Positions 1-64,000 of a DNA stretch of 64,000 bases are shown piece after piece; position 1 is the first letter of the stretch, and each line of letters begins with the position of its first letter. Both the position numbers and the translations under genes were made by a program. Source of the stretch: Hyphomicrobiales bacterium (lineage in GTDB: Bacteria > Pseudomonadota > Alphaproteobacteria > Rhizobiales > MH13); NCBI GenBank assembly GCA_017642935.1, contig JAEPOK010000001.1, forward strand, positions 1,595,192-1,659,191, written 5' to 3'. The notes under the pieces are model-generated. The model saw only the letters and a program-made list of their open reading frames with translations, searched no databases and was not told the DNA's origin.

Positions 1-1068
1 CAGCTCGCGGTTGACGTTTGCCATGACGGCCAGCGGCGCAGGTTTGAATGTCAATGTGACGCCCTGATCCTCGGCCACAGGTTCATACAGCTCCATGACG
101 TCGGTCAGGACCTGACCAAGATCGACCTGGCCCAGCGTGTGACGCCGCCCACCGGCCTCGACTCGTGCGATGGTGAGCAGTGCCTGGAACGTCGCCATAA
201 GCCGTTCGGCCTCGCTCAGCGCATTTTCCAGCGCCGCACGATCGGTGGCGTTGTCGGGCGGTTGACGCAGGGCATCTTCCATCTGGTTGCGCATGCGGGT
301 CAGCGGTGTGCGCAGGTCGTGGGCGATGTTATCGGAGACTTCTTTCAGCCCATTCATCAGGCGTTCCAGACGAGCGAGCATCACGTTGAGCTGTTCGGCC
401 AAACGATCAAACTCATCGCCGGTGCCCGTGACCGCGATGCGTTCCGATAGATGGCCATCCATGATCCGCGCGGTGGATTGGGAGATGCCGTCCAGGCGCT
501 TCAGCACACGCTTGTTGACGTAGAACCAGCCGAGCGCAGCCAGCACGGCGAGCAGCACAAGCGAGACGATGGCCGCGCGGCCAATGGCTTGGCGGATCAC
601 GTCGGACTGGCCGATATCAAGGCCGATCAGAGCGCGAAACCCATCCGGTAGTTCAATGATGCGCACGATGGCGCGGCTGTCGCGCTCCTGCCCATCGGGG
701 CCGATCTGTTTGTAAGCAAACCGCGCCAGGCCCGTCTGATCCCAAACGCCATCGGGCAGGCTGCCAACCGAATTCACGACCTCGAGCCCATCAGGCGTCA
801 GCAACGCATAGAGCCGGTTGCCGGGGCGCTGGGCGCTATCCTGCATGGCAGCAAACAAGCCATTGATCCCGGCGCGCTGGTAATGCTGACCCAGACGGCG
901 GGCGTCGCCCGTCAGGCGCTGGTCGACGTCGCGGATCAGCACCGAGGATGTCTCGAACACCAGATAGCCAATCAATCCGCCGGCGAAGAGGCCGAAGACA
1001 ACCAGATAGCCGGCAGCCAGCTTGAAGGCGGTGGTGCGGAAAGGCCTAAGCCGTGTCGCGGAGGACAT
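1..1068 (-). CDS. Sensor histidine kinase, 3' end outside the window
   Basis: The reading frame is open from an ATG at 1068 to the window edge, giving 356 codons of a longer protein. Residues about 13-36 form a first membrane segment, a periplasmic sensor loop follows, and a second membrane segment lies near 163-184. A HAMP region comes next. The phosphoacceptor box reads VSDNIAHDLRTPLTRMRNQ with His near residue 250, so it is a HisKA-type kinase. The ATPase domain is mostly beyond the window. Its start overlaps the end of the response regulator gene by 23 bases, so the two are translationally linked and should form one pathway. The signal sensed is unknown. The degP gene just upstream makes envelope stress a reasonable guess, which is inference only. 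Confidence 0.88.
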   Translation of the reverse strand, partial: MSSATRLRPFRTTAFKLAAGYLVVFGLFAGGLIGYLVFETSSVLIRDVDQRLTGDARRLGQHYQRAGINGLFAAMQDSAQRPGNRLYALLTPDGLEVVNSVGSLPDGVWDQTGLARFAYKQIGPDGQERDSRAIVRIIELPDGFRALIGLDIGQSDVIRQAIGRAAIVSLVLLAVLAALGWFYVNKRVLKRLDGISQSTARIMDGHLSERIAVTGTGDEFDRLAEQLNVMLARLERLMNGLKEVSDNIAHDLRTPLTRMRNQMEDALRQPPDNATDRAALENALSEAERLMATFQALLTIARVEAGGRRHTLGQVDLGQVLTDVMELYEPVAEDQGVTLTFKPAPLAVMANVNREL

Positions 1069-1723
1069 AGCCCGCCCCTCTCACGGTCTGGATCAGCGGT
1101 TTATCCTGGCCCTTATCGATCTTTGAGCGCAGGCGGGATATGTGCACGTCGATGACGTTGGTCTGCGGGTCGAAATGATAATCCCAGACCTTTTCCAGAA
1201 GCATGGTGCGGGTTACGACCTGACCGGCGTTTTTCATCAAGAACTCAAGCAGACGAAACTCGCGCGGCTGAAGCGGGATGTCCTCGCCACCGCGTTTGAC
1301 GGTGTGCGACAGACGGTCCAGCTCCAGATCGCCGACCTGATAGGTGGTCTGGGCCTCGCCGGGCGTGGTCCGGCGTGCGAGAACTTCGGCGCGCGCCAAA
1401 AGCTCGGAAAAAGCATAGGGTTTGGGCAGATAATCATCGCCACCGGCGCGCAGACCGGCCACGCGGTCGTCCACCTCGCCGAGGGCGGAAAGGATGAGCG
1501 CTGGCGTTTGGCGGCCCTGTTCGCGCAAGGCGGCAATGATCGATAAGCCGTCGCGCTTGGGCAGCATGCGGTCCACGACCATCACATCGAAATCATCGGA
1601 CAGCGCATACTCAAGGCCAGTGTCGCCGTCAGCGGCGTAGCTCGGTGCGTGGCCCGCTTCGCGAAAGCCTTTGACGATGAAGGCGGCGGCCTCGACATCG
1701 TCTTCGATAATGAGAACCTTCAT
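1046..1723 (-). CDS. OmpR/PhoB-family response regulator
   Basis: This 225-residue protein has a receiver domain in residues 1-115: acidic pair Glu7/Asp8-Asp9, phosphoacceptor Asp51 in VVDRMLPKRDG, and conserved Lys101 in LPKPYAF. A winged-helix DNA-binding domain follows from about 128 to 222 and ends in the RGAGYVLRD motif typical of OmpR-type wings. It is the partner of the histidine kinase that overlaps its 3' end. It lies downstream of degP on the same strand, 200 bases away, in an order I recall from many rhizobia after the cytochrome c maturation operon. Targets cannot be read from the sequence. Confidence 0.9.
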   Translation of the reverse strand: MKVLIIEDDVEAAAFIVKGFREAGHAPSYAADGDTGLEYALSDDFDVMVVDRMLPKRDGLSIIAALREQGRQTPALILSALGEVDDRVAGLRAGGDDYLPKPYAFSELLARAEVLARRTTPGEAQTTYQVGDLELDRLSHTVKRGGEDIPLQPREFRLLEFLMKNAGQVVTRTMLLEKVWDYHFDPQTNVIDVHISRLRSKIDKGQDKPLIQTVRGAGYVLRDTA

Positions 1724-1864
1724 GATCGAGCCTTTCGCGTTTTGAGGATGGGAGGGTAGCGCGATTCTGGCCTGGCGCCAGACTCAAGCGCATGAGAAGA
1801 AGGGTGCGCATGACGGTTCACTCGGCGGAGCTAGAGGGTTCCTCTAAGTGTCCGCCATGCGCGA

Positions 1865-1907
1865 CTGGTACCCCGGCGGGGGCGACAGGCTGAAGCCGGG
1901 GTGCCAG
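1865..1907 (-). terminator. Hairpin after degP (no T-run)
   Basis: Bases 1865-1877 and 1895-1907 can form a 13-base stem with one mismatch (CCCCGGC paired with GCCGGGG at its core) and a 17-base loop. It starts about 17 bases after the degP stop codon. There is no run of T after the stem on the minus strand, so a Rho-independent terminator is not proven. It may protect or delimit the 3' end of the degP transcript. Confidence 0.5.
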
Positions 1908-1923
1908 CATGGGTGTTAGGGCG

Positions 1924-3525
1924 TTAGCCGCGGTCGGTTGGCAGGGCCACGAAGCGCGAGGCTCCGTTCTCGCCTTCCACACGCACCAGGGCGGACGCCT
2001 GGCCGTTGCGGGCGGCTTCGCGTAGTCCGGAGGTGAGATCGCGCATGCTGCTCACCGGCTGGCCGGCAACCTCAACGATGACGTCGCCTTCGCGCAGATC
2101 GCGCTCGGCAGCCACACCGTTGGGATCCAGGTCGGTGACGGCGAGGCCATCGACATCAAGCCCAAGCGAGGAGGCAGGCGCCACCGTCATGCCGAGCTGA
2201 TCGACAATGCTTGGCTGCGAGCGATCAAGGTCCGGCTGGCGGAACTGGCTGGCCAATTCACGTTCGGACGGCAGCGTGCCAAGGCGCACATCGACGGTTT
2301 GCTCGCGGCCATCGCGCCAAACCAGGATTTCCACCGTTTCATTCGGATCGAACGCACCGATGATGCGGGCAAGCTCCGTCGGGCCCTCTACGGTCACGTC
2401 GTTGACCGACAGGATGGTGTCGCCGGACCGCAAGCCTGCATCTTCAGCTGGGGATCCCGACGCGGCCGATACGATGATCGCACCTTCGGTGGACTCGCGG
2501 CCAATGCCTTCGGCGAGTTCCGGTGTGAGCGATTGGATGTTCACACCCAGCCAACCACGGGCCACGGCGCCGTTTTCGATGAGATCACCGATCACATCGG
2601 CGGTCACCGTCGACGGCACAGCAAAGGCAATGCCGACATTGCCGCCCGATGGTGAGAAGATGGCGGTGTTCACCCCGACCACTTCGCCGCGCATGTTGAA
2701 GGTTGGACCGCCGGAGTTACCCCGGTTGATGGCCGCATCGATCTGCAGGAACTCATCATACGGGCCAGGCTGGATATCGCGGCCTTGCTGCGAGACGATG
2801 CCCGACGTAACCGACCCACCAAGGCCAAACGGGTTACCGATGGCGAGCACGATTTCGCCGATGCGCGGCTGCTCTTCGGCCAGGCGCACATAGGTGAAGT
2901 CATTGCCCTCGACTTTCAGCAGCGCCAGATCGGTGCGGCTGTCGGTGCCGAGCACTTCCGCGTCGAGAATGTCGCCATTGTCCATGACGATCTGGACGGT
3001 GCCCGCCCCCTCGATCACATGGTTGTTGGTGACCAGATAGCCGTCCTCAGAAATGAAGAAGCCGGAGCCCTGACCGCCGCCACGGCGTGGGTTGCGCGGA
3101 CCTTCTCCACCACCTGGACCGCGGCGGAAAAACTCCTCAGCTTCCGGCCCGAAGCGACGGAAAAAACGGTCGAACGGCGTGCCATCCGGCAGACGGTCAA
3201 TGTCCCGGTTGGAGGTTTCCACCGGCTGCGGGGCTTCCACGCGTACAGCCACCACCGCGGGCATGACGGCTTCGACCAGATCTTCAAAGCCGGTCGGGGC
3301 AACGAAAGTGTCAGGCACGACAGCTTCAGCGGCGCGGGCCTGTTGCACGGTGCTCACGACGGCCGTGCCAGCGAGCGGGACCAAAAGGCCAAGGCCGAGA
3401 ATGGTGGAGAGTGCCAGCGTGGTTTTGCGGTTCAGCAACCGGGCGCGGCGCGGTGCTGCGCTTGTCGGCTTCGCCTCGCCTTCGGTCTGGAAAACGCCGT
3501 TCGAGTGATGATTTGGATCGGTCAT
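1924..3525 (-). CDS. degP: Do-family periplasmic serine protease (DegP/HtrA)
   Basis: The 533-residue protein degrades or refolds damaged proteins in the periplasm. A positively charged N-terminus and a hydrophobic segment at about 35-65 look like a signal sequence ending near QARAAE. The trypsin-like domain carries the full triad: His169 (TNNHV), Asp199 (SRTDLALL) and Ser271 (RGNSGGP). Two PDZ domains follow at about 310-410 and 430-525. The Gly- and Arg-rich segment near 137-152 is the flexible LQ-type loop region. Length and layout fit DegP/MucD-type proteases. The gene follows the ccm region and precedes a two-component pair on the same strand. An unusual branched inverted repeat sits directly before its ribosome binding site. 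Confidence 0.95.
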   Translation of the reverse strand: MTDPNHHSNGVFQTEGEAKPTSAAPRRARLLNRKTTLALSTILGLGLLVPLAGTAVVSTVQQARAAEAVVPDTFVAPTGFEDLVEAVMPAVVAVRVEAPQPVETSNRDIDRLPDGTPFDRFFRRFGPEAEEFFRRGPGGGEGPRNPRRGGGQGSGFFISEDGYLVTNNHVIEGAGTVQIVMDNGDILDAEVLGTDSRTDLALLKVEGNDFTYVRLAEEQPRIGEIVLAIGNPFGLGGSVTSGIVSQQGRDIQPGPYDEFLQIDAAINRGNSGGPTFNMRGEVVGVNTAIFSPSGGNVGIAFAVPSTVTADVIGDLIENGAVARGWLGVNIQSLTPELAEGIGRESTEGAIIVSAASGSPAEDAGLRSGDTILSVNDVTVEGPTELARIIGAFDPNETVEILVWRDGREQTVDVRLGTLPSERELASQFRQPDLDRSQPSIVDQLGMTVAPASSLGLDVDGLAVTDLDPNGVAAERDLREGDVIVEVAGQPVSSMRDLTSGLREAARNGQASALVRVEGENGASRFVALPTDRG

Positions 3526-3540
3526 GTCGCCAATGTTCCT

Positions 3541-3611
3541 TTTTGCCAGTCATTGTCGCACCGTCTGACCGGTGCGTGGGCCGATATGGCCCCCAGCGAT
3601 GACTGGCAAAA
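3541..3611 (-). promoter_or_regulatory. Cloverleaf-like inverted repeat in the degP leader
   Basis: Bases 3541-3555 and 3597-3611 form a 15-base outer stem (14 matches; arm TTTTGCCAGTCA). The 41 bases between them hold two further hairpins: GCACCG(3558-3563)/CGGTGC(3570-3575) and GGGCC(3578-3582)/GGCCC(3588-3592). On the minus strand the outer stem ends directly against AGGAAC, the apparent degP ribosome binding site, about 16 bases before the ATG at 3525. It may be a structured leader RNA, an operator, or a member of a dispersed palindromic repeat family. The fold is seen directly; a regulatory role is inference. Confidence 0.6.
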
Positions 3612-3682
3612 TGGTGTCGCGCGCCTTACCGCACCATGTCGGTCGGGTTAAACCTTTGTAATGTTCGAAAAAGTCTTGCTGA

Positions 3683-4936
3683 TCAGGCCAACTCGTTCGC
3701 GCATTTGGTGACGACCGCTGCGCCTTTTGTCAGCGTTTTGTGCACCGGACATTTATCAGCGATTTCAATGAGTTTGGCTTTGACATCAGGCGCAACATCA
3801 CCGGCCAGATGGATGGTGCGCTCGAAACGGTCGATCTTGCCGGCTTTGCCTTCAATCTCTTCGCCGCAATCGGCACAGTCTTTGGCGTGCACCTTGTCAT
3901 GCTCCACGGTGACCGCGACCAACGGCAGCTCAAGGTTCTTGAAGTCGGCGTACATGCGCAGCGTCATCGTCGTGCAAGCGCCCAGCGCAGCGCCCAACAT
4001 GTCGTAGGGCGCCGGCCCTGTGTCCATGCCGCCATAGCTTTCCGGCTCATCGGCCAAGATACCGTGGACACCCATGCGTACCGAGGCCTGAAACTTGCCG
4101 GCACCGGTTTCGGCAACGGAGATTTTGGCTGTCGCAACCTCTCCAGAAAACACCGATTCCTGCGGCTCGGCGGCTGGAATGTAACGCTCTGACCAGGAGG
4201 CTATCATTTGCGCGACATAGGCGGCGTCGGTGTGGCTGGTGAGCAGATGGTCGGCGCCGTCGAGCGTAACAAAGCTCTTGGGATGCTTGGCGGCATTGTA
4301 GATGGTGGCCGCGTTCTCAATGCCGACGGTCTGATCGACGGGTGAGTGGAACACCATCAAAGCCTTTTTCATAGCGCCGATGCGCTGGGAGATGTTCTGG
4401 CTCGCGACATCCTCCAGAAACTGTTTCTCGATGGTGAAGGTACGACCGGCCAGTTTCACTTCGGCCTTGCCGTCACGCTCAATGGCCTCAATATCGGCCT
4501 CGAAATTGTGCACCACATGAGCGGTGTCGGCCGGGGCGCCGATGGTGGCGACGGCCTTGACCTCGGGGATGTCCGGCGCCGCCGACAGCACAGCCGCGCC
4601 GCCCAATGAATGGCCGATCAGGATCGATGGCGCCTGGTCGTTCTGGCGCATCCATTCCACGGCGCTGAGCAGATCACCGACATTGGAAGAGAAGTTGGTG
4701 GAGGCGAAATCGCCATCGGAGTGCCCAAGACCGGTGAAGTCGAACCGCAGGGTCGCAATGCCGTGCGCGGCAAGCTCTGAAGCAATGCGCTTGGCCGCGA
4801 AGACGTCCTTGGAGCAGGTGAAGCAATGGGCGAAGAGCGCGCACGCGCGCGGCTTGCCGGCGGGCTTGTCGAAACGGGCGGCAAGTTCTGCGCCCGATGC
4901 ACCGGTGAAGGTGATGCGGCTGGTGGTGGCTGGCAT
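3683..4936 (-). CDS. Alpha/beta hydrolase-OsmC fusion protein
   Basis: The protein joins two enzymes in 417 residues. Residues 1 to about 255 are an alpha/beta hydrolase with nucleophile Ser110 in GHSLGG and a histidine in GADHLL. The C-terminal part, about 280-417, is an OsmC-type peroxiredoxin with its two cysteines in LGACTTM and CPVHKTL. OsmC proteins reduce organic hydroperoxides, and the hydrolase may release such substrates from esters, which is inference. I chose the ATG at 4936 because AGGACG precedes it and because the frame further upstream does not look like a signal peptide or hydrolase. It sits between ccmH and degP on the same strand, 125 bases after ccmH. Confidence 0.88.
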   Translation of the reverse strand: MPATTSRITFTGASGAELAARFDKPAGKPRACALFAHCFTCSKDVFAAKRIASELAAHGIATLRFDFTGLGHSDGDFASTNFSSNVGDLLSAVEWMRQNDQAPSILIGHSLGGAAVLSAAPDIPEVKAVATIGAPADTAHVVHNFEADIEAIERDGKAEVKLAGRTFTIEKQFLEDVASQNISQRIGAMKKALMVFHSPVDQTVGIENAATIYNAAKHPKSFVTLDGADHLLTSHTDAAYVAQMIASWSERYIPAAEPQESVFSGEVATAKISVAETGAGKFQASVRMGVHGILADEPESYGGMDTGPAPYDMLGAALGACTTMTLRMYADFKNLELPLVAVTVEHDKVHAKDCADCGEEIEGKAGKIDRFERTIHLAGDVAPDVKAKLIEIADKCPVHKTLTKGAAVVTKCANELA

Positions 4937-5060
4937 AATCAAACGTCCTGGAAAAGCGGCCCGAACAGGCAACAAGAAGATGGCGCACGCTCGCATGCAG
5001 CCTTGCTCACGCGCAAGCCACGGGTGGGTGAACACTCTGTGTGGGGAAAATGGGGGTGCG

Positions 5061-5531
5061 TTAGTCCTGGTCGGACTTCAGTAGCGCGTCCAGGCGCGCT
5101 TTTTCCTCCGCGCTCAAGGCCGCGGGCGCGGCGGCAACAGTTGTTTTGCGGCCTCGCGTGCGCAGAAAAATCACCGTGCCAGCAATCAAGAGCACCAAGG
5201 CCGGGCCGAACCAGAGCAGAACCGTGGCCTGGTTCACCGGCGGGCGCAGCAGAACGAAGTCGCCGTAGCGGGCGACCAGAAAATCGAGCACCTCTCGGTC
5301 CGAGTCACCGGCTACCAGGCGTTCACGCACAAGGATCCGCAAGTCGCGCGCCAATTGGGCGTTGCTCGCATCGATGCTTTCGTTTTGGCAAACCAGACAG
5401 CGGATTTCCGCCGACAGGTCACGCGCCCGCGCTTCAAGCACAGGGTCGTCTAGCACCTCGTCGGGCTGCACGGCCTGCACAGGCAGCGCCAGTATCAGGC
5501 TCATCAGGGCGGCGAGCGCCAGCCGGATCAT
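5061..5531 (-). CDS. ccmH: Cytochrome c maturation protein CcmH
   Basis: The 156-residue protein is a periplasmic, membrane-anchored thiol reductase of apocytochrome c haem ligation. It has a signal sequence (residues 1-20), the redox motif RCLVCQN with Cys45 and Cys48, and a C-terminal membrane segment at about 103-122. These features match the CcmH/CycL family. The start codon overlaps the end of ccmF by 4 bases (ATGA), so it is the last gene of a ccmI-ccmE-ccmF-ccmH unit. Rhizobial literature calls the set cycHJKL. Confidence 0.95.
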   Translation of the reverse strand: MIRLALAALMSLILALPVQAVQPDEVLDDPVLEARARDLSAEIRCLVCQNESIDASNAQLARDLRILVRERLVAGDSDREVLDFLVARYGDFVLLRPPVNQATVLLWFGPALVLLIAGTVIFLRTRGRKTTVAAAPAALSAEEKARLDALLKSDQD

Positions 5532-7531
5532 TCGGCCGGCTCCATGCCCTGAGGAATAGCTGGTTGCTTGGCTTTTTTGGCGCGTGTCGGTGCGCCAACG
5601 CGCAAGCGGCGATCCATTAGCGACAGAACGCCACCGGCCGACATGATCAGCGTGCCGATCCAGATCAGCGTCACCAGAGGCTTGTGATAGAAGCGCACGA
5701 CAATGCCGCCATCCTGCGTCGGGTCGCCAGGAGAGATGTAAAGCTGCGAGAACATATCGACGGTGTGGAACGCGGCTTCGGTGGTCGGGAAGTTGCGCGC
5801 CGGATAGACGCGGCGTGAGGGCTCCATGACGGCGACGACAGTGCCGCCTTCACGGGCTGTGAAACTCGCGATCACTTCGGTGTAGTTCTCACCGGTGTTA
5901 GGGCGCAGACCCTCAAAGGTGAACTCGTAGCCTGCAACCGAGGCGCTCTCGCCGGGGTTCAGCGTGGTGATCTCTTCGCTTTCAAACGCCGAAACGCCAA
6001 CAATACCAAGCAGCATGACGCCAACGCCGAAATGCGCGACCGTCGTACCCCAAGCTGAACGCGGCAGATTGATCAGGCGGCGGAAGGTGTCGCCGATGGG
6101 CGAGGAGAACGCCCTTACACGGCCCAGCGGATCGGCGATGGCGCCGAGCATCAGCCAGACGGCGACACCGATTGCGATGGCCTTGATCCAGGCATCAACG
6201 CCGAACAACGCGAAAATAGAGGCAACAACCACCAACGAAGCAGCCCCCGCCCACCAGAGCCGTTCCAACGCCATGGCAAGATTGCCGCGCTTCCACGCAA
6301 GGACCGGGCCGAACGGCACCGCGAGCAGCAGCGGGATCATCAACGGGCCGAAGGTCAGGTTGAAGAAGGGCGGGCCGACAGAAATCTTGTCGCCGGTCAG
6401 CGCTTCTAAGAGCAGCGGGTAGAGCGTGCCGAGGAGCACGGTTGCCGTGGCCACCGACAGGAAGAGGTTGTTGACGACCAACGCGCCTTCTCGGCTGATC
6501 GGCGCGAACATGCCGCCCTGGCGTAGTTCACTGGCGCGCAGCGCAAACAGGGCAAAAGCCCCGCCGATGAAGACCAGCAGGATGGCGAGAATGAAAAGCC
6601 CGCGCTCGGGGTCGGTGGCAAAGGCGTGCACCGAGGTCAGAACGCCGGAGCGCACCAAAAATGTGCCAAGAAGCGACAGCGAAAACGCAATGATCGCGAG
6701 CAGCACCGTCCAGACTTTCAGGGCCTCTCGCTTTTCCATCACGATGGCCGAGTGGAGCAGCGCGGTGGCGGCAAGCCAGGGCATGAAGGAGGCGTTTTCG
6801 ACCGGGTCCCAGAACCACCAGCCGCCCCAGCCAAGCTCGTAGTAGGCCCAGTAGGATCCCATGGAGATGCCAAGCGTCAGGAACACCCAGGCGGCCAAGG
6901 TCCAAGGGCGCACCCAGCGAGCCCACGCCGCATCCAGGCGTCCTTCAATGAGGGCGGCGATAGCAAAGGAGAAGGAAATCGAGAGGCCGACATAGCCGAG
7001 GTAAAGCAACGGTGGATGGATCGCCAAGCCGATGTCTTGCAGGATCGGGTTGAGGTCTTCGCCTTCGGCCGGCGCTGACAACACGCGCTCAAAGGGGTTC
7101 GAGGTGAGCACGATGAACAGTAGAAACGCCACCGTCACCCAGGCCTGAACCGACAGCACATTGGCCTTCAAGGTGCGGGGCAGATTGCCGCCGAAAAAAG
7201 CGATGCCGGCGCCGAAGATCGCCAGGATCAGCACCCAGAGCAACATCGAGCCTTCATGGTTGCCCCAAACGCCGGTGATCTTGAAAAGCAACGGCTTTTC
7301 CGAATGCGAGTTCATCACCACGTTCACGACCGAAAAGTCGGACACGACATAGGCGTAGGTAAGCGCGGCAAAGCTTAGCGCCAGAAACCCGCATTGCGCC
7401 GGTGCGGTGACATCGGCGATCCGCATCAAGCCAACATCGCCGATGCGTGCGCCCCAAAACGGCATCAGGCTTTGAACGAGCGCCAGCACGAGCGCCAGCA
7501 CCAGGGCATAATGGCCTATCTCAACGATCAT
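5528..7531 (-). CDS. ccmF: Haem lyase subunit CcmF
   Basis: This 667-residue integral membrane protein transfers haem from holo-CcmE to apocytochrome c together with CcmH. It has many membrane segments and the tryptophan-rich haem-handling WWD motif (GWGGWWFWDPVENASFMPW), plus conserved periplasmic histidines. The length is normal for CcmF (about 650). It starts with ATG 24 bases after the ccmE stop and overlaps ccmH by 4 bases. Confidence 0.97.
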   Translation of the reverse strand: MIVEIGHYALVLALVLALVQSLMPFWGARIGDVGLMRIADVTAPAQCGFLALSFAALTYAYVVSDFSVVNVVMNSHSEKPLLFKITGVWGNHEGSMLLWVLILAIFGAGIAFFGGNLPRTLKANVLSVQAWVTVAFLLFIVLTSNPFERVLSAPAEGEDLNPILQDIGLAIHPPLLYLGYVGLSISFSFAIAALIEGRLDAAWARWVRPWTLAAWVFLTLGISMGSYWAYYELGWGGWWFWDPVENASFMPWLAATALLHSAIVMEKREALKVWTVLLAIIAFSLSLLGTFLVRSGVLTSVHAFATDPERGLFILAILLVFIGGAFALFALRASELRQGGMFAPISREGALVVNNLFLSVATATVLLGTLYPLLLEALTGDKISVGPPFFNLTFGPLMIPLLLAVPFGPVLAWKRGNLAMALERLWWAGAASLVVVASIFALFGVDAWIKAIAIGVAVWLMLGAIADPLGRVRAFSSPIGDTFRRLINLPRSAWGTTVAHFGVGVMLLGIVGVSAFESEEITTLNPGESASVAGYEFTFEGLRPNTGENYTEVIASFTAREGGTVVAVMEPSRRVYPARNFPTTEAAFHTVDMFSQLYISPGDPTQDGGIVVRFYHKPLVTLIWIGTLIMSAGGVLSLMDRRLRVGAPTRAKKAKQPAIPQGMEPAE

Positions 7532-7555
7532 CTGCCTGAGCGCTCCTTGATGCGT

Positions 7556-8044
7556 CTAGTATTCGTTCAATGCCGGGGGATTGGCGGGTGGATGCTGCGC
7601 ATCACCTGATCCGTCACCTTGCCACACGCCTTGGGCACGCAGGCTTTCGGCGACTTCGGTGGGCATGTAATTCTCGTCATGACGGGCGAGCACCGTGTCC
7701 GCGCGGAAGATGCCATCGGGCGCCAAATAACCCTCCGTCACGACGCCTTGGCCCTCGCGAAAGAGGTCAGGCAAGATGCCCGTGTAAGCCACCTCGATGG
7801 TCGCATTGGTGTCGGTGACGCCGAAGCGCACCGTGTCGCCAACGCCACGAATGACTGTGCCTTCGGCGACCAATCCGCCCAGGCGAATGCGCTGACTTTC
7901 GCTGGTCGGCTGGGAGTAAAGATCGGTGGGCGAGGAGAAAAATGCGATGCTGTCGCGCATCGCGAACAGCACCAGGCCGGTCGCGACGGCCAGCACGCTC
8001 AGTGCAACACCAATAAGAAGAAAGCGTTGGCCCTTGCGGGTCAT
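7556..8044 (-). CDS. ccmE: Haem chaperone CcmE
   Basis: The 162-residue protein carries haem covalently in the periplasm and delivers it to CcmF. An N-terminal membrane anchor (about residues 8-29) is followed by the OB-fold domain. His122 and Tyr126 in the LARHDENYMP motif are the covalent haem site and axial ligand of the family. It lies between ccmI (127 bases upstream of its start) and ccmF. Confidence 0.97.
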   Translation of the reverse strand: MTRKGQRFLLIGVALSVLAVATGLVLFAMRDSIAFFSSPTDLYSQPTSESQRIRLGGLVAEGTVIRGVGDTVRFGVTDTNATIEVAYTGILPDLFREGQGVVTEGYLAPDGIFRADTVLARHDENYMPTEVAESLRAQGVWQGDGSGDAQHPPANPPALNEY

Positions 8045-8170
8045 TGAACAGTCCTTGTCGTGTCGAGTTTGTCAGGTCTCGACCAGCGTTATCACGGTTT
8101 ATAAGGGGCCGCTTAGACGCGCATCAAGCGCGGCAAAATGCCCATAGTATGGCCACGGATCGGCCGACCA

Positions 8171-9313
8171 TCAGGGTGGCGTGGTCTCAAGTTGCAGCTC
8201 TTCGGCGATGGTCAGCAAGCGCAGGCGCGCCGGATTGTCGGCCTCGAAAAAGGCTAGCGCCGTCCAAAGGCTGCGCTCGGCATCGGCGCGCTCGCCAAGT
8301 GCTACGTAAGAGCGGACTAACTGGCTCCATCCGGCCAGATCATCGGGCTGATCGGAGAGGCGCGCCGCCAAACCGTCGACCATGCCTTCAATAGCGGCAC
8401 GGCGCTCCTGTTCCGGCAGTGAACGGATCGCCTCGGCAGCGTCGGCATTTGGCGCAGGCACACGCACCGCGCTTTCCATGTCCGCCAGCAGAGCATCGAC
8501 GCTCGCCGTCCAAGGGGCATCGGGTCCGCCATCATTGCGCAGCGCCGTCAGGATCCCGCGGGCTTGATCAACACGCCCTTCCTGGACCAGACCAAGCGCA
8601 CGGTAGTAGCGGGCTTTGGGGAAGCTCGGCTCCAAGTCGAGCGCGGCCAAAAACTGCTGCATCGCCTCTTCGGTGACCAGTCCTTGGTTTTCAACAACGA
8701 TGACCTCGCCCAGATCGGTGAGCAGCACCGGGTCCTCACCTTCGATGCGCAGCAGTTGCTGGTAGGCGCCACGGGCATCAAAGAACCGGCCTTGGCGCGC
8801 ATAGATCGGCGCCAAAATCGCCCAGCCGCGGGCATCATCGGGGTTGTCTTGAACCGCGCCTTCAACGCGGGCGATGAGGATCGCCACGTCCTGGTTTTCC
8901 ACATTGGCCGATAGGCGCTCGGCGAGCGGATTGTCCGGAACGCCCGGTGCGCCAAACCAGAAATAGAGGGCTAGCGCCGAGACTGGGACAATCGCGAATG
9001 CCGTCGCCAAGACAAGCCGAGGCCGCCAGCGCGAGGGCTGACTGGCTTGTGTTTCCTGCTGATCGGGCAGATCGCTGGCCTTCAACAGTCGGCGCGAGAT
9101 TTCCAGGCGCGCCGCATCGGCCTCAGCCGGGCTCAAGGCCCCACGTTCGACGTCCTTGTCGATTTCAGCAAGCTGGTCCTTGTAGACTTCGGCATCCGAG
9201 CCACCGAGATCATCGACCAGATCGTCAGCATGGCTGCGAGCACGGGCGTAGGGCAGCAGAACCGCAATGGCGGCAACAGCCGTCAGAACGGCAAAGACAA
9301 CCCAAACCAGCAC
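8171..9313 (-). CDS. ccmI: Cytochrome c biogenesis protein CcmI (CycH)
   Basis: CcmI presents apocytochrome c to the haem lyase CcmF-CcmH. The protein has an N-terminal membrane segment (LVWVVFAVLTAVAA), a cytoplasmic loop with the family motif VYKDQLAEIDKDVERG, a second membrane segment, then TPR-like repeats to the end. I place the start at the GTG at 9313 (380 residues) because AAGGG precedes it and because family members begin directly with the first membrane helix. The frame stays open to another GTG at 9364 with no visible binding site. Confidence 0.9.
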   Translation of the reverse strand: MLVWVVFAVLTAVAAIAVLLPYARARSHADDLVDDLGGSDAEVYKDQLAEIDKDVERGALSPAEADAARLEISRRLLKASDLPDQQETQASQPSRWRPRLVLATAFAIVPVSALALYFWFGAPGVPDNPLAERLSANVENQDVAILIARVEGAVQDNPDDARGWAILAPIYARQGRFFDARGAYQQLLRIEGEDPVLLTDLGEVIVVENQGLVTEEAMQQFLAALDLEPSFPKARYYRALGLVQEGRVDQARGILTALRNDGGPDAPWTASVDALLADMESAVRVPAPNADAAEAIRSLPEQERRAAIEGMVDGLAARLSDQPDDLAGWSQLVRSYVALGERADAERSLWTALAFFEADNPARLRLLTIAEELQLETTPP

Positions 9314-9463
9314 GAACGCACCCTTACCACCCAGACCAAGACAGCCCAATCGAACCGCTTTCACGCCGCTCGTGGCCGTCGATCATGGCTAGGATTGGGC
9401 GGCCGACTTGTCCAGTGGGTGGGCTACGTAAGCCACTATGTCGCACACGCTGGGGTGGCGGCG

Positions 9464-10897
9464 TTAGCTGGCCAAACGGGCCTTGATCTCGATGTCGCGA
9501 GCGCGGGCTTCGACCGTCGCATCGTGACGGCGCACCATCGTCGCGCCATAGGCGCCGCCAAAGTAAATGCCGAACAGGCGGGCAGCGCCGGCTGAGCGCG
9601 CCTCGGCTGCGTCCCAATTCTCGTCGGTGGCGTTGCTCAACCTATCGATGGCCTGTTTGCCCTGGCTTTCGAGAGCATCTTCGATGTTCTTTTCCATCCG
9701 CTTGATGAGCGAATTGATCGCCAGCGACCCACTGCTTTCGCGGGCGACCATGAAGAGGGTCAGCCCGAAGACCGCTTCATCGAGGCTCGATTTGTCCGGC
9801 ACGATTTCCTTGCCTCGGGCTTCCATCACGCCGACACTGCGCTTGATCATGTGAAGCAGCGGATCCAACTCTTTGATCAACAATTCACTTGCGCGTGCCC
9901 GCACGGAGGCCAAGCGCTTCAGCCAAGGATCGGTCGGCGCTTCGTCCAGTGTGCGTTCGATAACCGACACCAGCTCGTGATAAAGTCGCAGGCTGCGGGT
10001 TACCTTTTCCAGGTTTCGGTCGCCCGCCAGCACCAAGCGCAAGCGTTCGATTTCTCGCATAGCTTCGCTCAGTGCAATTTGAACCGCGCCACCCGCCATG
10101 GTGCTGCGGATGACGGCCGGGTCGCTCGAGCCGGCAGAAAAGACGGCGAACCGCACCAAATCGCTGGGCGATCCAAGCCGATCGATGACGGCGGCAAAGG
10201 CATAGATCGTGTCGGACGCCGGGCGGTCCTTATAGACCGTCAAAGCATCGTTGAGCGCCGACAAGCCGCTGCGCCCAACGGGCAACTTGGGCGGCAGCTT
10301 TTCAAGGAAAGCTTCCAGCGCCTCGCGCTGTGTGAAAAACGCAATGATATCATGAAGGTCGGCCAAGACACGCGAGCTGCCAAGCTGACCCTCGAGCCGC
10401 TTCAGCGATCCATGCGCCTTGTCGTTCTCGGCGATCACCGCCTCGGCGTGTTTGCAGACTTCGCGCTGAAAGTGATCGGCGTAATCGGCGATTGCTTTGG
10501 GGTCTTCGTCGACGATGGCAGCGCGAAGAGCGGCAAGCGACTCATCGCAGCGGCCGGGTGCCAGATCACGCGTGACCCAAATCCATATCGGGCGCAGCGA
10601 ATCGCGATCAATGACGCCGATTTGCTTTTCCGGGAGAGAGATGGAGCCCATCACCGGCTCTAAAGGCATAAAGAAAGCGCGCTCGGCCGAAAGGGCGCGT
10701 TCAACGCCCGGTTCGACGTCCATCACCTCGCGCAAGGCATCCATGATGATTTCATGCACGGGCGAATGCTCGCCACGCGCGCGTGAGCGATCAATGGATC
10801 GCAGCAGCGTGCTGTGCGAGTCAGGGCTCAATTCACCGAGGTATTCGCGCAGGCGGGAGATTAACTCCTGCCTGCCGATGCGTGTGGTGGCAGACAT
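9464..10897 (-). CDS. Conserved-looking protein of unknown function
   Basis: I do not recognise this 477-residue protein. It has no signal peptide or membrane segment and looks soluble and mostly helical. It is rich in charged residues, with likely helical bundles at about 135-200 and 330-420, and an ending with many arginines (VRRHDATVEARARDIEIKARLAS). A central stretch around 190-270 has short hydrophobic helices. Reading-frame quality and codon bias match the neighbours, so it is a real gene. It is transcribed in the same direction as ccmI, 150 bases upstream of it, and has an ATG at 10897. Nothing in the context fixes a role. Confidence 0.8.
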   Translation of the reverse strand: MSATTRIGRQELISRLREYLGELSPDSHSTLLRSIDRSRARGEHSPVHEIIMDALREVMDVEPGVERALSAERAFFMPLEPVMGSISLPEKQIGVIDRDSLRPIWIWVTRDLAPGRCDESLAALRAAIVDEDPKAIADYADHFQREVCKHAEAVIAENDKAHGSLKRLEGQLGSSRVLADLHDIIAFFTQREALEAFLEKLPPKLPVGRSGLSALNDALTVYKDRPASDTIYAFAAVIDRLGSPSDLVRFAVFSAGSSDPAVIRSTMAGGAVQIALSEAMREIERLRLVLAGDRNLEKVTRSLRLYHELVSVIERTLDEAPTDPWLKRLASVRARASELLIKELDPLLHMIKRSVGVMEARGKEIVPDKSSLDEAVFGLTLFMVARESSGSLAINSLIKRMEKNIEDALESQGKQAIDRLSNATDENWDAAEARSAGAARLFGIYFGGAYGATMVRRHDATVEARARDIEIKARLAS

Positions 10898-10978
10898 GGG
10901 ACCCTTACAACGTCAAGTCGATCCCAGTCTGCCAAAAGAGGGTTAACGCCGGGTTGGCGCCCCGCTTGTTTTGCCGGC

Positions 10979-11512
10979 TTAGCCGACGTTACGCCAAGTG
11001 CCGTCCGGCTGACGGCAAGCGGTGCCGGTGAGCACTTCTGGCTGGCCCTGAATGTAGACCGTGTGGGTGTAGTCGCGGCAGACCAGCGAGTTGATCTGAT
11101 AAGCCTGGCCAGGCACGACCTGACCGCGCGGTCCGGTCGGCGATTGCCAGGCGACAGGTGCACCGGGGCGACCGGTTTCCAGCGCTTGATATTGCGCCTG
11201 ATAATAGCGCTGCTGCGCCTGGGCGTCGAGCTGACGACCGATTTCAGCGCCCAAAAGGCCACCAAGAACGGCGCCACCAACCGTGGCCAGAACCTGACCG
11301 GAACCTGATCCGATCTGGCTGCCGAGAACGCCACCGGCAACGGCGCCGCCAAGCGCGCCAACGCCTTCGCGTGGGCCGCCATAGGACTGGCAACCGGCAA
11401 GCGCGGTCAAGGCCATCAAGGCAAAGGCGCCATTGCGCAAAGAGCGAGACAGCGCAGGCTTGTTGGCGCCCGCCGTAACGGCCTGCTCGCCGTGGGTTGA
11501 AATGTTCGTCAT
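10979..11512 (-). CDS. Glycine-zipper outer-membrane lipoprotein
   Basis: The 177-residue protein has a lipobox LTALAGC near residue 41 after a hydrophobic segment, so it should be lipidated. Residues about 45-95 form a glycine-zipper 2TM region (GVGALGGAVAGGVLGSQIG repeated as GGAVLGGLLGAEIG), as in the 17-kDa surface antigen and SlyB-like families. The C-terminal part has two cysteines in VCRDYTHTVYI and TACRQPDG, the surface-antigen tail. It follows the feuQ-like kinase by about 70 bases on the same strand and could be under that system's control, which is inference. The tract before residue 25 is long for a signal peptide, so a later start is possible. Confidence 0.85.
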   Translation of the reverse strand: MTNISTHGEQAVTAGANKPALSRSLRNGAFALMALTALAGCQSYGGPREGVGALGGAVAGGVLGSQIGSGSGQVLATVGGAVLGGLLGAEIGRQLDAQAQQRYYQAQYQALETGRPGAPVAWQSPTGPRGQVVPGQAYQINSLVCRDYTHTVYIQGQPEVLTGTACRQPDGTWRNVG

Positions 11513-11580
11513 GTGAGACTTCTCCCGATTAGGTTTTAGTGCAGGGTAAGAGATACGCGTGCGCCACGCGGCGACTAGCG

Positions 11581-12969
11581 TTACGAATCCGGCGGAACTG
11601 GGGCAGCCGCCGGTAGGATGATGGCAGCGCGTAGGCCGCCGAGCGGTCCATCTGACAGAACGAACGCGCCGCCATAAAGTTCCGCCATTTCTTTAACGAT
11701 GGACAATCCAAGACCTGATCCCGGGCTTGCCTCGTCCAGCCGTTCACCGCGTTTGAGCACCCGCTCGCGCGCATCGACATCAAGTCCGGTGCCATCATCA
11801 TCGACGGCAATCATCAAGGCTGGGTGTTGATCGGTGACGGGCTCAGCCGAGACTTTCACCGCGCTTTGTGCATGGCGGCAGGCGTTTTCCAAAAGATTGC
11901 CGAGCATTTCTTCCAAGTCACCCTGGTCGGCACGGACGCGGACCGAGGCGTCAATGTCGATCGCAAAGGAAAGGCCCTGATCGAGGTTGAGCTTAGCCAT
12001 CGTGCGCACCAACGGTTCGACGACAGTCCGCACCGGCACCGCTTTGCCGGACGTTGCCTGCGTTGCCGCGCGTTGCGCACGATCGAGATAAAGCCGCACA
12101 CGATCTTCGATCGCCTGGGCTTCGGCGCTGATGCGCGCCATCGAGGCCGCGTCAGGGTTGCTGCGCGCACTGTTTAAAATGACTGCCAGAGGCGTTTTCA
12201 GCGCATGGGCGAGATTGCCGACATGGTGACGCGCGCGTTCAACAATCGCCTCATTGGCGCTGAGCAAAGCGTTCAGCTCATCGACCAGTGGGCTCACCTC
12301 GCGCGGAAAGGTTCCTGACACGTCGCGGGTTTTGGCAACGCGCACATCGGCAACGGCGCTCTGCAAGGTTTGCAAGGGGCGAAGGCCAATGCGCACCTGC
12401 AAATAGGCCAGGCCCAAAAGCGCCACCCACATGGCACTTAATGTCAGCGCCAAGGCCACGCGAAAGCTGCGAATCTCGGCATCAAGCCCGTCGGCCGGCG
12501 CTGTGACGCGCACCAGCACTTCCTCGCCCTCAAACTCATAAAGGCGATCAACAAGGCGCAGGCGTTGCCCGCTAAGCTCCAGCGGGCGGCTAATCGGCCC
12601 GTCCGGTCGGGCATCTCCCGCTGGCGGCGCCTCTGGTGCCGGCAATGGATCAAAGAGCGAAGCGGAGGCAAAACGCGGCTCGCCGGTTTGCGGATCGCCC
12701 ACAACCCAATACCAGCCGGACCCTGGCAGGCCGAAGGCCGGATTGGCAAAATGAGCGGTCGCGTCAAAGACATCGCGGTTGGCATAGTCGGCAAAAAGCT
12801 GGGTCACAAACACGGACAGGCGTTCATCGAACGCGCGCTCGGCTCCGGCGCGCTGCAACGTTGCCATGACGGCGCCAGCGAGCACGAGCGCGACCAGCGA
12901 CCCACCGGCAGCGAGGACGCCAAGCCGGACGGCCAAAGACTGCGTGGGAGGAGAAGATGAGGCGACCAC
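11581..12969 (-). CDS. feuQ: PhoQ/FeuQ-type sensor histidine kinase
   Basis: The 462-residue kinase has membrane segments at about 14-38 and 171-193 around a periplasmic domain. The HAMP-like linker is followed by the phosphoacceptor box VGNLAHALKTPLAVI (His255), whose HALKTP form is that of the PhoQ/FeuQ branch. The ATPase domain ends in GSGLGLSIVKEMAELYGG. It starts at a GTG at 12969, 11 bases after the response regulator stop. Rhizobial FeuQ controls beta-glucan export and osmotic adaptation. The assignment to FeuQ rests on operon order and motif, not on an alignment. Confidence 0.85.
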   Translation of the reverse strand: MVASSSPPTQSLAVRLGVLAAGGSLVALVLAGAVMATLQRAGAERAFDERLSVFVTQLFADYANRDVFDATAHFANPAFGLPGSGWYWVVGDPQTGEPRFASASLFDPLPAPEAPPAGDARPDGPISRPLELSGQRLRLVDRLYEFEGEEVLVRVTAPADGLDAEIRSFRVALALTLSAMWVALLGLAYLQVRIGLRPLQTLQSAVADVRVAKTRDVSGTFPREVSPLVDELNALLSANEAIVERARHHVGNLAHALKTPLAVILNSARSNPDAASMARISAEAQAIEDRVRLYLDRAQRAATQATSGKAVPVRTVVEPLVRTMAKLNLDQGLSFAIDIDASVRVRADQGDLEEMLGNLLENACRHAQSAVKVSAEPVTDQHPALMIAVDDDGTGLDVDARERVLKRGERLDEASPGSGLGLSIVKEMAELYGGAFVLSDGPLGGLRAAIILPAAAPVPPDS

Positions 12970-12980
12970 GGAAGCTGAAC

Positions 12981-13673
12981 CTAGCCTTTGGCCGACGCTT
13001 CGGCGGCACCGGCAGACGGATCCTGGATGCGATAGCCCATGCCGCGCACGGTCTCGATGATATTCACCGAAAGTTTTTTGCGCAGACGGCCGACAAACAC
13101 CTCGATGGTGTTGGAATCGCGGTCAAAATCCTGGTCGTAAATGTGCTCGGTAAGTTCAGTGCGCGAGATTACCTTGCCAGCTTGGGTGAGCATATAGGCA
13201 AGCACGCGGTATTCCTGAGCCGTCAGGCGAACGGGCATGCCATTGTCGGTGACGCGGTTGGTTTTCAGATCCAAAGTGATCGGGCCGCAGGATAGCTGAT
13301 TGGAGGACAGGCCCGCGGCGCGGCGCAGAATGGCCCGCACACGCGCCAGCACTTCTTCCATCTGGAAGGGCTTGGCGACATAGTCATCGGCGCCGGCGTC
13401 CATGCCCTTCACCTTGTCGCTCCACCGGTCGCGGGCCGTCAGGATCAAGACAGGTGTTGCAACGCCGTCGGTGCGCCAGTCTTCCAAGACCGTCAGGCCA
13501 TCTTTTTGGGGCAGACCGATGTCGAGAACAATCAGATCATAGGGTTCGGTTTCGCCGAGGAAGGAGGCTTCTTCGCCATCGAACGCGACGTCGATGACAT
13601 AGCCTTCCTCTTCCAGCGCTTGTTTCAGCTGCGCGTTGAGCGTGGGTTCATCTTCAACAACCAGAAGTCTCAT
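12981..13673 (-). CDS. feuP: FeuP/PhoP-type response regulator
   Basis: The 230-residue protein has a receiver domain with phosphoacceptor Asp51 (LIVLDIGLPQKDG) and Lys101 (VAKPFQM). An OmpR-type winged helix follows (LTAQEYRVLAYML ... NTIEVFVGRLRKKL ... TVRGMGYRI). It lies between the small periplasmic gene and the histidine kinase, with spacings of 17 and 11 bases, so the three genes form one transcript. Confidence 0.9.
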   Translation of the reverse strand: MRLLVVEDEPTLNAQLKQALEEEGYVIDVAFDGEEASFLGETEPYDLIVLDIGLPQKDGLTVLEDWRTDGVATPVLILTARDRWSDKVKGMDAGADDYVAKPFQMEEVLARVRAILRRAAGLSSNQLSCGPITLDLKTNRVTDNGMPVRLTAQEYRVLAYMLTQAGKVISRTELTEHIYDQDFDRDSNTIEVFVGRLRKKLSVNIIETVRGMGYRIQDPSAGAAEASAKG

Positions 13674-13690
13674 GCCGCCCCCCTGATTTC

Positions 13691-14026
13691 TTATTGTCGC
13701 GACAAGAGCGCGCCGCTGCGCGCGTCAAAGGTCAGGCGAGCCGAACTGCCAGAGGCGTTGCTTGCGACCACGCTGTACACATAATTGCCAGGCGATCCGC
13801 AGACAGCTGCTGACCCGATCTGGTTAAAGCCCGCCGAACGGGCAGCAGCCGTAATCACCGACAGCCGCACGACTTCACCGGAGGCGATCGCGGAGCGCGT
13901 TTCAGAAGCCGACAAACAGGATTGCGCCTGCGGCGAGGTAGCGCCAATGATCATCGCGGCGGCCACAAGGCCGGCGGCGATCAGGCGCGAAAGCAGGGGA
14001 GAGGGGAAAGCGCGGAAGGTCATCAT
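13691..14026 (-). CDS. Small periplasmic protein, FeuN candidate
   Basis: The 111-residue protein has a signal sequence (about 1-35, ending SPQAQS) and a compact mature domain of about 75 residues. Two cysteines (SCLSAS, AVCGSP) could form a disulfide. The end, ARLTFDARSGALLSRQ, resembles the last strand of PepSY domains, which often inhibit or sense in the periplasm. It is the first gene of the operon with the feuP- and feuQ-like genes. In Sinorhizobium a small periplasmic protein, FeuN, restrains FeuQ and is encoded with feuPQ, so position and export fit FeuN. The match is by context; sequence similarity to FeuN was not checked. Confidence 0.8.
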   Translation of the reverse strand: MMTFRAFPSPLLSRLIAAGLVAAAMIIGATSPQAQSCLSASETRSAIASGEVVRLSVITAAARSAGFNQIGSAAVCGSPGNYVYSVVASNASGSSARLTFDARSGALLSRQ

Positions 14027-14099
14027 GGCCCAGCTTATAGCGCCAATTGGATGAACCGTAACTGAACAAGCTGCTCAGATTTGCGTCCAGATGCGGGCG

Positions 14100-17000
14100 T
14101 TACAGGATGATGGCCAGGCTGCGCGATGCGCCAAGCCGTCCGCCCGTGCCCAGTTGCGCGACAGAGAACTGAAGCTCGTCGCCCGGCGTCAGACCATCGG
14201 CGGTGATGTCGGTGGCGGCATAGATCCAACTGGGCTCGGCCACCTCAGCCTGGCGAACGATCGTGCCACCGGCGGATGCGGTGACACGGTAGAGCTCGGT
14301 TTCTTCACCAAGTGGGATGGATGACAGCTCCCAAAGGTCCGATGTGCCACGGCTCCGCCTGATCCAGCTGAACGTAAGATCACCGCCCGATAGGAAGCTC
14401 GCCCGCAGATGCACGGGCGCCAAGGGTTGCAAACTGCGTGGAAGCGCGTTTGCGGACTGCTCGGTTCTTGAAAACGTCCCGACCCCGCCGCTGTGCGGTT
14501 CGACGCGCAGGGTGGTGCCACCGATCAGAGCTTGTGGAGAAAGGTTGAGATCGACGGGGTTCTCATCGAGCAGAACGAAACGCGCGCCAGCAGATGTCAT
14601 CATCGAGGCGGCGTGTTCGGTGCCGCCAAGGCCACGCACAAGATTGCTCACACGATAGCGCCCTTCGGCCACCAAGTCCGCCGAGCCAAACTGCAGAACT
14701 TCAAGATTATCGTCGGTGACAAGAGCGGCAAGGTTACCGCCAGCAAGCAAGGCCTCATGCGTGATCGAGGCCAGCGAACCAGTCTGAACGTCCACCAGGA
14801 ATGAACCACCGCGATGGCGGTACGCCACTGGTCCAGGTGTCAGGTCTTCGACCAAGACGCCGGTCACCGATGGGGTACCGATTGCTTGAATACGGTCGAA
14901 GCCCCCGGCGTCGCTGCCAGCAAAAACATCCAGCGTTCCCGGCCAAGGGCTGGCAAAGGCGGCAAGCTTCACATTGTGCGGCGCCTCACCGCCCGATGTT
15001 TGGCTTGGCAAATCGAGCAGCACGCAATCGGCCGGGCCGAACACCGGTCGCAGCGCGATTTTGGACGGCAAATCGCTGTCCGGCGCCTGATCGTAAAGGG
15101 AGGGATCGACGCAATGGGCCTCAACGCTGCGCTCGGCGCCATCAATCAGACGGTCGATACAAACCCGAACCGGGCGCTCGGCTTTTTCTAAAACAAGGTC
15201 GATCACATCGCCGGGTTCAAGGGCCCGCAGGCTCGGCGGCAGTGTGAAGCGCAGCGTCGCCGCGCGCACCATCTCTTCCTGGCGCATGCGCTCGGCGATC
15301 TGGGCAGCGGACCGGGGATCAAGATTGACCGTAATGGCGCGAAACCGGTCGGGCCCCGACACATCATCGGCCCGGACCGAGCGCACAATGCCAGTCTGAT
15401 AGTCGTGCATGGCGCTTGCGAACCCAAGTGTGACCTGGCGCGGTACGGATTCGCGATCTTCACGCGTGACTGTCACGACGGGACCCTCTGAGGGCGCGAC
15501 CAGCTTGTCTTCGGCGATATCTTGGCGCGCCACGCCAGCGCGCATTGTAACCTTGGCGCCGTCGGCCTTGGGAATGATATCGAGAGCATAGACGGCACTT
15601 AGATCATCGAAAACCGCGCGGGCCTTGGTCGGTTCGGCCAGCGTGTAGCCATCGATCATGCCGTGCACGCCACCGACATCCATCGGCGGCAGATCGAAAT
15701 GATCGCAAAGGGCCAGGATCACCGACCCCAGCGAACCGGCGCCAAGGCGGCCATTCAGCCAATGGCCGCGGGTCCAGTTGACGCCGTCGCTCCAAACCTC
15801 GCTGGCATAGGGAAAGAGCGGAAAAGGCCGCGCATCCCATGTCCAGAGATGCACGGCGGACGGATCGATCATGGCGCGACCATCGAGCGGTGAAAGCGGG
15901 TTGGCGGCGCCGCCTTCCTCGCCCCAAAGGGTCAGAGCTGTGTCGAGGATCGCCCGTTGCTGGGCGTCGTCGCGATAGCCCTTGGAGCCAAAGGGCAGGC
16001 TATCATTGTCCGGTTTATCGCTGGGGAAAGCCGAGGGTTGATTGCCGCCGAGATCAACCGCTGGAGCACCGAACTCCGTCATCCATATAGGTTTTTGGCC
16101 CGGAACAAAGGCGGTCGGCGATGCTTGGCGCACGCCGCCGACCCGGTTGTGGTGCGGCTGCGTCCACCAGTTGATGAGATCTTTGGTACGAAACACCCAC
16201 GGCTCATCATAGGCTCCATCGGTGATCGGCGTGCGCACTTGGGCTGCGCGATCAACCTCGCTGGCATAGTACCAGTCGAAGTTTTCGCCGCCGGTCAGGC
16301 CCGCTTCGATCACCGCCGGGTCATGCGGTCCGTCGCCAAGCGCACGATCCAGATGGTCTGGCGTAGGACGCCAATCGGTGATCGGCTGATACTGATCGAT
16401 GCCGATGACATCGATGTCGGGGCTCGCCCAGAGCGGATCAAGGTGGAAGGTCAGATCGCCGGAACCGTCGTTTGGCTGGTGGTTGGCATATTCGGTCCAG
16501 TCGGCGCCGTAGGTGATGATCGTGCCCGATCCGAGCTTGGCCCGCACGTCAGCGGCAAGGCCCACCAGCCCGTCCACGAAAGGATAGGATCCCGGCGCAT
16601 CGCGGACGGTTGTGAGGCCGCGCATCTCCGAGCCGAGAATGAACGCATCGACGCCACCGGCCAGGTTGGCAAGATCGACCAAGTGCAGCATGAAGCGGCG
16701 AAAGGACCATTCGCTGGCTGGCGGGATTTCAGACCCGACAAAGGCTGCGATCTGACTGGCAGCCGCCGCGCTGGCATCGGGCGATCCCGCCTGGCCCGGC
16801 GCAGGCGAGACCGTGATCTGTCCGCGCCAGGGATAGGCGGGCTGCGAACCGGCGCCCGTCCAAGGGTCGGTGAGCGTGTTGTCGGCGGGCACGTCCATCA
16901 TGATGAACGGCATCAGCGTGACCTTGATGCCGCGCGCCTTCAAATCCTGTATCGCGGCGACCACGCTGGCATCGCTGGGGCTGGACCCATAGGCCGGGCG

Positions 17001-17981
17001 CCCATCGTGCAAGGAAACCGTGTTCGCTTGGGCGCGCGTCAAGCCTGCCGCGGTCCAGGGCACCGACGTGACCTTATCTTGGCGCTCGACGCGCGGCTCG
17101 ATTTGGCAAGCGCCGGCCTCCAGCGAGGTGCCAAACCAAGCGACCACCAACGCTACGCGCTCCAGGTTTGGGCAGAGCGCCTGCAATTGATCCAGCGATG
17201 CATGCCAATCGGTTGTGGCCACAGTGTCGTGGGTGTTTTCAGCTTCAGTAACCCCGTACCCAGAGGAACGGACGACCGGGTCCGGATGATAGCCGAACTC
17301 CGTCGCGCCGGGGATCAGCGTGACCGCGCGCACCTTGTCTTCCAACCCACCGACCGGGCGGATGATCTCGAAGGCAAGTTGCGGCAAACGGTTGCCATAA
17401 GGTTCCAGCGGCATGCGCTCGAAAACCACATAGGCTGTGTCTTTGAAGGCCGGCGCTGTGCCCTCTTTGGCGGCAATCAGGGGGTCAACGCTTTGATCCG
17501 GACCGCCTGTGTGCACGCGCATGGAAACCGTGTTGCGGTCCAGCGGCTTGCCGTCGGCCCAAACGCGGCCAATGCTGGCGATCGACCCCTCGCAAAGGCC
17601 GATCGCGAAGTTGGCGAAGTAGCTGTAGGTGGTGGTGGTTGATGTCGACTGGCTGCCACCGCCGCCTCCCCCGCCCTTGCCGCCAGTCTTGTGGCGGGTC
17701 GTCGTTGCAACCTCTTCGTAGCGCGTTGCCCAGATGATCTGGCCGGCCAGCCGCGTGCGGCCGAAAGTTCGCGGGATTGCCGCGCCCTCGGTGGAAGTCT
17801 GCACGTCGATGTTCTGCAGACGCCTGCCCTCGGCGTGCGAGGAGGAGGATGTGGCGAACAGATGGTTGTCCATGACATTGCCGGCAAACGAGCCGATGGC
17901 CTTGCCGATGATAGCCCCGGTCGGGCCACCCAGCGTGCCGCCGACGGCACTGCCGATCGAGCCGAGGACGAGCGTGGCCAT
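14100..17981 (-). CDS. GTA giant tail-tip / host-specificity protein (g15-like)
   Basis: This 1293-residue protein is the largest of the cluster and should form the distal tail hub and baseplate tip that contacts the recipient cell. The N-terminus is glycine-rich and hydrophobic (GSAVGGTLGGPTGAIIGKAIG). Residues about 400-700 resemble a glycoside-hydrolase TIM-barrel region known in GTA tail proteins (WMTEFGAPAVDLGG, IDVIGIDQYQPI). The C-terminal third looks like fibronectin-like and phage tail-tip modules (LRALEPGDVIDL, RYRVSNLVRGLGGTEHA). It is last in the cluster, 9 bases after the peptidase gene. The frame is intact. Confidence 0.93.
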   Translation of the reverse strand: MATLVLGSIGSAVGGTLGGPTGAIIGKAIGSFAGNVMDNHLFATSSSSHAEGRRLQNIDVQTSTEGAAIPRTFGRTRLAGQIIWATRYEEVATTTRHKTGGKGGGGGGGSQSTSTTTTYSYFANFAIGLCEGSIASIGRVWADGKPLDRNTVSMRVHTGGPDQSVDPLIAAKEGTAPAFKDTAYVVFERMPLEPYGNRLPQLAFEIIRPVGGLEDKVRAVTLIPGATEFGYHPDPVVRSSGYGVTEAENTHDTVATTDWHASLDQLQALCPNLERVALVVAWFGTSLEAGACQIEPRVERQDKVTSVPWTAAGLTRAQANTVSLHDGRPAYGSSPSDASVVAAIQDLKARGIKVTLMPFIMMDVPADNTLTDPWTGAGSQPAYPWRGQITVSPAPGQAGSPDASAAAASQIAAFVGSEIPPASEWSFRRFMLHLVDLANLAGGVDAFILGSEMRGLTTVRDAPGSYPFVDGLVGLAADVRAKLGSGTIITYGADWTEYANHQPNDGSGDLTFHLDPLWASPDIDVIGIDQYQPITDWRPTPDHLDRALGDGPHDPAVIEAGLTGGENFDWYYASEVDRAAQVRTPITDGAYDEPWVFRTKDLINWWTQPHHNRVGGVRQASPTAFVPGQKPIWMTEFGAPAVDLGGNQPSAFPSDKPDNDSLPFGSKGYRDDAQQRAILDTALTLWGEEGGAANPLSPLDGRAMIDPSAVHLWTWDARPFPLFPYASEVWSDGVNWTRGHWLNGRLGAGSLGSVILALCDHFDLPPMDVGGVHGMIDGYTLAEPTKARAVFDDLSAVYALDIIPKADGAKVTMRAGVARQDIAEDKLVAPSEGPVVTVTREDRESVPRQVTLGFASAMHDYQTGIVRSVRADDVSGPDRFRAITVNLDPRSAAQIAERMRQEEMVRAATLRFTLPPSLRALEPGDVIDLVLEKAERPVRVCIDRLIDGAERSVEAHCVDPSLYDQAPDSDLPSKIALRPVFGPADCVLLDLPSQTSGGEAPHNVKLAAFASPWPGTLDVFAGSDAGGFDRIQAIGTPSVTGVLVEDLTPGPVAYRHRGGSFLVDVQTGSLASITHEALLAGGNLAALVTDDNLEVLQFGSADLVAEGRYRVSNLVRGLGGTEHAASMMTSAGARFVLLDENPVDLNLSPQALIGGTTLRVEPHSGGVGTFSRTEQSANALPRSLQPLAPVHLRASFLSGGDLTFSWIRRSRGTSDLWELSSIPLGEETELYRVTASAGGTIVRQAEVAEPSWIYAATDITADGLTPGDELQFSVAQLGTGGRLGASRSLAIIL

Positions 17982-17990
17982 GGTGACCTC

Positions 17991-18464
17991 CTAGGTTTTG
18001 GAGAAAGGTGGAAAAGCGAAACAGGCGGCTATGTGAGGCGCCCAGGGCGCAAGGTTGGACCGCACGACCCGCCCGCCTTCATAGGCGTGGACGATGGTGC
18101 CATCCTCCATCAGCACGGCCAGATGGGAGGCCGGCCAGCTTGACCGCCAGCGCAGGGCCAGCACATCACCGGGCTCAGCGGTTGGCGTGGATTTTTCGAT
18201 CAGAAACTGACGCAGACCATCGAGCAGCGGCTCACCGTCGGCATGGTGTGCCCAACTGCGTTGGTCATGCCGCGGCAGGACGAGTGGCGTTATCGCCAGC
18301 GCATCCCAAATACCCACAATCAGACCGAGGCAATCAGCGCCGACGCCGCGTTTTGACGCTTGATGGCAATAGGGCGTGCCAATCCATCGTACCGCTTCGG
18401 CCAGGACCGCCTCGCGGTCGGCGGCCACGTTGGGTTGGTGTGCAGCCAAGGCTTGCGCGCTCAT
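17991..18464 (-). CDS. GTA NlpC/P60 cell-wall peptidase (g14-like)
   Basis: The 157-residue enzyme should cut peptidoglycan cross-links during DNA entry. It has the NlpC/P60 triad: Cys in GVGADCLGLIVGIWD, His in PASHLAVLM, and a following polar residue near the IVHAYEG segment. RWIGTPYCHQASKRG before the cysteine is the usual lead-in. The gene overlaps the upstream g13-like gene by 4 bases and lies just before the tail-tip gene. Confidence 0.93.
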   Translation of the reverse strand: MSAQALAAHQPNVAADREAVLAEAVRWIGTPYCHQASKRGVGADCLGLIVGIWDALAITPLVLPRHDQRSWAHHADGEPLLDGLRQFLIEKSTPTAEPGDVLALRWRSSWPASHLAVLMEDGTIVHAYEGGRVVRSNLAPWAPHIAACFAFPPFSKT

Positions 18465-19342
18465 GATCCTAAGCTCCCGCCGTCGAGATTGCCGTCGCTG
18501 TTGGCCGGATTGGACAGGGCGAAATCATCGCCAGGCATATAGGGAAAGCCGCGAAAGTTGATGCCATTGGCAAAGCGTGCCTTGCAGGTGGCAAAGCTCT
18601 TGTCACAGCCAGCCTTCAAGGTGACCTCAGCACCCGCCTCCAATGGCGTTACCGGTGCCTGCCAAAGCGTGATGCGCGCGAGCGACCCATCGACACTGTG
18701 GGCGCGGATGCGCACCGGGTTGTCCGTGCCCTGTTGAAAGGCGCCGCCATCGAAATGGCCTTTTGCCTGCCCGCTCGGCGCCGCAATCAGAAAGACGTGC
18801 GGTTCGAGCACAGCATCTATAGTGGCTTCGGTCGTGTAGGCTGGTTGGCCGAGATTGACGCCGCAACGGGCGTCGCCCAGCTCGGCATCGCAGCGGGCGG
18901 AAAACACCCGTCCACGCACCCGGTCAAAGGCGGCGAACGGTCCGCGCACTTCGGCTTGAAACAGGCCGTCACGGCTGGTCACCTCGCCAAGCGTGCCCGA
19001 CGACAGGCGCTCAAAGGCGCTTGGGCTCTGCCAATCGACCAGGAAGGTTTCAACTTCCGCGCCGTCATAGCGACCGGCGAGCAAATCACCCTGGGTGATC
19101 CGATCATCGGTGAGCGCGGCGCGCAGATCCCACTCGCCAGCGGCGGGACCAAGGGCGGCGCTTTCCTGGCTTGCCTCAAACCCATCGGCGGGCAGAAAGG
19201 TACCGCCGTCCATGGCGAGCGGCGCATCATGATCGGTGAACCCAAGGACCTGCCCGTCGATCCGGGTGAGGCGCACACACCGACAAAGCGTTGTGCAACC
19301 CGACGCAAGGCTGGCCGCCAGTTCCGCATCAAGCTCACGCAT
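18461..19342 (-). CDS. GTA tail hub protein, DUF2163 type (g13-like)
   Basis: The 293-residue protein fits the DUF2163 / phage BR0599 family, seen in CRCVRLTRIDGQVLGFTDHD near the start and the cysteine-bearing C-terminal half (SARCDAELGDARCGVNL; GCDKSFATCKARFANGINF; GFPYMPGDD). In the R. capsulatus GTA the corresponding protein forms part of the baseplate hub and binds an iron-sulphur cluster. The cysteine pattern here fits that, but this is by recall. It overlaps its two neighbours by 8 and 4 bases. Confidence 0.92.
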   Translation of the reverse strand: MRELDAELAASLASGCTTLCRCVRLTRIDGQVLGFTDHDAPLAMDGGTFLPADGFEASQESAALGPAAGEWDLRAALTDDRITQGDLLAGRYDGAEVETFLVDWQSPSAFERLSSGTLGEVTSRDGLFQAEVRGPFAAFDRVRGRVFSARCDAELGDARCGVNLGQPAYTTEATIDAVLEPHVFLIAAPSGQAKGHFDGGAFQQGTDNPVRIRAHSVDGSLARITLWQAPVTPLEAGAEVTLKAGCDKSFATCKARFANGINFRGFPYMPGDDFALSNPANSDGNLDGGSLGS

Positions 19343-19982
19343 CGACTGGCTCCTTCAAGAACACTTCTTTCAGAGGGATCGTCGGCAACGATCCGGCTTT
19401 GAAGGCCGTCAGATCGATGTCGAGTGTGTCGGTGTCGAAGCGACAGGGCACGTCGAACAGGAACCCTGCGGTAACCGTGGCGCCGATCGCTGGGGTCGTG
19501 CCGGCGTCGAAGGTCAATTCGCCGGTTTCCAGTTCGACCGAGAAATTGATCGTCGGCACTCCGTCGATGGCTGCCGACACCGATCCTGCGACCGGCAGCC
19601 GAATAGATCGAACCACATCGTCGCTGACGTGCTTGATGATCTGGAACGTTCGCGTGATGCCGTCGCCGGTGCCAATGACCTGATCGGTTGGTTGCGGGGT
19701 TGTGCCAGGCGGCCCGGAGGCATGGTCGAGCGGATCACGAAAACGGAACGCGTAGAGCTGACCAAGGCGAGCGTCGAAAAAGCTCTGTACCGCGTAGAGA
19801 TCATCCAGCGAGCGTACGCCGCCACCGGCATCATAGGTGCGCTTGGCGTGTTTCCAGCGGGTGTTGCGCTCCTCATGGCCGGAGCCAAGGGTGACGATGT
19901 CAGTCTGTCGGTGAGTGGTGACGCGAGCACCACGGGCGACAGGCACGGGGAAGCTGACGTCGTGAAAGCCGGGGATGGTCAT
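19335..19982 (-). CDS. GTA distal tail protein, DUF2460 type (g12-like)
   Basis: The 215-residue protein begins with the family motif FHDVSFPVPVARGARVTTHRQ and continues with RWKHAKRTYDAGGGVRSLDDL and FFDARLGQLYAFRFRDPLDH, all typical of DUF2460 distal-tail proteins. It should sit at the tail end between tube and hub. It starts with an ATG 8 bases after the tape-measure gene stop and overlaps g13 by 8 bases. Confidence 0.93.
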   Translation of the reverse strand: MTIPGFHDVSFPVPVARGARVTTHRQTDIVTLGSGHEERNTRWKHAKRTYDAGGGVRSLDDLYAVQSFFDARLGQLYAFRFRDPLDHASGPPGTTPQPTDQVIGTGDGITRTFQIIKHVSDDVVRSIRLPVAGSVSAAIDGVPTINFSVELETGELTFDAGTTPAIGATVTAGFLFDVPCRFDTDTLDIDLTAFKAGSLPTIPLKEVFLKEPVDA

Positions 19983-19990
19983 GACGCCCC

Positions 19991-20380
19991 CTAAAGCCCG
20001 CGCTGGCCGCGCGAAACGGCGCGGGCAAGCGAGGCGGTCAGTTGGGTTTCCGAGCCCCGAAAACTCGCTGCATCAGGGGTTGCGACATTGACGTTGAAAA
20101 TGTTCGCCGCGCCGCCAGTCACACCACCGATAGCGGCGCCGACCAGGCTTTCGCCAAGCGATCCGACCAAATTGTAGGCGTCGCCCATCGCTGAGGATAA
20201 CGCGCTGTTGGAGTGAGTTAGGATGAGTCTTTGCAGCAGACCGTCCAGTTCCTTACCCTCGACCAGGGCTTGAGCGAGGCTCTTGGTGATATCTCCGGAC
20301 AAGGACGTCACGTCGGCCTGCAGATCGCTGAGTTCTTCGCGCAGACCCGTGGTGAAATCAGATGGTTCAGGGTTGGCCAT
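19991..20380 (-). CDS. GTA tail tape-measure protein, very short (g11-like)
   Basis: I place the start at the ATG at 20380 (MANPEPSDFTTGL), giving 129 residues. The frame is open further upstream, but that part has no tail-like sequence. The first half is a coiled-coil-like helix (LREELSDLQADVTSLSGDITKSLAQAL), and the middle is a hydrophobic Gly/Ala segment (LVGAAIGGVTGGAANIF), the two hallmarks of tape measures. Tape-measure length sets tail length, so a short tail is implied. The gene overlaps the small ORF before it by 14 bases. Confidence 0.85.
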   Translation of the reverse strand: MANPEPSDFTTGLREELSDLQADVTSLSGDITKSLAQALVEGKELDGLLQRLILTHSNSALSSAMGDAYNLVGSLGESLVGAAIGGVTGGAANIFNVNVATPDAASFRGSETQLTASLARAVSRGQRGL

Positions 20381-20594
20381 GGCCGTTGTCCTCAAGCTTT
20401 GTCGTGTCGGGAAAGGCGCGCATGAGCGCAGCAAGATCGTCGGATGACGGCGGCAATGTACTGGTCTGCGGATTGGCCAGATGGGCGGCGCGGCGCACAT
20501 CGGGCAAACTCAGCGTCCAGACGGTTTCAAGCGTTGCAAACCGCTGACGCATCAACCAATCGACCAGGCCTTCAAGCGTGACGATAGCGGTCAT
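20367..20594 (-). CDS. Small GTA tail-assembly protein (g10.1-like)
   Basis: The 75-residue protein lies where the R. capsulatus GTA has a short ORF between g10 and g11. The N-terminal half is helical (LEGLVDWLMRQRFATLETVWTLSLPDVRRA) and the end is polar. Phages often have a tail-assembly chaperone here, before the tape-measure gene, so that role is likely but inferred from position. It overlaps both neighbours (4 and 14 bases). Confidence 0.8.
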   Translation of the reverse strand: MTAIVTLEGLVDWLMRQRFATLETVWTLSLPDVRRAAHLANPQTSTLPPSSDDLAALMRAFPDTTKLEDNGHGQP

Positions 20595-20899
20595 GGCGCG
20601 AAGGTCGCGCGCATCAGATCGACATAGGCCTGGCGCAAGGTCAGCGGCGTGCCGATTTGCCGGAGCCGTGCCTCAGCCTTTGGCCGATCCACATCACCAC
20701 CGGCAACGAGCGCTTCGAGCAAGACCGTCTGCAACTGGTGCGCCGTAAGATCGCCGCCCACCAATGTCTCGGTGAGGGCACCGAGCGTTTCAACGTTAAA
20801 CGCTGTTTCAAGGCGGGCGAGCGCATCGAGGGACAGGCGCAAGGTCAGCGCGCCGTCGGGCGTTTCGAGGCTCGCCTCGCCGCGATAGCGATTGGCCAT
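20591..20899 (-). CDS. GTA protein of the gp10 family (g10-like)
   Basis: The 102-residue protein matches the GTA gp10 type by pattern: ANRYRGEA at the start, LRLSLDALARLE, a central helical pair, and LRQAYVDLMRATF near the end. Tail tube chaperones of other phages occupy this slot, so a role in tail assembly is likely. It is transcribed with its neighbours and overlaps the major tail gene by one base and the next ORF by 4 bases. Confidence 0.85.
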   Translation of the reverse strand: MANRYRGEASLETPDGALTLRLSLDALARLETAFNVETLGALTETLVGGDLTAHQLQTVLLEALVAGGDVDRPKAEARLRQIGTPLTLRQAYVDLMRATFAP

Positions 20900-21315
20900 C
20901 AGGCGGCGGCCTGGAAAGTGAGCGCGCCGGCCGATTCCAACACCATCTCAAACGTGATCGCTTCATCGTGCCGCCCGGCATAGTCGAGCGTTGTGACGAG
21001 GAACGGCCCTTCGATGGTGCCGAAATCGGGGATCGCCACTTGCCACGTGGCGACCGCGCCATCGAAGAACAGGCCGCGCACGCGGGTGTCGGAGGCGGCG
21101 TCGCGAAACAGGCCGGAACCGGAAATCTTGCCATGGCGCAGGCCGGCATCGCCGATCAGCTCACGCCAACGCCCTTCGCTTTCCCCATGCGTAACGTTCA
21201 CCAGTTCCTGCGCCAAGCCGATGGCGCGGGCGCGCAAGCCACCGACCGTCTCAAACTCGTCGGTTTGGCTGTTGTGGATTTTCAGAAGCAGATTGCGTCC
21301 GGACTGGGCAGTCAT
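20899..21315 (-). CDS. GTA major tail protein, TP901-1 type (g9-like)
   Basis: The 138-residue protein should form the rings of the tail tube. The opening GRNLLLKIHNSQTDEFETVGGLRARAIGL and the later WRELIGDAGLRHGKISGSGLF are typical of the phage TP901-1 major tail family. Length is normal for GTA tails. It starts at an ATG at 21315, 21 bases after the stop of the g8-like gene. Confidence 0.93.
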   Translation of the reverse strand: MTAQSGRNLLLKIHNSQTDEFETVGGLRARAIGLAQELVNVTHGESEGRWRELIGDAGLRHGKISGSGLFRDAASDTRVRGLFFDGAVATWQVAIPDFGTIEGPFLVTTLDYAGRHDEAITFEMVLESAGALTFQAAA

Positions 21316-21336
21316 GAAAGCCTCGCAAAAGTTGGA

Positions 21337-21741
21337 TCAAGGGGCGTCGCCAAGATCGATGAGCAGCGCGACCGAGAGGGTCGCGCGTTCCAGATTGCCA
21401 CTCGGCTCATGGGCAAAACGGGTGGTCGTCAGGCGCTGAACGACGCTCGTTGCCGCCGTGATCGTCAGCGGCGTTTCGAGCAGCGCGGCAATGGCGTCAG
21501 CGGCATCGACAAGAAGGGAAAAACTGCCGGAGCGACTGGTCAACGCCAGCGAAACGGAAAGTTTCGCACCGTTGGATGTGCCAGTGGACCATGGCTCTTC
21601 GCTCACCGGGCCGACGCGGATATGCGGCAGGGCGCTTGGCCGCGCGGGGCGGTCGGTGATGGTGAAGGCGCCAAGCGCTGTATCGGATTGGAGCGCTGCC
21701 ACCAGCGCTTTGACTGCATCGCGGGTGGCGAGGTTGGTCAT
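21337..21741 (-). CDS. GTA tail terminator, DUF3168 type (g8-like)
   Basis: The 134-residue protein resembles DUF3168: an N-terminal helix (LATRDAVKALVAALQSD) followed by a LPHIRVGPVSEEPW segment and alternating beta strands. The family caps the tail tube and joins it to the head connector. The gene overlaps the preceding head-tail adaptor by 4 bases. Confidence 0.9.
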   Translation of the reverse strand: MTNLATRDAVKALVAALQSDTALGAFTITDRPARPSALPHIRVGPVSEEPWSTGTSNGAKLSVSLALTSRSGSFSLLVDAADAIAALLETPLTITAATSVVQRLTTTRFAHEPSGNLERATLSVALLIDLGDAP

Positions 21742-22082
21742 GATGTCACCTCACGCACGGCGCACAGATCAAACGGATCGGCCGACGTGCCGCGCTGGAC
21801 GGCGATGACCTCCACCGCCCGCATGCCGCCAAGGGCGTTCCATTGCAGCCGCCAACCGACCGGTGGTGCCAGTGCGATACGGGTGCGCACCGTGCCGGTG
21901 GCCAGCGCGTCGTTCACAGGGTCAGCGCTTTGACGGGCTGGCGCATCTTCCTCGAAGGCGGCCCAAACCGAGCGGCGCTGTGTATAGGCGATGGTGCCAC
22001 CGCCGATCTCATCATCGGAGGCCACCGGCTCCAGCACCTGCATGCGCAGATTGAGCGCGCCTGGATCAAAGGTTCGGCTCAT
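21738..22082 (-). CDS. GTA head-closure / head-tail adaptor protein (g7-like)
   Basis: The 114-residue beta-rich protein has the adaptor pattern LNLRMQVLEPVASDDEIGGGTIAYTQRRSVWAAFEED cut here across strands, then RIALAPPVGWRLQW. This is the SPP1 gp16 / HK97 gp7 stopper class. It overlaps both neighbours by 4 bases, so head and tail joining genes are translated together. Confidence 0.88.
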   Translation of the reverse strand: MSRTFDPGALNLRMQVLEPVASDDEIGGGTIAYTQRRSVWAAFEEDAPARQSADPVNDALATGTVRTRIALAPPVGWRLQWNALGGMRAVEVIAVQRGTSADPFDLCAVREVTS

Positions 22083-22648
22083 AACTGCACCTCGCGGAAC
22101 GGCTCGATGAGCTCGAACAGCCCATCAGGCTCACCGGCGGAGGTAAAATCAAAGCCCGTCGCGCGGTGGGCATACCAGTGGGTAGCAAGCATCAGGATCG
22201 CGTGGCGCAGCACAGCGGGCACATCGAGCCCCGTGTCGCCATAACCGGCGGTCACGTCGATCTCGATGCCGTTCATCGCGCGCATGCGGGTGACGGCAGG
22301 ACGGCGCAGCATCAGGCGCGGCCACCGCCCGCCAAGGTCAGCTAGCCAGTCTTCCGGCTCCAGGGTCAACGCCGAACCGGCGGCGTCATAGACCACAACG
22401 CTATCGACGGAGCGAATGGGGCGTACCAGAAGCGCGATGCGGCCGTCGCTGGGCACCTCATCAGCCAGCATGCGCCATGTTTGGGTGATGAACAGCTTGC
22501 CCGACAGCGTTTCGGTGTGGGCCCGCGCGGCGAGCAGCATGGCCGCCAGCAGCGTGTCTTCATCCTCGGTGTCAATGCGCGCATGCGCCTTGAAATCATC
22601 GAGGCTGACCGGTTCGATGGCCGGACTTGTTAATTGCACCAGCGTCAT
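22079..22648 (-). CDS. GTA head-tail connector, gp6 type (g6-like)
   Basis: The 189-residue protein is helical, with the connector motif SLDDFKAHARIDTEDEDTLL near the start (residues 17-36) and AVLRHAILMLATHWY in the C-terminal half, as in HK97 gp6 adaptors. It forms a ring under the portal. A strong hairpin separates it from the capsid gene upstream; see the terminator entry. Confidence 0.9.
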   Translation of the reverse strand: MTLVQLTSPAIEPVSLDDFKAHARIDTEDEDTLLAAMLLAARAHTETLSGKLFITQTWRMLADEVPSDGRIALLVRPIRSVDSVVVYDAAGSALTLEPEDWLADLGGRWPRLMLRRPAVTRMRAMNGIEIDVTAGYGDTGLDVPAVLRHAILMLATHWYAHRATGFDFTSAGEPDGLFELIEPFREVQL

Positions 22649-22678
22649 GCGCGAGGCTCCAAAAAGAGAAAATCCAAC

Positions 22679-22716
22679 GCAAACGGCCCGCCACTTGGAA
22701 GAGGCAGGCCGTTTGC
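22679..22716 (-). terminator. Terminator-like hairpin after the GTA capsid gene
   Basis: GCAAACGGCC (22679-22688) pairs perfectly with GGCCGTTTGC (22707-22716), and three more inner pairs (22690-22692 with 22703-22705) extend the stem. Downstream on the minus strand comes a T-rich tract (GATTTTCTCTTTTT) beginning about 5 bases later. It lies between the capsid stop (22757) and the next start (22648), inside the operon, so it could end or slow part of the transcription after the capsid gene, or protect the capsid mRNA. Confidence 0.7.
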
Positions 22717-22756
22717 AGCTCAGCGAGGCAAAAAGGGCGGGAGGGTTCCCTTCAGG

Positions 22757-24004
22757 TTACGCCGCTGAGAAGGTGAGCAGCTTGATGGCGTCAAAGTCCT
22801 GGATGCCGCCGCCGACACGCTTGGTGACGTAGAAGAGCACGTAGGGTTTGGCGGTGTAGGGATCGCGCAGCAGACGCACTCCAATCCGGTCGACGATTAG
22901 ATAGCCCCGGCGGAAATCACCAAACGCGATGGCTTTGGCATCCGAACCGATGGAATCCATGTCTTCCATTTCCACCACCGGGAAGCCGAGCAGAGAGGCT
23001 TTGACACCGGCTGCCGAGGGCGGCGTCCAGATGTAATTGCCATCGGCATCGCGCATCTTGCGCAGCGACGATTGGGTGGAACGGTTCATGACGAAACTGC
23101 CGTTCTGGCGGTAGGTGGACTTCAGCGCATAGACCAGATCGATCAGCACCTCGGAGGGGTCGGAGACTGGGAAATCGCCATCAACGCCTGTGGAAACGGT
23201 TCCGAGATTTCCCCAGGCCCAACTGGCTTCGTCAACGGTCGGCGCCGAGAGAAACCCAAGCGGCTGCGTGGTGCCATTGCCTTTGACGAAGGCGAAGCTT
23301 TCCTGCTCGGCAAAGGCCGCATCCACCTCGCCAGCCAGCCACACATCCATGTCGATGGCCGCATCATCGAGCAGCGTCGCGGTGGCCGCCGGCATGGCGT
23401 AGAGTTCCATGGTCGGGAAAGCGATTTCCGACAGCACCACCGAACCGGTTTCGGGCCGCGGTGCGTTTTCGGCCACCCAGCCGGCATCGAAGCCATCTGT
23501 GGTTACTGGCTTGCGGAAGATGGTCGAGGACACCTGGCGCACGGTGGCGATGGAGCGCATTGGCGAGAGGGCCGTCAGGTGATCGCCAATCGTGCTTTCA
23601 GCTTCCTGCGGCACCAGATAGCCGCCATCGGCATCGGTGCCCGATTCCATGGCTTTGACCTGTAGGCCAGCAATCGTGCCGACACGAACATAGGTCTCGA
23701 AGGCGCGGGCATGATCGGAACGTTCCAGGCGCGCCGAAGCCGTTTCCAAGCGTGGCCGCTGTGGAGCCGCGGATAAGCGGTTGAGCTTGTCGGTGTTGGC
23801 ATCGAGCGCGGCATCGATGCGCGCCAGCTTGTCGGCCAGCAGCGGATCGGCATTTCCACGCTTTTCCAGGGCGTCAAGACGCTCATCATTGGCATCGCGG
23901 TAGGCGGTGAGCGCTTCCATTAAGGAGGCAACGATTTGCGGCTCGGTGGATGGATCGGCGGAGGTTTGCGCTTTGATCTCGCGATCCTGGTTGGCGTCAG
24001 TCAT
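22757..24004 (-). CDS. GTA major capsid protein, HK97 fold (g5-like)
   Basis: I place the start at the ATG at 24004, preceded by AAAGGACC (415 residues); the frame is open further upstream without capsid-like sequence. Residues 1 to about 105 form the charged, coiled-coil scaffolding region removed by the prohead protease. The mature part has HK97 capsid patterns (GGYLVPQEAESTIGDHL, GWVAENAPRPE, FVKGNGTTQPLGFL, FVMNRSTQSSLRKM). It is the most highly needed structural protein. A terminator-like hairpin follows it. Confidence 0.95.
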   Translation of the reverse strand: MTDANQDREIKAQTSADPSTEPQIVASLMEALTAYRDANDERLDALEKRGNADPLLADKLARIDAALDANTDKLNRLSAAPQRPRLETASARLERSDHARAFETYVRVGTIAGLQVKAMESGTDADGGYLVPQEAESTIGDHLTALSPMRSIATVRQVSSTIFRKPVTTDGFDAGWVAENAPRPETGSVVLSEIAFPTMELYAMPAATATLLDDAAIDMDVWLAGEVDAAFAEQESFAFVKGNGTTQPLGFLSAPTVDEASWAWGNLGTVSTGVDGDFPVSDPSEVLIDLVYALKSTYRQNGSFVMNRSTQSSLRKMRDADGNYIWTPPSAAGVKASLLGFPVVEMEDMDSIGSDAKAIAFGDFRRGYLIVDRIGVRLLRDPYTAKPYVLFYVTKRVGGGIQDFDAIKLLTFSAA

Positions 24005-24017
24005 GGGTTTTGGTCCT

Positions 24018-24557
24018 TTAGGCTTGCAGAGTGGGAGAGTGTGCGGGCGGGTTCGGCAGGGCATGGGTCGTTAGGGCATGGGCGGGCGAAGGTGCTGGCT
24101 CACCCGGTTCGATCCGATCGACACGCGCGCCGGGCTGCATGGGAAAGGCCACCAGCGAGACCTCCCAGAGATCAACTTCGATCAAACGCCGTCCGGCGCC
24201 GGTCTTGGCGGCGGGTTTCGGCCGGTTGGCGCGCAGGGTGTGAAAGCCGATGGAGAGCCCGTCGAGCGCGCCATCCTTGATCAGCGCCGCCAGGCTGCGG
24301 GCGCGGGCGACGGCGGTGGTCAGACGGCCCTCAACGCGCAGGCCGCGGCTATCCTCATGGATCGCGGTCCAGACCCCGATCGGTTCGGCCGGATCATGAT
24401 TCCAAAGCATGCGAATGCCGGCCACGCCACGCGCCCGCAAAGAACGATGAAACGCGCCCATCAAGACGGTGTCGCCGGATAGATCGGTCACGTTGAACAG
24501 GCTGGCGTAGCCTGCAAAGCGAAAGCCATCGACGGATGAAGGCAGGTCAGATGGCAT
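24018..24557 (-). CDS. GTA prohead protease, HK97 type (g4-like)
   Basis: The 179-residue enzyme cuts capsid scaffolding. RFAGYASLFNVTDLSGDTV, the His-bearing MLWNHDPAEPIG and the Ser-bearing ALDGLSIGFHT are the HK97 protease signatures. The start is the ATG at 24557. A TTG three bases earlier is in frame but unlikely. It overlaps the upstream small gene by one base and precedes the capsid gene by 13 bases. Confidence 0.92.
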   Translation of the reverse strand: MPSDLPSSVDGFRFAGYASLFNVTDLSGDTVLMGAFHRSLRARGVAGIRMLWNHDPAEPIGVWTAIHEDSRGLRVEGRLTTAVARARSLAALIKDGALDGLSIGFHTLRANRPKPAAKTGAGRRLIEVDLWEVSLVAFPMQPGARVDRIEPGEPAPSPAHALTTHALPNPPAHSPTLQA

Positions 24558-24772
24558 CAACGGGATTCCCCCCGTGGCTTGCGCGTTTGGCCGCCACCGG
24601 TGCGCTCGGCGCGGGCGGCGAGTTTGCGCGCAAGATTGTGGGCGAAAGCATCGAACAGCGCGTCGATGGCGGCCGCCTCATGAGACGCCATATGGGCGCC
24701 GCTGCGCGGCAGGATCGTGCGGGTGGGCGCCTTGCGGCGCTTGCGTTTGGCGGCTGGTGAACGCTTGACCAT
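24557..24772 (-). CDS. Small basic GTA-cluster protein of unknown function
   Basis: The 71-residue product is very basic (KRSPAAKRKRRKAP at the start, RTGGGQTRKPRGESR at the end) with one helix in the middle (AAIDALFDAFAHNLARKLAARAE). It could bind DNA or the acidic inner face of the prohead, which is inference. It lies between the g3.5-like ORF and the protease gene. Its stop overlaps the protease ATG. I do not know a match in the R. capsulatus cluster. Confidence 0.75.
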   Translation of the reverse strand: MVKRSPAAKRKRRKAPTRTILPRSGAHMASHEAAAIDALFDAFAHNLARKLAARAERTGGGQTRKPRGESR

Positions 24773-24775
24773 GCT

Positions 24776-24994
24776 TCAAGTCCTTTTCGGCGGGTTGGCA
24801 GGCGGGGTCTCGGTGACGAGGAAGGCGTTGAGGCGAGCGATGGCCATCACGAAGGATTCGAAACTGCGGGTGGTGCGCGACAGCTGACGAAGCTGCGCCA
24901 AAGCGAGGCCAGAGGTGCTTGCCGCCCAAAGAAAAAGGGCGACATGGCCAATGTCGCCCCGCTCAAAAAACAGCGTCGCCAATTGCTCAATCAT
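24776..24994 (-). CDS. Small GTA-cluster protein (g3.5-like, DUF6107 candidate)
   Basis: The start chosen is the ATG at 24994, overlapping the portal gene by 8 bases, which gives 72 residues. The open frame before it is portal-gene shadow. The protein has two helices with a hydrophobic face (HVALFLWAASTSGLALAQL and FVMAIARLNAFLV). The R. capsulatus GTA has an ORF g3.5 in this position, and I recall a DUF6107 family with similar sequence. Confidence 0.75.
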   Translation of the reverse strand: MIEQLATLFFERGDIGHVALFLWAASTSGLALAQLRQLSRTTRSFESFVMAIARLNAFLVTETPPANPPKRT

Positions 24995-26258
24995 CGGCAG
25001 GTCCAGCCTCAGACGGCGAAGGTTCGGCCTGATCGTTGGCGCCATAACCGACGGCCATGCGCTTTTCTTCGTCACTCAGGAATGTCGCCGAAGAGACGCG
25101 GCGCCAAAGCGCCTCGCGCTCGGTGGACAGTGCCTCGACGGCATCGAGATCGACTGCCAGGTCAAAGCTTTCCTTGGGCGAGAGCGGCGCCAGCCAATGG
25201 GTGATGCCATCCAGAATCCGCCCAACCATCGGCAAAACGGTTTGGCGCCAAAGGGCGCGCTGGGCCTCGGCGTAATTGGCATAGGTGTTGTCGCCGGGCA
25301 GGCCGAGCATCAAGGGCGGCACACCGAAAGCGAGCGCAATCTCGCGCATCGCCCCGTGCCGCGCTTCTTGGAAATCCATGTCCTTGGGGCTCAGCGACAT
25401 CGGTCGCCAATCAAGGCCGCCCTCAAGCAGCAGCGGACGCCCGGCATTGGCCTCACCCTGATAGGTGTTTTCCAGCTCAACCTTGAGCCGCTCGAAAGCC
25501 TCACCGTCCAAATGGCCATTGCCACCGGAATAGACCAAAGCGCCGGACGGACGGGCCGCATTGTCGAGCAGCGCTTTGTTCCAGTTGCTCGCGCCCTGGT
25601 GCAGATCCAGCGCGGTGCGCGCCGGCTCCAAACAGCCAAGACCGTAGTGATCGTCGAGTGGATGGAAGTGGCGCATATGCGCCAGCGGCATCAGCCCGGT
25701 ATCGGCATCAGGGTGCAAGGTCACGGTCTGCTGACCCACCGAGTAGAGGTAGCCCACCGGCCAGCCATCGCTGCCGGCTTTCACCCGCACGCGGTCGGGG
25801 CGAAGGGGAAAGAGGGAGGTCGGCCGTCCATCGGCAAAACTGCCGAGAAGATAGGCGTTGCCTTCCAACAGAAGGTGCGCGCAGAGCGTTTCCATCAACG
25901 CCGTGCGGGAGAGATGCGGACCAGGCGAGTTCAGCAGATCAAGCAGCCAGTGGTCGCTGTATTCTTGGTTGCCGGAGCGCAGGACCAATCGAACGGAGGA
26001 GGCCGCTTCGCTGATCAGCCTTACCGCGCGAAACGCCACCGGATTGCGGCAATAGGCATGGCGGGCAAGGCTGGCATAGCCGGTGTCGGTCCAGACCGGG
26101 CTGCCGGGCGTGTGCAGCTGAAACAGCGGCAAATGCGGGCGACCGATTGGGGCGCCGGATTTCGTATCGAGACGAGCAGCATCGCCTGCCCTCTCCGACA
26201 TTTTTTGACGAGCGGATTCGCTCGCGCTCTCCGCTTGGCGCGGGCGCGTGAAGAACAT
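24987..26258 (-). CDS. GTA portal protein, HK97 family (g3-like)
   Basis: The 423-residue protein forms the dodecameric DNA gate of the head. HK97 portal patterns are clear: YCRNPVAFRAVRLISEAASS, LLLEGNAYLLG, LEPARTALDLHQGASNWNKALLDN, FGVPPLMLGLPGDNTYANY and the trailing WLAPL helix. It is third in the cluster, after the large terminase, with about 155 bases between the two genes. The gap holds no clear ORF. Confidence 0.95.
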   Translation of the reverse strand: MFFTRPRQAESASESARQKMSERAGDAARLDTKSGAPIGRPHLPLFQLHTPGSPVWTDTGYASLARHAYCRNPVAFRAVRLISEAASSVRLVLRSGNQEYSDHWLLDLLNSPGPHLSRTALMETLCAHLLLEGNAYLLGSFADGRPTSLFPLRPDRVRVKAGSDGWPVGYLYSVGQQTVTLHPDADTGLMPLAHMRHFHPLDDHYGLGCLEPARTALDLHQGASNWNKALLDNAARPSGALVYSGGNGHLDGEAFERLKVELENTYQGEANAGRPLLLEGGLDWRPMSLSPKDMDFQEARHGAMREIALAFGVPPLMLGLPGDNTYANYAEAQRALWRQTVLPMVGRILDGITHWLAPLSPKESFDLAVDLDAVEALSTEREALWRRVSSATFLSDEEKRMAVGYGANDQAEPSPSEAGPADD

Positions 26259-26412
26259 GAAAGTCTCCTTTTGAAAGCGTCACCAGCTAAGCGATCGAGC
26301 CAAAGGCACGGAGCGCCGCTGGCAAACATGCGGTCGGGCCGAAGGCACGGAGCAAAGCTGGCAATTGAGCAGGCGGTCCGGCAAAGACCGGAGCGAGGCC
26401 GGTCAAGTCAAC

Positions 26413-27693
26413 TCAGATACTTCGAAGTCTCGGCGGCAGGTCGCCGGTTCCCATCAATTCGGTGATCGCCCAGACCAGCGCGTCCAATCGGTCTGGCGAT
26501 TTACCGGGTGCGGACAAACCTTCCGGGCCGAAATCGAGCATTTCATCTTCAAGCGCTGCGAACGCGCCGACGTGATGCACGCGTCCCTGGGCGTAAAGGT
26601 AGGCCACAGGTTCAGCGCGCAGCCACTTGCCGCGCTTGGCGTGAACCAGTTTCACAGGAACGTCGCGGCTTGCCTGTTCCAAGACCGAACGCACCATATC
26701 GCCGCCCTGGTTGGCCTCGGCAATGATGAGGTCCGCCCTCACCTCGTGAAAGAGGTCGATGGCGCGGCGCGCCCATTCCTCGGGCCGAGCCGCCTGACAC
26801 GTTTCGTCAGCAAGCACCGCGAACTGGCCATCAGCGATGGCGCCACAAGCGACAATCCCGCAGGCGTTCGATTTGGCATGCGAGGACGCTGGCGGGTCCA
26901 CCGCCACAACGACCCGCTGTAGCGGTGGCGGGGCGGCAAGGCGCGTGCTGTCGATCGTGTCGCGCTGCCAAAGGCTGTCGGTGCGATCGGCGATCAGTTC
27001 CCCTGCGACCTCTTGGCGATACAGTCGTGAGCCGCCATAGGTGCGTTCCAAACCTTCCAAGAACCCATCGGCCAAATACGCCCGGTTGGCGTGGCTGGTG
27101 GCGTGCGACACGACACAGGTCGGGTCAGCGATCAACCGTTTCACCAATGGGGTGGCGCGCGGTGTCGTCGTGACGACGCAGCGCGGTTGCTGGCCAAGGC
27201 GCAGGCCGAACGCCAGCTGATCAAACGCGTCCTCGCCGTAGCGCCATTTGCCGATTTCATCGCACCATGCCGCGTCGAACTGCGGTCCACGAAGGGATTC
27301 AGGGTCCTCTGCTGAGAAGAGCTGCGCGACAGCGCCATTCTCCCAAACCAGGCGCTTGCGGGTCGCCTCATAACGCGGCTGGTTCCAGGGCGGTGCGGTT
27401 CGGCGCAGGCCCGAAACGCCTTCGACCATCACCTCGCGGGCATCGGCAAACGTCTCGCCGACCAGCGCAACGTGGCCGCTTGGTGCCAGCGCATAGCTGG
27501 CCCGGCCTTCGATGGCGCCACGGACCCATTCGGCGCCAGCGCGAGTTTTGCCGCAGCCGCGGCCACCCATCAGCATCCAGGTCGACCAGGGGTCCAGTGG
27601 CGGGCGTTGGTCTTCTCGCGCCCAACTGTCCCAGTCGTAGCAGAGGCGCAGAACGGCGCGATCACTTAATCGGTTGGTGAAGCCCTCACTCAT
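26413..27693 (-). CDS. GTA large terminase (g2-like)
   Basis: The 426-residue motor packages DNA. Walker A is GGRGCGKTRAGAEW and Walker B is the FDAAWCDEIGKW region. The nuclease half has acidic residues in VAVDPPASSHAKSNACGIV and DGLIIAEANQGGD-like positions, followed by RLDALVWAITEL. I chose the ATG at 27693, which overlaps the small terminase gene by 8 bases. The frame extends 18 codons further without a plausible start. Confidence 0.95.
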   Translation of the reverse strand: MSEGFTNRLSDRAVLRLCYDWDSWAREDQRPPLDPWSTWMLMGGRGCGKTRAGAEWVRGAIEGRASYALAPSGHVALVGETFADAREVMVEGVSGLRRTAPPWNQPRYEATRKRLVWENGAVAQLFSAEDPESLRGPQFDAAWCDEIGKWRYGEDAFDQLAFGLRLGQQPRCVVTTTPRATPLVKRLIADPTCVVSHATSHANRAYLADGFLEGLERTYGGSRLYRQEVAGELIADRTDSLWQRDTIDSTRLAAPPPLQRVVVAVDPPASSHAKSNACGIVACGAIADGQFAVLADETCQAARPEEWARRAIDLFHEVRADLIIAEANQGGDMVRSVLEQASRDVPVKLVHAKRGKWLRAEPVAYLYAQGRVHHVGAFAALEDEMLDFGPEGLSAPGKSPDRLDALVWAITELMGTGDLPPRLRSI

Positions 27694-28198
27694 CCCCACC
27701 TTGGCGCAGGCGATCAAGGCGGTCCGTAAGCAAATTGCGGAACTCATCGACGTCGATCTCCTGATCCTCGATCTTGGCAGGATTGGCGGCGCCAGCGTCG
27801 GCGGCTTCCAGCATCTCGCCGAGCATGTCGAGCGCCCTTGCCATGGCCGTCAGCGCCTTGGCATCGCGTTCGCCATGGGCGGCATCGCCGGGCAGGATTT
27901 CGTCTTCAATCGCCATGATGCGTTCCTCCAAGGCATGAAAAAGCCGCGCAGCCAGCGCGGCCCGTTTTTCCGTTGTTGTAGCCATTTGCGGCGTTGGCGG
28001 CGGCTTGTAGCGGCCAGCAGAGAGCGGCGTATCGCGCCGGGCCGCCCAGCCTTCTTTGTAGGCGCGGCGGTAAAGCCGGTCGCGGGAGACTGCATATTGC
28101 TGGGTGATCGCATCGACCGTGAACACTTCGTCTTCATAGGCAGCGCGAATGGCACGCCACGCCTCTTCGGAAAGCTCCACAGGCGGTGTTGGGGGCAT
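27686..28198 (-). CDS. GTA small terminase (g1-like)
   Basis: The product (170 residues from the ATG at 28198) has a helix-turn-helix near its N-terminus (FTVDAITQQYAVSRDRLYRRA), a helical middle (LAARLFHALEERIMAIEDEI) and an acidic tail (DEFRNLLTDRLDRLRQGGDE) suited to contact the large terminase. In R. capsulatus, g1 encodes the small terminase, and its position upstream of g2 agrees. A TTG at 28252 would add 18 residues. The ATG has a weak AGG before it, so the start is uncertain. Overlap with the large terminase gene is 8 bases. Confidence 0.85.
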   Translation of the reverse strand: MPPTPPVELSEEAWRAIRAAYEDEVFTVDAITQQYAVSRDRLYRRAYKEGWAARRDTPLSAGRYKPPPTPQMATTTEKRAALAARLFHALEERIMAIEDEILPGDAAHGERDAKALTAMARALDMLGEMLEAADAGAANPAKIEDQEIDVDEFRNLLTDRLDRLRQGGDE

Positions 28199-28374
28199 GC
28201 GGCCTCGATTCTTCGGTGGCTGATTGGCAGATGGTTTTGATGGTTTCGGCAAAAGAAAAGCGGCCGCCGCTTGCGCGGGACCGCTGAAACTGTCTCGGGG
28301 GTGACCGCCTGTTGGGACGTCGCTGACCGGATTTAACGGCCTTTCCAGACACCCAATTCTGCGATGATGCCCAC

Positions 28375-28434
28375 TTTGTACCCGAACACCGCACGGTGGG
28401 TCAAGGACTTTTTTCCTATTTTTAGGAAATTTTT
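28375..28434 (-). promoter_or_regulatory. Candidate GTA promoter with phased A-tracts and operator palindrome
   Basis: Read on the minus strand: A-tracts centred near 28432, 28421 and 28411, spaced about one helical turn; then TTGACC (28404-28399) as -35; an 18-base spacer; and TACAAA (28380-28375) as -10. CACCG-TG-CGGTG lies in the spacer (28398-28387), a perfect palindrome where a repressor or activator could act. The tract is about 60 bases downstream of the ycgN stop and 120-180 bases before the first GTA start. The boxes are seen directly; promoter activity is inference. Confidence 0.6.
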
Positions 28435-28458
28435 CTTATTGTCTTGATGTGATCGCGA

Positions 28459-29007
28459 CTAAGCGCTTGATGCCGCTTGATAATACTCGCTCGCCGGAAC
28501 TTCGGGATCCTCGTCCGGCCAGTTTTCGATATGGTCTTCCAGATCGGCTGGATCGACATGATCTTCGCTGATCACCCGGCCAGCGACGGAGATTCGCGCT
28601 GCAATCACCGTGTCCGGCGTGCCCGATACCAGCGGATGCCACCAATCGAGGCCCTCGCCCCTGGCTACCCGGCTGTAGGCACAGGTCGGCGGCAGCCAGG
28701 CCGAGTTGCGCGCCATCTCAGCCGTGATGGCCAGGCAATCGGGCACCTTGGCGAAGCGGTTGGGGTAATCGCTGCACCGCGCCGTTTCCGGGTCCAGAAG
28801 CGTGCAGCCGACGCAGGTGAAGGCGATGGCGCCCGTGTCGATATCTTCCAGTTTCGACAGGCAGCAACGGCCGCAGCCATCGCACAATTGTTCCCATTCG
28901 GTGCTTGATAGTTCTTCAAGCGTCTTGGTCTGCCAGAACGGCGGCGCGGAGGGGCTTGGTTGGTCCACAGCTTGGGGGGCCTTTGCTGGCGGAAAAGTCA
29001 CAGACAT
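28459..29007 (-). CDS. YcgN-family cysteine cluster protein
   Basis: The protein (182 residues from the ATG at 29007) has the family's conserved cysteines: [34 protein letters not shown] and PTCAYS. The pattern resembles the Fe-S or zinc-binding UPF0260/YcgN group, whose cellular role is unknown. Highly conserved endings such as [11 protein letters not shown] are also present. I chose the ATG at 29007 because AAGGTG precedes it. A GTG at 29019 is in frame but has no spacing to a binding site. Confidence 0.88.
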
Positions 29008-29221
29008 ATCTCGCTTCACCTTTTAGCAAAATCGCGTCTGGCGGCAAACGCTACGTCCGCGTAAAAGAAAGGCACGTGCGGGATGGCGTCGCTTGCTTCT
29101 CAGGGCTTGAGCGGTTGGCGTCGCTTTGCCATACCTGACGCGTCCAATATGCCTTGTCCTCCCCGCCATCCCGGCCAGATTTGCCGGTTCTTGGCCGACC
29201 TGAGACCGTTGACCGCCGACG

Positions 29222-31447
29222 ATGAGCGAAACGCCACCGATCCCCCCAAGTCAAGAGACGGAGCCGCACGAACGGCCCGAGCGCGCTCAAGGTTTCCGCC
29301 CGCGGCGCGGCTTGCCGCGTCCGATCGAGCTGGATGCGGCGCTGGACACGGCGTTGTTCCACATCGGGCAAGGGTTCAGCCGCTCCCTTTCGGGCATCCG
29401 GCGCTTCTTTGACCGATTTCGCGTACGCGGCCTGAAACGCGCAGCCGTCGAGGTGCTTGACGAGGTCGCGACGTTCGGAACGCTGGGCGCGGTGCTGGCC
29501 CTGGTCCTGGCGCTGCCAGCGTTTGAACGCATTTCCAGCGATTGGCGCGCCCAGGACACGTTTGCGATCACCATCCTTGACCGCTATGGCGAGGAGATCG
29601 GGCGCCGCGGCGTGTTGCAGAATGACAGTGTGCCGCTGTCGGAAATGCCGGACCATTTGATCCAGGCGACGCTGGCGACCGAAGATCGCCGGTTTTATTC
29701 GCATTTCGGCATCGATGTGATCGGCACAACCCGTGCGCTGCTTGAGAATGTTCGCGCGCAGGGCGTTGTTCAAGGTGGTTCGTCGATCACCCAGCAATTG
29801 GCGAAAAACCTTTTCCTGTCGAACGAGCGCACGCTGATGCGCAAAATCACTGAGGCGTTTCTGGCGCTTTGGCTTGAGGTCAATCTCACCAAAGATGACA
29901 TCCTGAAGCTCTACCTGGACCGCGCTTATATGGGCGGCGGTGCATTCGGCGTGGTGGCGGCAGCGGAGTTTTACTTCGACAAGGATGTCCGCGACATCAC
30001 GCTGGCCGAATCGGCGATGCTTGCCGGGCTCTACAAGGCGCCGGCTGGTTATGCACCGCACCTCAACCTAGCTGCGGCGCGCCAGCGGGCGAGCGAAGTG
30101 CTTTCCAACATGGTCGAAGCCGGGTTCCTGACCGAAGGCCAGGTCCTCTTTTCGCGCCTCAACCCTGCGTCTGCCGTGCCGCGCGATGCACTGTCCGCGC
30201 CAAACCACTTCCTTGACTGGGTGTTCGAAGAAGTTCGTGAGATCGCCCCGCCAGGCCAGCGCGTGCTGGTCGTGCGCTCAACCCTCGACACCCGGTTGCA
30301 AGCGGGCGCTGAGCGCGCGGTCCTCAATAATCTGTCCGAATCCGGCCGCGCTTACCGAGTGCGTGAAGCTGCTGCTGTTCTCATGGAGAATGATGGCGCC
30401 GTACGCGCGATGGTTGGCGGTCGCGACTATGGTCAAAGTCAGTTCAACCGCGCCGTTCATGCGCTGCGCCAGCCAGGCTCCTCCTTCAAAGTTTTCGTCT
30501 ACGCGACAGCGCTTGAGAATGGCTACACGCCGCGCTCCATTGTCGTGGACGCACCGATCACGATCGGCGGCTGGAGCCCTCGCAATTATGGTCGCAGCTA
30601 TCGTGGTCGTGTGACACTGACAACCGCGCTCGCCCGCTCGATCAACACCATCCCGGTGCGCCTTGCCGAGGCGATGGGCCGCGATCTCATCGTCGAAACC
30701 GCCTATGACATGGGTATTCGTTCCGAATTGCCGATCACCCGTCCGTTGCCGCTTGGCGTTGCCGAGGTGACGCCGCTCGATATGGCCAGCGCTTATGCTT
30801 CGCTCGCCAATGGCGGCTATCGGGCCAGCGGTTACGCGATCATGGAAATGCGCACGCTTGACGGCGAACTTGTCTATGACCGCACTGTCGATGGCCCGGC
30901 GGCACCGCGTATCCTCTCGGCCGAGGCGGTGACCGGCATGAACACCATGCTCACCCAGGTGATCCAGGCGGGTACCGCACGCCGCGCCCAGCTTCCCGGT
31001 ATTACTGCAGCCGGCAAGACCGGCACCACCCAGGCCTACCGCGATGCTTGGTTCATCGGCTACACGGGCCGCTACACGGCGAGCGTCTGGTATGGCAATG
31101 ATGATTTTACTTCGACCGCCAATCTCACCGGTGGTCGTCTGCCGGCGATGACATGGCAGTCGATCATGGAGCTTGCCCATCGCGACAGCCAGCCGCCCCT
31201 GATGCCTGGCGTCGATGAAGCGGTGCGCGATGATGTCGAACTGGTCACGGCCCGCGATGCCGCCGATGAAGGGCTGGACCTCGCGACCGATCTCAGCGAC
31301 AGCATGGAGCTGACCTTGCAAGGCCTCGCCAATCGGTTCGACCCAACCAACACCCGCGAGTTGCGCACCTCCTTCGATATCGATGCGCTTGGGACATCCG
31401 ACACGGTGATCCGCCAGGCTGATCCACAGGTCGAACAGGCAAACTAA
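29222..31447 (+). CDS. Bifunctional penicillin-binding protein 1A (PBP1A family)
   Basis: The 741-residue enzyme polymerises and cross-links peptidoglycan in the periplasm. A cytoplasmic tail and a membrane anchor (about residues 82-100) precede the transglycosylase domain with catalytic Glu154 (ATEDRRFYSHFGID) and QGGSSITQQLAKNLFL. The transpeptidase domain has Ser420 in RQPGSSFK, SIN at 473-475 and KTG at 599-601. All catalytic motifs are intact. The gene diverges from ycgN, 214 bases apart. The C-terminal 60 residues are low-complexity and polar. Confidence 0.95.
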   Translation: MSETPPIPPSQETEPHERPERAQGFRPRRGLPRPIELDAALDTALFHIGQGFSRSLSGIRRFFDRFRVRGLKRAAVEVLDEVATFGTLGAVLALVLALPAFERISSDWRAQDTFAITILDRYGEEIGRRGVLQNDSVPLSEMPDHLIQATLATEDRRFYSHFGIDVIGTTRALLENVRAQGVVQGGSSITQQLAKNLFLSNERTLMRKITEAFLALWLEVNLTKDDILKLYLDRAYMGGGAFGVVAAAEFYFDKDVRDITLAESAMLAGLYKAPAGYAPHLNLAAARQRASEVLSNMVEAGFLTEGQVLFSRLNPASAVPRDALSAPNHFLDWVFEEVREIAPPGQRVLVVRSTLDTRLQAGAERAVLNNLSESGRAYRVREAAAVLMENDGAVRAMVGGRDYGQSQFNRAVHALRQPGSSFKVFVYATALENGYTPRSIVVDAPITIGGWSPRNYGRSYRGRVTLTTALARSINTIPVRLAEAMGRDLIVETAYDMGIRSELPITRPLPLGVAEVTPLDMASAYASLANGGYRASGYAIMEMRTLDGELVYDRTVDGPAAPRILSAEAVTGMNTMLTQVIQAGTARRAQLPGITAAGKTGTTQAYRDAWFIGYTGRYTASVWYGNDDFTSTANLTGGRLPAMTWQSIMELAHRDSQPPLMPGVDEAVRDDVELVTARDAADEGLDLATDLSDSMELTLQGLANRFDPTNTRELRTSFDIDALGTSDTVIRQADPQVEQAN

Positions 31448-31451
31448 CCCT

Positions 31452-32060
31452 ATGGCGCGTCTGTTGTGGCTCTTATCGATGGCGCTGACCGCCGTTGTCG
31501 CCGGCACCGTGAGCGCCATCTACGCCACGCAGACCTTGCGCCCGACCGGCATGCTGCAGATCGGCCCTTGGGAAGCGGTACGTGCAGTGGGAGACGCGTC
31601 AGCTGATCCCTACGCGCACGCCTTCCTCGCCTCGTCGGGACAATTGCCGCCGGGCAGCGCAGAGGGCATGCGCTTCGTGGCGCTCACATCGCATGACGGC
31701 CAGGCTTTGGTGCCGACCTGTTCAATCACCGTTACTGGTTTTGTCGAGATTGCGCGGCTATGGACGCTCTCGCTGGCCCAGCCGAATGGCGCGACGATCG
31801 GTGACAGCGATCCGGAAAACCCTGGCGCTGCGTCGCGCTTTGCCCTGCACAGCCAGGACATCGTCTACAATGCCGACGGTAGCTTCTCGCTGACCATCGG
31901 GCCACGACCCATGACCCCGAACTCCCTGCTCGTCGGTTCCAATCAGCCCATCAGCCTGGTCCTGCATGTCTATGACGGCGCCATCAATTCGGTGCCCGAG
32001 ACCGGCGAAGCTTCCCTGCCGATCATCGATGTTGCCTCAACTGCCCTGGGGTGCGGGTGA
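31452..32060 (+). CDS. DUF1214-containing protein
   Basis: The 202-residue protein has an N-terminal membrane segment (LLWLLSMALTAVVAGTVSAIYA) and a DUF1214-like beta domain with FALHSQDIVYNADGSFSLTIGPRPM, close to the family signature. It begins 5 bases after the PBP1A stop, and its TGA overlaps the next ATG, so it is co-translated with the DUF1254-type protein. DUF1254 and DUF1214 usually occur fused in one protein. The function is unknown, though some are linked to envelope lipids or stress. Confidence 0.85.
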   Translation: MARLLWLLSMALTAVVAGTVSAIYATQTLRPTGMLQIGPWEAVRAVGDASADPYAHAFLASSGQLPPGSAEGMRFVALTSHDGQALVPTCSITVTGFVEIARLWTLSLAQPNGATIGDSDPENPGAASRFALHSQDIVYNADGSFSLTIGPRPMTPNSLLVGSNQPISLVLHVYDGAINSVPETGEASLPIIDVASTALGCG

Positions 32061-32794
32061 TGGTCGATACCAGTTTCTTTTTGCCCAAAGTGCGTAAGCG
32101 CCCCACGTTCCGGCAAGTCGCCAGCGCCCTTGGCCTATGGCTCGGGCTGACCTTTTTGGCGACGCTGGTCGTGCATTTTGTCATCGTGTTCGCGCTACCG
32201 ACCATCGGGCGCGGGGTGTTGATCGATGAGGTGATCCCACCAGGCGAATCCGCACCGCGCCTTTACACCGGCCAAGCCGGTGAGCTGCGCCCCAATTTTC
32301 GCTATGCCGATGCGCGCAAGGACAGTGTCTATTGCAGCTTTGATCTGCGCGATGGCGCCGTTCGCGTATCAGGCAGTCTTGACGTACCGTTCTGGTCGAT
32401 TTCGGTGCACACGCTCAGCGGTCTGGTCGTTGGTTCGGTGAACCACAATGCTGCCTCCGGCGGCGAACTTGAGCTGTTGGTGATGCGCCCTGCCCTGGCG
32501 CGCGACCTGTCAGCGGCCGGTGCGCAATTGCCGCGCGATGCGCTGGTGGTGGAGATGGAAGGCCCGCTTGGCCTGGTGCGGATCAGCGGGCTTGCGACCT
32601 ACAATGCGCTGCGCCCTGCGCTGCGCGATCAGCTGTCTTTGATGGAGTGCTCACTGGCGACCTTCACCTTCGCCGAGCCGGAGGATGATCAAGATGGTTC
32701 TGAGGCGGGCCAGCAACCAACCGCCCCCGCCGGTCCTCCCAGCGTGCCGCAGCCGGTTGTGCGGCCGGACATAGCGCCGGCGGACGGCGGGTAA
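32060..32794 (+). CDS. DUF1254-containing protein
   Basis: Starting at the ATG at 32060, which overlaps the previous TGA by one base, the protein has 244 residues. It has a membrane segment near 25-50 (LGLWLGLTFLATLVVHFVIVF) and a DUF1254-like domain (FRYADARKDSVYCSFDLRDGAVRVSGSLDVPFWSISVHT cut here across its span). A proline- and glycine-rich tail (about 205-244) follows. It pairs with the DUF1214 protein as a split version of the usual fusion. No catalytic residues can be named. Confidence 0.85.
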   Translation: MVDTSFFLPKVRKRPTFRQVASALGLWLGLTFLATLVVHFVIVFALPTIGRGVLIDEVIPPGESAPRLYTGQAGELRPNFRYADARKDSVYCSFDLRDGAVRVSGSLDVPFWSISVHTLSGLVVGSVNHNAASGGELELLVMRPALARDLSAAGAQLPRDALVVEMEGPLGLVRISGLATYNALRPALRDQLSLMECSLATFTFAEPEDDQDGSEAGQQPTAPAGPPSVPQPVVRPDIAPADGG

Positions 32795-32803
32795 GGGACA
32801 ACA

Positions 32804-32870
32804 GCGTCATCCCAGTCGTCACCCTCGCCGCCATAGCCCATCATGGCCGAACTTGATCCGGCTATGACGC
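32804..32870. repeat. Inverted-repeat tract between convergent genes
   Basis: GCGTCAT (32804-32810) pairs with ATGACGC (32864-32870), and ATAGCC (32833-32838) pairs with GGCTAT (32860-32865). The text between resembles the dispersed CGTCATCC-type intergenic palindromes seen also at 44799-44932. It lies between the convergent DUF1254 and lipoprotein genes and may serve as a transcript end, but has no T-run. Confidence 0.4.
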
Positions 32871-32887
32871 ATTGTGTTCATGCGGTT

Positions 32888-33682
32888 TCACGCCTTAGCG
32901 ACGATTTCCAGGAGATCGATCTGTTGACCCGGGTGGCTGATCGGGGCCTGCTCCATATCCACTGCCAGGGCGTTTTGGATCAGCGCTTCAAGTGCATTGA
33001 GCCGGTCGATCGTTTGGCCGGCAAGGCGCGACGGCGTCTGGATCATCAACCGATCGACCGCATAACGATAGGCATAGAGCCGGAAGAGCATAGCGCGTTT
33101 TACCCAGGCCATCTGGCGCTGGTTTTCGGCGATGCGGCCGTGTGCGGCGGCCAATTCTGACGCGCCAATGTCCGGCAATCCGATTGCAGCATTGATGCGC
33201 TGTTCATCGGCAATGCGGACACGCGCGACATAGGCCATGTAGGGCTGAATAGCAGCCATGTCTTTCACCGCATCATCCATGATGCGGGCATAGCGCGCCT
33301 CGCTGGAGCCATAGCGCTGGCCCGACAGCATCGCCGAATAGCGTTCGGGGCTGAGCACAAGGTCAAGCCGCCGGACGATCTCAGCGCGTTGCAGTTCAGC
33401 GGCCGTGCGGCCGATCCAATCATGCGCATGGGTGGGCACAACCAGCGTCCAACCAAGATTGCGCAGCGTGCGCTCATCATCGGTGTAGTTGAAATGGGAA
33501 ACCGGCTCGCCCGCCGAATAGGTGGACACCATACCGACGACAGGCAGCAGGCTGTCATTGATGACGTTGGGGCGTTGACGGCCGAAATCACCGGTTTGCG
33601 CACATGCGGCCAAAGCGCCCGCGCAAGCAATTGCCACGCTCGCGCGCCAGAGAGAGCCTTGGGATTTTGGCATTGCGCGCAT
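32888..33682 (-). CDS. Predicted lipoprotein of unknown function
   Basis: The 264-residue protein has a signal sequence with lipobox ALAACA (Cys at about 27). The mature part is mostly helical, with tyrosine-rich stretches (AMLFRLYAYRYAVDRLMIQ) and a histidine pair (VPTHAHDWIG). No known family was recognised. The start codon is preceded by AAGG at a usual distance. It ends just before a convergent plus-strand repeat tract and starts 3 bases after the small ORF upstream, so the two may be co-expressed. Confidence 0.8.
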   Translation of the reverse strand: MRAMPKSQGSLWRASVAIACAGALAACAQTGDFGRQRPNVINDSLLPVVGMVSTYSAGEPVSHFNYTDDERTLRNLGWTLVVPTHAHDWIGRTAAELQRAEIVRRLDLVLSPERYSAMLSGQRYGSSEARYARIMDDAVKDMAAIQPYMAYVARVRIADEQRINAAIGLPDIGASELAAAHGRIAENQRQMAWVKRAMLFRLYAYRYAVDRLMIQTPSRLAGQTIDRLNALEALIQNALAVDMEQAPISHPGQQIDLLEIVAKA

Positions 33683-33684
33683 TG

Positions 33685-33921
33685 TTAGCCTTGCCGACGG
33701 CTGCGCACGATTTGAACGCCGGTGAAAAGGACGATCTGCGCCTCATGATCCTGCGGCAGCGGCGCGTGATCCTGTCGTGGTCGGCTGGAAACGCTAGAGA
33801 ACGGTACAATGTTGGTCACCGGTTCAATCGAGCGCCGATGGCGCACGCCCGCGCCCGCTGCCTGTCTCAGGCCACGCCGGTTGGAAGAACTGGGTTTTCG
33901 ACTGCCATCACCCATGATCAT
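33685..33921 (-). CDS. Small protein with FTGV motif, uncertain start
   Basis: The 78-residue frame ends 3 bases before the lipoprotein start. Its C-terminal half (TNIVPFSS ... EAQIVLFTGVQIVRSRRQG) resembles a small rhizobial protein type I recall as 'NVVPF ... ILFFTGVRYER'. The pairing of the IVPF and LFTGV segments is the reason I call it a gene. The first 34 residues look less typical, and a GTG at 33819 would begin directly before TNIVPF. Start and function are unsure. Confidence 0.55.
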   Translation of the reverse strand: MIMGDGSRKPSSSNRRGLRQAAGAGVRHRRSIEPVTNIVPFSSVSSRPRQDHAPLPQDHEAQIVLFTGVQIVRSRRQG

Positions 33922-34062
33922 GCCGCGCTTGTTGTTTCAATCAGGTCGTAAACGTGCCCAGTGCGAAAGAACCGCGCCCCTTTTTGCGTTGCTGGGTGCC
34001 GCATGCGCGCAGCGAATCACCACGCGAGCGCCCCAGGCCGGAGCATTAAGAATTGGGCAAGG

Positions 34063-34077
34063 TTAATCCTTTGCTAA
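34063..34077. promoter_or_regulatory. CtrA-like box ahead of the DUF2336-like gene
   Basis: TTAA-N7-CTAA (TTAATCCTTTGCTAA) matches the TTAA-N7-TTAA consensus of the cell-cycle regulator CtrA in 7 of 8 fixed bases. It lies about 55 bases before the ATG at 34133. A single near-match occurs by chance often enough that this is only a hint. Confidence 0.3.
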
Positions 34078-34132
34078 CGGAGTTGGGGCACAAGGAAGGC
34101 CTCTCTTTATTGGCCACGCAACGAGACCATCC

Positions 34133-35386
34133 ATGGCGCACCTTCCGGATTTTTGGGGCAGTTCTGACACGGCGTCCGGCGATGACGCCGGTTCAAGCGC
34201 TCGCCGGGATGAGATTGGGATGGCGACTGGTCCATCGATTGGCTCAACCGACGGTTCCACGCCAGCCGCCCGCCAGGCAACTGCCCGTCGCACCTCGCCT
34301 TTGGCCGGCGCAAACCTTTTGGGCGCAGTTTCCACCTTGCTGGCCCTGACGCCGCGCGGTCGTGGCGAAGAGCTCGCCCGCCTGACCGCACTGGCCCACG
34401 GCTATATCGGCATTGCGAGCGAAGAGGAGCTTGTCTCGCTCGCTAAAGCGGTGGCGGGCCGCGAGGATGTGAACAGCGGTCTGGCCGACCGTCTTGCACG
34501 GGCCAATGATCGCGCGGCGACCATTCTGATCCGCGCCAACCGTCTCGGCGATGAGACGATTGCCTACTTCCTGGAAGAGCGCGGCAACGATATCCGCGAA
34601 TTGATCGCACGCCATCACACGCTGCAGGGCAAGCACATCACTATGCTGGTTGCCGATGGCAATGGCGCAGTGTTGCAGGCGCTTCTCGACAATCGGCAAA
34701 CCGACTTCAGTGCCGATGCGCAGAAGATGGTGGAACGCAAGGCGGCCAAAGCGAACGAACCAGCGCCAGCGGTTCAACCTCCGGCACCTGCCGAGACGCC
34801 GCGCTCTTATCCAACCGGCACCGCCGATCCGCGACGCAGCGCTCAGGACTTCGCCAAACTGGACAGCGCCGGACGGCGCGCCGTCATGCGCCGCCTCGCC
34901 GAGGACCGACCTGGAACCGTCAGTCTGCAAGACGCACGCAAGGCACTCGACCCGACGCGCAACGATGCCGATCTGGCCTTTTTGACCGTGATTGCGCTGC
35001 GCGATTCCGACAAGCTTGCCGATCTGTTTGCCTCGACCCTCGACTTGGACCGCACGCTGGTTGGCAAACTGCTCGATGAAGCGGATGGCGATGCGCTGTT
35101 AGTGCTTGCCAAGGCCGCTGAGCTTTCCTCGACGGCCTTTGCCCGCATGCTGATCCTCGGCAAGACCGGTCTCACCGGCAGCCCGCGCGACACGTTCGCC
35201 CTGGTCGATCGGTTCAATGCCATGCCTGAAGCGACCGCACGGCTGATCGTTGGTGCGATGCGCGGCGAGACGCCGGCCCGTCAGCCGGAGCCGACCGCAA
35301 CGCAGCGTCCGCAGACGCGCTCTATTATGGAACTTGCAAGCACCAAGGCGCCCGCGCCGCAACAGGGCTTCCGCAAAGCAATCTGA
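34133..35386 (+). CDS. DUF2336-like helical repeat protein
   Basis: The 417-residue protein is helical throughout. Pairs of short amphipathic helices (LADRLARANDRAATILIRANRLG; IRELIARHHTLQGKHITMLVADGNGAVLQALLDN; FSADAQKMVERKA) recur, like the DUF2336 / HEAT-like family of alphaproteobacteria. The C-terminal part is rich in Pro/Ala/Gln, likely unstructured. There is no signal sequence, so it is probably cytoplasmic. The stop is only 2 bases from the stop of the convergent DUF1491 gene. Confidence 0.65.
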   Translation: MAHLPDFWGSSDTASGDDAGSSARRDEIGMATGPSIGSTDGSTPAARQATARRTSPLAGANLLGAVSTLLALTPRGRGEELARLTALAHGYIGIASEEELVSLAKAVAGREDVNSGLADRLARANDRAATILIRANRLGDETIAYFLEERGNDIRELIARHHTLQGKHITMLVADGNGAVLQALLDNRQTDFSADAQKMVERKAAKANEPAPAVQPPAPAETPRSYPTGTADPRRSAQDFAKLDSAGRRAVMRRLAEDRPGTVSLQDARKALDPTRNDADLAFLTVIALRDSDKLADLFASTLDLDRTLVGKLLDEADGDALLVLAKAAELSSTAFARMLILGKTGLTGSPRDTFALVDRFNAMPEATARLIVGAMRGETPARQPEPTATQRPQTRSIMELASTKAPAPQQGFRKAI

Positions 35387-35388
35387 GT

Positions 35389-35754
35389 TCAGGCATCAAC
35401 CGTCGGAACGAAAGCCCGCATCTTGCGGTCTTCGATATCGACCACCCAGACATCGGGATCAAAGCGCATCTGACGCTGCAAAGCGTCTTCAGCGGCCGCG
35501 CGGGTTGGCTCTGGCTCCAAGGGAATGGGCGCGAACAGACGGTTGCCGGTCAGCGCGGCATCGGCCGGCAAGGGTGCATCGTCCATTTGTGGCGGCGCGG
35601 GACCATAGAGCGCGACCTGACCGTCCAGGCCATCCACCAGAACGAAGATCGCGCCAGCTGTGTCGTCGCCATGGCGCGCCACCGTGGCATACGCCCCCTC
35701 GCCCTGGACACGTCGTACCAGCGCGCTGACGACGAAATCACTCGTGAGGCGCAT
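35389..35754 (-). CDS. DUF1491 family protein
   Basis: From the ATG at 35754 the protein has 121 residues and opens with MRLTSDFVVSALVRRVQGEG, the DUF1491 start, then AGAIFVLVDGLDGQVALYGPAP. The end is an RFDPDVWVVDIEDRKM segment. The family is small, cytoplasmic and of unknown role, confined to alphaproteobacteria as far as I know. It overlaps pssA by 17 bases, so it is translated from the same message. The frame upstream of 35754 is pssA shadow. Confidence 0.88.
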   Translation of the reverse strand: MRLTSDFVVSALVRRVQGEGAYATVARHGDDTAGAIFVLVDGLDGQVALYGPAPPQMDDAPLPADAALTGNRLFAPIPLEPEPTRAAAEDALQRQMRFDPDVWVVDIEDRKMRAFVPTVDA

Positions 35755-36565
35755 CGGTACGAACCGCCTTCTGGTCGAGCTTGCGAGCGTACCAGACACC
35801 GACCGGCAACGACGCCAAATAGGCAAACGACAGTCCAATCAGTACATGCCAAGTGAAGGCGACGAGCAACGCGATCATCGCAGCCGCGGCCACCATCAAA
35901 GGCAGGACGCTGTCAGAGGGGAGCCTCGCGCCCAACCGCTTGCCTGAGAACGTCGGTAAAGATGACACCATCAAGAGGCCGATGATGACGATGTAACCGG
36001 CGACGAGGATCGGCGATCCGGTGAGCCAGTCGCCGCCAAGCAGCGCAAAATACATCGGCAACAGAGCCAGCAAGGCGCCAGCAGGTGCGGGCACACCGGT
36101 GAAGAAATCGGCCTTGTGGTCAGGTCCTTCAACATCGAGCGCAGCATTGAAACGGGCCAATCGAAGCCCTGTGCAAATGGCGTAGAGCAGCGCGGCGATC
36201 CAACCCAGATTGTCGATGGCCGAAAGGGACGACTGGTAAAGAATGAGCGCCGGCGCGACGCCGAAATTGACAAAATCAGTGAGCGAGTCGAGCTCCGCGC
36301 CGAACCGGCTGGTGCCTTTCAGCATCCGCGCCAAGCGGCCGTCGAGGGCGTCCAGGAAGGCCGCCAGCAGGATGGCCATCATGGCCAGCTCCAAGCGGCC
36401 TTCCAGCGCCAACCGAATGGCGGTCAGCCCGGAGCACAGCGCCAGGAGCGTGACCATATTGGGCAGCACCATGCGCAGCGGCACACGGTTCAGCCGCCGC
36501 CAGCGTCGACCGCGCCTTGTGCCCGGCTTTCCGCCCGGCTCAAAGTCTTGGAACAAACCCGTCAT
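35738..36565 (-). CDS. pssA: CDP-diacylglycerol-serine O-phosphatidyltransferase
   Basis: The 275-residue enzyme makes phosphatidylserine from CDP-diacylglycerol and serine in the inner membrane, the step before Psd. The CDP-alcohol motif is complete: DGRLARMLKGTSRFGAELDSLTD, split here as DGRLAR then GAELDSLTD, with all Asp present. Six or so membrane helices follow. The start is the ATG at 36565 with AGG 7 bases before it. A 35-codon ORF ends in an ATGA overlap with this start and begins with the same ten residues as PssA. Confidence 0.95.
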   Translation of the reverse strand: MTGLFQDFEPGGKPGTRRGRRWRRLNRVPLRMVLPNMVTLLALCSGLTAIRLALEGRLELAMMAILLAAFLDALDGRLARMLKGTSRFGAELDSLTDFVNFGVAPALILYQSSLSAIDNLGWIAALLYAICTGLRLARFNAALDVEGPDHKADFFTGVPAPAGALLALLPMYFALLGGDWLTGSPILVAGYIVIIGLLMVSSLPTFSGKRLGARLPSDSVLPLMVAAAAMIALLVAFTWHVLIGLSFAYLASLPVGVWYARKLDQKAVRTDAPHE

Positions 36566-36669
36566 TTCAGCCTGCCCCGTCTAAGCTTGCCATCCAGGCG
36601 TCCATTTCTGTTGGCTCTGGCGCAAGCGCCAACCGCACTGGGCTCAAAATCTTGAAAAAGGCCAGTCAT
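36562..36669 (-). CDS. Small upstream ORF repeating the PssA N-terminus
   Basis: ATG at 36669 opens a 35-residue frame ending in TGA that overlaps the pssA ATG by 4 bases. Its first ten residues, MTGLFQDFEP, equal those of PssA, but six of nine codons after Met differ and all differences are synonymous (for example ACT/ACG, GGC/GGT, CTT/TTG). Beyond residue 10 the sequence is unrelated and basic (RANRNGRLDGKLRRGRLK). It starts 15 bases after the psd stop. It could be an old out-of-frame partial duplication (offset 104 bases) kept as a translated leader. Its binding site is weak. Confidence 0.6.
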   Translation of the reverse strand: MTGLFQDFEPSAVGACARANRNGRLDGKLRRGRLK

Positions 36670-36684
36670 GCGCGCGCCGTCATA

Positions 36685-37386
36685 TCAGCTCGTCCGGTGA
36701 AAGCGTTCGCCGGATGATGCCTGGCCGAAGCGGGCGATCACCGTCTCACCGGCCAGCGTGCGCTGATCCATGGCGACATCCACCTTCGCGCCCTCGGGCA
36801 GATAGACATCCACTCGGCTGCCAAAGCGGATCATCCCGATACGCTCGCCCGCCGTCACGCTGTCGCCTTCCGCGCTCCAAGCAAGGATGCGACGGGCGAC
36901 AAGACCTGCAATCTGAACGGCGGCCAGGGGACCATGCGGCGTCGAAAACACAAACCCGTTGCGCTCGTTCTTTTCGCTGGCCTTATCCAGATCGGCGCTG
37001 AAAAACGCGCCCTCTTTGTAGGCGACTTTAGTGATCGATCCAGAAACCGGCGCGCGGTTCACATGCACGTCGAACACGTTCATGAAAATCCCGACCATGC
37101 GCATTGGCTGATCGCCGAGACCCAATTCCGGCGGCGGCGCGCGATGGCCGACGAAACACACCCGGCCATCGGCAGGACTGATCACCAGGCTGTCGTCAAC
37201 CGGGGTCACGCGGGCCGGATCGCGGAAGAACAGAACGCACCAGATCGTCAGGCCAACACCGATCCAAAACAGGCTGATCGACAGAAACCCAAGCGCCAGC
37301 GACGCCAGCGCGAACAGACCGATGAACGGATAACCGGCGGGATTGATCGGCGGAATGGCGGTGCGGATAGACTGAATGATGCTCAT
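36685..37386 (-). CDS. psd: Phosphatidylserine decarboxylase
   Basis: The 233-residue proenzyme makes phosphatidylethanolamine. The self-cleavage site that yields the pyruvoyl group is Gly189-Ser190 in IRFGSRVDVYLPEG. FMNVFDVHVNRAPVSG and the catalytic region are normal for the short, type-A class. A membrane segment lies at about 20-50. It is followed by the small ORF and pssA, and sits 88 bases after the Atm1-type exporter gene, all on one strand. Confidence 0.95.
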   Translation of the reverse strand: MSIIQSIRTAIPPINPAGYPFIGLFALASLALGFLSISLFWIGVGLTIWCVLFFRDPARVTPVDDSLVISPADGRVCFVGHRAPPPELGLGDQPMRMVGIFMNVFDVHVNRAPVSGSITKVAYKEGAFFSADLDKASEKNERNGFVFSTPHGPLAAVQIAGLVARRILAWSAEGDSVTAGERIGMIRFGSRVDVYLPEGAKVDVAMDQRTLAGETVIARFGQASSGERFHRTS

Positions 37387-37474
37387 GGACGGGCGGAACT
37401 CACAACGCGAATGGGGGGATCGCCGGTCCTATCGGGTTCGGCGAGCCTTGTCGAGAAACAGAGCAAGACGCACG

Positions 37475-39409
37475 CTAAGCGCGGCTGAGCTCCCCGGCTC
37501 TCGGCCCCCGATCGATCACGCCTTCCACATCCTGGGCACGGGTTTCGGCCAGTTTCTTCTCCGCTTCGCTGGCCTCGCGCTGACGGTTCCACATGGTGGT
37601 GTAGAGCCCATTCATCGCCAGAAGCTGATCGTGGGTGCCACGCTCGGCGATCTCCCCGGCTTTGAGCACAATGATCTCGTCGGCGTCGATGACGGTCGAC
37701 AATCGGTGAGCAATGACCAGCGTGGTGCGGTCTTTGGAGACCACATCGAGGGCAGCCTGGATCTCTTTTTCGGTTTGCGTGTCGAGCGCTGAGGTCGCCT
37801 CGTCCAGGATCAAGATCGGCGGCGCTTTCAGCAGCGTTCGCGCAATCGCCACACGCTGTTTCTCACCACCGGAGAGTTTCAACCCACGCTCACCGACCTG
37901 GGTGTCAAACCCGTCGGGCAATTGCTCGATGAAATCGGCGATCTGGGCCATACGCGCCGCCTCGCGCACTTCAGCTTCGCTCGCCGACGGGCGGCCGTAA
38001 CAGATGTTGTAGGCGATGGTGTCATTGAACAGCACCGTGTCCTGCGGGACCATGCCGATCTGCTGGCGCAAGCTTGCCTGCGTCACCTCTTTCAGGTTTT
38101 GCCCATCGATGGTGATCGCGCCTTCGCTCACATCATAAAACCGATAGAGCAGTCGCGAGATCGTGGATTTGCCGGCACCCGATGGGCCGACCAGGGCGAC
38201 TTGCTTGCCGGCCGGCACGTCAAAGGAAATGCCCTTCAGGATCGGTCGGTTGGGATCATAGGAAAAGCGCACATCCTCAAAGCAGATCGCGCCACCATTC
38301 ACCTGCAGCGGGACCGCATTGGAACTGTCGGTAACCTCGGGGTTCTGGCGCAGCAGGTCGAACATGGTTTCAAGATCGACCAGGCCTTGCTTGATCTCGC
38401 GGTAAACAAAGCCAAGGAAGTTCATCGGCTGCCAAAGCTGCAGAAGCAGCGCGTTGATCATCACGAAGTCGCCGAGGGTCTGCGTGCCCGCCTGCACGGC
38501 CTGGGCCGACATGATCATGCAGACGACCAGCCCAACCGTGAAAATAAAGGTCTGGCCGAAGTTCAGCGTGGCCAGCGATGTGAAGGTCTGCGTTGCAGCC
38601 TTCTCATACTTGGCCATCGCGCCGTCAAACCGGCGGGCTTCCATGGCCTCATTGTTGAAATATTTCACCGTCTCGTAGTTCAGCATCGCGTCAACCGACT
38701 TGGTGTTGCTGTCGGTGTCGGCCTCGTTCATCGCCCGGCGAATGGCGATGCGCCAATCGCTGGCAACCTTGGTGAACCAAATGAACGCCACGACGATGGC
38801 GATCACGATTCCGGCATAGGTCCAATCGAACTGATAGGTCACAACGGCGATCATCAGCGCGAATTCCAGCAGCGTCGGCACCGCCGTCAGGATCAAGAAC
38901 CGAATGATGATCTCAATGCCCTTGGTGCCGCGCTCGATGATGCGCGACAGGCCGCCGGTGCGGCGCTGCAAGTGGAAGCGCAGCGACAGGCGGTGGATAT
39001 GGTTGAAGGTCTCGTTGGCCAGGCTGCGCACGGCGTGCTGGCCAACCTTGGCGAACAGCGCGTTGCGCAACTCGTTGAAGCCCACCATCATCAACCGGCC
39101 GACGCCATAGGCGATCACCAGCATCATCGGCACGATCAACCATTCAGGAATACTGGCAGGCGCGCCAAGCTCACCGGTCAAGGAATCCGTCAGCCATTTG
39201 TAGCTGTAGGGCACCAGAACGGTGACCAGCTTGGCGAGCACCAGAATGAAAAGCGCAATGTAGATGCGCATTTTGAGATCAGGCCGATCATGCGGCCATA
39301 TGTAGGGGAACAGGACACGCAGCGTGTCGCCCATCGCGCGGTCATCGACCGAGAGCGCGGGCTTTTCGCCCTGTTGTTTGTTTTGCGAGGTATCGGCGGC
39401 AATCGCCAT
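37475..39409 (-). CDS. Atm1/ABCB-type ABC exporter, fused permease and ATPase
   Basis: This 644-residue half-transporter has six membrane segments in residues about 40-330 and an ATPase domain after 370. Walker A is VGPSGAGKSTISRLL, signature LSGGEKQRVAIARTLL, Walker B LILDEATSALD, and H-loop AHRLST. The segment NYETVKYFNNEAMEARRFD is characteristic of the Atm1/HMT group, which exports glutathione-linked or metal-bound thiol compounds. It starts 5 bases after the stop of an ArsR-type gene, so the pair is likely a metal-responsive unit. Confidence 0.92.
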   Translation of the reverse strand: MAIAADTSQNKQQGEKPALSVDDRAMGDTLRVLFPYIWPHDRPDLKMRIYIALFILVLAKLVTVLVPYSYKWLTDSLTGELGAPASIPEWLIVPMMLVIAYGVGRLMMVGFNELRNALFAKVGQHAVRSLANETFNHIHRLSLRFHLQRRTGGLSRIIERGTKGIEIIIRFLILTAVPTLLEFALMIAVVTYQFDWTYAGIVIAIVVAFIWFTKVASDWRIAIRRAMNEADTDSNTKSVDAMLNYETVKYFNNEAMEARRFDGAMAKYEKAATQTFTSLATLNFGQTFIFTVGLVVCMIMSAQAVQAGTQTLGDFVMINALLLQLWQPMNFLGFVYREIKQGLVDLETMFDLLRQNPEVTDSSNAVPLQVNGGAICFEDVRFSYDPNRPILKGISFDVPAGKQVALVGPSGAGKSTISRLLYRFYDVSEGAITIDGQNLKEVTQASLRQQIGMVPQDTVLFNDTIAYNICYGRPSASEAEVREAARMAQIADFIEQLPDGFDTQVGERGLKLSGGEKQRVAIARTLLKAPPILILDEATSALDTQTEKEIQAALDVVSKDRTTLVIAHRLSTVIDADEIIVLKAGEIAERGTHDQLLAMNGLYTTMWNRQREASEAEKKLAETRAQDVEGVIDRGPRAGELSRA

Positions 39410-39414
39410 AGGGC

Positions 39415-39789
39415 TTACGCCTTCTTGAAGGATTGGGTGGCGGGCAGCGTTTCGGCTGCGCCAGACGTTTTCAGGGTCGAGAACGCATCTAAGGCGGCCG
39501 CAAGGGCGCTGGCGTTCACATTGAAGTAGCTTTCCACGCCGCAGGTCGTGCGGGTGACGAGCCCGGCATCTACCAACACGCGTAAATGCTGTGAGACGGT
39601 GGATTGGGCCAGGGTCATGTCACGCTGGGACAGGTCACGGACAAGGTGCCCGCAGCAGCAGCGCTCGGCCGATAAAGCGCGCAAAAGCGCAAGCCGCGCC
39701 GGATGGGCGAGCGCCTTGGCGGTGCGCGCCAGGGCCTCATCATCGGCTGCGCACGACACCCTGTATTGCGGTGGAGGTTTCATCGTCAT
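39415..39789 (-). CDS. ArsR/SmtB-family metalloregulator
   Basis: The 124-residue repressor has a winged helix ([30 protein letters not shown]). A cluster of cysteines in [14 protein letters not shown] lies in the helix region where ArsR-type sensors bind metal, and further Cys16-Ala-type and Cys(TTCGVE) positions are near. The operon with an Atm1-type exporter suggests it represses that gene until metal or thiol stress. The CCCG form is not a motif I can assign to one metal. Confidence 0.88.
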
Positions 39790-39880
39790 CTGCCGATGAA
39801 ATAGTCCCGCCGCATCAACGCGACAACCCCATGGGTAGTAACCCGTGGCCTAGCGCCCTTGGGTCGGCCGACGGTAAGGC

Positions 39881-41779
39881 CTAGTTTTGAACGACGTCCG
39901 GGCCGGGGATCTGGTCCGGTTCAAGCGCTTCAACGCCCGGCACTTCGCCCCACTCTTCCTGCGGTGTCGGCAGATCAAACACCTGACCGGGGAAGATCAA
40001 AGCAGGATCGCGGATTTGGTCGCGATTGGCATCATAAATCGACGTGTACCGGATGCCTTGACCGAAGACCCGGCGCGATAGGCGCCAAAGGTTGTCACCG
40101 CGGCGGATGATGACGCGTCCGGTGTCAAGCACGGACACGCGCTCGGTGTTCGTGGCCGCAGGCGTCGATGCTGCGACTTCAACATTGGATGCGGGTTCGC
40201 TCGCCGCTGTTTCGCTGGTGCTAGCGGGTGTGGTGGTCGGCGCCGTGGCCGCCGTTTCGGTCTCAGTGGTGGCCGACTCCGTTTCCGCTGTCTCCGTTGT
40301 CGTGCCTGCGGTCGTCGCACTGTCGGTGGCTGATTGGACCGCGTCTGCAACCTCGCTGGCGGTCTCAGCGATGGCATCACCTGCTGCTTCGGCCACGTCG
40401 GCGGCCGTTTCGCTCAAGCTTTCGGCGGCTCCTGAAGTGGCGTCGGCGACGGCCTCTCCGGCAGCTGATGCGGTTTCAGCAACCGTCTCAGCGGCCTCCG
40501 AAGCCGCGTCCGCAGCAACTGCAGCCATTTCGATGCCTGGCATTTCGAACGGAACTTCGGCACGGGCGATCACAGCGGCCGAGCCCGTGGCGAGCGCGTC
40601 GGCGCGGACGGTGACGTCGCCCGTGGCGTCGCGCAACGTGCCTTCAAAAAGATAACGGCCCTGCTCGCCGGTGATAGTTTCGCCAAGCAGTTCATTGTCC
40701 TGATAGAGGCGGATAATTGTGCCGGGAATGGAAGCCCCAGCGATCCAAATCTCCTGGCCTTCAAGCTCTATGGCGTCGACAACGACAAACGGAGAGACGA
40801 CATCGGTTTCAACTGTTGCCTCAGGCTCGGCGCGTGCAGCGGTATCAACTTCAGCAGTTGTTTCCGTCTCTGACGGAGTTGCATCGGCGGTTTCATCCGC
40901 TGCTGATGTTGGTTCGGCAACCGAAGCGACTTCCGTCGCGCCAGCCTCGGCCTCCGGTGCTTCCCGCTCGATGATTTCAACCGGCTCGCCTGGACGCAGC
41001 ACGCCGACAAGGAAACCGGCCTCATTGCCTTCCTCGGGCAGCACAAGCGCCACCTGCTCATCAGATTGCGCTTCGCGGTTACCGTCCGGATCGATCACGA
41101 CCACTTCCAGCGTTCCCTCACCGCTCGGCAGGGCCTCTTCTGGCACCAGCACGAAGTCTCCGCCCTCGGTTACTTCAGCTTCGGCGACGACCTCATTGTT
41201 GTAGACAAGGCCGACGCGTTCGCCTTGCGGCGCATTGCCGGCAATCAACACTTCACCAGAGGGCTCGACACGCACGACATCGAGAACCGGCGTCGTGCCA
41301 GGCTCAGAGGCGGTTTCGGGTAGGTCGCTGCCAAGGTTTTGCAGAACCTCTTGCGCGGCCTCTTCGGTGAGCATGGCCGTCTCGGTCATTTCGTCCGCCA
41401 TGGTCTCCGCCATGTCTTCGGTGGCTTCGCCGGCTGCCTCTGACGCCGAATCAGCTGTTTCCGTCGCAGTCTCCGTCACGGCGTCGGCGGCGCCTTCGGC
41501 CAAGTCGGTAACGGCGTCAACGGCGCTGTCAGCCGTTTCGGCGACGGCATCTGCGGCGCCTTCGGCCGTCTCGGCCATAGCCTCTGCAGCTTCTTCAACA
41601 GCGGTTTCAGCGGATTCAGGAACCAAAGCCAGAGCGTCGGACGGTTCAGCGCTTTCTTCCGCTGCCTGCTGCGTTGCAGCATTGCGATCAGCGAAATAAT
41701 CGCCCAGATACGTTGAACCGAGATAGAGCGCGCCACCAACCGCCAGCAGGGCCACAGCGCCTACGACACCAGAGTTCAT
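39881..41779 (-). CDS. LysM protein with alanine/glutamate/threonine-rich repeats
   Basis: From the ATG at 41779, preceded by GAAGGA, the protein has 632 residues. An N-terminal membrane anchor (VVGAVALLAVGGALYLG) is followed by a low-complexity helical stretch to about 140 (units such as AETAEGAADAVAETADS). A beta domain with two Ig-like modules comes next (about 150-410), then a second Ala/Glu/Thr stretch (410-540), and a C-terminal LysM (IIRRGDNLWRLSRRVFGQGIRYTSIYDANR), a peptidoglycan-binding fold. The whole protein thus looks like an envelope spacer anchored at both ends. Confidence 0.88.
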   Translation of the reverse strand: MNSGVVGAVALLAVGGALYLGSTYLGDYFADRNAATQQAAEESAEPSDALALVPESAETAVEEAAEAMAETAEGAADAVAETADSAVDAVTDLAEGAADAVTETATETADSASEAAGEATEDMAETMADEMTETAMLTEEAAQEVLQNLGSDLPETASEPGTTPVLDVVRVEPSGEVLIAGNAPQGERVGLVYNNEVVAEAEVTEGGDFVLVPEEALPSGEGTLEVVVIDPDGNREAQSDEQVALVLPEEGNEAGFLVGVLRPGEPVEIIEREAPEAEAGATEVASVAEPTSAADETADATPSETETTAEVDTAARAEPEATVETDVVSPFVVVDAIELEGQEIWIAGASIPGTIIRLYQDNELLGETITGEQGRYLFEGTLRDATGDVTVRADALATGSAAVIARAEVPFEMPGIEMAAVAADAASEAAETVAETASAAGEAVADATSGAAESLSETAADVAEAAGDAIAETASEVADAVQSATDSATTAGTTTETAETESATTETETAATAPTTTPASTSETAASEPASNVEVAASTPAATNTERVSVLDTGRVIIRRGDNLWRLSRRVFGQGIRYTSIYDANRDQIRDPALIFPGQVFDLPTPQEEWGEVPGVEALEPDQIPGPDVVQN

Positions 41780-41913
41780 CACATTTCCTTCACAAAGGCC
41801 GAGTCTCCCGGGTTTAGTACCGTTTTGCAGTGCACGCAAGGAACGCGGAACCGGCACGGGACCTAAGGATAACGGCGGTTGACGCTTGCTTTGGCCGGTG
41901 TCACTCAAGGGCC

Positions 41914-42519
41914 ATGAGCAAATTGACTTCAGTGTGCGTGTATTGCGGCTCACGCACCGGCCAAAATCCGGCCTATGAAACAGCCGCCCAAAACCTCGGC
42001 GAGGCTTTGGCGTCTTCCAACATACGGCTTGTCTATGGCGGCGGATCGGTCGGTCTGATGGGCACCGTTGCGCGCGCCTGTCTGGACGCAGGCGGCAAGG
42101 TGACCGGGGTTATCCCGCGCTTCCTGGAAGAGCGTGAGGTTATGCTGCGCCGCGTCGAAGATCTGGTGATCACCGACGATATGCATGAGCGCAAGCGCCG
42201 CATGTTCGACGAAGCCGATGCCTTTGTTGCCCTGCCCGGCGGCATTGGCACGCTGGAAGAGGTGGTCGAAATGATCACCTGGGCACAGCTCGGCCGCCAC
42301 AAAAAGCCAGTGCTGCTGGCCGATATTGGCGGGTTCTGGGCCCCGCTGACCGAGTTAATGGATCACATGATCGATGAGGGATTCATCACTCAGCAGACCA
42401 TGATCCGCTATCTCATCACCGAAGATGTCAGCGAGATCGTGCCAAAGCTACGCGATGAGGTCGCCGCGCTGTCAGAGGCAGCCTTGGAGGGCGACGAGGA
42501 CACGCTGGAGCGGTTGTAG
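41914..42519 (+). CDS. LOG-family Rossmann protein
   Basis: From the ATG at 41914 the protein has 201 residues. Opening SVCVYCGSRTG and the signature PGGIGTLEEVVEM define the LOG / TIGR00730 family, whose plant members release cytokinin from its riboside monophosphate. Bacterial members act as nucleotide 5'-monophosphate phosphoribohydrolases. The frame upstream of the ATG is open but has no binding site. It diverges from the LysM gene; the LysM start is 134 bases away. Confidence 0.92.
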   Translation: MSKLTSVCVYCGSRTGQNPAYETAAQNLGEALASSNIRLVYGGGSVGLMGTVARACLDAGGKVTGVIPRFLEEREVMLRRVEDLVITDDMHERKRRMFDEADAFVALPGGIGTLEEVVEMITWAQLGRHKKPVLLADIGGFWAPLTELMDHMIDEGFITQQTMIRYLITEDVSEIVPKLRDEVAALSEAALEGDEDTLERL

Positions 42520-42525
42520 ACCTAC

Positions 42526-43041
42526 TCACACCCAGAGCTTGGGGTTGTCCCATACCGGGGGCACTTTCAACTGCCCCTCGCCCAAATTCTCATCGCCCAA
42601 GGCCAAGGATTGCCAAGCGCCCGCCCACTCGTCCGGCAAGGGATGCGGCGGGGATAGGTTTGGCTCGGCCACGAATCCGAAACGGCCGTAATAGGCTGGG
42701 TCACCAAGAACCAGAACGCCAGCGACACCCTGTTTGCGCAGGCGCGCCAACCCTTCGCGGACCAAGGCCCCGCCCCAACCTTGCTTCTGCCATTTTGGGT
42801 GGATCGCCAGCGGGCCGAGCAAAGCAAGCGGCCGGCGATCGTCAGAAATGGTGCATGGCGTGAAGGCGACGTGCCCAATGATCGCGTCGGACTGGTCAAG
42901 CACCAGGGACAGCACATCGGGCTCCACCTCTAGGCTGCGCATCAAGGCGAGCAAATCCTCATCTGGAAAGGCTGCGGGGTAGAGCGCTTCTAGCCCTGGA
43001 AGGTCTGTCGGTTTGCTTTCGCGCGCCATCGGGCAGGTCAT
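42526..43041 (-). CDS. GNAT acetyltransferase (YhbS-like)
   Basis: The 171-residue enzyme has the acetyl-CoA binding motif QKQGWGGALV and the second half LGDPAYYGRFGF, which matches YhbS-like N-acetyltransferases. The substrate is unknown. An alternative start at residue 5 is possible. The gene follows cimA with a 4-base gap and is probably transcribed with it. It runs convergent to the LOG gene, whose stop is 6 bases away. Confidence 0.88.
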   Translation of the reverse strand: MTCPMARESKPTDLPGLEALYPAAFPDEDLLALMRSLEVEPDVLSLVLDQSDAIIGHVAFTPCTISDDRRPLALLGPLAIHPKWQKQGWGGALVREGLARLRKQGVAGVLVLGDPAYYGRFGFVAEPNLSPPHPLPDEWAGAWQSLALGDENLGEGQLKVPPVWDNPKLWV

Positions 43042-43045
43042 GGGA

Positions 43046-44668
43046 TTACTCCGCTGCCGGCGCGAGCATCAGCCCGTCGGCGCGCATCAGCTTGGTGATG
43101 ATGGAGTCTTCCAGCGCCTGGAAACTGGCATCGACAATGTTCTCCGACACGCCAACCGTGTACCAACGCTCGCCAGTCACCGTGTCTTCGCTCTCGATCA
43201 ACACACGCGTTATAGCTGCCGTACCGGCGTTCAGGATACGCACCTTGTAGTCCACCAGTTCCAGGGACTCGATCACCGATTGAAAACGCCCGAGGTCCTT
43301 GCGCAGGGCGTTGTCGAGCGCGTTGACCGGGCCGTTGCCCTCGGCCACCGACATCAGCCGCTCACCGTCCACTTCCACCTTCACGACAGCCTCGGAGAGG
43401 TCGATCTCCTGGCCGAGCGCGTTGAAGCGGCGCTCCACGGCCACCTTGTAGCTGTCGACTTTGAAATAGCTCGGTACGGTACCAAGGCGATGCATGGCGA
43501 GCAGCGCCAGCGAGGCGTCAGCCCCCTCATAACTGTAGCCAGAGGCCTCGCGCTCTTTGAGTTCGGCAAGCAGATCGTTCAAACGCGCGTCTTTTGGATC
43601 GACATCGAGACCAAGGCGCGTGAGCTCGGCGACCAGATTGGATTTGCCCGCCTGGTCCGACACCAGAACCCGGCGCGTGTTGCCCACCGTTGCAGGCGGG
43701 ATGTGCTCATAGGTTTCTGGCTCTTTCAGCACCGCCGAGGCATGGATCCCGGCCTTGGTGGCAAAGGCACCAGCACCGACATAGGGCGCATGGCGATCCG
43801 GCGCGCGGTTCAAAATTTCATCAAACGCGCGGCTGGTCACCGTGAGCTTGGCGAGCTGCTCCGGCGTCACGCCGATCTCAAACGCGCTGGCGTAGGGTTC
43901 TTTCAACATCAGCGTCGGGATGAGGCTGGTGAGGTTGGCGTTCCCGCAGCGCTCTCCGATGCCGTTCAGCGTGCCCTGGATCTGGCGCACGCCCGCGCGC
44001 ACTGCCGCCAGTGCGTTTGCTACCGCCTGCTCGGTGTCATTGTGTGGATGGATGCCAAGATGCGTGCCTGGCACCTTTTCCATCACGGTCTTGACGATCG
44101 CTTCGATTTCATCGGGCTGCGTACCGCCATTGGTGTCGCATAGCACTACCCAGCGCGCGCCCGCCTGGAAGGCGATCTCTGCGCAGGCCAGCGCATAGTC
44201 CGGGTTGGCCTTGTAGCCGTCAAAAAAGTGCTCGCAATCGACCATCGGCTCCTTGCCGGCGGCGAGCGTCGCCATGACGCTGTCCTGAATGCAGGCAAGG
44301 TTTTCCTCGTTGGTGGTCTTCAGCGCCACGCGGACATGATAGTCCCAGCTCTTGGCCACGAAGCAGATGGCGTCACCGGCCGCATCGATCAGCGCTTTCA
44401 GACCTGGGTCGTTGGAGGTGGACACACCGGCTCGCCGCGTCATGCCGAAGGCTGTGAACGTGGCGTTTTGGGTGCGTTTTTCTTCGAAGAAGGCACTGTC
44501 GGTCGGGTTGGCACCAGGATACCCGCCCTCGACATAGTCGACACCCAACTCATCCAGCATCCGCGCGATGGTGATCTTATCGTCCAGCGAGAAATCGATG
44601 CCGGTCGTCTGCTGGCCGTCGCGCAGTGTCGTGTCGAAGAGATACAATCTCTCTTTCTGGTCAAGCAT
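43046..44668 (-). CDS. cimA: (R)-citramalate synthase
   Basis: The 540-residue enzyme condenses pyruvate with acetyl-CoA, a threonine-independent route to isoleucine. LFDTTLRDGQQTTGIDF carries the metal site of the HMG-like TIM barrel, and HPHNDTEQAVANAL supplies the metal-binding histidines. The long C-terminal half holds the regulatory LeuA-type domain (about 400-525). Length and the lead-in MLDQKERLYLFDTTLRDG fit CimA rather than 2-isopropylmalate synthase. Confidence 0.92.
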   Translation of the reverse strand: MLDQKERLYLFDTTLRDGQQTTGIDFSLDDKITIARMLDELGVDYVEGGYPGANPTDSAFFEEKRTQNATFTAFGMTRRAGVSTSNDPGLKALIDAAGDAICFVAKSWDYHVRVALKTTNEENLACIQDSVMATLAAGKEPMVDCEHFFDGYKANPDYALACAEIAFQAGARWVVLCDTNGGTQPDEIEAIVKTVMEKVPGTHLGIHPHNDTEQAVANALAAVRAGVRQIQGTLNGIGERCGNANLTSLIPTLMLKEPYASAFEIGVTPEQLAKLTVTSRAFDEILNRAPDRHAPYVGAGAFATKAGIHASAVLKEPETYEHIPPATVGNTRRVLVSDQAGKSNLVAELTRLGLDVDPKDARLNDLLAELKEREASGYSYEGADASLALLAMHRLGTVPSYFKVDSYKVAVERRFNALGQEIDLSEAVVKVEVDGERLMSVAEGNGPVNALDNALRKDLGRFQSVIESLELVDYKVRILNAGTAAITRVLIESEDTVTGERWYTVGVSENIVDASFQALEDSIITKLMRADGLMLAPAAE

Positions 44669-44798
44669 TGTGGGTTCTCCCCGCGACGGCCGTCTTTTGT
44701 TTGCGTGTGCTCAGGGCTTTGCCCTTGCGCGCAACGCGAGCGCGCAGCGTCGCATCAAACAGGTAGAGGCGTTCTTTGGTCATTGGACCGGTCCTTTG

Positions 44799-44932
44799 CC
44801 GTCATCCCTGTGGGTCCGCGAGCCACAGGTCTCGCTACCATCACAGGGATCTATTCCTGTGCAGGCACTGGCAACACCCTGGTTCGGATGACGTGATGGA
44901 ATGGATCCCCGCCACAAGGGCGAGGATGACGG
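44799..44932. repeat. Mosaic of nested palindromes between cimA and gfa1
   Basis: CCGTCATCC (44799-44807) faces GGATGACGG (44924-44932). Inside are CCTGTGG/CCACAGG (44807-44813 with 44823-44829) and CACAGG/CCTGTG (44842-44847 with 44856-44861). The boundary words GTCATCC and GGATGAC and the text GGGGATCCATTCC resemble a dispersed intergenic repeat common in alphaproteobacteria, as I recall. No gene is seen here; the open frame that crosses it codes only through the repeat. Confidence 0.6.
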
Positions 44933-44949
44933 ATGAGGATATGGCGCAC

Positions 44950-45414
44950 TCATCCCTTCATCTCCCACGTTTCTGTGTCGTGGTCAGGGTGCTGCCGCGA
45001 GACAATGCGGGCGTTCCAGGCGTCATTCTCGTCTCGGCGCTGCGGGTCGGCGTCAGGAATGGTGTGGAGGTGCATAACCGTCTCATGCCTGTCGGTCACG
45101 TTGGCGTGGTACTCAATCGGTGCAACAGAGGGATCATCAAGAGAGCCGATCGCCACTTCCACGATGTCGTCCGTCTCAAGCGTCAGCGGCGTGCCGCACT
45201 GCGCACAGAAACCGCGATTGGACAGGTTGGAGGACGCAAACAGGCCACGTTCGCCGCGCGTCCACTCAAACCCTTCCACCTCGACAAGCGGCGCGAAGTA
45301 GTTGCCCATCGCCTTCTGGCACATGCGGCAATGGCAGATGGACGCCCGGCCAAGGGATGAGAACCGATAGCGCACGGCGCCACATTGGCAGCCGCCTGTG
45401 TAAGGACCGCTCAT
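44950..45414 (-). CDS. GFA-family zinc protein, copy 1
   Basis: The 154-residue protein has the GFA (CENP-V) zinc ligands: [19 protein letters not shown] and FCAQCGTPL. GFA proteins include glutathione-dependent formaldehyde-activating enzymes, but most members have unknown substrates. It is a paralogue of the gene upstream, with which it overlaps by 4 bases. The C-terminus RQHPDHDTETWEMKG repeats the ending of its neighbour. Confidence 0.9.
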   Translation of the reverse strand: MSGPYTGGCQCGAVRYRFSSLGRASICHCRMCQKAMGNYFAPLVEVEGFEWTRGERGLFASSNLSNRGFCAQCGTPLTLETDDIVEVAIGSLDDPSVAPIEYHANVTDRHETVMHLHTIPDADPQRRDENDAWNARIVSRQHPDHDTETWEMKG

Positions 45415-45880
45415 CGCTTCGCCTCCCAGCTTTCCGTGTCGCGGTCGGGATGCTGGTGGTTGGTGGCGTCGATCACCGGCGACAGAGCATCGCGGTCCAC
45501 TTCTTTGGAGCCAAGATCACCAAGCCGATGGAAAAACGGCACACGGCCCGCTTCGCCATCGTTCATCTCCGGCGGCAGGGCGGCAGGGTCATCGAGGCTG
45601 CCCAGGGTGAAAGCCATGCCTTTGGAATCAAGCGTATCGAAGAACAGCGGTGTGCCGCAGTTCCCGCAAAAACCACGACGCACCGGATCGGAGGAATGGA
45701 ACCAAGACGGCTGGCCACGTGTGATCGTGAGCGTGTCGCCCGGTGCCCAGGCGAGCGGCAGGAAGTAATTGCCGGAAGCCTTCTGGCACATACGGCAATG
45801 GCAGAGATGCGGCGTTTCGGGCGTGCCGGTCACGCGGTAGCGCACCGCGCCGCACTGGCACCCACCGGAAAGCGAGGCGT

Positions 45881-45884
<4 letters not shown>
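45411..45884 (-). CDS. GFA-family zinc protein, copy 2
   Basis: The 157-residue protein has the same GFA ligand set ([34 protein letters not shown]) and about the same length as copy 1. It overlaps cysS by 4 bases and copy 1 by 4 bases, so all three are co-translated. The C-terminal [14 protein letters not shown] is shared with copy 1, and the last residues also resemble the cysS ending TTWEVKR. Confidence 0.9.
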
Positions 45885-47278
<1,394 letters not shown>

Positions 47279-47686
47279 TTCGCTCTTTCCATTGCCAGAA
47301 ATCTGGCCATACCACGTCGTTCATCGCCGCTGGCGAGGAACCGTTTTTAGTAGGATGGGAGCAAAACGGGGCCGTGCCAGCGATGGGTGCGCTAGCTGCA
47401 AATCTCATCTGCGCCAATGACTGCAATTGCAACCAAGTTGGCAAGGGTTTGATAATCACACGGCCTAAACATGGCCTTTTCCCTGCCGTGTTTTGAGCAA
47501 ACTCGTCAAGCCTTAATCCATTTGTCAGTGCAGGTGTGCAGGTTGCGTTGAGCGACACATGCGCACCGAAGGTGTGATGAACAACACGGCGCGCCGGATG
47601 GGGCTGGTGCAGTGTGCCGCAACTTGAGATCCGCAATCGGCAACCTCCGCCAAGAGAGGGGTCGATCGATCAGGGAAGGTTACAGC
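47279..47686. other. Intergenic region between cysS and a small plus-strand gene
   Basis: This 408-base stretch has no reading frame I can defend. It should hold the promoters of cysS (minus) and the 75-residue gene (plus). A weak hairpin, ACACGGC (47458-47464) with GCCGTGT (47485-47491) followed by TTT, is present; its role is unclear because no plus-strand gene ends before it. Confidence 0.5.
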
Positions 47687-47914
47687 ATGAGTCTGACTCA
47701 CGAGGAAAGCCGTTTGTTCGCAATGCTTTGGCTGAAGGCCGGCGAGAATGCCGTGCTCGAAGTCGAGGATGCGAAAGAGGTCGCCGCCTACACGGCCAAG
47801 TCCACCGAGATGGGTCTGACGCCCTGCGCCCGCGAACGGCTGCAACCCTTCGATCTGCGCCCTTTTGCACGCGTTCAAGCCCGCCAAGACCAGTATTCAT
47901 CCTGGGTTCATTAA
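47687..47914 (+). CDS. Small protein of unknown function
   Basis: ATG at 47687 is preceded by a strong binding site (AGGGAAGG). The 75-residue product has no membrane segment. The first half is acidic and helical (SRLFAMLWLKAGENAVLEVEDAKEVAAYTAKS), and the end is basic and aromatic. I know no family for it. It lies 128 bases before the DUF2865 gene on the same strand. Confidence 0.65.
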   Translation: MSLTHEESRLFAMLWLKAGENAVLEVEDAKEVAAYTAKSTEMGLTPCARERLQPFDLRPFARVQARQDQYSSWVH

Positions 47915-48041
47915 GCCTGCCCTAAGGTTCGACCAACCTTTGGCTAACCCTGCTATGATAGGGTCGGCAAAGGTCGGAACGCAGAGGTCGGTTTGGGCGT
48001 TGAGCGCTCGGCGCGATGCGAGTTCGGCAACCGATGGATGG

Positions 48042-49178
48042 ATGAACGTGACGGCAAACGCCAAACACGATTGGACACAGGCTCTTAAGCGGCGCTCCAG
48101 GAAGCTGGGGCTGTCGTTCGGTGCGGTGTTTTTTGCCATCGGTCTGGGCTTCACCACGCAAGCCCAAGCTCAAAATTCTTGCGCACGTATCCAGGGTGAG
48201 CTCGCCGCCCTGCACAATGGCGGTGGCGGCGGGTCCGGCCAATTGCAACAAGCCGTCAACCAGCAGATGCGCGAACTGGCGCGGGCGCAAGGCGCCTATG
48301 ACCGGTTCCAGTGCGCCTTTGGCGCATCACCGCAATGTGGATCGATCGTGGCAACCCTCACCCAGATGCAGGCCAACTTGAGCCAGATGCAGCGTCAATT
48401 GGCGCGCTCCGGCGGCGGGCGTGACATGGCGCGGATCGCCGAGTTGGAGCGGGTCTTTGCCACCCAATGCGGACCGGGCCAGAGACAACAGCAAATTCAA
48501 CAAGCGGTTCAGCCGGGCAATCTGCTGGAAGCGATCTTCGGCATTCGCTCGCAGCCGACCTATGTGGCGCGCCGACCGGCCGATCCGTCCGGCATCGTGT
48601 TTCCGGGCCAGCCCTCTGGTCGCGGTTTCGACCGGCCGGGCGAGTTTCTGCGCGAGCCGGAGTATCGCGGCTGGGGCGGCACCTACCGCACCATGTGCGT
48701 GCGCACGAGTGACGGTTTCTATTGGCCGATCAGCTTTTCAACGACGCGCGACCGGTTCGATGAGGATCGCGGCCTCTGCGCCGCCATGTGCCCGGGAACG
48801 AGTGTCGAACTTTACGCTTATCGCAATCCCGGTGAGCAGGTTGACGCCATGATCAACACGCTGACCGGCGAGCCTTACACCACGCAAGGCTATGCGTTTG
48901 CCTACCGGGAGAATTTCGACCCGGACAATCGCTGCACGCCCTCGGCGGCGGTGCTCGAAGAATTGCGGGCGGCCAATGGATCTGCCGCCACGGGACCGAC
49001 CGGTCCGCAGGTTCCACAGCCGACGGCGCGGCCGGACATGGCCAGCGATCCGGAGACACGTGCACTCGACGATGCGGGGGTGAGTTTTTCCGCTCTACGC
49101 TCCCTCACCCGTCCAGAACAGGATGGCGAGCAAATGGTTCGCAGGGTCGGACCTGACTATGGATATTTCGCCAACTAA
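48042..49178 (+). CDS. DUF2865 exported protein
   Basis: I place the start at the ATG at 48042 (378 residues) because a basic signal sequence follows (LKRRSRKLGLSFGAVFFAIGLGFTTQAQAQ). The frame is open 59 codons further upstream, so an earlier start is possible. The mature part has a helical, Gln-rich segment (QQAVNQQMRELARAQGAYDRFQ) and a C-terminal beta domain with conserved cysteines (TMCVRTSDGFYWPISFS, GLCAAMCPGTSVELYAYRNPGEQVDAM split here), typical of DUF2865. It is probably periplasmic; function unknown. Confidence 0.82.
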   Translation: MNVTANAKHDWTQALKRRSRKLGLSFGAVFFAIGLGFTTQAQAQNSCARIQGELAALHNGGGGGSGQLQQAVNQQMRELARAQGAYDRFQCAFGASPQCGSIVATLTQMQANLSQMQRQLARSGGGRDMARIAELERVFATQCGPGQRQQQIQQAVQPGNLLEAIFGIRSQPTYVARRPADPSGIVFPGQPSGRGFDRPGEFLREPEYRGWGGTYRTMCVRTSDGFYWPISFSTTRDRFDEDRGLCAAMCPGTSVELYAYRNPGEQVDAMINTLTGEPYTTQGYAFAYRENFDPDNRCTPSAAVLEELRAANGSAATGPTGPQVPQPTARPDMASDPETRALDDAGVSFSALRSLTRPEQDGEQMVRRVGPDYGYFAN

Positions 49179-49180
49179 TC

Positions 49181-49252
49181 GTCGCGACGTTCTTGGGGTT
49201 TGTCGCGACTAACGGGCGGCTTGTTCCAGACGGTCTAGCACTTTGTCGCGAC
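49181..49252. repeat. Three copies of the palindrome GTCGCGAC
   Basis: GTCGCGAC occurs at 49181-49188, 49202-49209 and 49245-49252. The first two lie between the convergent DUF2865 and gltX genes and can pair with each other (8-base self-complementary word, 13-base loop). The third is inside gltX. A short bidirectional transcript end is possible, but there is no T-run. Confidence 0.4.
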
Positions 49253-50558
49253 CAAGCAGAACGATGATCGGACCCATTTCGGGACCGCGCTCCATGCCGG
49301 TGAGTGCCTTGCGCAACGGCATGAAAAGACCCTTGCCCTTGCGTCCGGTCTCTGCCTTCAGCGCGCCCGTCCATACACCCCAGGTTTCCGACGTGATGGC
49401 GCCCTCAGGCAGCTGAGCAATAGCCGTCTGGATGTAGGCGACATCATCGTTTTCCAGATTGGATTCAACGCTTTGCGCGTTGAGCATCTGCCACCAGGCC
49501 TCGGCATCCTGAGGGGCGTTGCAGTTCTTGCGCACCGCCAGCCAGAAGTCCGCCTGGAGGTCGTTGGGAACGCCGATCTGCTCGAGCGTGTCGGCCACAT
49601 CCGCCGGCTCCAGGGCATGGACCATCTGGGCGGAAAAGTCCGCGATCTGCTTCGGCTCAAAGCGCGCCGGGCCAGAAGAAACCTTCGACAAATCAAAGTC
49701 TTCGGCCAGGGCCGCCAGGCTCTCGCGCGGCGCAATGGCCATCGAAGTCCCGACCAGGGTTGCGACGCTGGCCACCGCCATGGGCTGGGTGCCCTCCTCC
49801 CGCAAAGCCTTCAATGACAGAGATCCTTCACGCTTGGAAAGGGCCGACCCATCGGCAGCGATCAGCAGATTGTGGTGCCCCCATTGCGGCGCGCTGGCGC
49901 CAAGGGCCTCGAAGATCTCGATCTGCGTACCAGTGTTCGACACATGATCCTCACCGCGGATCACATGGGTGATGGCGAAGTCGATGTCGTCGATGATTGA
50001 GGGCAGTGTGTAAAGATAGGTGCCGTCTTCGCGGATCAGCACGGGATCAGATTGCGATGCGGTATCAATGGCTTGCGGGCCTTTGCAGAGATCGTTCCAC
50101 TCCACACGCTTGCCGGTCAGTTTGAAGCGCCAATGAGGCGTCCGGCCTTCAGCTTCCAGCTCTTTGCGCTCTTCATCGGATAGGTTCAGCCCTGTGCGAT
50201 CGTAGATCGGCGGCTTGCCAAGGGCCATCTGACGCTTGCGCTTATAGTCCAGCTCTTCGGCGGTCTCATAGCAGGCATATAGCAGGCCCTTGGCCTTCAA
50301 CTCGTCGCGCACACCATCATAGCGAGCCATGCGCGCTGACTGCTTTTCCAGCCGGTCGACTTTAATGCCGAGCCAGGCGATGTCCTCTTGGATGGTGTCG
50401 GCGAATTTCTGGGTCGAGCGGGCGGTGTCGGTGTCGTCCAGGCGCAGCACGAACTGGCCACCAGTCTTCAACGCAAACAAAGCGTTGAACAAAGCCGTAC
50501 GGGCATTGCCGATGTGCAGATAGCCCGTTGGAGACGGGGCGAAACGAACAACAGTCAT
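49209..50558 (-). CDS. gltX: Glutamate-tRNA ligase
   Basis: The 449-residue class I synthetase has FAPSPTGYLHIGNARTALFN (HIGH motif) and the KMSKS-type loop as ALSKREGSLS, with Ala in place of the usual Lys at the first position. The length is normal for the shorter bacterial GltX. Alphaproteobacteria often carry two GltX proteins, one mischarging tRNA-Gln for later amidation. Which one this is cannot be told from the sequence alone. It follows nadE with a single base between them. Confidence 0.93.
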   Translation of the reverse strand: MTVVRFAPSPTGYLHIGNARTALFNALFALKTGGQFVLRLDDTDTARSTQKFADTIQEDIAWLGIKVDRLEKQSARMARYDGVRDELKAKGLLYACYETAEELDYKRKRQMALGKPPIYDRTGLNLSDEERKELEAEGRTPHWRFKLTGKRVEWNDLCKGPQAIDTASQSDPVLIREDGTYLYTLPSIIDDIDFAITHVIRGEDHVSNTGTQIEIFEALGASAPQWGHHNLLIAADGSALSKREGSLSLKALREEGTQPMAVASVATLVGTSMAIAPRESLAALAEDFDLSKVSSGPARFEPKQIADFSAQMVHALEPADVADTLEQIGVPNDLQADFWLAVRKNCNAPQDAEAWWQMLNAQSVESNLENDDVAYIQTAIAQLPEGAITSETWGVWTGALKAETGRKGKGLFMPLRKALTGMERGPEMGPIIVLLGRDKVLDRLEQAAR

Positions 50559-50559
50559 A

Positions 50560-52266
50560 CTAATCCGAAGTGCCTGAGGGATGGGCCGGATCGCGGCGGT
50601 CCCGGAAGCGGTTGGTTATGGGATAACGCCGGTCACGGCCAAAGGCGCGGCTGGTGAGTTTCACGCCAGGCGCAGCCTGCCGACGCTTGTACTCGGCGAT
50701 ATAAAGCAAATGCTCGATCCGCCCAACCGTTTCCACTTCATAGCCGTCGGCGACGATATCGCTGATCGATTTTTCGTCCTCCACCAGCCCGCGCAAAATA
50801 CCATCGAGCACGTCATATTCGGGCAGCGAGTCCTGGTCGGTCTGGTCGGGGCGCAGCTCGGCGGACGGCGCCTTGGTGATGATCCGCTCGGGGATCACTT
50901 CGCCGGCCGGTCCGCGCAGTTCATCAGGATGATGGCCATTGCGCCAGGCAGCCATCCGGTAGACATCGGTTTTGTAGACGTCTTTGATTGGGTTGAAGCC
51001 GCCGTTCATATCGCCATAAAGCGTGGCATACCCCACTGACATTTCAGACTTATTGCCTGTGGTAACCACCATCGAGCCGAACTTGTTCGACAGTGCCATT
51101 AGGATCGTACCGCGTGTACGGGACTGCAGGTTTTCCTCGGTCACACCGGACTCGGTGCCTTCAAACAAGGGGCCAAGCGCGCTGAGAAACCCCTCAACCG
51201 GCGCATGGATTTCCACGACGTCGTAGCGCACGCCGAGCGCCTTGGCGCAGGCCTCTGCATCCTCCAGAGAGTGCTGGGCGGTGTATTCGTAGGGCATCAT
51301 CACGCAGTGCACGCGGCCTGGACCCAGCGCGTCAACCGCCATGGCCGCGCAGATGGCCGAGTCGATCCCGCCTGACAGGCCAAGCACGACACCGGGAAAT
51401 CCGTTCTTGTTCACATAGTCGCCAAGACCCATCACGCAGGCGCGCCAGTCGGCCTCCAGATCGTCGGGCAGTTTGGCGAGCGGTCCACGGGCAAATGTCC
51501 AGCCTTCGGCTTCGCGCACGGCCTCGACCATCTGAACACCCGACTCGAACTGCGGCATTTGCAGCGCCAGCGTGCGGTCCTTGGCGAGCGCAAACGAGCC
51601 GCCATCGAACACCAGCTCATCCTGTCCGCCGAGTTGGTTGATGTAGAGAAGCGGCAAGTCGGTCTCGACGACGCGCTGCACCATGACCTGCTGGCGCTCC
51701 TCGTTCTTGGCTTCCCACCAGGGCGAGCCGTTGGGCACGATCAGGAGTTCGGCTCCCGTCTCGGCCAAGCACTCCGGCACGTCTTCTGACCAGGCATCCT
51801 CGCACACCGGAACGCCAAGGCGCACGCCGCGAAAATCGATCGGGCCGGGCATGGGGCCAGCATCGAACACGCGTTTTTCGTCAAACACCGAATAGTTGGG
51901 TAGATCGACCTTGGCGCGCATCGCCGTGACCTTGCCGCCTTCCATCAGGACGACCGCATTGTACCGTTTGCCGTCATCGGTGAGCCAAGGCGTTCCCATC
52001 AAGATCGATGGACCACTGCCCTCGGTTTCCTTAGCCAGTTCCTCACACGCTTCGCGGCAGGCGTGCAGAAAGGCGTTCTTGTCGACTAGGTCTTCCGGCG
52101 GATAGCCCGAAATGAACAGCTCGCCGAAGGCGACGAGATCCGCACCCAGCAGCTTGGCTTCCAAGCGCGCGTCGCGGGCCATCAAAACATTGGCGGCCAA
52201 ATCTCCCATCACGGGGTTCAGCTGTGCGACGGCGATCTTCAGGGAGTTTGGAACAGTGTTGGTCAT
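50560..52266 (-). CDS. nadE: Glutamine-dependent NAD+ synthetase
   Basis: The 568-residue enzyme has an N-terminal nitrilase-like amidohydrolase (Glu in AFGELFISGYPPEDL, Lys in AKVDLPNYSVFDEKR, Cys in GVPVCEDAW) that frees ammonia from glutamine. A C-terminal synthetase domain has the P-loop LGLSGGIDSAI and IVTT-type GNKSEMSVGYAT. It is the last step of NAD synthesis. It is directly upstream of gltX, with one base between stop and start. Confidence 0.95.
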   Translation of the reverse strand: MTNTVPNSLKIAVAQLNPVMGDLAANVLMARDARLEAKLLGADLVAFGELFISGYPPEDLVDKNAFLHACREACEELAKETEGSGPSILMGTPWLTDDGKRYNAVVLMEGGKVTAMRAKVDLPNYSVFDEKRVFDAGPMPGPIDFRGVRLGVPVCEDAWSEDVPECLAETGAELLIVPNGSPWWEAKNEERQQVMVQRVVETDLPLLYINQLGGQDELVFDGGSFALAKDRTLALQMPQFESGVQMVEAVREAEGWTFARGPLAKLPDDLEADWRACVMGLGDYVNKNGFPGVVLGLSGGIDSAICAAMAVDALGPGRVHCVMMPYEYTAQHSLEDAEACAKALGVRYDVVEIHAPVEGFLSALGPLFEGTESGVTEENLQSRTRGTILMALSNKFGSMVVTTGNKSEMSVGYATLYGDMNGGFNPIKDVYKTDVYRMAAWRNGHHPDELRGPAGEVIPERIITKAPSAELRPDQTDQDSLPEYDVLDGILRGLVEDEKSISDIVADGYEVETVGRIEHLLYIAEYKRRQAAPGVKLTSRAFGRDRRYPITNRFRDRRDPAHPSGTSD

Positions 52267-52327
52267 GCCACCGCTCTAACGCCGCGCTGGGAGGCTTGCA
52301 ACAACCCTTTTGTTCACTTTGAGCAAA

Positions 52328-53125
52328 TTAGGTGAATCTGTAGGCGTCCCAGGCAAAAACGCCATCAAATTCTGTGGAGTTGTGAATGCGTTCACCCGTT
52401 GCGCCCTCGCCCGCCGCGCCATAGGCGGTGAAAAGCGGCATGAGATGTTCATCGGTTGGATGATTGTCTGCCACGTAGGGCGCCTCGCTTTTCCAGTTGG
52501 CCAGCGCGCCCTCGTCGCCCTCTGTTAATGCGCCGTGAAACCAGTCTGTGAAGGCGCTGACCTTATGGCCAAACCCCGGCGTTGCCGGTTTGCCGCGCAT
52601 CAGACCAATCACCTCGCGCAGATTGTGGGTGATATGGCCACTGCCGATCACCAAAACGTTTTCTGCACGCAACGGTGCCAACGCCCGACCAGCACGCAGA
52701 TGCCATGTGCCGTCTTGATGTGGATCGGTGGATAGCCCAACGACCGGTATGTCGGCCTCAGGGTAAGCCAGGATCAGCGGATTCCACATCCCATGGTCAT
52801 AGCCACGCTGCTCAACGGTATTGGGTTCGAACCCCGCCGCGTTCAGCAGGCCGACCACCTTATCCGCCAGCGCCGGGTGACCTGGTGCTGCATAGACCAT
52901 GTCATAAAGTTCAGGTGCAAAGCCGCCAAAGTCATAGATCATTCCCGGGGCAGCATCACGCATGAGGCTTGGCCCTGGCGCTTCGAAGTGGGCCGAGGCG
53001 ATGACGATGGCGTCGGGTTTGGGCGCGAAACTGGAGAGGCTGCGCAGGAAGTCGCGCGCCGGTGACGGGTCGGTGACCACATTGGGCCCGCCGTGCGACA
53101 CGAACAAGGTTGGCATTCTGGTCAT
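52328..53125 (-). CDS. DODA-type extradiol dioxygenase (YgiD-like)
   Basis: From the ATG at 53125 the protein has 265 residues. PTLFVSHGGPN, IASAHFEAPG, GYDHGMWNPL and GSGHITHNL supply the metal-binding histidines of the class III / LigB-like ring-opening dioxygenases, in the DODA/YgiD branch. The natural substrate is not known. The frame is open upstream of 53125 but without dioxygenase sequence. It is divergent from the YciB gene. Confidence 0.9.
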   Translation of the reverse strand: MTRMPTLFVSHGGPNVVTDPSPARDFLRSLSSFAPKPDAIVIASAHFEAPGPSLMRDAAPGMIYDFGGFAPELYDMVYAAPGHPALADKVVGLLNAAGFEPNTVEQRGYDHGMWNPLILAYPEADIPVVGLSTDPHQDGTWHLRAGRALAPLRAENVLVIGSGHITHNLREVIGLMRGKPATPGFGHKVSAFTDWFHGALTEGDEGALANWKSEAPYVADNHPTDEHLMPLFTAYGAAGEGATGERIHNSTEFDGVFAWDAYRFT

Positions 53126-53370
53126 GGCGTGGCCTTTGTATCGCCTTGCGGACAGGATCAGTGGCCGGACCGTAGACGCGCGGACCGTTGCCAACAAGCC
53201 GGCCAATGCGCGACGTGCCGTTCGATGAAACTCAACAATGATCGGGTTGCTACCAGCGGTTTTGGTCCGTTGCGCTGCGACCCTACGATTGTTGCGCGCG
53301 CCACATTTCCGCTGCTACTTACGGCCATTCGGTGCCGAAGCCCTCCCCCTTAACCAAGGATAAGTCAGAC

Positions 53371-53925
53371 TTGGATCGTCGCCTTCTTCTCGAGTTTCTG
53401 CCAGGTCTGGTCTTTTTGGCCATCAACGCTGTTTCGACCCTTTACGTGGCAACGGCTGCGGCCATTCTGGCCGCCATCGTTGCGGTGTTGTTGCGCTATC
53501 GTATCGATGGCCAATTGCCGTTTTTGGCGATTTCGACCGTTCTGCTCTCGGTTGTCATGTTGGGCGCTGGGCTTGTGCAGGACGATGAACGTTTTATCAA
53601 AATCAAACCAACGATTGGCGGCGTTTCATTCGCGCTGATTTTGACCGCTGGAATGCTGGCGAGACCGAGTATGTTGCAGCGGTCGATGGGCTACAAGCTG
53701 GAGATGATCCCAACCGGGTGGACCGTTCTGCACTTTGCCTGGATCGGCCTTGCGCTTACGCTGGCTGGTGCTAACGAACTTGTGTGGCGCAACACCTCCA
53801 CCGATCTCTGGGTCACTTACAATGTCGCATCAGGGCCGGTGACATTCGGCATCTACTTTGCCATCACCTATGCGGTGGCCTGGTGGTACTGGGATGAAGA
53901 TGAGGACGAGGAACAAGCCGCTTAG
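53371..53925 (+). CDS. Septation protein IspZ/YciB family
   Basis: The protein has five or so membrane segments, with LEFLPGLVFLAINAVSTLY at the start, FIKIKPTIGGVSFALIL in the middle and a YAVAWWYW end followed by an acidic tail. The IspZ/YciB family helps in envelope and septum integrity. I propose the TTG at 53371 as start (184 residues) because AAGGA lies 10 bases before it and because family members begin almost directly with this helix. A GTG at 53332 would add 13 residues but has no binding site. Confidence 0.82.
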   Translation: MDRRLLLEFLPGLVFLAINAVSTLYVATAAAILAAIVAVLLRYRIDGQLPFLAISTVLLSVVMLGAGLVQDDERFIKIKPTIGGVSFALILTAGMLARPSMLQRSMGYKLEMIPTGWTVLHFAWIGLALTLAGANELVWRNTSTDLWVTYNVASGPVTFGIYFAITYAVAWWYWDEDEDEEQAA

Positions 53926-53955
53926 CTGGCGGTTCGTCATCCGAACGTTCAACAA

Positions 53956-53983
53956 AAAAAGCGGAGCCGAAGCCCCGCTTTTT
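53956..53983. terminator. Bidirectional Rho-independent terminator
   Basis: AAAAAGCGG (53956-53964) and CCGCTTTTT (53975-53983) form a stem with a 10-base loop and give an A-run on one side and a T-run on the other. It lies between the convergent YciB and DAHP synthase genes and can serve both. Confidence 0.85.
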
Positions 53984-54002
53984 CGGTGATGAGTGCGGTT
54001 GA

Positions 54003-55418
54003 TTACACCGCCTGAGGCAGTTCCACCGGCGCGCTGGTGCGGCCCTTTTTGAGGCGCTCCGACACCAAGAACGCCAGCTCCAGTGCCTGGTCAGCATTGA
54101 GGCGCGGGTCGCAATGGGTGTGGTAGCGGTCCTGCAAGTCCTCAGCGGTAATGGCGCGGGCGCCACCCATGCATTCGGTGACATTCTTGCCTGTCATTTC
54201 CACATGGATGCCGCCAGGATAGGTGCCTTCGGCCTCGTGAACATCGAAGAAGGCTTCGACCTCGCCAAGGATGCGCTCGAACGGACGCGTCTTGTAATTG
54301 TTGGCGGTGATCGTGTTGCCGTGCATCGGATCACAGGACCAAACAACAGATTTGCCTTCACGTTCCACCGCACGGATGAGGTCCGGCAGATGGGCTTCCA
54401 CCTTGTCGTGGCCGAAGCGGGCAATGAGGGTCAGGCGGCCTGGATCATTGAGCGGGTTCAACCGGTCAATGAGGCGCAGCATATCGTCGGCTTCCATGGA
54501 GGGGCCACACTTCATGCCAATCGGGTTGCGCACGCCACGGGCAAACTCGACATGAGCATGGTCGAGCTGGCGCGTGCGGTCGCCGATCCAGATCATGTGC
54601 CCGGAGGTCGTGTACCAGGCGTCGGGATCATCGGACGTGGAGTCCTTGCGGGTCATCGCCTCTTCATAGCCAAGCAGCAGTGCTTCATGGCTGGTGTAGA
54701 AGTCGGTTTCGCGCAGGCGCGCATATTGATCGGACGTGATGCCGATGGCGCGCATGAAATCCATGGTCTCAGAAATCCGCTGAGCAAGCTCCTGATAGCG
54801 CTCGCCTTGCGGGCTGTCGGCGACAAAGCCGAGCATCCATTCCTGAACATTCTCAAGGTTGGCATATCCCCCCGACGCGAAAGCGCGCACCAGGTTCAGC
54901 GTGGCCGCCGACTGGCGATAGGCCATGTCCTGGCGGGCCGGATCGGGAATGCGCGAGGCCGCGTTGAAGTCGATGCCATTGATGATGTCGCCGCGGTAGG
55001 AGGGCAGCTCTTCGCCATCGCGCTTCTCAATATCGGAGGAACGCGGCTTGGCGAACTGGCCCGCCAATCGACCAACCTTCACAACCGGACGGGCCGAGCC
55101 ATAGGTCAGCACAATCGCCATCTGCAGGAACGCGCGGAAGAAGTCGCGGATATTGTCCGCGCCATGTTCGGCGAAACTTTCGGCGCAATCACCGCCTTGA
55201 AGCAGAAACGCTTCACCTTTGGCCACCCGCGCCAGTTCAGCGCGCAGACTGCGGGCCTCACCTGCAAAAACGAGCGGGGGATAGGAGGCAAGCCGTGCCT
55301 CGACATCCTCAACGGCCTGGGCGTCGGGATAGGTCGGAACCTGCAGGATCGGCTTGGAACGCCAGGAACTTGGGCTCCAATCGGCCAGAGGGCGGGACGG
55401 CAGTTTCGACATTGGCAT
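54003..55418 (-). CDS. Class II 3-deoxy-7-phosphoheptulonate synthase
   Basis: The first enzyme of aromatic amino acid synthesis, 471 residues from the ATG at 55418 (GGAGA precedes it). Class II features are clear: [17 protein letters not shown] at the start, [58 protein letters not shown] and [11 protein letters not shown]. All belong to the plant-type DAHP synthase. The message ends at a strong bidirectional terminator. Feedback regulation is not visible in sequence. Confidence 0.95.
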
Positions 55419-55582
55419 AATACTCTCTCCCAAAAACCCTTCGGCCTCACGGGGTAAAACAGACAAAAAGGACGAAGGATGGGCGGTTCCTAATGGAGAC
55501 CGGCGTCAATTTCAATGATTGCAACACGCCTAACGCCCGCGCGCCGGGTTGATCGAACGCATAGCGGGCTTTGCGGCAACAC

Positions 55583-55599
55583 TATGGAATGGTTCTAAA
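55583..55599 (+). promoter_or_regulatory. Iron control element (Irr box)-like palindrome
   Basis: TATGGAA-TGG-TTCTAAA matches the ICE consensus TTTAGAA-N3-TTCTAAA in 12 of 14 half-site bases (right half complete). It ends 19 bases before the VIT1/CCC1 start codon. In rhizobia Irr binds such boxes in low iron. The position near the start fits repression. The box is seen directly; its use is inference. Confidence 0.6.
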
Positions 55600-55618
55600 G
55601 AAGCGCTAAGGTGTCATC

Positions 55619-56344
55619 ATGAGCCAGACAGATCACTCTCACACACCTGACGGGATTGCCGAACGCCTGCGCGACGGACACCGGGTCAACTATCTGCAGG
55701 ACTGGGTTTATGGCGGGATCGACGGTGCCGTGACGACGTTTGCCATCGTTGCCGGCAGTTTAGGCGCGTCGCTGTCAGCGAAGATCATCCTGATACTCGG
55801 ATTTGCCAATCTGCTGGCCGACGGGCTGTCCATGGCGGCGGGAAACTATCTTGGCACCAAGGCAGACAATGATGACGCCGCGCGGTTGCGCGCAGTCGAG
55901 GCGGATCACATTGCACGCTATCCCGATGGCGAGCGCGAAGAGATCCGGCAAATCTTTGCGGCCAAGGGCTTTGCCGGAAAAATCTTAGACGATGCGGTTG
56001 AGGTCATCACCGCCAACCGCGAGGTCTGGATCTCCACCATGCTGGCCGAAGAGTATGGCGTTGCGGCTGCCCGGCGCTCGCCGATGCGCGCTGCGATCGC
56101 GACCTTCGGCGGGTTTCTGGTCTGCGGACTGGTGCCGCTCGTGCCCTTCCTGTTCGCCGTTCCCAATGCCGGATGGATCGCCTTGGTTGCTACCGCGTTG
56201 ACCTTTGCGGGCATCGGCTGGGGCAAGAGCCGATGGTCGCTCACCCCCTGGTGGCGGTCCAGTTTGGAAACGCTCGCCATCGGGCTCTCGGCCGCGATCG
56301 TTGCATTTGGCATCGGTCACGTCTTGAATGGCGTTTTCACCTAA
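55619..56344 (+). CDS. VIT1/CCC1-family iron or manganese transporter
   Basis: The 241-residue membrane protein begins with a short polar region, then YGGIDGAVTTFAIVAGSLGAS, the VIT1/CCC1 signature. A cytoplasmic segment with conserved Glu/Arg (VEADHIARYPDGEREEIRQIFAAKGF) follows, then further membrane helices near 155-235. The family moves iron or manganese out of the cytosol. An Irr-like box sits just upstream, so expression probably depends on iron. Confidence 0.92.
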   Translation: MSQTDHSHTPDGIAERLRDGHRVNYLQDWVYGGIDGAVTTFAIVAGSLGASLSAKIILILGFANLLADGLSMAAGNYLGTKADNDDAARLRAVEADHIARYPDGEREEIRQIFAAKGFAGKILDDAVEVITANREVWISTMLAEEYGVAAARRSPMRAAIATFGGFLVCGLVPLVPFLFAVPNAGWIALVATALTFAGIGWGKSRWSLTPWWRSSLETLAIGLSAAIVAFGIGHVLNGVFT

Positions 56345-56366
56345 GGGCTTAGCCCAAGGAATCGGC

Positions 56367-57497
56367 ATGACAAAAACTCCCTCCTTCACCCTGGGCATGG
56401 AAGAAGAATATTTGCTGGTGGAGAGGGAAAGCCGAGATTTAGCCGCCAATCCTCCCGAAGCCGCGTTCGAAGCATGCAAGGACGTCCTTGGCGATCAGGT
56501 CACGCACGAATTTCTGCGCTGTCAGATCGAGGTTGGGACACCGGTCTGCGAAACGGTGGCCGAAGCCCGCGCGCAGCTTCAACACATGCGCAGCTGCCTC
56601 AACGCTGCCAGCGCGCCTTATGGGCTTGCACCGATGGCCGCTTCGACGCATCCGTTCGCCGAGTGGGACCGGCTGATCCATACCGACAAGGAGCGCTACA
56701 ACGCTCTGGCGGACGATCTGAAAATGGTGGTGGCGCGGCTGGTGATCTGCGGCATGCATGTGCATGTCGGGATCGAGGATGATGATCTGCGTATCGATTT
56801 GATGGCCCAGCTCACCTATTTCATGCCGCATCTGCTGGCGCTAACGACTTCGTCGCCCTTCTGGCGGGGGAACGTATCGGGGCTCAAGAGCTACCGCCTG
56901 GCGGTGTTTGACGAAATGCCACGCACCGGCCTGCCGGAACAGTTTGCGGGCTATTCGGAGTATCAGCGCACGATCAATACGTTGGTGCGGGTCGGCCTGA
57001 TCGAGGACGCAACAAAAGTCTGGTGGGACCTGCGACCGTCCGACAAGTTTCCGACCCTGGAAATGCGCATCGCCGATGTGTGCACCAACGTGGCCGATGC
57101 CGCGGCCGTGGCGGCGCTTTTTCAATGCCTGACGCGCATGCTCTTCCGATTGCGCGGGAAAAACCAGAAGTGGCGCAGCTACTCGCACTTTCTGATCGAA
57201 GAGAACCGCTGGCTTGCCCAACGCCATGGTGTGCAAGGCGAGATGGTCGATTTCGGCCGTGGCGAACTGGTACCGATGACCGAGCTCATTGAGGAGTTGA
57301 TCGATCTTCTAGATGAAGATGCGCGCGAGCTAGGCTGCGAGGACGAGCTCGCCCATCTGCGCACCATAGGCGAACAAGGAACGTCGGCGGACCGCCAGCT
57401 TGCGCACTATCGCGAACGAATAGAGGACGGCGCAACGCCCAAAGAAGCACTGCGCGATGTGGTCGACTTTCTGGTCGCCGAAACGGTGGCGTTTTAG
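56367..57497 (+). CDS. Carboxylate-amine ligase (YbdK/GCS2 type)
   Basis: From the ATG at 56367 (AAGGA precedes it) the protein has 376 residues. FTLGMEEEYLLVERESRDL and RCQIEVGTPVCETVAEAR are typical of GCS2-type glutamate-cysteine ligase-like enzymes of the YbdK group. MHVHVGIEDDDL and WWDLRPSDKFPTLEMRIADV carry catalytic residues. Such enzymes ligate an amino acid to glutamate weakly; the real substrate is unclear. The gene follows the VIT1 gene with a 22-base gap, so it is probably iron-linked too. Confidence 0.9.
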   Translation: MTKTPSFTLGMEEEYLLVERESRDLAANPPEAAFEACKDVLGDQVTHEFLRCQIEVGTPVCETVAEARAQLQHMRSCLNAASAPYGLAPMAASTHPFAEWDRLIHTDKERYNALADDLKMVVARLVICGMHVHVGIEDDDLRIDLMAQLTYFMPHLLALTTSSPFWRGNVSGLKSYRLAVFDEMPRTGLPEQFAGYSEYQRTINTLVRVGLIEDATKVWWDLRPSDKFPTLEMRIADVCTNVADAAAVAALFQCLTRMLFRLRGKNQKWRSYSHFLIEENRWLAQRHGVQGEMVDFGRGELVPMTELIEELIDLLDEDARELGCEDELAHLRTIGEQGTSADRQLAHYRERIEDGATPKEALRDVVDFLVAETVAF

Positions 57498-57509
57498 CGC
57501 CGGCGCTGC

Positions 57510-58406
57510 CTAAGATGACGTGATCCGCGTGCCGGTCACGCGCTCGATTTCGCGCAGCAGATCATTGGTAATCTGACCATTTGGCTCAAGCGCGCGGCGC
57601 AATTGGAAGCGGCGGATGGCCTCTTCGGTACTCGGTCCGATCACGCCGTCAATGCTGCCGGGCTGATAGCCCATATCGGCCAATACCGCCTGCACCGCAG
57701 CGACAAGCGGCTGGGCCGAGCGTGTCGCGGCCGAGGGCGGCAAGGGTTGGTTGGTGCCGGCCGTTGGATTGGGTGTGACCACCGGCGCAAGCAGAGCACC
57801 GATCGGATCATTCACCGCGATCGTTTCAACCCGACGCGGCACGGGCGCACTTGGACGTTGCGCGGCGAGTATCGTCGCCGTCGGTTGGATGACGGGCGCT
57901 GCCGCAAACTGCGGCCGCGGCGTCGGTGTCGGTACGGCGTAGGGCTGGCGCTCGATCAACGAAGCGATGTCATCCTGCGTCGTTGCCGATTGCAAAGGAA
58001 TCGAGGCCGTGGCGTCATAGCTGCGCGACGGCGGCACGATTGGTGCCGGAGCCATCGTGATTGCGCGCTCCTGCAACCGACTTCCGTCGAGTGGCAAGGC
58101 AAGTGCAGGGGCTTGATCGCGCGTCGAGAGGAGCGGCGCCGGGTGGGCGCCAGGCTGCATGTAGGCGGCGTTCACACCTACGACGGCAAAGGCAACCAGC
58201 GCGACGGTGGTGACGGCCAGTTTGCCGGGCGCTGCAAGAATGCGGTCGATCAGGCCGTAGGGCTCGTCGTCATAACCATAGCCGTCATCATACCCATCAT
58301 CGCCATACGCATCGTGGCCTTGCGCGCCGCGACCCGGCCGATGGTACACATAGCGCTGGTCGAGTGCTTCTTCGCGACCGTCCAGGGTGGGTTCGTGCCT
58401 AACCAT
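57510..58406 (-). CDS. Peptidoglycan-binding domain protein
   Basis: From the ATG at 58406, which overlaps the kinase stop region, the protein has 298 residues. The N-terminal third is tyrosine- and glycine-rich (QGHDAYGDDGYDDGYGYDDE), then a membrane segment (LAVTTVALVAFAVVGVNAAY), a long proline-rich spacer and a C-terminal peptidoglycan-binding domain (VQAVLADMGYQPGSIDGVIG, TEEAIRRFQLRRAL). It should reach through the periplasm to the wall. It is co-transcribed with the histidine kinase. Confidence 0.88.
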   Translation of the reverse strand: MVRHEPTLDGREEALDQRYVYHRPGRGAQGHDAYGDDGYDDGYGYDDEPYGLIDRILAAPGKLAVTTVALVAFAVVGVNAAYMQPGAHPAPLLSTRDQAPALALPLDGSRLQERAITMAPAPIVPPSRSYDATASIPLQSATTQDDIASLIERQPYAVPTPTPRPQFAAAPVIQPTATILAAQRPSAPVPRRVETIAVNDPIGALLAPVVTPNPTAGTNQPLPPSAATRSAQPLVAAVQAVLADMGYQPGSIDGVIGPSTEEAIRRFQLRRALEPNGQITNDLLREIERVTGTRITSS

Positions 58407-60294
58407 GAGCGCGCTGCCCTTCTTCTTCAAACAAATCTTGTTGCGGTGAACCGGCGTCCGGCATCAAGTTGCCAGCCTTCTGCGGCTCGGGATTGGCGGC
58501 AGAGCGTTCACGCTGGAGCTTGGCGAGGACCACGGTGTTGGCAACGTTGGTTTCGGTTTGGCCATTCGCGCAGGCCTTTGGGCCGTTGAACGGAATGCGC
58601 ACGGTGACGGTTGTCCCCTCGCCTTCAACACTGGAGATCGAAAGCGATCCGGTGTGGAGTTCGCAAAGCCCTTTGACCACCGAAAGCCCGAGGCCGGTGC
58701 CCTGGTGATCGCGGTCATAGGCATTGTTGGCCTGGAAGAACGGCTGGCCGATCTTGCCCAGATCCTTGGCAGCAATCCCAATGCCCGTGTCGATGACCGA
58801 TAGAACAAGATTGCCGGCATCTTTGCGTGCGCGCAGCGTTATCGTGCCGCCCTTTGGGGTAAACTTGCAGGCGTTCGACAACAGGTTGATCAAAACCTGA
58901 CGCACCGCGCGCTGATCGGCGACAAGCTCTGGGAGCGTATCGGGCACATCGATTGTTAGCGTCAGGCCGGCCTTTTCAATCTGCTGGCTGACCAGCCGCG
59001 TGCAGCGATCCACCACAGTTGTCAGCGAGAACGGCTCGGCGACAATCTGGAAATGGCCAGCATCGAGTTTCGACATGTCGAGCAAATCGTTGACGAGTTG
59101 CAGGAGATGGCCGCCGGACTCGCGAATGAGGCCGACATACTCGCGCTGCTGGTCGTTGCCCAACGCTCCGAACACTTCCTCATCGAGAATATCGGCAAAC
59201 CCGATGATCGCGTTGAGCGGCGTGCGCAACTCATGGCTCATCGTCGCCAGGAAACGGCCCTTTGCGGCATCGGAAGCCTCGGCTTTTTCGCGAGCCAGTG
59301 TCAGTTCCGAGGCGCGTTGTTTGACGGCGCTGATGTCGCGTACCAACGCGCAGATTTCACGCTCAGCGGTCGACCCGGGCAGCATAGAAAGATCGATTTC
59401 AGCCCAAATGAACCGTTGGGGGGAACCATCTTCGCCGGTGCGAAGCCGAACTTCGACGGTGTCGCGGTTGCCGGTCGCGCTGACCCGGTCAAGTGTCGCC
59501 AAAAAGCTTGGGCGATCGGAAACATGAATGCGTTGCATGAGACCGGAGCGCGCCATGCCGCCAGCATCACAATCAAGCACCGAACGCAGGGCGCCAAACG
59601 CCTGCAAGACGGTGCCGTCGCGCTCGACGATCAAAAATACATCATGGGTGACCCGGTGAAACTGTTCGATGGCGCGGCGCGCGGCTTGCGCACGCACATC
59701 CTTCAAGGAGTTGGCCCGCAGGATGCGTGCCGCAAGGCTGAGCGCGTAGAGCACGCCAAGCGTCGTCATCAGGGTCGCTTGAAACGATGACATGGTAAAG
59801 CCCGCACCCATCGGCTTGGCGAGCATCGTTGCCAGGATAAGGCCAACCAGCGTCGCCATGAAGACAAGCTGCGTGTAACCGGCACGCCGCGTTAGCATCG
59901 CCTCAATCGGCGCAAGCATGAAGAGGACCAACAAGGGCGACGAAAGACCACCGGTGAGCGACGTGCCCCAGGACAAAAGCCCGATGAAGCACATGGCCGA
60001 CAGAAACGCGCCTTCGCGAACCCGCTTTGCCAGCGTGAACAGGCCAAGCGCCACCAAATGCGCCGATAGCGCTGCAACGAGCACCATTTGGGCCGTATCA
60101 CGCATGGCAGTGATCGCGGCCGGCATGGCAAGCGCCAGGCACACCAAAGACCCGATGGATGAAAGATAGAAAAGGGGAGCGTAACGCGGCGTTTCACGCC
60201 TGGAAAGGCGCGCACGCTTCGTCCGCTTGGCGACCGCCGCATCGCCGCCATCTGCACCGGTCGGTGCGTTTTCGGTCTGTACGCTGATACTCAT
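58399..60294 (-). CDS. Membrane sensor histidine kinase, PleC/PdhS-like type
   Basis: The 631-residue kinase has a multi-span membrane region (about 40-190), then a PAS-like segment (VFLIVERDGTVLQAFG to about 320) and a HisKA/ATPase core with FLATMSHELRTPLNAIIGFADI (His at about 355) and GTGLGLSVVKGLCELH. The closest group by look is the polarity kinase set PleC/DivJ/PdhS, but I cannot tell which. It starts at the ATG at 60294 (a TTG three bases earlier is unlikely) and overlaps the peptidoglycan-binding gene by 8 bases. Confidence 0.85.
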   Translation of the reverse strand: MSISVQTENAPTGADGGDAAVAKRTKRARLSRRETPRYAPLFYLSSIGSLVCLALAMPAAITAMRDTAQMVLVAALSAHLVALGLFTLAKRVREGAFLSAMCFIGLLSWGTSLTGGLSSPLLVLFMLAPIEAMLTRRAGYTQLVFMATLVGLILATMLAKPMGAGFTMSSFQATLMTTLGVLYALSLAARILRANSLKDVRAQAARRAIEQFHRVTHDVFLIVERDGTVLQAFGALRSVLDCDAGGMARSGLMQRIHVSDRPSFLATLDRVSATGNRDTVEVRLRTGEDGSPQRFIWAEIDLSMLPGSTAEREICALVRDISAVKQRASELTLAREKAEASDAAKGRFLATMSHELRTPLNAIIGFADILDEEVFGALGNDQQREYVGLIRESGGHLLQLVNDLLDMSKLDAGHFQIVAEPFSLTTVVDRCTRLVSQQIEKAGLTLTIDVPDTLPELVADQRAVRQVLINLLSNACKFTPKGGTITLRARKDAGNLVLSVIDTGIGIAAKDLGKIGQPFFQANNAYDRDHQGTGLGLSVVKGLCELHTGSLSISSVEGEGTTVTVRIPFNGPKACANGQTETNVANTVVLAKLQRERSAANPEPQKAGNLMPDAGSPQQDLFEEEGQRAHG

Positions 60295-60579
60295 CAAACC
60301 GCGTCTTGCCTGTGGGCAGAGCTACACTTTCCCAGTGCAAACCCCTTCGACCATCACGCTCGCAGGCAGCCTTGAATGAACGGTAAAGGGCATCGCCTTG
60401 CGGCCCATTTGGGTGCTTCAGACGACCGCTTTCCAAGGACCATGGTTAACTCTTGGTTTCGCGGCTCACTCGCAATTGGCTCAACTTTGCCTCAAAGACT
60501 GGCTCTAGTTTGCACCGGCATTTCACGGCTGGCTGGTAGTTTCGCGGCAATCGAGCTTCAACGGGACGGACGCTCCACC

Positions 60580-60972
60580 ATGTTTTTGATACGAACAGCT
60601 TTTTGGCTCACCTTGATTTTGCTGGTGCTGCCTATCGACCGCGAAGAAGCCGGCATCGCCGGTGGACCAGGCGCGTTGGAAACCTTGTCGGCCATGCAAA
60701 CGGTCGTCAGCGATATGCGCGGCTTTTGTGATCGCAACCCCGGCGCTTGCGCCACTGGCTCGGCGACCGTCGATGTCTTGCGCCAGAAGGCGGTGTACTC
60801 TGCCGGTGTCGTCCAAGGCTGGCTTGCCGACGGAAATGGCGGGCCAACGATCCAGGTGGGCCTGGATGATGACACGCCAGTGCCACCAAGCTCAGTTGAT
60901 CGCGATGATGTCGCGGCGCTGATCATGGCTGCGGACAATCGCATCCCGGCCAGCGACGCGCCGCCGCTTTGA
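60580..60972 (+). CDS. DUF5330 family protein
   Basis: From the ATG at 60580 the protein has 130 residues. MFLIRTAFWLTLILLVLP is the membrane segment and the central SAMQTVVSDMRGFCDRNPGACATGSAT is the family core, with two cysteines that may pair. The frame is open 68 codons upstream, but that part has no protein-like character. It faces the histidine kinase gene, with about 285 bases between their starts. Function unknown. Confidence 0.85.
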   Translation: MFLIRTAFWLTLILLVLPIDREEAGIAGGPGALETLSAMQTVVSDMRGFCDRNPGACATGSATVDVLRQKAVYSAGVVQGWLADGNGGPTIQVGLDDDTPVPPSSVDRDDVAALIMAADNRIPASDAPPL

Positions 60973-61097
60973 GGTTTGGTCAGCCTGTTTGAACAATCGG
61001 GCGTTTGATCGGCTTGCCGAGCGGTCCCTGGAGAGCTATCTGCATGGAGGCGATCACGACCTCGGTCGGAGTGGCTCCAAATGTGGATGACAGGCCC

Positions 61098-61514
61098 ATG
61101 GCTGATTTTTCCGAAATTCGCGACAATTTCGAGTTCCTGAATGACTGGGAAGATCGCTATCGGTATGTGATCGAGCTTGGCCGTACGCTCGAGCCCTTAC
61201 AGGATGAAGAGCGCAATGAGGCCTCCAAGGTTCTCGGCTGTGCCAGCCAGGTGTGGCTGGTGCGTGATCCAGTCGGCGAGGCAGGCAACCTGCACTTTCG
61301 CGGCGACAGCGATGCGCACATAGTTCGCGGTTTGGTGGCCATCGTGCTCGCGCTTTACAATGGCCACTCGCCCGGCGAAGCGCTGGAGATTGATGCCCTT
61401 GAGCGGCTATCGGTTCTTGGCCTGGACGAACATTTGTCGCCGCAGCGCTCCAACGGCCTACGCTCGATGATCGAGCGCATCCACCACGAAGCGAGCGCCG
61501 CGAAGGCCGCTTGA
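61098..61514 (+). CDS. sufE: Cysteine desulfurase acceptor SufE
   Basis: From the ATG at 61098 the protein has 138 residues. It accepts sulphur from SufS on a conserved cysteine, seen here in VLGCASQVWLV, and passes it to Fe-S cluster assembly. Further family features are FEFLNDWEDRYRYVIELGR near the start and GLVAIVLALYNG. Length normal. It is not near other suf genes. Confidence 0.95.
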   Translation: MADFSEIRDNFEFLNDWEDRYRYVIELGRTLEPLQDEERNEASKVLGCASQVWLVRDPVGEAGNLHFRGDSDAHIVRGLVAIVLALYNGHSPGEALEIDALERLSVLGLDEHLSPQRSNGLRSMIERIHHEASAAKAA

Positions 61515-61536
61515 TTTTTCATTCTTTAGCGGTGAC

Positions 61537-62208
61537 TCAGCGCGCCACACCTTCTGCTGTGCGAGTCAAACCATAGTGGCGGGCGAGCGCGCGCAGGCCG
61601 AGCGCAATGGCAAGCTTGGCCGACCGAGCCGGCCAATGGCGTTCGTGCTCAACCCCGGTCAGCGATTTCTCAAACAAGCAGACATCGATCAAAAGGCCTG
61701 AGAACTCCGGACCGATAGATGCGCAGGCCCGGTTCACCCGGTCGCGCGCGTCAAGCATGGAGATCGGTTCGTGGCGCGCCGAGCTTGCCGAGGATTTCGC
61801 GCCGCCATGGCTGAGCGAGGCGAGCGACCAGTTTTGGGTGATCCGTTGACGCAAGCCAGCGCGTTGGAGATCGCTTTGGAATTTTCGCGCGGCGGCCAAA
61901 TCACAGGTCTCTATTAATGCGGTCTCGCCCTTGCGGGGGTTGGCGAGCCGGTCCATCGCATCGGGCAACTGGACGGGTCCGTCGCCACTGGTCACCAGTT
62001 GAGGGGCATCGAGCAACGCGCTGCCTTTGGCCGTCAGGCTCAAACCCCTGGTGGTCTCGCCTATTAGGCCCTCGGCTTTCAGCGCTCTGGCTTGGCGCGA
62101 CGCTATGGCTTTACCGTTCTGAACGCGCTTAAGCAGGCGGCGAAGTTCAGTTGCCAAGTTCGGCGCTGCGCCGGCAGGGTCTCTAAGTTCTGATTTAGGC
62201 ATAGGCAT
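61537..62208 (-). CDS. DUF6456 protein
   Basis: I propose the ATG at 62208 (223 residues), 14 bases inside the end of the upstream gene; a TTG at 62250 is less likely. The N-terminal part is helical with a winged-helix look (LATELRRLLKRVQNGKAIASRQARALKAEGLI ... LSLTAKGSALL cut here), and the C-terminal part is the DUF6456 region with conserved LLIDVCLFEKSLTGVEHERHWPARSAK. It is coupled to a DnaA-domain-IV-like gene, a pairing I recall across Hyphomicrobiales. Confidence 0.82.
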   Translation of the reverse strand: MPMPKSELRDPAGAAPNLATELRRLLKRVQNGKAIASRQARALKAEGLIGETTRGLSLTAKGSALLDAPQLVTSGDGPVQLPDAMDRLANPRKGETALIETCDLAAARKFQSDLQRAGLRQRITQNWSLASLSHGGAKSSASSARHEPISMLDARDRVNRACASIGPEFSGLLIDVCLFEKSLTGVEHERHWPARSAKLAIALGLRALARHYGLTRTAEGVAR

Positions 62209-62677
62209 GCCCACCCGAAAGAGCCGCCGAAGGCCGTTCAGCGCGGACAACTAGGGTCAGGCAGCCAGCCAGGACGGCGCGTTCCAAATAGGCAATCTGG
62301 TCATCGAACACCGAGCGGTCGCGCAAATCCTCCACCAGGCGGCAGGCATGGCCAACCGTGGTCCGGTCGCGCTCAAACAAGTCGCCAACTGTGGTGAGGG
62401 AAAAGCCGAGAACGGTGTGGCAGAGGTACATGGCCACCTGCCTGGCCCGCGCGACATCGGCTTTGCCACGTGTCGAGGCACGCAGCGATTCGTGGGGAAC
62501 GCCAAACACGCTGGCAACGCAGGCTTCGACCTGTCGTACACGGGCTTGAACAACGCCTCTTTCGCGCAAACGTTGCTTATCCGACACTGCGGACTGGCCA
62601 CCATTTCTTGGGGAACTTGGTAGATTGGCAATCGCCACCGGGCGAGTGGATGTAAACTGAGCGACCCTATTCGTCAC
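62195..62677 (-). CDS. DnaA domain IV-like DNA-binding protein without AAA+ domain
   Basis: The 160-residue protein starts at a GTG at 62677 with GAGGAGG before it. Residues about 40-140 match domain IV of DnaA, the DNA-binding part: KADVARARQVAMYLCH, LTTVGDLFERDRTTVGHACR, close to the DnaA signature RDHTTVxHAxR. The ATPase domains of DnaA are absent. It may bind DnaA boxes as an antagonist or regulator, which is inference. It overlaps the DUF6456 gene, so they are expressed together. Confidence 0.88.
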   Translation of the reverse strand: MTNRVAQFTSTRPVAIANLPSSPRNGGQSAVSDKQRLRERGVVQARVRQVEACVASVFGVPHESLRASTRGKADVARARQVAMYLCHTVLGFSLTTVGDLFERDRTTVGHACRLVEDLRDRSVFDDQIAYLERAVLAGCLTLVVRAERPSAALSGGHAYA

Positions 62678-62688
62678 GTGAACCTCCT

Positions 62689-62745
62689 CTTAGGCATCTT
62701 AGGTATTAATTCCTAAGTTATCCATCAGAAGTTCGGCGGGGATAA
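62689..62745 (-). promoter_or_regulatory. Operator-like repeats and DnaA-box-like sites
   Basis: CTTAGG occurs at 62689-62694 and 62698-62703 and inverted as CCTAAG at 62712-62717. The last two form an 18-of-20 palindrome around ATTAAT. Next to it are TTATCCATC (62718-62726, plus) and TTATCCCCG (62745-62737, minus), which share the TTATCC core of the DnaA box in inverted order. They lie just upstream of the GTG at 62677 and could let the encoded protein or DnaA act on its own gene. Confidence 0.5.
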
Positions 62746-62768
62746 GTTTATGGCCTCGTTCCAACAAG

Positions 62769-62800
62769 AAAAACGCCGCGTGCTTTCCCGCGGCGTTTTT
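62769..62800 (-). terminator. Strong Rho-independent terminator of mucR
   Basis: AAAAACGCCGCG (62769-62780) pairs fully with CGCGGCGTTTTT (62789-62800) around an 8-base loop. On the minus strand a T-run follows the stem. It lies about 80 bases after the mucR stop and before the DnaA-like gene promoter. It can work on both strands. Confidence 0.92.
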
Positions 62801-62879
62801 GATGCGGCAGCTATCTGCCCGCTAACTCAAGACCTGGATGCCCGCTTACCAGCGAAACCCCAAGTTTAGTGGTATCGCG

Positions 62880-63311
62880 TTAGCTTGCTTTGGCGCGACG
62901 CTGTCCAAGGCCCATTTCCTTGGCAAGACGCGAGCGCGCTTCAGCATAATTCGGTGCGACCATCGGGTAGTCCGACGGCAGGCCCCATTTTTCACGATAC
63001 TGCTCAGGCGACAGATCGTAATGGGTTTTGAGGTGACGCTTGAGAGACTTGAAGCGCTTTCCATCTTCCAAGCAGATCAGATAATCCGGTGTGATCGACT
63101 TCTTCGGCGGAACGGCAGGCTTCTGCTCTTCCTTCGGCGGCTCGGCAGGCAAGCCGACGAGAGTGCCGAGTGCGCCATGCACGTCGTTGATCAAATTGGG
63201 CAAGTCAGCTGCCGGGATGACATTGTGGCTGACATAAGCCGACACGATGTCCGCTGTCAGGTCCACAAGTGCACCGGAGGTGTCGACAGCTTCAGCTGTT
63301 TCTTCGCTCAT
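62880..63311 (-). CDS. mucR: MucR/Ros-family zinc-finger regulator
   Basis: From the ATG at 63311 (AAGGA 6 bases before) the protein has 143 residues. The zinc finger is [30 protein letters not shown], given in parts: Cys in [15 protein letters not shown] and His in [12 protein letters not shown]. Its first position keeps Cys in DYLICLEDG, as in prokaryotic Ros fingers with a single visible Cys. MucR is a histone-like silencer that binds AT-rich promoters. An earlier ATG is 3 bases upstream. The AT-rich region before the gene fits autoregulation. Confidence 0.92.
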
Positions 63312-63555
63312 CATTATTCCTTTCACGCGTGCACGCGCCTGTTCGATTATCCAACGGCGCGGGGCAGGCAAATTTGTGACCAAGGGGTCTAAAAATGCGT
63401 TTTGAGGCTGATTCTCAGACATCGAAACAATTTCTTATTAGCCTCAGCAATCGCCAAAGGCAAAGATAAGTATGGTCTGACTGCTATTCAAACTGTTGAA
63501 ACAAATTTACCTAATGAAACGCAAACAACAAAGGCATTCGCTAAAAGTGCGAAGG

Positions 63556-63927
63556 TCAATCGTGGCTATCGCACCGCAATGTACGTCCATCATCTTTGTA
63601 TTTACCGGCCAGATCGTCAATACGGGTGCCTTCCCAGGGCTTATGGCCAACATAATAGGCAGCACGTGCAAGCAAATGGGCTGCGATCGGGGCGGTCAAT
63701 AGCAAGAACAGGAATGCGGCGAAGGCACGCGTGACAACACCTAGTTCGCCCGAGTGGAGCGCCAAGGCGGCCAGCAAAAGCCCTGAGCCCAAAGTTCCGG
63801 CCTTCGAAGCGGCGTGGCTGCGACTGTAAAGGTCAGGAAAACGCAAGATGCCAAGCGCAGCAACCAGCGTGAAAACTGCGCCGACAATGATGATCAGCCC
63901 AGTCAAGATATCGATGATGCCACTCAT
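63556..63927 (-). CDS. mnhG: Na+/H+ antiporter subunit G (MnhG/PhaG)
   Basis: The 123-residue protein is a three-span membrane subunit of the Mrp-type antiporter. DILTGLIIIVGAVFTLVAALGILRFPDLYSRSHAASKAGTLG, here cut, contains the family core LRFPDLYSRSHAASK. The C-terminal tail is cytoplasmic. As the last gene of an mnhABCDEFG-type operon it should be preceded by mnhF, which would lie just outside or at the window end. Confidence 0.92.
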   Translation of the reverse strand: MSGIIDILTGLIIIVGAVFTLVAALGILRFPDLYSRSHAASKAGTLGSGLLLAALALHSGELGVVTRAFAAFLFLLLTAPIAAHLLARAAYYVGHKPWEGTRIDDLAGKYKDDGRTLRCDSHD

Positions 63928-64000
63928 GATGGGCTGCCTCCGGCGCGCGCGCGCACGGTTTGCTTGGGCTTAACTGGTGTGCTGCGCGGCGGATGGGCGC
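63928..64000 (-). other. Probable 3' end of mnhF or leader of mnhG, unresolved
   Basis: GGAGG lies just before the mnhG start. In the next 70 bases one frame is open to the window edge and ends in an ATGA overlap with mnhG, and another ends in TAA about 45 bases before it. Either could be the mnhF end, but the piece is too short to decide. Confidence 0.25.

Follow-up and report, generated by a model that had tools for sequence, protein, structure and literature searches.

The degP gene in the 64,000-nucleotide stretch of Hyphomicrobiales DNA analysed here (the window, to which all coordinates refer) is preceded by a large branched inverted repeat that runs into its ribosome-binding site. This raises the question of which RNA, if any, the repeat folds in, and what such folding would mean for the translation of an envelope-stress protease.

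A single-copy inverted repeat before degP

On the minus strand, the outer repeat consists of two arms of 16 nt each, 15 of which are paired (94%), with 45 nt between them; the 13 inner pairs of the stem (TTTTGCCAGTCAT/ATGACTGGCAAAA) contain no mismatch. The first-pass annotation had described a 15-base stem with one mismatch, which is the same stem counted slightly differently, and its two enclosed hairpins are both present in the minus-strand fold, which reaches -44.8 kcal/mol as compared with -28.7 +/- 3.4 kcal/mol for 200 dinucleotide shuffles (z -4.8, 0/200 as good). It was also right that the repeat continues into AGGAAC ahead of the degP start, as the 3' arm extends into the Shine-Dalgarno (SD) sequence AAAGGA. 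This SD and its gap of 11 nt to the start codon are common to all four same-genus leaders. The proposal that the repeat might be a dispersed, REP-like palindromic element was ruled out, since blastn and a pattern search found it once in the 3.74 Mb genome. Rfam gave 0 matches up to E 10 within 3400-3800. The pattern of hairpin 1 (CATCGCTGGGGGCC..), allowing 2 mismatches, has matches in 10 of 61 genomes, same-genus degP leaders among them.

The repeat lies in a narrow space between co-directional genes (Table 1). The upstream gene, which encodes an alpha/beta hydrolase-OsmC fusion, has its stop codon about 20 nt before the TTAC box of the promoter module described below, and within 3450-3900 we found neither a terminator-like site nor a consensus sigma70 promoter. 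In further genomes of our set, degP likewise follows a homologue of the fusion gene. The genome from which the window is taken encodes a second DegP-like protein (G000:C1:531478-532857), which is 40% identical.

Table 1. Features of the degP locus, listed in the direction of minus-strand transcription.
Feature	Position	Strand	Remarks
ccmH	5061-5531	-	upstream on the same strand
alpha/beta hydrolase + OsmC fusion gene	3683-5035	-	co-directional upstream gene; presumed source of read-through
TTAC, first module box	3658-3661	-	matrix of 97 regions: T0 98%, T1 96%, A2 92%, C3 92%
TTTAAC, second module box	3647-3652	-	T11 98%, A13 98%
GTAA(GG), third module box	3626-3629	-	32 nt after TTAC
5' arm of outer stem	3599-3614	-	overlaps predicted -10 and start region
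predicted -10, CATTTT (module 48-53)	3608-3613	-	A49 in 89% of 97 regions
predicted transcription start (module A61)	~3600	-	C60 57%, A61 54% (97 regions); 12 nt after A49
inner hairpin 1, GGGCC/GGCCC	3578-3592	-	within predicted own degP mRNA
inner hairpin 2, CGCACCG/CGGTGCG	3557-3576	-	within predicted own degP mRNA
3' arm of outer stem	3538-3553	-	extends into SD
degP SD, AAAGGA	3537-3542	-	11 nt gap to ATG at 3525
degP/htrA-type periplasmic protease	1924-3525	-	Trypsin_2 + PDZ domains
OmpR-type response regulator	1046-1723	-	Pfam Response_reg + Trans_reg_C; presumed activator of the module

A promoter module shared by degP genes of the order

A degP match was obtained in 147 genomes. We used 103 upstream regions, namely the best match of each of 100 genomes of the order, taken in listing order down to G036, together with G000, G003 and G004; G001, the G002 match, which is cut by a contig end, and the weaker remainder were left out, and the G002 leader was obtained separately from this set. 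A first fixed pattern was found in 55 of the 103 regions, with TTAC and GTAA always exactly 32 nt apart where 27-41 nt were permitted, and a refined position weight matrix identified the module in 97 of the 103. The module has the form TTACnAA..TTTAAT..GTAAGG..CYATaTT..CA with fixed spacing; its full consensus is AACaTTACnAAnnTTTAATC....CGACAG.....GTAAGGCG........CYAtaTT......CA. Module positions are counted from the first base of TTAC as position 0, so that position i corresponds to window 3661-i. Outside the order, the matrix recovered the module in 5 of 29 degP loci, which is above the shuffled background; the strict pattern, searched across the class, matched in 4 of 289 genomes and was too strict to use. 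At up to 3 mismatches the module boxes have no second match in the window's genome.

In the last module block, the base that varies least is A49 (89% of the 97 regions), which is A in 25/25 strong-stem, 27/27 weak-stem and 8/8 divergent-neighbor leaders. Its constancy and the CA that follows point to the CYATaTT block as the probable -10 element, with transcription predicted to start at module 61. The degP promoter is probably activator-dependent, because no consensus sigma70 promoter was found, and the upper boxes of the module may be binding sites of the neighboring response regulator, whose gene adjoins degP in 91 of the 97 module-bearing loci (two of the six exceptions being due to contig ends). 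We considered FeuP as the identity of this regulator and rejected it on the Sinorhizobium meliloti gene numbers, in which, according to an excerpt of PMC4941405, degP1 is SMc02365, SMc02366 is ragA and feuP is SMc00458. The FeuP motif, TTCA-N7-TTCA in an excerpt of PMC3616915, is therefore not claimed here. The excerpt of PMC4941405 describes S. meliloti degP1 (SMc02365) as acid-induced, along with the response regulator gene ragA (SMc02366), and this joint induction is consistent with a shared operon.

With the -10 element and start placed as predicted, the 5' arm is promoter DNA, of which only two bases would be transcribed. Since the arm coincides with the predicted -10/start region, the complete fold is probably no leader structure of degP's own mRNA, which would contain no more of it than the two inner hairpins. 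The first-pass suggestion of a folded degP leader that hides the binding site is thus borne out as far as the hidden SD and its complementarity in related leaders are concerned, and it probably fails as a description of the gene's own mRNA.

In same-genus leaders, the predicted first transcribed bases (ATCGCTGGGGGCC; 3578-3600, minus strand) are near-identical, while the arms around them are less conserved. An invariant 5-bp complementarity, TCGCT/GGCGA, also connects the 5' end of the predicted mRNA with the bases that immediately precede the degP ATG, in columns 20-24/100-104 of the same-genus alignment, where there is no variation.

Proposed fold-back insulation of degP

Since the left arm lies on the predicted promoter and the right arm on the SD, RNA reading through from upstream should fold shut, and RNA from the gene's own promoter should remain open. 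The explanation that we favor, with somewhat better than even confidence, is fold-back insulation. The operon of degP and the response regulator gene would be transcribed from a regulated promoter of its own, which lies close behind the end of the co-directional upstream gene. Read-through RNA would carry the -10/start sequence as an anti-SD arm and form the 16-bp outer stem around the two hairpins, with the degP SD paired and translation poor. RNA starting near 3600 would be missing this arm, keep the two inner hairpins and leave the SD open. With the read-through RNA closed and the own RNA open, DegP synthesis would largely be confined to times at which the gene's own promoter is active.

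Complementarity between promoter and Shine-Dalgarno sequence across genomes

We removed 20 near-identical sequences from the 97 module-bearing leaders and used the remaining 77 non-redundant leaders to set the promoter window of each genome against the SD of the same genome and against those of the others. Short ungapped windows were used instead of RNAduplex on long windows, which gave a blurred profile. Module window 48-60 is complementary to the genome's own SD far beyond the cross-genome expectation (z 7.1, 0/2000 permutations), as are the flanking windows 42-54 (z 4.6) and 54-66 (z 5.2). Beyond the predicted start the excess is gone (60-72, z -0.7; 66-78, z -1.9), and windows upstream of 42 reach z values of 0.2 to 2.9. 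When the 3' side was scanned, the peak fell at -18..-6 of the start codon, which is the SD (z 8.3), and RNAduplex is in agreement, with z -8.0 for 40-61 and z -0.7 for 61-82.

The signal persists with one genome per family (n=35; 48-60 z 3.95, 0/5000). When the SD of the next gene was substituted as a control, window 48-60 gave z 0.6 and window 42-54 gave z 2.7, which indicates that part of the 42-54 signal is compositional. A direct-repeat control gave z -0.8 and a reversed but not complemented control z 1.8. Not every genome has the stem: measured against their own cross distributions, 13 of the 77 leaders rank in the top 5% and 25 in the top 10% (KS p 8e-7), and some genomes, for example those of loci L032 and L115, are opposite in direction.

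Replication made use of 56 new genomes of the order, 49 with the module by the fixed matrix and 7 without; 13 leaders similar to the first set and 3 similar to each other were removed, leaving 33. Among these, window 48-60 gave z 2.75 (20/4000) and 42-54 z 2.6; 54-66 was not significant (z 0.6), and 60-72 gave z -0.8. The effect is weaker in the second set and has the same location. We conclude from these computations that complementarity between promoter and SD is maintained, with a sharp boundary at the predicted start.

Among close relatives this maintenance takes another form than the compensatory changes by which the first-pass annotation had proposed to judge the fold. RNAalifold on a MAFFT alignment of the four same-genus leaders returned no outer stem, and both-side changes were seen at 2 of 16 pairs, in inner hairpin 2. 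The absence of the outer stem from this result means that we are dealing with maintained complementarity and not with column covariation; among the same-genus species the arms have drifted apart in sequence and pair again in a different register, and in all four of them the presence of the arm raises the computed energy of opening the SD.

Energy of opening the Shine-Dalgarno sequence

Opening the SD is computed to cost 5.4-5.7 kcal/mol on average when the 5' end of the RNA lies at module positions -40 to 40 (n=77). This cost drops as the 5' end moves downstream, to 5.1 at position 44, 4.3 at 52, 3.7 at 56 and 3.5 kcal/mol at 61, and then stays flat at 3.6-3.7 kcal/mol to position 72. The difference between the read-through and own RNA is positive in 57 of the 77 leaders, exceeding 1 kcal in 39 and falling below -1 in 4. 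In chimeras, a genome's own 40-60 segment costs 1.91 kcal/mol and a foreign one 0.46 (z 10.4, 0/2000); the corresponding values in the replication set are 1.24 and 0.51 (z 4.0, 0/4000, n=33).

For the window itself, opening the SD is computed to cost 5.4 kcal/mol in RNA beginning at TTAC vs 1.4 kcal/mol in the own transcript, and for the other three same-genus species 5.7 vs 1.1, 4.8 vs 2.2 and 10.8 vs 1.8 kcal/mol. The 40-60 segment by itself makes little difference in G004 (2.70 vs 2.16 kcal/mol), and the value of 4.83 requires a longer RNA. The temperature control raised by the first-pass annotation finds no support in the model: between 20 and 48 C the SD does not melt in RNA with or without the arm, and the mean probability that it is unpaired stays at 0.34-0.38 with the arm and at 0.67-0.69 without it.

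Orientation of the upstream gene

If the arm serves a purpose in read-through RNA alone, loci whose upstream gene is transcribed away from degP are expected to have lost it. The complementarity is strong in the 45 loci with a co-directional neighbor (z 8.5) and absent in the 8 with a divergent one (z 0.4); the 24 of 77 loci without an orientation class give z 4.2. The co-directional neighbors come from two large homologous families, of ccmH type or OsmC-fusion type. The divergent ones are six homologous trypsin-like/peptidoglycan-binding ORFs (one of them Pfam-checked), one DUF2336 and one malonyl-CoA decarboxylase. The comparison of stem ranks between the two classes gives p 0.006 (one-sided), with the stem ranks known before the 8 divergent loci were named, though the orientation question had been noted earlier; the version based on SD cost (energy) gives p 0.08.

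Two cruder classifications had been seen before the final classes, and neither showed a clear difference: a strand call from ORFs and GC3 (p 0.51), and an earlier homology call, antisense shadows included, with a mean cost of 2.16 in 51 co-directional and 1.62 in 14 minus-strand loci. One divergent locus, L048, has a good stem, and the replication set contains only 1 divergent locus. We regard the orientation dependence as supportive but not decisive. A divergent gene for a trypsin-like protease with a peptidoglycan-binding domain stands before degP in L041, L093, L105, L114, L117 and L131, which belong to different families.

At slightly less than even confidence, we extend the proposal to the whole order. 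Translation of degP would there depend on where its transcript originates; the -10/start sequence would double as an anti-SD in read-through RNA, promoter element and ribosome-binding site would co-evolve, and a divergent upstream gene would release them from this constraint. Between tightly packed genes, a translational insulator would thus take the place of a terminator. If this is true, a promoter -10 region has a second function at the RNA level, and there is an explanation for how degP can follow unrelated genes at a distance of tens of bases and yet not leak. Complementarity of a -10/start region to the gene's own SD above the cross-genome expectation would then be a signature with which to scan for other insulated genes.

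Alternative explanations

Transcription might start further upstream, near module 44 (window 3617), with TTTAAT (9-14) and GTAAGG (32-37) serving as -35 and -10, in which case all degP mRNAs would carry the anti-SD arm and the cloverleaf would be a real leader, opened either by the ribosome or by a protein, an sRNA or a ligand. The 17 nt spacing between these boxes is canonical and the whole-leader fold is very stable, but GTAAGG is without the final T of a -10, and A49 of CYATaTT (47-53) is constant even where nothing pairs, with CA at 60-61 twelve nt on. Moreover, pairing stops at 61, the opening curve is flat past that position, and such a start would not predict a dependence on upstream gene orientation; we consider it unlikely. 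That the degP leader contains a thermometer or another kind of stress switch seems highly improbable, even though the SD is paired in the long form of the RNA and S. meliloti DegP, according to the excerpt of PMC4941405, is acid-induced and reported to be needed at high temperature: the model shows no melting of either RNA from 20 to 48 C, an Rfam thermometer match is absent, and the arm is probably untranscribed.

The repeat might instead act as DNA, the inverted copy of the -10 at the SD serving as a promoter for antisense RNA, as a site for a protein or as a cruciform, and the 3' arm does repeat the -10-like sequence on the other strand. However, the complementarity also covers 54-60, outside the -10, the complementary sequence differs between relatives, the complementarity as RNA raises the energy of SD opening, and the signal depends on neighbor orientation, all of which makes a role at the DNA level very unlikely. 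Finally, the stem in the window could be a coincidence combined with a weak compositional or phylogenetic trend elsewhere. A clear stem in only about one-third of the genomes, the weaker replication and the z of 1.8 in the reversed but not complemented control would all fit this. Set against them are the controls with neighboring windows, the next gene's SD, direct repeats and one genome per family, and the chimera test in both genome sets, and we judge coincidence to be distinctly unlikely. Fold-back insulation remains the reading that we prefer for degP.

Comparison with known systems

The transposases of IS10 and IS50 are under fold-back control, in which RNA initiated outside the element is poorly translated since its ribosome-binding site is paired. 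There, a mobile element silences itself, whereas degP is a housekeeping stress gene. The phage T4 genes soc and e (lysozyme) have a closed early RNA and an open late RNA; these are phage genes, for which we have seen no promoter-SD comparison across genomes. RNA thermometers of the ROSE and fourU types have their SD paired in the leader, as the degP read-through RNA would, but degP differs from them in having no Rfam match, no predicted melting and an arm that probably lies outside its own mRNA. In a literature search of open-licence PMC papers we found no report of fold-back insulation for degP or any cellular gene.

The likeness is to phage T4 I-TevI. According to an excerpt of PMC2988022, RNA that comes from early and middle promoters further upstream sequesters the ribosome-binding site of this gene, and a late promoter is so positioned that its RNA is unable to adopt the structure and is translated; the same excerpt lists this type of hairpin with an internal late promoter for I-TevII, I-TevIII, segB and mobE of phage Aeh1. 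In I-TevI the SD is hidden in read-through RNA, and RNA from the gene's own promoter does not have enough sequence to fold; in the proposed degP arrangement both would hold as well. I-TevI is a case of phage timing genes with mapped promoters, whereas degP belongs to a cellular envelope-stress operon with a predicted start and predicted read-through, and, unlike I-TevI, it would have a promoter of the activator type and an arrangement found order-wide. The comparison suggests that the logic of I-TevI may operate in a chromosomal stress operon; if so, a mechanism demonstrated in phage genes serves to insulate an operon of the cellular stress response.
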